A stretch of DNA of 14,122 nt from Sphingomonas sp. CCH9-E2 (GTDB taxonomy: Bacteria > Pseudomonadota > Alphaproteobacteria > Sphingomonadales > Sphingomonadaceae), in the NCBI RefSeq assembly GCF_001557215.1, contig NZ_LSJM01000352.1, forward strand, positions 1 to 14,122. Reading direction: 5' to 3'. This document shows positions 1-14,122 of this stretch, one piece after another. Each line of letters begins with the position of its first letter. Within the stretch, counting starts at the first letter, position 1. The translations under genes were made by a program, and so were the position numbers. The notes below the pieces were generated by a model, which worked only from the letters and a program-made list of their open reading frames with translations, had not been told where the DNA came from and searched no databases.

Positions 1-432
1 GCGCTGACCCGCCACGACTGGCGCACGCCCGCCTGGATCTGGCTGGTCCCGTTCGTTGCGGCGCTGATCATCTATCTGATCGGCAGCGCCGCGGTGTTGG
101 GTCTTCGCTATCCGGTGCGTTGGATCGCCGGGCTGGGCGTCGGGGCGGGCCTGCTCCTGTCGGCTGCCAATAATCTTGGACCCCCGGGCGGGTTCGAGCG
201 CGGGATCGCGCAAGTGTGGGAGTGGAGCGTCAACGGGCCGATCGGGATCGACTTTCTGCTGAGCGGCGGCGAGGACAGCCTGTCCTATTGGCGCCCCGGG
301 ACCGGCAAGCGCTATGTCCAGATCTGGACGGCGCTGCCCGCGATCGGTGGCTGGGCGGTCGCCGCTGCCGCCTGGTTCTCCGTCGCGCTCGCGCTGTTCG
401 GCCTGGCGATCCGCCGCCACTGGGAGCGCTAG
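1..432 (+). CDS. Membrane protein of unknown function, C-terminal part
   Basis: The reading frame is open from the first base of the window to a TAG at 430-432, so the start lies upstream and only the last 143 residues are visible. Three hydrophobic stretches suitable for membrane helices can be seen: about residues 11-35 (begins AWIWLVPFVAAL), 40-57 and 112-138. A longer polar loop containing GPPGGFERG and a YWRPGTGKRY segment separates the last two. The C-terminus (IRRHWER) is basic and, by the positive-inside rule, probably cytoplasmic. I do not recognise the family and assign no function. The next gene starts 110 bases downstream on the same strand behind its own Shine-Dalgarno and a leader hairpin, so the two need not be one operon. 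The possible GTG start at base 94 is internal to the open frame and is not used. Confidence 0.7.
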   Translation, partial: ALTRHDWRTPAWIWLVPFVAALIIYLIGSAAVLGLRYPVRWIAGLGVGAGLLLSAANNLGPPGGFERGIAQVWEWSVNGPIGIDFLLSGGEDSLSYWRPGTGKRYVQIWTALPAIGGWAVAAAAWFSVALALFGLAIRRHWER

Positions 433-461
433 GCCCCCACGACTTCTGCTTTTCACGAAAG

Positions 462-481
462 GCTCATGCCCCGCTCATGCC
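462..481. repeat. Short direct repeat GCTCATGCC x2
   Basis: GCTCATGCC occurs at 462-470 and again at 473-481, an 11-base period, followed by a partial third copy (GCTCAC) at 483. It lies in the 109-base gap before the receptor gene. One helical turn between copies would suit a protein binding side by side, but the repeat is short and could be chance. Confidence 0.35.
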
Positions 482-493
482 GCTCACCCGGCG

Positions 494-514
494 TGCGCGA
501 TAGCCCTTCGCGCA
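494..514 (+). promoter_or_regulatory. Leader hairpin upstream of the TonB-dependent receptor
   Basis: TGCGCGA (494-500) and TCGCGCA (508-514) form a perfect 7-bp stem with a 7-base loop (TAGCCCT). It ends 12 bases before the Shine-Dalgarno GAAAGG (527-532) that serves the ATG at 542. No T-run follows, so a simple intrinsic terminator is unlikely. A structured leader or an operator are both possible. Confidence 0.35.
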
Positions 515-541
515 TCCTGTTCACCTGAAAGGTCGTATCCC

Positions 542-2710
542 ATGTTCGTGTCTCGTCTTGTCGCCAGCTTCCTCGCCACTGCGTCCGTCGTTCCGTTTGC
601 AGCAGCGGCACAGACCCCGCCATCGGCGACGCAGCAGCAAGAACCCAAGCCTGCGCCCGCCAAGCCCGAGGAGGTGACGATCACCGGCGGTCGCGAGGCG
701 GTGACGGTGTCGACCGACCGGATGAGCTTCGATGTCGGCAAGGACCTGCAGGTCCAGACCGGGACCGTTGCCGACGCGCTGCGCAATGTCCCCGGGGTCG
801 AGGTCGATGTGGAAGGGCGCGTCAGCCTGCGCGGCGATCAGGGCGTCACGATCCTGATCGACGGCCGCCCCTCGGCAATGATGCGCGGTGAATCGCGCGG
901 CAATGTGCTGCTGACCATGCCTGCTGGGCAGATCGAGCGGGTTGAGGTCATCAGCACCCCCTCAGCCGCGTTCAGCCCGGAGGGGTCGGCGGGGGTCATC
1001 AACCTCGTGACTCGGCGCACACGAAGCAACACCCGATCGGTGACCGTCCGAGCCAATATCGGTGGCGAAGGGCGCGGCGGCGTCAGCGCGAGCGTCGCGA
1101 ACTCCAGCGGGCCGCTCACGCTGACCGGCGAACTCAACTATCGGCGCTTCACGACCGAGAGCGGCCTCGTCCAGGACCGGGTGCGGATCGATGGCAGCAA
1201 CACGCTGACCAGTCGGCAGGAGAGCCTTCAGGACAACATGATGTCGGCGCGGAGCGCGCGTTTCGGCGTGGACTATGACGTCGACAAGAAGAACAGGCTG
1301 AGCGCCGAGTTCAACTGGCGCAACAACCGCGTCGAAAGCGATCGCGACGACAGCGTCGTCGGCGCGGCCGCCGGCGGCGGCTATGATCGCGAATCGGACA
1401 TGAGCATGCGGATGCGCGCGATCGGCGGCCGTGCATCGTGGCGCAAGACCATCGCAACCGGCCATGAGCTTTCAGCAGATGTCGAACTGGAGCAGTTCCG
1501 CATGCGCCGCGAGATCGAAGGGGTCACGACCCCGGCTGGCGGCAGTTCGGCGTACGAGCGCATCCGCAATGCGGGCGACCGGTCGGACCTCAACATCAAG
1601 CTCGATTACAAACGCCCGATGGGCGAAGGGCGCTCGCTCAATATCGGCTATCAGGGCGAGGTCAGCGAGACCGATTTCGACTTTGCGGGCGCGCGCGGCG
1701 GGAGCTTCGACACGCTGACGCCGGTCGCCGGGCTGACCAATCGCTTCGATCTGCGCCAGCGCGTCCATGCGCTGTTCGCGACCTTTCAGATCGACACCGG
1801 CGAGCTGGAACTCCAGCCGGGGCTGCGGCTCGAGCAGGTCGACCTGGACCTCAATCAGATTACCGACGGGGTGCGCGCCGAGAACGACTATTTCCGCGCC
1901 TATCCGACGTTGCATCTCGGCTACGAACTGTCGGCAAGCCAGAAGCTGCGCGCGAGCTACAGTCGCCGGGTCCAGCGCCCTTCGGGTCAGGATCTGAACC
2001 CCTACACCCTCTATATCGACCCGCTGAACCTGCGCCGTGGCAACCCGGATCTGCTGCCCGAAGTGACCGATTCGTTCGAGCTGGGCTGGCATCTGCGCAA
2101 GGGCGGAGCATTTTATTCGGTCACCGCCTTCTACCGCACTTCGCGCGGCGGCGTGACCGATATCGTCACCGATCTGGGAGGCGTGTTCCTGACGACGCGC
2201 GCCAATCTGGCCACCGGCGAGCGCGCGGGCGTCGAACTCATCGCCAATGGCAAGCTGTCCAAGACGCTCAGCTACAACGCGTCCGCCACATTTATGTGGA
2301 ACGAGATCGACGCGCGGATCGGCGGTTTGGCGGCACCACGATCGGGTACCAGCGGTACGTTGCGCGCGAACCTGACCTGGCAGCCGACCCAGAAGGATTA
2401 TGTGCAAGTCAGCGGCTTCTTGTCGGGCGACCAGCTGTTGGCGCAGGGCTATCGCCGGTCGGACGGCGTTCTCAACCTTGGCTATCGTCGCAAACTAAAC
2501 GACCGGTTCAGTCTGATGCTGACGGCCCAGAATGTGCTCGATTCAGCCAAGCAACTGACGTTCATCGAGACACCGACATTGCGCGACCGGTTCGAACAGC
2601 GCGGCGCAGGCCGGATTTTACTGTTCGGTGTGACCTACACGCTCGGCCAGAGCAACCGCCGCCGCAATGAGCCGGGCTTCGATTTCGATCAGGGAAGTGT
2701 GCCGCAGTGA
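542..2710 (+). CDS. TonB-dependent outer-membrane receptor (plug plus OMP_b-brl_3-type barrel)
   Basis: A 722-residue outer-membrane active transporter that would import an unidentified ligand using TonB/ExbBD energy. The frame opens upstream at 314, but ATG 542 is chosen: GAAAGG lies 9 bases before it and the protein then begins with a classic Sec signal peptide (MFVSRLVASFLATASVV, cleavage probably near residue 23). A Gln/Pro-rich linker precedes a TonB-box-like EEVTITG at 43-49. The plug follows: VADALRNVPGVEVD, GRVSLRG, VTILIDGRPS, the pattern of QIERVEVISTPSAAFSPEG and GVINLVTRR. The remainder is a beta-barrel with alternating aromatic strands. The end (after TYTLGQ) carries a charged tail and no terminal Phe, as in the outer-membrane beta-barrel family PF14905. 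There is no obvious N-terminal carboxypeptidase-like or STN signalling domain. Neighbouring carbohydrate genes are convergent, so a sugar substrate is only a guess. Confidence 0.9.
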   Translation: MFVSRLVASFLATASVVPFAAAAQTPPSATQQQEPKPAPAKPEEVTITGGREAVTVSTDRMSFDVGKDLQVQTGTVADALRNVPGVEVDVEGRVSLRGDQGVTILIDGRPSAMMRGESRGNVLLTMPAGQIERVEVISTPSAAFSPEGSAGVINLVTRRTRSNTRSVTVRANIGGEGRGGVSASVANSSGPLTLTGELNYRRFTTESGLVQDRVRIDGSNTLTSRQESLQDNMMSARSARFGVDYDVDKKNRLSAEFNWRNNRVESDRDDSVVGAAAGGGYDRESDMSMRMRAIGGRASWRKTIATGHELSADVELEQFRMRREIEGVTTPAGGSSAYERIRNAGDRSDLNIKLDYKRPMGEGRSLNIGYQGEVSETDFDFAGARGGSFDTLTPVAGLTNRFDLRQRVHALFATFQIDTGELELQPGLRLEQVDLDLNQITDGVRAENDYFRAYPTLHLGYELSASQKLRASYSRRVQRPSGQDLNPYTLYIDPLNLRRGNPDLLPEVTDSFELGWHLRKGGAFYSVTAFYRTSRGGVTDIVTDLGGVFLTTRANLATGERAGVELIANGKLSKTLSYNASATFMWNEIDARIGGLAAPRSGTSGTLRANLTWQPTQKDYVQVSGFLSGDQLLAQGYRRSDGVLNLGYRRKLNDRFSLMLTAQNVLDSAKQLTFIETPTLRDRFEQRGAGRILLFGVTYTLGQSNRRRNEPGFDFDQGSVPQ

Positions 2711-2855
2711 AGCGAACCGGCGCGCCACCGTTTATCTCTTACGCCTCCATGTCCGCTTTCTGTGCGTCGCTGCATATCGATGAATCGCGGATTGAGGGCG
2801 CATTCCCGACTGGCCGGTTCCGCCAACACGGCTCGGCAGCTCCTCGGCCGGTAGC

Positions 2856-2871
2856 TGACAGGCAGCTGTCA
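2856..2871. repeat. Inverted repeat TGACAG-GCAG-CTGTCA
   Basis: Perfect 6-bp arms with a 4-base centre, in the gap between two converging genes. It could be a weak hairpin ending transcription or a protein-binding palindrome. Its arm/centre geometry resembles the repeat 30 bases further on. Confidence 0.4.
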
Positions 2872-2901
2872 ACGCTCGATCGAGGGAAGGGGACATTAGC
2901 C

Positions 2902-2919
2902 CAGTTCAGACGTGAACTG
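2902..2919. repeat. Inverted repeat CAGTTCA-GACG-TGAACTG
   Basis: Perfect 7-bp arms around a 4-base centre. There is no T-run on either side, so it is more like an operator-style palindrome or a Rho-associated hairpin than an intrinsic terminator. It is far from any gene start in this window, which argues against a promoter-proximal operator role. Confidence 0.45.
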
Positions 2920-3063
2920 CTTCGCTGGCCGTCGGGGATTTGGTGGTCGTGATCGTTCGGACGGCGTCCTACAAGAATATGTTATGCGGTTCATTGCACC
3001 CGTTGCAAAATTCCTCATCGAGGCACTGACAGCACTGCGTCGGTGGATCGCGGTCGACGGTGA

Positions 3064-4077
3064 TCATGACAGTCCCAATATGCGCCGGTACAGCCGGATA
3101 TACTCATCAGCCATACGCTCGACGGAGAAACGCCCCCGGACGCGTTCGCGCACCGTCGCGCGATCAAGATCGCCAACGCGGGCGATCGCGGCGACCGCAT
3201 CGTCGACCGAATCGACGATGAAGCCAGTCACGCCGTCCTCAATCAATTCGGGCATGGATCCGCGGCACATCGCGATCACCGGCGTGCCACACGCCATCGC
3301 CTCGATCACCGAAAGCCCGAAGGGTTCGTCGAAGTTGATCAGGTGCAGCAGCGCGCGCGCATTGCCAAGCGCCGCCACGCGCCGCGCCCCGCCGACTGCG
3401 CCGTGATAGTGGACCGCCGCGCCATCGACCTGCGGCATCACCATGTCGCGGTGATAGCCTTCATCCTGGACGATGCCGTACATGTGCAGCGGGATGCCGC
3501 ACGCGCGCGCCGCGGCGATCGCCTCGACCGCGCCCTTGTCCGGATGGATTCGCCCGAAGAACAGCAGGTCTGCGCCGCCCCCCGGATTCAGCGGAAACGC
3601 GTCCATCGGAATGCCGTGATGGATCGTCGCGGCATAGCGCAGGTCGGGGTGGCGGTCGGCGTCGCTGATCGCGACATAATGCACACGATCTTGATAGGGC
3701 GCGTACATCGGCAGGATGCGATCCGACGAGAACCCGTGAATCGTGGTGACGATCGGCGTGCGAGTCAGGTTGGCAAAGGCATGCGCCGGGAAATCCGCCT
3801 GATTGTGGATGATGTCGAACGCGTCGGCGCGCTCGAAGACATGCGCTAAGTGCCGGAATTCCCACACCTTCGCGTCGATCGACGGATCTTCGTTGTACGA
3901 CGCCGGCACCACGCCATCGAGAGTCGCAGCGGTGACGCTGTCGCGCGTGGCGAACAGGGTGACGTCGATTCCGCGCGCCACCAGCGCCTCGGTCAACAGG
4001 CTGGTGACCAGCTCCCACGGCCCGTAGTGGCGCGGCGGCGTGCGCCAGGCGATCGGGGCCAGCATCGCGATGCGCAT
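3064..4077 (-). CDS. Glycosyltransferase family 4 (GT-B fold)
   Basis: A 337-residue retaining glycosyltransferase predicted to move a sugar from a nucleotide-sugar donor to an unknown acceptor in the cytoplasm. The N-terminal Rossmann half begins MRIAMLAPIAW and contains HYGPWE (17-22). The C-terminal half shows the donor-site signatures FFGRIHPDKG (173-182, with R176 and K181) and the family E-x7-E motif, E251-PFGLSVI-E259, followed by AMACGTPVIA and GVTGFIV. ATG 4077 is preferred over TTG 4080 because it forms a TGATG overlap with the stop of the upstream GH13 gene and gives the usual N-terminus for the family. The overlap implies translational coupling and a shared operon. Length is on the short side of normal for GT4 but complete. 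Acceptor and product cannot be read from the sequence; pairing with an alpha-glucosidase suggests an alpha-glucoside. Confidence 0.88.
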   Translation of the reverse strand: MRIAMLAPIAWRTPPRHYGPWELVTSLLTEALVARGIDVTLFATRDSVTAATLDGVVPASYNEDPSIDAKVWEFRHLAHVFERADAFDIIHNQADFPAHAFANLTRTPIVTTIHGFSSDRILPMYAPYQDRVHYVAISDADRHPDLRYAATIHHGIPMDAFPLNPGGGADLLFFGRIHPDKGAVEAIAAARACGIPLHMYGIVQDEGYHRDMVMPQVDGAAVHYHGAVGGARRVAALGNARALLHLINFDEPFGLSVIEAMACGTPVIAMCRGSMPELIEDGVTGFIVDSVDDAVAAIARVGDLDRATVRERVRGRFSVERMADEYIRLYRRILGLS

Positions 4078-5666
4078 CAATTGTCGTCCTGCAATTCGAA
4101 GATCGCGCCTTCATCGGGCCGAAGCGTGCCGTCCATCGCGCGCGGTCCGAGCGTCGACAGCAGGCACCGCATCGGGCGTCGGTCGCTCGGTCGGGGCAAC
4201 GGCACCGGTACGCCGCCAAGGTTGAGTGCGATCAACAGGCGTTCGCTCCCGCGCACACGCTCATAGGCCAGCAGGTCCCCGCCCGTATCGAGCAGCGCGA
4301 TTTCCCCGACCGAAAGCGCCGCATGGGCCCGGCGTAGCGCCAGCAGGTCGCGATAGAGGCTGAGCATCGACCCGGGTTGGCGCTGCTGCGCCGCGACGTT
4401 GCGCGTTCGCCAGTCGGCGTTGAGCGGCAGCCATGGTTCGCCGGTGCTGAAGCCCGCATTGGGGCTGTCGTCCCACGGGAAGGGCGTGCGCGATCGGTCC
4501 CGTCCGATGTCGAGCTGCGGCTGGCGCAGATGTTGCGGATCTCGGACCCGATCGACGGGGATATCGACCCGCCCGATGCCGAGCTCGTCGCCCTGATACA
4601 GCGTCGGCGTGCCGCGCAGCGTGAGCAGCAGCATTGCCGCGACGCGCGCCTGTGCTTCGCCGATCCGCCCGGCGATGCGCGGCGCGTCGTGGCTGCCGAT
4701 CACCCAATTGGGCCAGCCATGCGGGGGCAGAGACGCCTCATAGTCCGCAATCAGCGTGCGCAGCTGCCCCGCTTCCCAGCCCGTTTCGATCAGCTGGAAG
4801 TTGAAAGGCAGCTGCACCTGCGGCCGCTCCGATGTGCCGTACCAGCGCGCATGCCGGGCATTGGGCAGGAAGATTTCGCCGATCAGCAGCCGCTCGCCAT
4901 AGTCATCGGCGATCTCGCGCATTTCCGCCGAGATGGCATGCGCCTCGGGCTGGTCGGTCGAGTGGCGCTGTAGGACGCGGTCGCGCTCGGTTCGGTCGGG
5001 TGTCCAGTCTGGGTTTGGTGGATTGTCGGGCAGGTCCGCCGCCTTCACAATGTGCCACAGCACGTCGATGCGGAACCCGTCGACCCCACGGTCCAGCCAG
5101 AAGCGCATCACATCGAACATCGCCCGTTTGAGCTCGGGGTTGCGCCAGTTGAGGTCCGGCTGCTCCTTCAGGAAGGCGTGCAAATAATATTGGCCGGTCG
5201 CCGCGTCCCACTCCCATGCCGATCCGCCGAAGTCGCTGATCCAGTTGTTGGGCGGCGAACCGTCGGGTTTCGCATCACGCCAGATATACCAGTCGCGTTT
5301 GGGATTATTGCGCGACGCGCGGCTTTCGACAAACCAGGGATGCTGGTCGGAACTGTGGTTCGGCACGAAGTCGAGGATGAGGCGCAACCCCCTGTCATGA
5401 ACCGCCGTCAACAGCCGATCGAACGCCGCAAGGTCGCCGAACATCGGCTCGATCGCGCAATAATCCGCCACGTCATAGCCGAAATCCTTCATCGGCGAGG
5501 GAAAGACCGGCGACAGCCAGATCGCATCGATGCCGAGCGCGACAACATAGTCGAGCCGGTGCTCGATCCCCGCGAGATCGCCGATCCCGTCCCCGTCGCT
5601 GTCCTGGAAGGAGCGCGGGTAGATCTGGTAGATGACCGCGCTCTGCCACCACGGACTTTTAACCAT
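4077..5666 (-). CDS. GH13 alpha-glucosidase (alpha-amylase family)
   Basis: A 529-residue retaining glycoside hydrolase of family GH13, most like oligo-1,6-glucosidase/alpha-glucosidase enzymes. It opens WWQSAVIYQIYPRSFQDS, followed by a DSDGDGIGDL calcium-type loop (22-31). The conserved regions are DFVPNH (99-104), GFRID with nucleophile D201, LIGEI with acid/base E264, and GSHD with transition-state stabiliser D327. The usual NHD of region IV is SHD here (S325). GTPTLYQGDELG (352-363) and a C-terminal beta-domain follow. The frame extends upstream to 5834, but ATG 5666 is chosen because a strong purine-rich site (GGGGGGAGGGG) sits immediately before it and the family N-terminus starts there. 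No signal peptide is visible, so the enzyme is probably cytoplasmic and acts on imported or endogenous oligosaccharides. It is the first gene of a pair with the GT4. Confidence 0.92.
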   Translation of the reverse strand: MVKSPWWQSAVIYQIYPRSFQDSDGDGIGDLAGIEHRLDYVVALGIDAIWLSPVFPSPMKDFGYDVADYCAIEPMFGDLAAFDRLLTAVHDRGLRLILDFVPNHSSDQHPWFVESRASRNNPKRDWYIWRDAKPDGSPPNNWISDFGGSAWEWDAATGQYYLHAFLKEQPDLNWRNPELKRAMFDVMRFWLDRGVDGFRIDVLWHIVKAADLPDNPPNPDWTPDRTERDRVLQRHSTDQPEAHAISAEMREIADDYGERLLIGEIFLPNARHARWYGTSERPQVQLPFNFQLIETGWEAGQLRTLIADYEASLPPHGWPNWVIGSHDAPRIAGRIGEAQARVAAMLLLTLRGTPTLYQGDELGIGRVDIPVDRVRDPQHLRQPQLDIGRDRSRTPFPWDDSPNAGFSTGEPWLPLNADWRTRNVAAQQRQPGSMLSLYRDLLALRRAHAALSVGEIALLDTGGDLLAYERVRGSERLLIALNLGGVPVPLPRPSDRRPMRCLLSTLGPRAMDGTLRPDEGAIFELQDDN

Positions 5667-5743
5667 CGCCCCTCCCCCCACGAAGTCCTTGTGCGCATGT
5701 GCTATAGCGACGAACAAGCCGCCAGGTTCCTCGATTGCCGCGC

Positions 5744-5768
5744 GCCGCCGCCGGTTGTCGGCGGCGGC
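5744..5768 (-). repeat. 10-bp GC-only hairpin in the GH13 leader
   Basis: GCCGCCGCCG (5744-5753) and CGGCGGCGGC (5759-5768) pair perfectly around GTTGT. It would fold very stably in RNA of either strand. It lies about 80 bases upstream of the GH13 start codon. No T-run follows on either strand, so it is not a standard terminator. It could be a structured 5' leader or simply GC-rich codon-like repeat. Confidence 0.45.
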
Positions 5769-5832
5769 CCATCTCGACGTCAACGTTGGTGTGCTTGATT
5801 GGCGATGCCGGTGCAGATGCCGACGCCTCGTC

Positions 5833-5880
5833 ACCGATAGGCTTGCCCCACCGATTGTCTTCTGATCTCATCGGTACCGG
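5833..5880. promoter_or_regulatory. Candidate operator: ACCGAT half-sites in direct and inverted order
   Basis: ACCGAT occurs at 5833-5838 and 5850-5855, and its inverse ATCGGT at 5870-5875. The last merges with an 8-base palindrome CGGTACCG (5872-5879). The site is 165-215 bases upstream of the GH13 start. Repeated half-sites upstream of a sugar-metabolism operon fit a regulator-binding region, but no regulator gene is adjacent on that side and no confident -35/-10 pair was recognised. Confidence 0.3.
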
Positions 5881-6201
5881 ACGGCAGTGAATGCGGTTGG
5901 GCGCTGGCACGCGCTTGGCGAAATTCCCTGGGGGGCCTATCCGGGAGTGCTCGATGGCTGCTTGCGGGACAAGACCACGGCTGGCCGGTTGACTGATATG
6001 GGGCGCAAAGCTGCCATTAGCTGTGTCGCGCCACATCCCATCTCACGTGTGAGGTAAAATGTGGGGAAGCGGTAACTGCGGATTCAAAATATCCCGTTGA
6101 AACAGATAATTAGGTTTGCCTCTTAGATTCCTCCCGCTCCGCCAGTTGCCAGCGCGCTGCATGCTGCAGTCCCGAAAAGACCCCGCGACCTGAGCACCGC
6201 T

Positions 6202-7068
6202 TCAGCGTTCCAGTGCCGAGGCGATGTGCTGGGCGAAGCGGTGGGCGGTGAGCGTTGCGCCGGGTGCTTCGATCAGCGCGATTTCGGTGTCGTCGAGTGG
6301 CGGTAATCCGCTGTCGCGACCGAGCGGCGTCAGGGTGGGCGGGCACATTTCGCGCGGTAGCACCGCGATGCCCAGGCCCGCGCGCACCGCCGCCTGCGTC
6401 CCGGTCAGGCTGGTCGAGGTATAGGCGCAGCGCCACGCCCTCCGCGCCCGATCGAGCGCGGTCACCGCGCGCTTGCGATAGACACAGGGCTGGGGAGAAA
6501 CGATCAACGGCAAGGGGCCATCCTCCGGGATCGATCCCGCGTCGCGTGCCACCCACACCAGCGGCTCGCGCCACACGCGGATGCCGTCGATCGCGACGCC
6601 GGGGTCGCGCTTCAGCAGCACCAGGTCGAACGCACCCGCGCTGAAACCGCGCTGAAGGTTGAGCGTCAGGTCGCAGGTTACTTCGAGTTCCACGCGCGGA
6701 TGCGCTTGCGTGAAGGCCGCGAGCACATCGGGCAGGTGCGCGGTGGCAAAGTCTTCCGGAACACCCAGCCGCACCAGCCCTGCGACATCCGGCTCGGTCA
6801 GTTCGGCCATCGCGGCGTCGTTGAGCCGCAGCATGTGGCGGGCATGCGCAAGCAGTCGTTCCCCCTCCACGGTCAGTGCCACGCGCCGCGCGCCGCGCAC
6901 GAACACGGGGCGGCCCAGCTGATCCTCCAGCCGCCTGATCTGCAGGCTGACGGCCGACTGGGTCCGCCCGACGAGTGGCGCGGCGCGGGTAAAGCTGCCG
7001 GTATCGGCCACCGCGACAAAACTGCGCAGCAAATCAAGGTCAAGCGAACGGTTTGGCATGCGTGTCAT
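6202..7068 (-). CDS. LysR-type transcriptional regulator, divergent from the dab operon
   Basis: A 288-residue regulator. The N-terminal winged helix-turn-helix is clear: LDLLRSFVAVADTGSFTRAA, then GRTQSAVSLQIRRLEDQLG and GARRVALTVEGERLL (about residues 9-68). The C-terminal effector domain (from about residue 93) contains LVRLGVPEDFATAHLPDVL, the usual LysR substrate-binding opening, and GLGIAVLPREM near the end. Full length for the family. Its start lies 87 bases from dabB on the opposite strand, the classic LysR arrangement, so it probably controls dabB-dabA-PII and itself. The small-molecule effector is unknown; CbbR regulators of carbon fixation are one analogy. ATG 7068 is used, but no Shine-Dalgarno precedes it or the in-frame ATG at 7059, so the start is uncertain by three codons and the message may be leaderless. 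Confidence 0.9.
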   Translation of the reverse strand: MTRMPNRSLDLDLLRSFVAVADTGSFTRAAPLVGRTQSAVSLQIRRLEDQLGRPVFVRGARRVALTVEGERLLAHARHMLRLNDAAMAELTEPDVAGLVRLGVPEDFATAHLPDVLAAFTQAHPRVELEVTCDLTLNLQRGFSAGAFDLVLLKRDPGVAIDGIRVWREPLVWVARDAGSIPEDGPLPLIVSPQPCVYRKRAVTALDRARRAWRCAYTSTSLTGTQAAVRAGLGIAVLPREMCPPTLTPLGRDSGLPPLDDTEIALIEAPGATLTAHRFAQHIASALER

Positions 7069-7155
7069 TTGAAAAGCTCATGGATAATATGTCAATTACT
7101 CGTTTTACTCATTGATCGCCATTCGCCAGAGGGCCCCCGCAAAGGAGCCCGCCGA
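7069..7155. promoter_or_regulatory. Divergent lysR/dabB promoter region with TCAAT-N14-ATTGA dyad
   Basis: The 87-base gap is markedly AT-richer than the genes around it. It contains an inverted repeat TCAAT (7092-7096) / ATTGA (7111-7115) enclosing a direct repeat of TTACTC (7096-7101 and 7105-7110). The spacing is longer than the canonical LysR T-N11-A box. On the minus strand TTGACA (7095-7090) followed after 17 bases by TCAAAT is a possible lysR promoter; it would put the transcription start at or just after the first ATG. dabB has a clear Shine-Dalgarno AAGGAG at 7142-7147. Confidence 0.45.
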
Positions 7156-8517
7156 ATGAACGCTACACTTTCCGTCGTCCCGCTAGCGCTGCTCGCCGCG
7201 ATGCTGTGCGCGTGCATGCCGCAGGTTCGGGCGATCGCCATGGCTGCGCGTCTCGCCTGGGCCTTGTTTGGGGCCGCCGTCGCGCTGACCCTGGCCGCTG
7301 CCACGGGCTGGACACAGGCGGACCCACTCGCGCTGATCGCCATGCTGCTAACCGGATTTGTCGGCGCAATCGTGCTGTCCTTCGCACGCCGCTACCTGCG
7401 CGCCGATGCCGATCCCAAGCGGTTTGCAGTTGCCGCATTGTTGCTGGTGGCTGCCGTGATGCTGTTCGTGGTCGCGGATGCATTGTGGCTGATCGCGTTG
7501 GGCTGGATCGCGTCCGGCTGGCTGATGGCGGCGCTGGTGGGGCATGTCGCGACCTGGACGGAGGCGCGGGCGGCACGGCGGCGGATGATCGCGACGTTCA
7601 TCGTCGGCGATGTCGCACTGGTGGGAGCCTTTGCCATCCTTGCCGCCGAGACCGGCAGCCTTTCGACCAGCGCGCTCGGTACGATCACAGACACGCCGGC
7701 GACGCTCGCGGCGCTGCTGCTGGTGCTGGCCGCTGCGGTGCGCTGCGCCCTGTTTCCCTTCCATCGCTGGCTGGCGCGGTCGATGACGGCACCGACCCCG
7801 GCGTCGGCGCTGATGCATGCCGGCTTCGTCAATGCCGGCGGCCTGTTGCTGATCCGCTTCGCCCCGGTGCTGGAGGCAGCGCCGGCGGCGCGTGCACTGG
7901 TGATCGGCATGGGCATCGTCGCCGCGCTGATCGGCAGCGCGATGATGCTGGTGCGCCCCGATGTGAAGCGCGCGCTGGCCGGATCGACCAGCGCGCAAAT
8001 GGGGTTCATGCTGATGACCTGCGGCCTGGGCGCCTATGCCGCCGCGCTGTGGCACATCGTCGCACACGGGTTGTTCAAGGCGTGGTTGTTCCTGCGCTCG
8101 GGATCGGCGATCGGGATTTCAGAACAGGCGGTGCCGATGCGGCTCGCCCCGGCCGCTGTGGCCGCGATCGGTGCGCTGGCAATCGCTGCCACGTCGGTGC
8201 TGGGCCAGCTGGCCGGTGCGATGCCTAGCGCGGTGCCGCTGATCCTGGCTGCGGCGATGGCGCTGGCCACGCTGATCCATCTTCGCCGCCATGCAGTTCT
8301 GTCGCTGATCGCAGCCGTGCTTGCGGCGACCTACGCCGCCGGGCTGCAGCTGTTCGCGCAGGTTCTGGCTGACCCGGACGGGCCCGCGCTGGGCGGACCG
8401 CTGCTGCCGGTCGCGATCGTTGCGGTCTTCATGACCGCCTGGCTGGTCCAGACGCTGATCCTCGACCGGCGCATGCCGATCCCCGCCGCGCTCTATGCGC
8501 GCCTCCTCAACGCCTGA
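7156..8517 (+). CDS. dabB: DabB-like proton-channel subunit of the DAB inorganic-carbon pump (NuoL/MrpA family)
   Basis: A 453-residue polytopic inner-membrane protein of the complex I antiporter-like family (PF00361). It would couple the proton gradient to bicarbonate production by its partner DabA. The core is visible: FPFHRWLARSM (200-210), APTPASALMHAG with H221, NAGGLLLIRFAP typical of DabB, KRALAGSTSAQMGF with K271, and a helix with H300, H304 and K308 (WHIVAHGLFKAWLF). The NuoL helix-5 glutamate position aligns with I118 (LGWIASG) and the NuoL K229 position with R196. The protein is short for the family. ATG 7156 has AAGGAG 8 bases upstream; the frame is open further upstream but without family similarity. 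The stop is 14 bases before dabA, so the two are co-transcribed. MpsA is the equivalent name in Staphylococcus. Identity rests mainly on pairing with DabA. Confidence 0.88.
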   Translation: MNATLSVVPLALLAAMLCACMPQVRAIAMAARLAWALFGAAVALTLAAATGWTQADPLALIAMLLTGFVGAIVLSFARRYLRADADPKRFAVAALLLVAAVMLFVVADALWLIALGWIASGWLMAALVGHVATWTEARAARRRMIATFIVGDVALVGAFAILAAETGSLSTSALGTITDTPATLAALLLVLAAAVRCALFPFHRWLARSMTAPTPASALMHAGFVNAGGLLLIRFAPVLEAAPAARALVIGMGIVAALIGSAMMLVRPDVKRALAGSTSAQMGFMLMTCGLGAYAAALWHIVAHGLFKAWLFLRSGSAIGISEQAVPMRLAPAAVAAIGALAIAATSVLGQLAGAMPSAVPLILAAAMALATLIHLRRHAVLSLIAAVLAATYAAGLQLFAQVLADPDGPALGGPLLPVAIVAVFMTAWLVQTLILDRRMPIPAALYARLLNA

Positions 8518-8531
8518 TCGAAAGGCCGACC

Positions 8532-11009
8532 ATGAACGTCATGACCCGTACCCATGCGGACCTCGCCCCGCGCCGGATCGATCAGGCGCGGCTGCGCGTC
8601 GCGATCGATCTCGCCAGCCTGAGCGTTGCGCCGCTCTGGCCGCTCGACGGCGCGATCGCGGTCAACCCGCTGACGGGGTTCGAGGACCTTCCCTTTGACG
8701 AAGCGATCCGCGTCGCATCGACCCGGTTCGGTGCGCGGACCGGCCTGCCGCTGGCGCTGTGGCGGCGGCTGAGCGCGACGGGTCGGCCCGGGCGGGCGGC
8801 GGTCCGCGATGGCGCGATTGCGGCGCTCGGCGGCATCAACGAGGCCTTTCGTCTGCTCGGCCCGAATGTGTCGCGGCTCGACTGCCTGATGGCGCGACTG
8901 TTCGATCTCCCCGAGGCTGAGGAGGTGCTCGCATCGGCGGATCCGGGGGCGGTCGCGGTCGCCGATCTGTGCGCGACGTGCTTCGATCCCGGCCCGGCGG
9001 GTCTCGTGCTGCCACGGCGCGACGGGGGCTTGTTTGCCGCAACGCGCGACGTGCTGGCCCACATGCCGGGGTTTGCACCGTCGCGCATGCCCCATGACCT
9101 GCCCGACAAGCCGCTCGCCGCGATTGCCGCGATGCTCGACCGGCGCGGCGTCGGCGATGCGGCGCTGGACGAATATCTCGGCTGCACCGTCGCCCGCTTG
9201 CCCGGCTGGGCGGGCCATATCCGCTGGCGCATCGACCATGCCGACCCGGACCGCGTCGCCGATGCGCCGGCGACCATGGCCGACCTGATCGCGCTGCTGA
9301 TGCTCGCCGACCATCTTGTCGATCCGCCGCGAATGGTGGAGCGGGCGGCCGACCCGGCCGGCACGCGCGTGGCGCTGGCGCAGCATTTCGGCCTGCCCGA
9401 CCCGGCGCTGGGCGGAGTTGCCGAACAGGTCGTGGCCATGAGCGTCACCGATCTGGCGCTGATCTTTCAGCAGGCGGCGGAGGCGGAGTATCGCGATACG
9501 CTGGTCCGCGACCTGCGCCGCACGGGGCCCCAGCCGGTGCGCCGTCCGGCGGAGGCGACGCTGGTCTTCTGTATCGATGTCCGCTCCGAACCGATGCGTC
9601 GGGCGATCGAGGCCGTCGGGCCGTGGGACACGGCGGGCTATGCCGGCTTTTTCGGGCTGCCGATCGCGATCCATGCCGACGGGATGCATCGCCAGCGCCA
9701 GCTGCCGGTACTGGTCGGTCCGCAGCATGACCTGGTCATGCGCCCCGCCCCGGGGGAAGAGGCAGCGGCGGAGCGCGCCGTGCAGGCACAGCGGCGCGCG
9801 CGCTGGGGCAGCGCGATGTTCGGTTGGCTCAAGGGCGGTAGCGCCACTGCCTATGCCACCGCCGAAGTGACCGGCCCGCTCGCCGGGTTCGCCATGCTCG
9901 CACAAACCCTGTTCCCCGGCGCGATGCGACGCTGGCAGGAGGCATGGCGCGGCAGCGATACGCCATTCGCCCCCGCGATCGATGCGCATGGCGGCTGCGG
10001 CGGCCTCACGCTGAACGAACGGATCGGTTATGCCCGCGCGCTGTTCGCGCTGACCGGACTGGACCCGCAAACGCCGGTGATCGTGCTGGTCGGGCATCGA
10101 GGTGAGGCGGTCAACAATCCCTTTGCCGCGTCGCTCGACTGCGGGGCGTGTGCCGGGCATGGCGGCGCGCCCAATGCGCGCGCGCTGGCGGCGATCCTCA
10201 ACGATCCCAGAGTGCGCGCGGCGCTCGAAATGCCGCCCGATGGCGTCGCGCTCGCCGGTGAGCATAATACGACAACGGATGAGGTGACGCTGTTCGGCAC
10301 CGCCAATGTGCCGGCGCAGCATCGCGATCGGGTCGCGCGGCTGATGCGCGACCTGGAGCAGGCAGGGGCCAATGCGCGGGCGGCACGTGCGCGCAAGCTC
10401 GACCGGACGGCGGACGATCTGGTGCGCGGTGCCGCGCATTGGGGCGAGGTGCGGCCCGAATGGGGTCTGACCGGCAACGCCGCCTTCATCGTTGCGCCGC
10501 GCGATCGCACGCGTGCAGTCGATCTCGACGGGCGGGCCTTTCTGCACGATTACGACTGGCGCTGCGATCCTACGGGTGAGGCGCTCGCGACGATCCTGAC
10601 CGCGCCGATGGTCGTCGCGCAATGGATCAACTGCCAGTATCTGTTCTCAACCATCGATAACGACCGTTACGGTGCCGGGGACAAGGCGATCCACAACCCG
10701 GTCGCGCGGATCGGGGTGATGCGCGGCAATGGTGGCGACCTCGCCATCGGCCTGCCGCGCCAGTCGCTGTTCCATGACGACGGCCTGCCCGCGCATATCC
10801 CGCAGCGGCTGCTGACCATCGTCGAAGCGCCGCTCGACCGGATCGACGCGGTGATCGCCGGGCATCCGGTGCTGCAGCGGCTGTTCGGCAATGGCTGGGT
10901 CCAGCTGGTCGCGATCGATCCCGCAACGTCCGAACCGCGCCGCTGGCGCCCGAACACCGAACTGACTGGCCGGGACGCCTGGCTGTCCCGCCCCGAAACT
11001 GGAGAATGA
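8532..11009 (+). CDS. dabA: DabA, DUF2309 (PF10070) carbonic-anhydrase-like subunit
   Basis: An 825-residue cytoplasmic subunit that, with DabB, hydrates CO2 to bicarbonate in one direction. The family-defining segments are present: SVAPLWPLDGAIAVNPL near the N-terminus (about 33-49), LVFCIDVRSEPMRRA with C347 and D349, VLVGHRGEAVNNPF with H522, and LDCGACAGHGG with C537. These four residues match the zinc ligands and active-site Asp of the Halothiobacillus DabA (C351, D353, H524, C539), with the same 15-residue spacing between His and the last Cys. C-terminal segments INCQYLFSTID and HNPVARIGVMRGNGGDLAIGLPRQSL are also family-typical. Length is normal. A GAAAGG precedes the start in a 14-base gap after dabB. 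No signal peptide or membrane helix is seen. A 709-codon open frame on the opposite strand is a composition shadow. Confidence 0.95.
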   Translation: MNVMTRTHADLAPRRIDQARLRVAIDLASLSVAPLWPLDGAIAVNPLTGFEDLPFDEAIRVASTRFGARTGLPLALWRRLSATGRPGRAAVRDGAIAALGGINEAFRLLGPNVSRLDCLMARLFDLPEAEEVLASADPGAVAVADLCATCFDPGPAGLVLPRRDGGLFAATRDVLAHMPGFAPSRMPHDLPDKPLAAIAAMLDRRGVGDAALDEYLGCTVARLPGWAGHIRWRIDHADPDRVADAPATMADLIALLMLADHLVDPPRMVERAADPAGTRVALAQHFGLPDPALGGVAEQVVAMSVTDLALIFQQAAEAEYRDTLVRDLRRTGPQPVRRPAEATLVFCIDVRSEPMRRAIEAVGPWDTAGYAGFFGLPIAIHADGMHRQRQLPVLVGPQHDLVMRPAPGEEAAAERAVQAQRRARWGSAMFGWLKGGSATAYATAEVTGPLAGFAMLAQTLFPGAMRRWQEAWRGSDTPFAPAIDAHGGCGGLTLNERIGYARALFALTGLDPQTPVIVLVGHRGEAVNNPFAASLDCGACAGHGGAPNARALAAILNDPRVRAALEMPPDGVALAGEHNTTTDEVTLFGTANVPAQHRDRVARLMRDLEQAGANARAARARKLDRTADDLVRGAAHWGEVRPEWGLTGNAAFIVAPRDRTRAVDLDGRAFLHDYDWRCDPTGEALATILTAPMVVAQWINCQYLFSTIDNDRYGAGDKAIHNPVARIGVMRGNGGDLAIGLPRQSLFHDDGLPAHIPQRLLTIVEAPLDRIDAVIAGHPVLQRLFGNGWVQLVAIDPATSEPRRWRPNTELTGRDAWLSRPETGE

Positions 11010-11012
11010 TCA

Positions 11013-11351
11013 ATGACCGAACCCGATGCATTGCCCCTGCACCCGATGCGCAAGATCGAAGTGATCGTCCATGCCGCCGACCATGGCCTGGTCGAGCGCA
11101 ATCTGCGCGCGGCGGGGATCGCCGGATGGTCGATGATCCGCGACGTGGCCGGGATGGGCCATGGCGGCTTTCATCAGGGGCGGACGATCTTCAATGACGA
11201 AACCGGGCTGGTCATGTTCGTCGCGGTCGGCGACCGTCAGCGGATTCAGGACGCCGCCGCCGCGATGCGTACGCTGTTCGCCGAGCGTCCGGGCGTGCTG
11301 TTCCTGTCGGATGTGGAGGTTATTCGATCGGACTATGTCGCCGGGGCCTAG
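11013..11351 (+). CDS. PII-like regulatory protein associated with the DAB pump
   Basis: A 112-residue protein of the PII/PII-like trimeric sensor superfamily. It begins MRKIEVIVHAADHGLVERNL (after a 11-residue extension), then AGIAGWSMIRDVAGMGHGG, a short T-loop-like segment around FHQGRTIF, the LVMFVAV strand, and a C-terminal VLFLSDVEVIRSDY strand. The GlnB uridylylation tyrosine and its T-loop context are not present, and there are no cysteines, so this is not a classical nitrogen PII and lacks the redox Cys pair of some PII-like proteins. It starts 3 bases after the dabA stop, with its GGAGA Shine-Dalgarno inside the end of dabA. PII-like proteins (CPII, SbtB) accompany other bicarbonate systems and bind adenine nucleotides and/or bicarbonate, so a role in gating DabAB is inferred. 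Confidence 0.85.
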   Translation: MTEPDALPLHPMRKIEVIVHAADHGLVERNLRAAGIAGWSMIRDVAGMGHGGFHQGRTIFNDETGLVMFVAVGDRQRIQDAAAAMRTLFAERPGVLFLSDVEVIRSDYVAGA

Positions 11352-11406
11352 CCGGGCGCAGACGGGCTGGTCGATCCAGCGAGCCTGCATCCCCAAGCAA
11401 TCCACT

Positions 11407-11444
11407 GCGCCAGCGCGCAGCCACGCGCTGGCGCTATTGATTTT
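11407..11444 (+). terminator. Intrinsic terminator of the dab operon
   Basis: GCGCCAGCGCG (11407-11417) pairs perfectly with CGCGCTGGCGC (11424-11434) around a CAGCCA loop, an 11-bp GC-rich stem. It is followed by TATTGATTTT, a broken T-rich run. It starts 55 bases after the PII-like stop. This is the best terminator in the window. Confidence 0.75.
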
Positions 11445-11466
11445 GGCGCTAGCAGCGCCGTAAAAA
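11437..11466 (+). promoter_or_regulatory. Possible promoter of the pqqD operon with inverted repeat in its spacer
   Basis: TTGATT (11437-11442) and TAAAAA (11461-11466) are 18 bases apart and each match 4 of 6 consensus bases. Between them GGCGCT-AGC-AGCGCC (11445-11459) forms a perfect 6-bp inverted repeat, a position from which a bound repressor or activator could control the promoter. The same TGGCGCT motif ends the right arm of the dab terminator, so AGCGCC can alternatively pair with it. Confidence 0.35.
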
Positions 11467-11494
11467 TGCGGCTTGCTGCCTTGGAGGCCACGAC

Positions 11495-11773
11495 GTGACC
11501 GTTACGCTCGACACGATCATTCGTCGGCACCCCGATCAGATCTCCTCGGAAATGGATGGGCAGACGGTGCTGATGACGATCAGCACCGGCCTGTATTTCG
11601 GTCTCAATGCGGTGGGGAGCGACATCTGGCGCCAGCTCGACGCGCCAAAGTCGGTGGGCGATCTCGTCACCGATGTGGTAGCGCGTTATGATGTTGACGA
11701 AGCCAGCTGTCGGGCCGACATCCTGGCGCTCGTCGAGCAACTCGTCGAGCATCAGCTAGTGCAAGTCGGTTGA
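11495..11773 (+). CDS. PqqD-family peptide-recognition protein (lasso B1/RRE type)
   Basis: A 92-residue protein matching the PqqD fold (PF05402), the RiPP recognition element that binds a precursor's leader peptide and delivers it to the modifying enzymes. Diagnostic is the central GLYFGLNAVGSDIWRQL (32-48), then a KSVGDLVTDVVARYDVDEASC helix pair and a C-terminal VEQLVEHQLVQ. The GTG start at 11495 is well supported by GGAGG at 11483-11487 with a 7-base spacer. It is free-standing, as in split lasso B1/B2 systems, not fused to a leader protease. It begins a tight run with the SGNH hydrolase (17-base gap) and an asparagine-synthetase-like gene, suggesting one transcript. No PQQ genes are in view, so it is not expected to be true PqqD. 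A role as chaperone in a different modification pathway cannot be excluded. Confidence 0.88.
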   Translation: MTVTLDTIIRRHPDQISSEMDGQTVLMTISTGLYFGLNAVGSDIWRQLDAPKSVGDLVTDVVARYDVDEASCRADILALVEQLVEHQLVQVG

Positions 11774-11790
11774 GCTGTCGGTAGCGGCGC

Positions 11791-12924
11791 GTGGAGGAGG
11801 CGGCAGACGTTAGCGACCATGCCGCCCGGGCGGTGCGCGGACTGCACCGCGCGCGATCCTTGTTGATGGTCGTCGGTGCCACCTACGCGGCGTTGCTGAT
11901 GAGCGAGACGTTCCTGTGGGCGACCAGCTTTCCGCGCCTGCGCCCGGAGTTCCAGCGCAACCTCTACAAGCCCGATCAGACGCTCGGCATCGTGCTCAAC
12001 CCCGGCTATTCCGCGCGCTTCGATGATGGCTATGCGCAGTGGACCGTGAAAGTGAACGCGCTTGGTCAGCGCGACGACCCGCCCCGGCAGAGCCAGCGCA
12101 CACGCGTGCTGCTGGTCGGCGATTCGTTCGCATATGGGGAACTCGTCGATCAGCGCGACCGCATCGACCGGCAGGTTGAGCATCGGCGGCGTGACCTCGA
12201 CGTCTATAATCTGGGGGTCAGCGGTTATAACTTCCCCGATCTGCTGATGGCGCTTCACCGCAGTCCGGTGACGGCATGCCATGTCGTCTATCTCTTTTAC
12301 CCCAACGATCTCGATCCACCATTGTCACAAACGGTGGTGGACGGGTTTCGCGTCTTCAGACGCACCTTGCCCAACGGACAACCGGAACCGTTGAGCACCG
12401 TCCGCCGCACCATCGCCAGGCAGGTTGAAGAAGCGCGCAAGGCCGATGCGCGACATGCGCGCTGGTGGGTTCCGCCGTTGCGCACGCTGTCATTGCCTCG
12501 CCTGCGTCAATTGGTCGCGGCGACCGCCCGGACGATCGGGCTGGCGGAGCCTCGCAACGCTGCAAATGGGCTATATGGCGAGAATGCCCCACCGGCGGCG
12601 GTGCAGCGCGCAGTCGCGTTCACCGATCGCATGGCGCGCCATGCAAAGGGCAAGGGGATGACCTTTCAGCAGTTCATCATACCAACGCTGGACGAGGTGC
12701 GGCGCCGTGCCCATGGTCCGGCCACCAATGCCTATATCGCGGAACTGAAGCGGGCCGGTATCGCGCCGGTCGATCTGCTGCCCGCGCTCCGCCGGGACCA
12801 TTACTGGGCGCATGATGGGCATTTCAATGCGGCGGGCGCGGCGGTAGCAGCGGATGCCATTGCGGCTGCGGTAACGCAGATGCCGGCTGGCCCGCCATGC
12901 GGGCTGCACCGCGCGCCTTCCTGA
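11791..12924 (+). CDS. Membrane-anchored SGNH/GDSL-type hydrolase or acyltransferase
   Basis: A 377-residue protein with one N-terminal hydrophobic segment (about 24-43, SLLMVVGATYAALLM) that looks like a signal anchor, placing the catalytic domain in the periplasm. SGNH blocks are in order: LLVGDSFAYGE with nucleophile S112, GVSGYNFPD with G145, FYPND with N172, and HDGHFNAAG with D342 and H344. The VNALGQRDDP strand before block I is typical of bacterial SGNH proteins linked to exopolysaccharide or cell-envelope acylation. GTG 11791 is the furthest in-frame start and gives a complete N-terminus, but its ribosome site is weak; ATG 11866 lies inside the hydrophobic segment. Placed between a PqqD-like protein and an asparagine-synthetase-like gene, it may act on the peptide product or its membrane export. 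Substrate unknown; esterase, deacetylase and O-acyltransferase activities are all possible. Confidence 0.82.
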   Translation: MEEAADVSDHAARAVRGLHRARSLLMVVGATYAALLMSETFLWATSFPRLRPEFQRNLYKPDQTLGIVLNPGYSARFDDGYAQWTVKVNALGQRDDPPRQSQRTRVLLVGDSFAYGELVDQRDRIDRQVEHRRRDLDVYNLGVSGYNFPDLLMALHRSPVTACHVVYLFYPNDLDPPLSQTVVDGFRVFRRTLPNGQPEPLSTVRRTIARQVEEARKADARHARWWVPPLRTLSLPRLRQLVAATARTIGLAEPRNAANGLYGENAPPAAVQRAVAFTDRMARHAKGKGMTFQQFIIPTLDEVRRRAHGPATNAYIAELKRAGIAPVDLLPALRRDHYWAHDGHFNAAGAAVAADAIAAAVTQMPAGPPCGLHRAPS

Positions 12925-12939
12925 TCGAGGATCGACACC

Positions 12940-14122
12940 ATGTCCGGTTTCGCCGCTCTTGTGATGCGCCATCGCGATGACCAGGCGTCTGAACAGGGCG
13001 TCGCGATGCTCGACATCCTGCATGCGCGCGGTCCCAACTGGCGCCAGAGCGTCACGCTCGACCGCGTCACCTTGTGCCAGACCGGCGACCATCGCGCGCA
13101 TGCCGATCTGACCAGCGGTCATGGTCCGCGCGCGGCGATCCGCTGCATCGGCGATATCCGGATCGATGATCGGGTTGCCTTTCTTAATGGGCTGGCAATG
13201 GCCGGGCGCGTGATCGATCCGCAGCTTCCTGACACCACGCTCATCGCGCATGCCTATGACCTGTGGCAGGAGCGGTTGCTCGATTATCTGATCGGGGATT
13301 TCAGCTTCGTAGTCTGGGACGAAGCGCGACAGCAGCTGTTCGCGGCGCGCGATCCGTTCGGCGTGGCACAGCTGTTCGTGGCGGAATCCGCGAACGGCAC
13401 TGTGCTGACCAACACGCTGGACGCCGCGCTGCAGCTCGACGGATTGGATCAAAGCCTCGACGACACGGCGCTCCAGGACTGTGCATTGTTCGGCTATTTC
13501 CTCGATCCGGCCATGACGCCGTACCGGTCGATCCGACGCATCGCGCCCGGTCACGCTGTGCTGCTGCGCGATGGCATGCGTCACGATCGGCGCTATTGGC
13601 TGCCCGCCGCCCTGCCGCCAGTGTCCAGCGAGCGCGATCATCTTGCGCTGGCCGACGGGTTCCGTACGCTATTCGACGCGGCGGTTGCCGACCGGGTGCG
13701 CGATATCGATGCTGCCGGGATCCAGCTGAGCGGCGGAATGGATTCGACCAGCATTGCCGCGACCATCACCACGCTGGCCGCACGGGATAAGCCGCAGTTC
13801 GCGCTCCGTGCCTATACCATGCACAATGAAACGCTTTACGACGATCAGGAGTTCGTGCTGGCACGGCTGGTCGCGGATCACCTCGGTATCGCGATCGAGG
13901 GGCTGGGGCCGGAGGTTGGGGCGCAGTTTGCTAACGGGGGGGCACCCGCCGTGCCGTCGGAACCAGGCCCTGCGGACGCCCCGGGCTGGCACGATGTCAA
14001 CAAGCGGACCGTAGCATTCGCGCCGCTGTTGTTCATGGGTTTCGGCGGCGACGCGCTGTTCGAGTGGGGAACGCCCTCCTTGCAAAGCGCCGGGCGCTGG
14101 TTCCGCCGCCGCGAGTGGCGGG
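12940..14122 (+). CDS. Asparagine-synthetase-like enzyme, possible lasso cyclase (partial, runs off the window)
   Basis: Open from ATG 12940 (GAGG at 12927-12930) through the last base, 394 codons seen, 3' end missing. An N-terminal class-II amidotransferase-like domain (about 1-200) is followed by an ATP-pyrophosphatase domain. The ATP loop is QLSGGMDSTS with S264-GGMD-S269, and the later GFGGDALF (367-374) matches the AsnB GGDE region. The glutaminase appears dead: the MCGI start of AsnB is MSGF here (Cys2 replaced by Ser), and the usual NGE glutamine-binding motif reads IGD. Such enzymes adenylate a carboxylate without releasing ammonia from glutamine; in lasso-peptide clusters they activate an Asp/Glu side chain to close the macrolactam ring. 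With PqqD two genes upstream this is the favoured reading. An exopolysaccharide-associated asparagine-synthetase-like role is the alternative. Confidence 0.88.
   Translation, partial: MSGFAALVMRHRDDQASEQGVAMLDILHARGPNWRQSVTLDRVTLCQTGDHRAHADLTSGHGPRAAIRCIGDIRIDDRVAFLNGLAMAGRVIDPQLPDTTLIAHAYDLWQERLLDYLIGDFSFVVWDEARQQLFAARDPFGVAQLFVAESANGTVLTNTLDAALQLDGLDQSLDDTALQDCALFGYFLDPAMTPYRSIRRIAPGHAVLLRDGMRHDRRYWLPAALPPVSSERDHLALADGFRTLFDAAVADRVRDIDAAGIQLSGGMDSTSIAATITTLAARDKPQFALRAYTMHNETLYDDQEFVLARLVADHLGIAIEGLGPEVGAQFANGGAPAVPSEPGPADAPGWHDVNKRTVAFAPLLFMGFGGDALFEWGTPSLQSAGRWFRRREWR

Follow-up and report, generated by a model that had tools for sequence, protein, structure and literature searches.

A probable lasso-type B1 and C gene pair enclosing an SGNH-family gene at a contig end from a sphingomonad-like bacterium

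Introduction

Known enzymes that modify lasso peptides tend to act on the precursor. Catalysts able to tailor the folded peptide would be useful, as an excerpt of one paper points out (PMC8498205). Among described systems, the BsfA-type lasso clusters with split B1 and B2 proteins come closest to the locus studied here. As portrayed in excerpts of two papers (PMC10368454; PMC8498205), they have a separate PqqD-like B1 protein and an asparagine-synthetase-like C protein without Cys2, and both features recur in the window, that is, the whole stretch of 14,122 nucleotides that was analysed. In these excerpts split clusters also carry tailoring genes, and the related clusters collected here hold B2, HPr-kinase-like, nucleotidyltransferase or ABC genes. 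Compared with the BsfA-type clusters in those excerpts, the window has an SGNH gene between B1 and C and shows no B2, precursor or transporter gene before its contig ends within C.

Other known systems resemble single proteins of the window. The XrtA/PEP-CTERM amidotransferase TIGR03108 is likewise asparagine-synthetase-like, but the window synthetase has no Cys2 and falls among lasso cyclases in a tree. Periplasmic SGNH acetyltransferases of the AlgJ/AlgX/PatB type share an anchored SGNH domain with the window protein, which resembles ALGX and AlgJ in its C-terminal DxH part. Unlike AlgX, which has a different block order, the window protein has its Ser block first and its DxH block last, and no acyl-donor membrane protein was seen in the window. 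CgnD (PDB 8a2n), an SGNH leader protease of crocagin biosynthesis, another RiPP pathway, is also located in a RiPP cluster and has the SGNH fold and an N-terminal extension in common with the window protein, but differs from it with respect to the latter's probable membrane anchor.

Results and discussion

The three genes that the initial annotation had placed in the run from 11495 to 14122 were found there as open reading frames, all on the + strand and all with Pfam support. The first (11495-11773, +) encodes a PqqD-like RiPP recognition element, the putative lasso B1, of 92 aa (PF05402, 69.8 bits); it begins with GTG and is preceded by GGAGG. The second (11791-12924, +) encodes an SGNH/GDSL-type hydrolase or acyltransferase (ALGX/SGNH, PF16822, 34.6 bits) with an uncertain start codon: up to 377 aa are encoded from GTG 11791, and the protein as listed in the database has 352 aa with ATG 11866 as its start. 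The third (12940-14121, +) encodes an asparagine-synthetase-like protein, the putative lasso-type macrolactam synthetase or C protein (GATase_7 51.7 bits, Asn_synthase 39.8 bits), of which 394 aa are present, the frame running open into the contig end. Intergenic gaps measure 17 and 15 bases with the GTG start of the SGNH gene and 92 and 15 bases with the ATG start, and the base composition of the three genes is alike. The run is probably co-transcribed as an operon. Between it and the DabA and PII-like genes upstream, a consensus scan detected a terminator-like hairpin (11407-11434, +) with 11 pairs, 10 of them G-C, followed by TATTGATTTT; six such sites were found in the region scanned versus 1.5 expected from shuffled sequences, and a site of this kind is weak evidence alone.

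As the initial annotation had noted, neither a B2 protease nor a precursor is visible: the B2 profile was unmatched in the 14,122-base window, and no convincing leader ORF was found there. Four small ORFs in the window contain a loose leader motif. Three are located far upstream on the - strand, and the fourth (12062-12244, +) is contained in the SGNH gene, read in a different frame, and has its motif close to the ORF end. All four were taken for chance occurrences.

We then consider the outer pair. The PqqD-like protein has the family match expected of a lasso B1 protein, exceeding barely, with 80.1 bits, the cut-off of 80 of model NF033536 (lasso_PqqD_Bac). NF033536-like PqqD genes (E <= 1e-12) were present in 22 of 385 sampled genomes from the class of Leisingera, three of which exceeded the cut-off; 20 of the 22 PqqD-bearing genomes encode a B2-type protease somewhere in the genome. 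A protein search with the PqqD sequence (4 candidates scored) returned the window's own protein as sole match. Two contigs are recorded in the database for the PqqD protein and two for the SGNH cluster, so there is a second contig. As side observations, genome G106 gave 10 PqqD matches, and the PqqD genes of loci L123, L126, L128 and L140 are near small MdpB/tail-collar-like proteins, as read from the ORF starts.

Among NCBIfam models, the synthetase fragment matched the lasso cyclase model NF033535 (lass_lactam_cya) best, with 150.3 bits, a score that falls below the full-length cut-off of 525 and comes from a contig-cut gene; the XrtA amidotransferase model scored 94.4 bits. Residue 2 is Ser instead of Cys, in line with the annotation's view that the enzyme is glutaminase-dead, and the SGGMDS loop is present. 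Ser2, the loop, the NF033535 match and the tree described below are together what is expected of a glutaminase-less asparagine-synthetase-like cyclase (C), whereas the Cys2 glutaminase nucleophile of XrtA/PEP-CTERM amidotransferases is replaced by Ser in the window. A synthetase match as such occurs in 288 of 396 genomes of the order of genome G024 (E <= 1e-12), where any enzyme of this kind would match; this order was taken as Sphingomonadales from DNA similarity alone. In a plasmid collection, 134 records matched the synthetase, all below 60% identity, and none matched the SGNH protein.

For the tree, we combined the window synthetase with 55 rows that have B2 within 7 kb, 20 with PqqD only, nine with neither and 25 of 46 database relatives (P0016-P0040), leaving out synthetase ORFs shorter than 450 aa; some genes were present twice (L163/L165, L140/L164, L173/L187). 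In the residue-2 column, which rests on ORF calls as made with start codons not individually confirmed, Cys was found in eight of the nine rows with neither partner (the ninth has a gap), in 0 of the 55 B2-linked rows and in 0 of the 20 PqqD-linked rows. The window synthetase fell into an 18-row set (SH-aLRT 100) that contains no row with neither partner and consists of five B2-linked rows (four distinct loci), two PqqD-linked rows, ten rows of unknown context and the window itself. Its end branch is long (1.25), so that its exact position inside the set is unsure. Eight of the nine rows with neither partner formed a separate set (support 99); the remaining row, L187, duplicates a PqqD-linked gene in truncated form. 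Within the 18-row set, L151 and L167 have PqqD and lack B2 within 7 kb. More generally, PqqD next to a synthetase without Cys2 and with no B2 match within 7 kb was observed at L117, L128, L138, L143, L144, L147 and L151; at such PqqD-only loci B2 may be encoded at another place or have diverged too far to be picked up by these profiles.

Related clusters were read at 20 of the best 22 synthetase places in G024's order (L140 was covered separately and genome G432 left out). Within 20 kb at each place, a PqqD match was found in 13, ten of which had B2 too, and neither was found in seven. The best place, L165 in genome G737, comprises PqqD, a 2OG oxygenase, B2, the cyclase, a candidate precursor, an HPr-kinase-like gene scoring under the Pfam cut-off, and a sulfatase. 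From the 18-row set, L146, L150 and L170 hold B2 and candidate precursors as well. Candidate precursors in related clusters adjoin the cyclase, PqqD or kinase gene, and a Y-x-x-P/A-x-L/I/F leader is present in those of L150 (9284-9511 and 9668-9895, both -), L146 (9640-9852, -), L165 (11078-11251, +), L170 (11595-11801, +) and L167 (10727-10879, +). Six candidates were scanned with the lasso leader model NF033521 (cut-off 19 bits), and two passed, those of L146 (25.2 bits) and L170 (24.0 bits). The L165 candidate matched a lasso precursor model under its cut-off; one of the two L150 candidates and those of L167 and L140 matched none of the lasso models scanned. When the published Tyr(-17) spacing was applied by hand count, the candidate cores would begin with Thr or Asn, and five of six would be without Asp or Glu at positions 7-9. 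Either the ring is therefore perhaps of an unusual kind, or cleavage may occur at a different site.

Since both family models, the residue-2 column, the tree and the B2 genes and lasso-leader precursors of related clusters point the same way, we regard the outer pair as very probably a lasso-type B1 and C, as the annotation had proposed for a PqqD-like protein next to a glutaminase-dead synthetase. Counted against this assignment are the marginal PqqD score, the lack of B2, transporter, isopeptidase and convincing precursor genes within the window, and the PqqD genes of L151 and L167 that have no B2 nearby.

The SGNH protein contains all the blocks of its superfamily, namely Ser, Gly, Asn and Asp-x-His, in the catalytic columns (first codon bases Ser 12124, Gly 12214, Asn 12304, Asp 12814 and His 12820, +). 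Among 12 aligned rows, Ser, Gly, Asn and His were present in all and Asp in eight. The near relatives P0005, P0006 and P0008 have Asn in place of the Asp of Asp-x-His, and their catalysis is perhaps altered. Since one hydrophobic stretch (residues 24-42 at the hydropathy peak) is preceded by arginines, the protein probably has a single N-terminal membrane anchor, and its catalytic domain would face the periplasm.

The predicted structure (pLDDT 75.5) matched SGNH proteins, and CgnD was the best match. Similarity to CgnD in sequence is remote: it was detected at E 0.0042 with a 19-row profile, and a 9-row profile gave no match at E 1. A control SGNH protein, which is encoded beside a Cys2 synthetase and not in a lasso cluster, resembles CgnD more than the window protein does, and the CgnD match therefore does not tell the role of the latter. 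Accordingly, the structural model was not taken as specific support for a CgnD-like leader protease. A role of the SGNH protein as leader protease in place of B2, by analogy with CgnD, appears very unlikely to us, and we consider it extremely unlikely that a B2-less lasso-type pathway exists here in which the anchored enzyme removes the leader at the membrane and so couples maturation to export.

In the protein database, 7,997 scored candidates yielded eight close relatives (30-45% identity) besides the protein's own cluster and three remote ones. The best genome-borne relatives among the best 80 loci listed, L001-L006, share 30-34% identity and bear the labels Phycisphaerales, Eisenbacteria, Myxococcota and Deltaproteobacteria. 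Their flanks, as far as available (short stretches in the case of L002 and L005), contained neither a PqqD nor a synthetase match. The L001 gene is located among glycosyltransferase and methyltransferase genes, and the L006 gene adjoins an Acyl_transf_3 gene. Remoter loci L012 and L016 each have a synthetase match too, and at L019 the SGNH gene comes directly after a Cys2 synthetase. In this last locus (7713-10843), from Leisingera, the synthetase gene overlaps the SGNH gene start among glycosyltransferase-like genes. Weak partial matches to the family (E 1e-6, at most four candidates scored per genome) occurred in seven of the 396 genomes of G024's order.

The initial annotation had called an SGNH enzyme between the lasso genes non-standard. 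This held in part: none of the 47 PqqD places, which come from 22 alphaproteobacterial genomes, showed a GDSL/SGNH gene within 17 kb, and an SGNH gene in a lasso cluster was not mentioned in titles and abstract openings among the open-licence papers listed or in the SGNH passage of PMC10885120. It needs qualification in that other SGNH genes are found in two lasso clusters, L177 and L243/L252. L177 was the only one of the 20 synthetase places with a match within 20 kb; its SGNH gene, not among the seven weak partial matches, scores 30.0 bits (Pfam cut-off 32.9) and lies 67 bases before B2, with a carbamoyltransferase and an SxtJ gene on the opposite side. L243 and L252 represent one homologous case in which the SGNH gene precedes a nucleotidyltransferase-ABC pair, by 134 bases in L252. 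The SGNH proteins of these loci are remotely similar to that of the window.

Across 80 B2 loci, the upper part of the B2 matches listed and perhaps not all lasso clusters, our own profiles detected PqqD as well in 34 and B2 alone in 39, and an SGNH match within about 10 kb in five. Those of L245, L247 and L258 were read from their ORFs as housekeeping tesA genes adjoining an ABC-permease pair. From the gene density, chance alone would place about 0.7 to 1.3 SGNH genes in 80 loci, a rough figure because the density was derived from PF13472 and the loci were scanned with our own 56-sequence profile. With tesA set aside and L243/L252 counted once, the number of SGNH genes at lasso loci is not clearly above chance. 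The exact PqqD-SGNH-synthetase trio was found nowhere else in the genomes and loci searched. The annotation had named failure of the three families to co-occur as the outcome that would speak against it, and so far this is the outcome for this particular SGNH family.

How the SGNH gene relates to the pair is thus the main point of uncertainty. That it encodes a functional part of the pathway is a tentative proposal, for which we see somewhat less than an even chance. The competing view, in which B1 and C are real and the SGNH protein is a bystander, an esterase or acetyltransferase of surface polysaccharide without effect on the peptide, is plausible without being probable. It agrees with the settings of L001 and L006, with the place of the remote relative L019 directly after a Cys2 synthetase outside a lasso setting, with the synthetase matches at L012 and L016 and with a frequency of SGNH genes near lasso loci close to chance; the tight same-strand position between two pathway genes speaks against it, as does an SGNH gene in or next to each of two further lasso clusters. 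Quite unlikely, in our estimation, is a polysaccharide cluster of the XrtA/exosortase type, with the synthetase as an EPS amidotransferase and the PqqD-like protein as a coincidental neighbour. L019, read as a polysaccharide cluster, does have a synthetase adjoining an SGNH gene, and the XrtA model does match; but the window has Ser2 and not Cys2, the lasso cyclase model scores higher, the tree sets the window apart from the Cys2 group and the PqqD protein passes the lasso model.

Our preferred reading, that the run is the start of a lasso-type cluster with a possible periplasmic accessory enzyme, we hold to be about evenly balanced. On this reading a lasso-type RiPP cluster of a sphingomonad-like bacterium would begin, at its left side, with this run, and genes for a B2 protease, a precursor and an exporter would be expected to follow beyond 14122. 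The PqqD-like B1 would bind the leader of the precursor peptide, and the Ser2 synthetase would activate an Asp or Glu side chain with ATP and close the macrolactam ring. Held by its single N-terminal helix with the catalytic domain presumably in the periplasm, the SGNH protein would most likely be an esterase or acyltransferase whose target is either the peptide after export or the cell surface, and its step would be accessory to the core pathway. If it is tied to the pathway, it would be a candidate enzyme for adding or removing acyl groups at a late stage, on the export side. If it is only a neighbour, what has been found is another lasso-type cluster from an uncultured sphingomonad-like bacterium. 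An SGNH gene between core genes is an uncommon and modest variation on a lasso cluster type already known.

A PADLOC scan of the three proteins and a search of viral contigs gave no matches. Farther upstream, the window encodes PII-like, DabA, DabB-like, LysR, GH13, GT4 and TonB-receptor genes, with no core lasso gene detected there by Pfam. The segment 6202-11351 comprises LysR (-), DabB-like, DabA and PII-like genes. Since the ORF called for the DabB-like protein (6700) overlaps LysR and shows its domain match from residue 206 onwards, translation probably begins further downstream. The host is probably a sphingomonad, as the GH13-GT4 stretch shares 71% identity with a Sphingomonas parapaucimobilis plasmid and 72% with genome G024.
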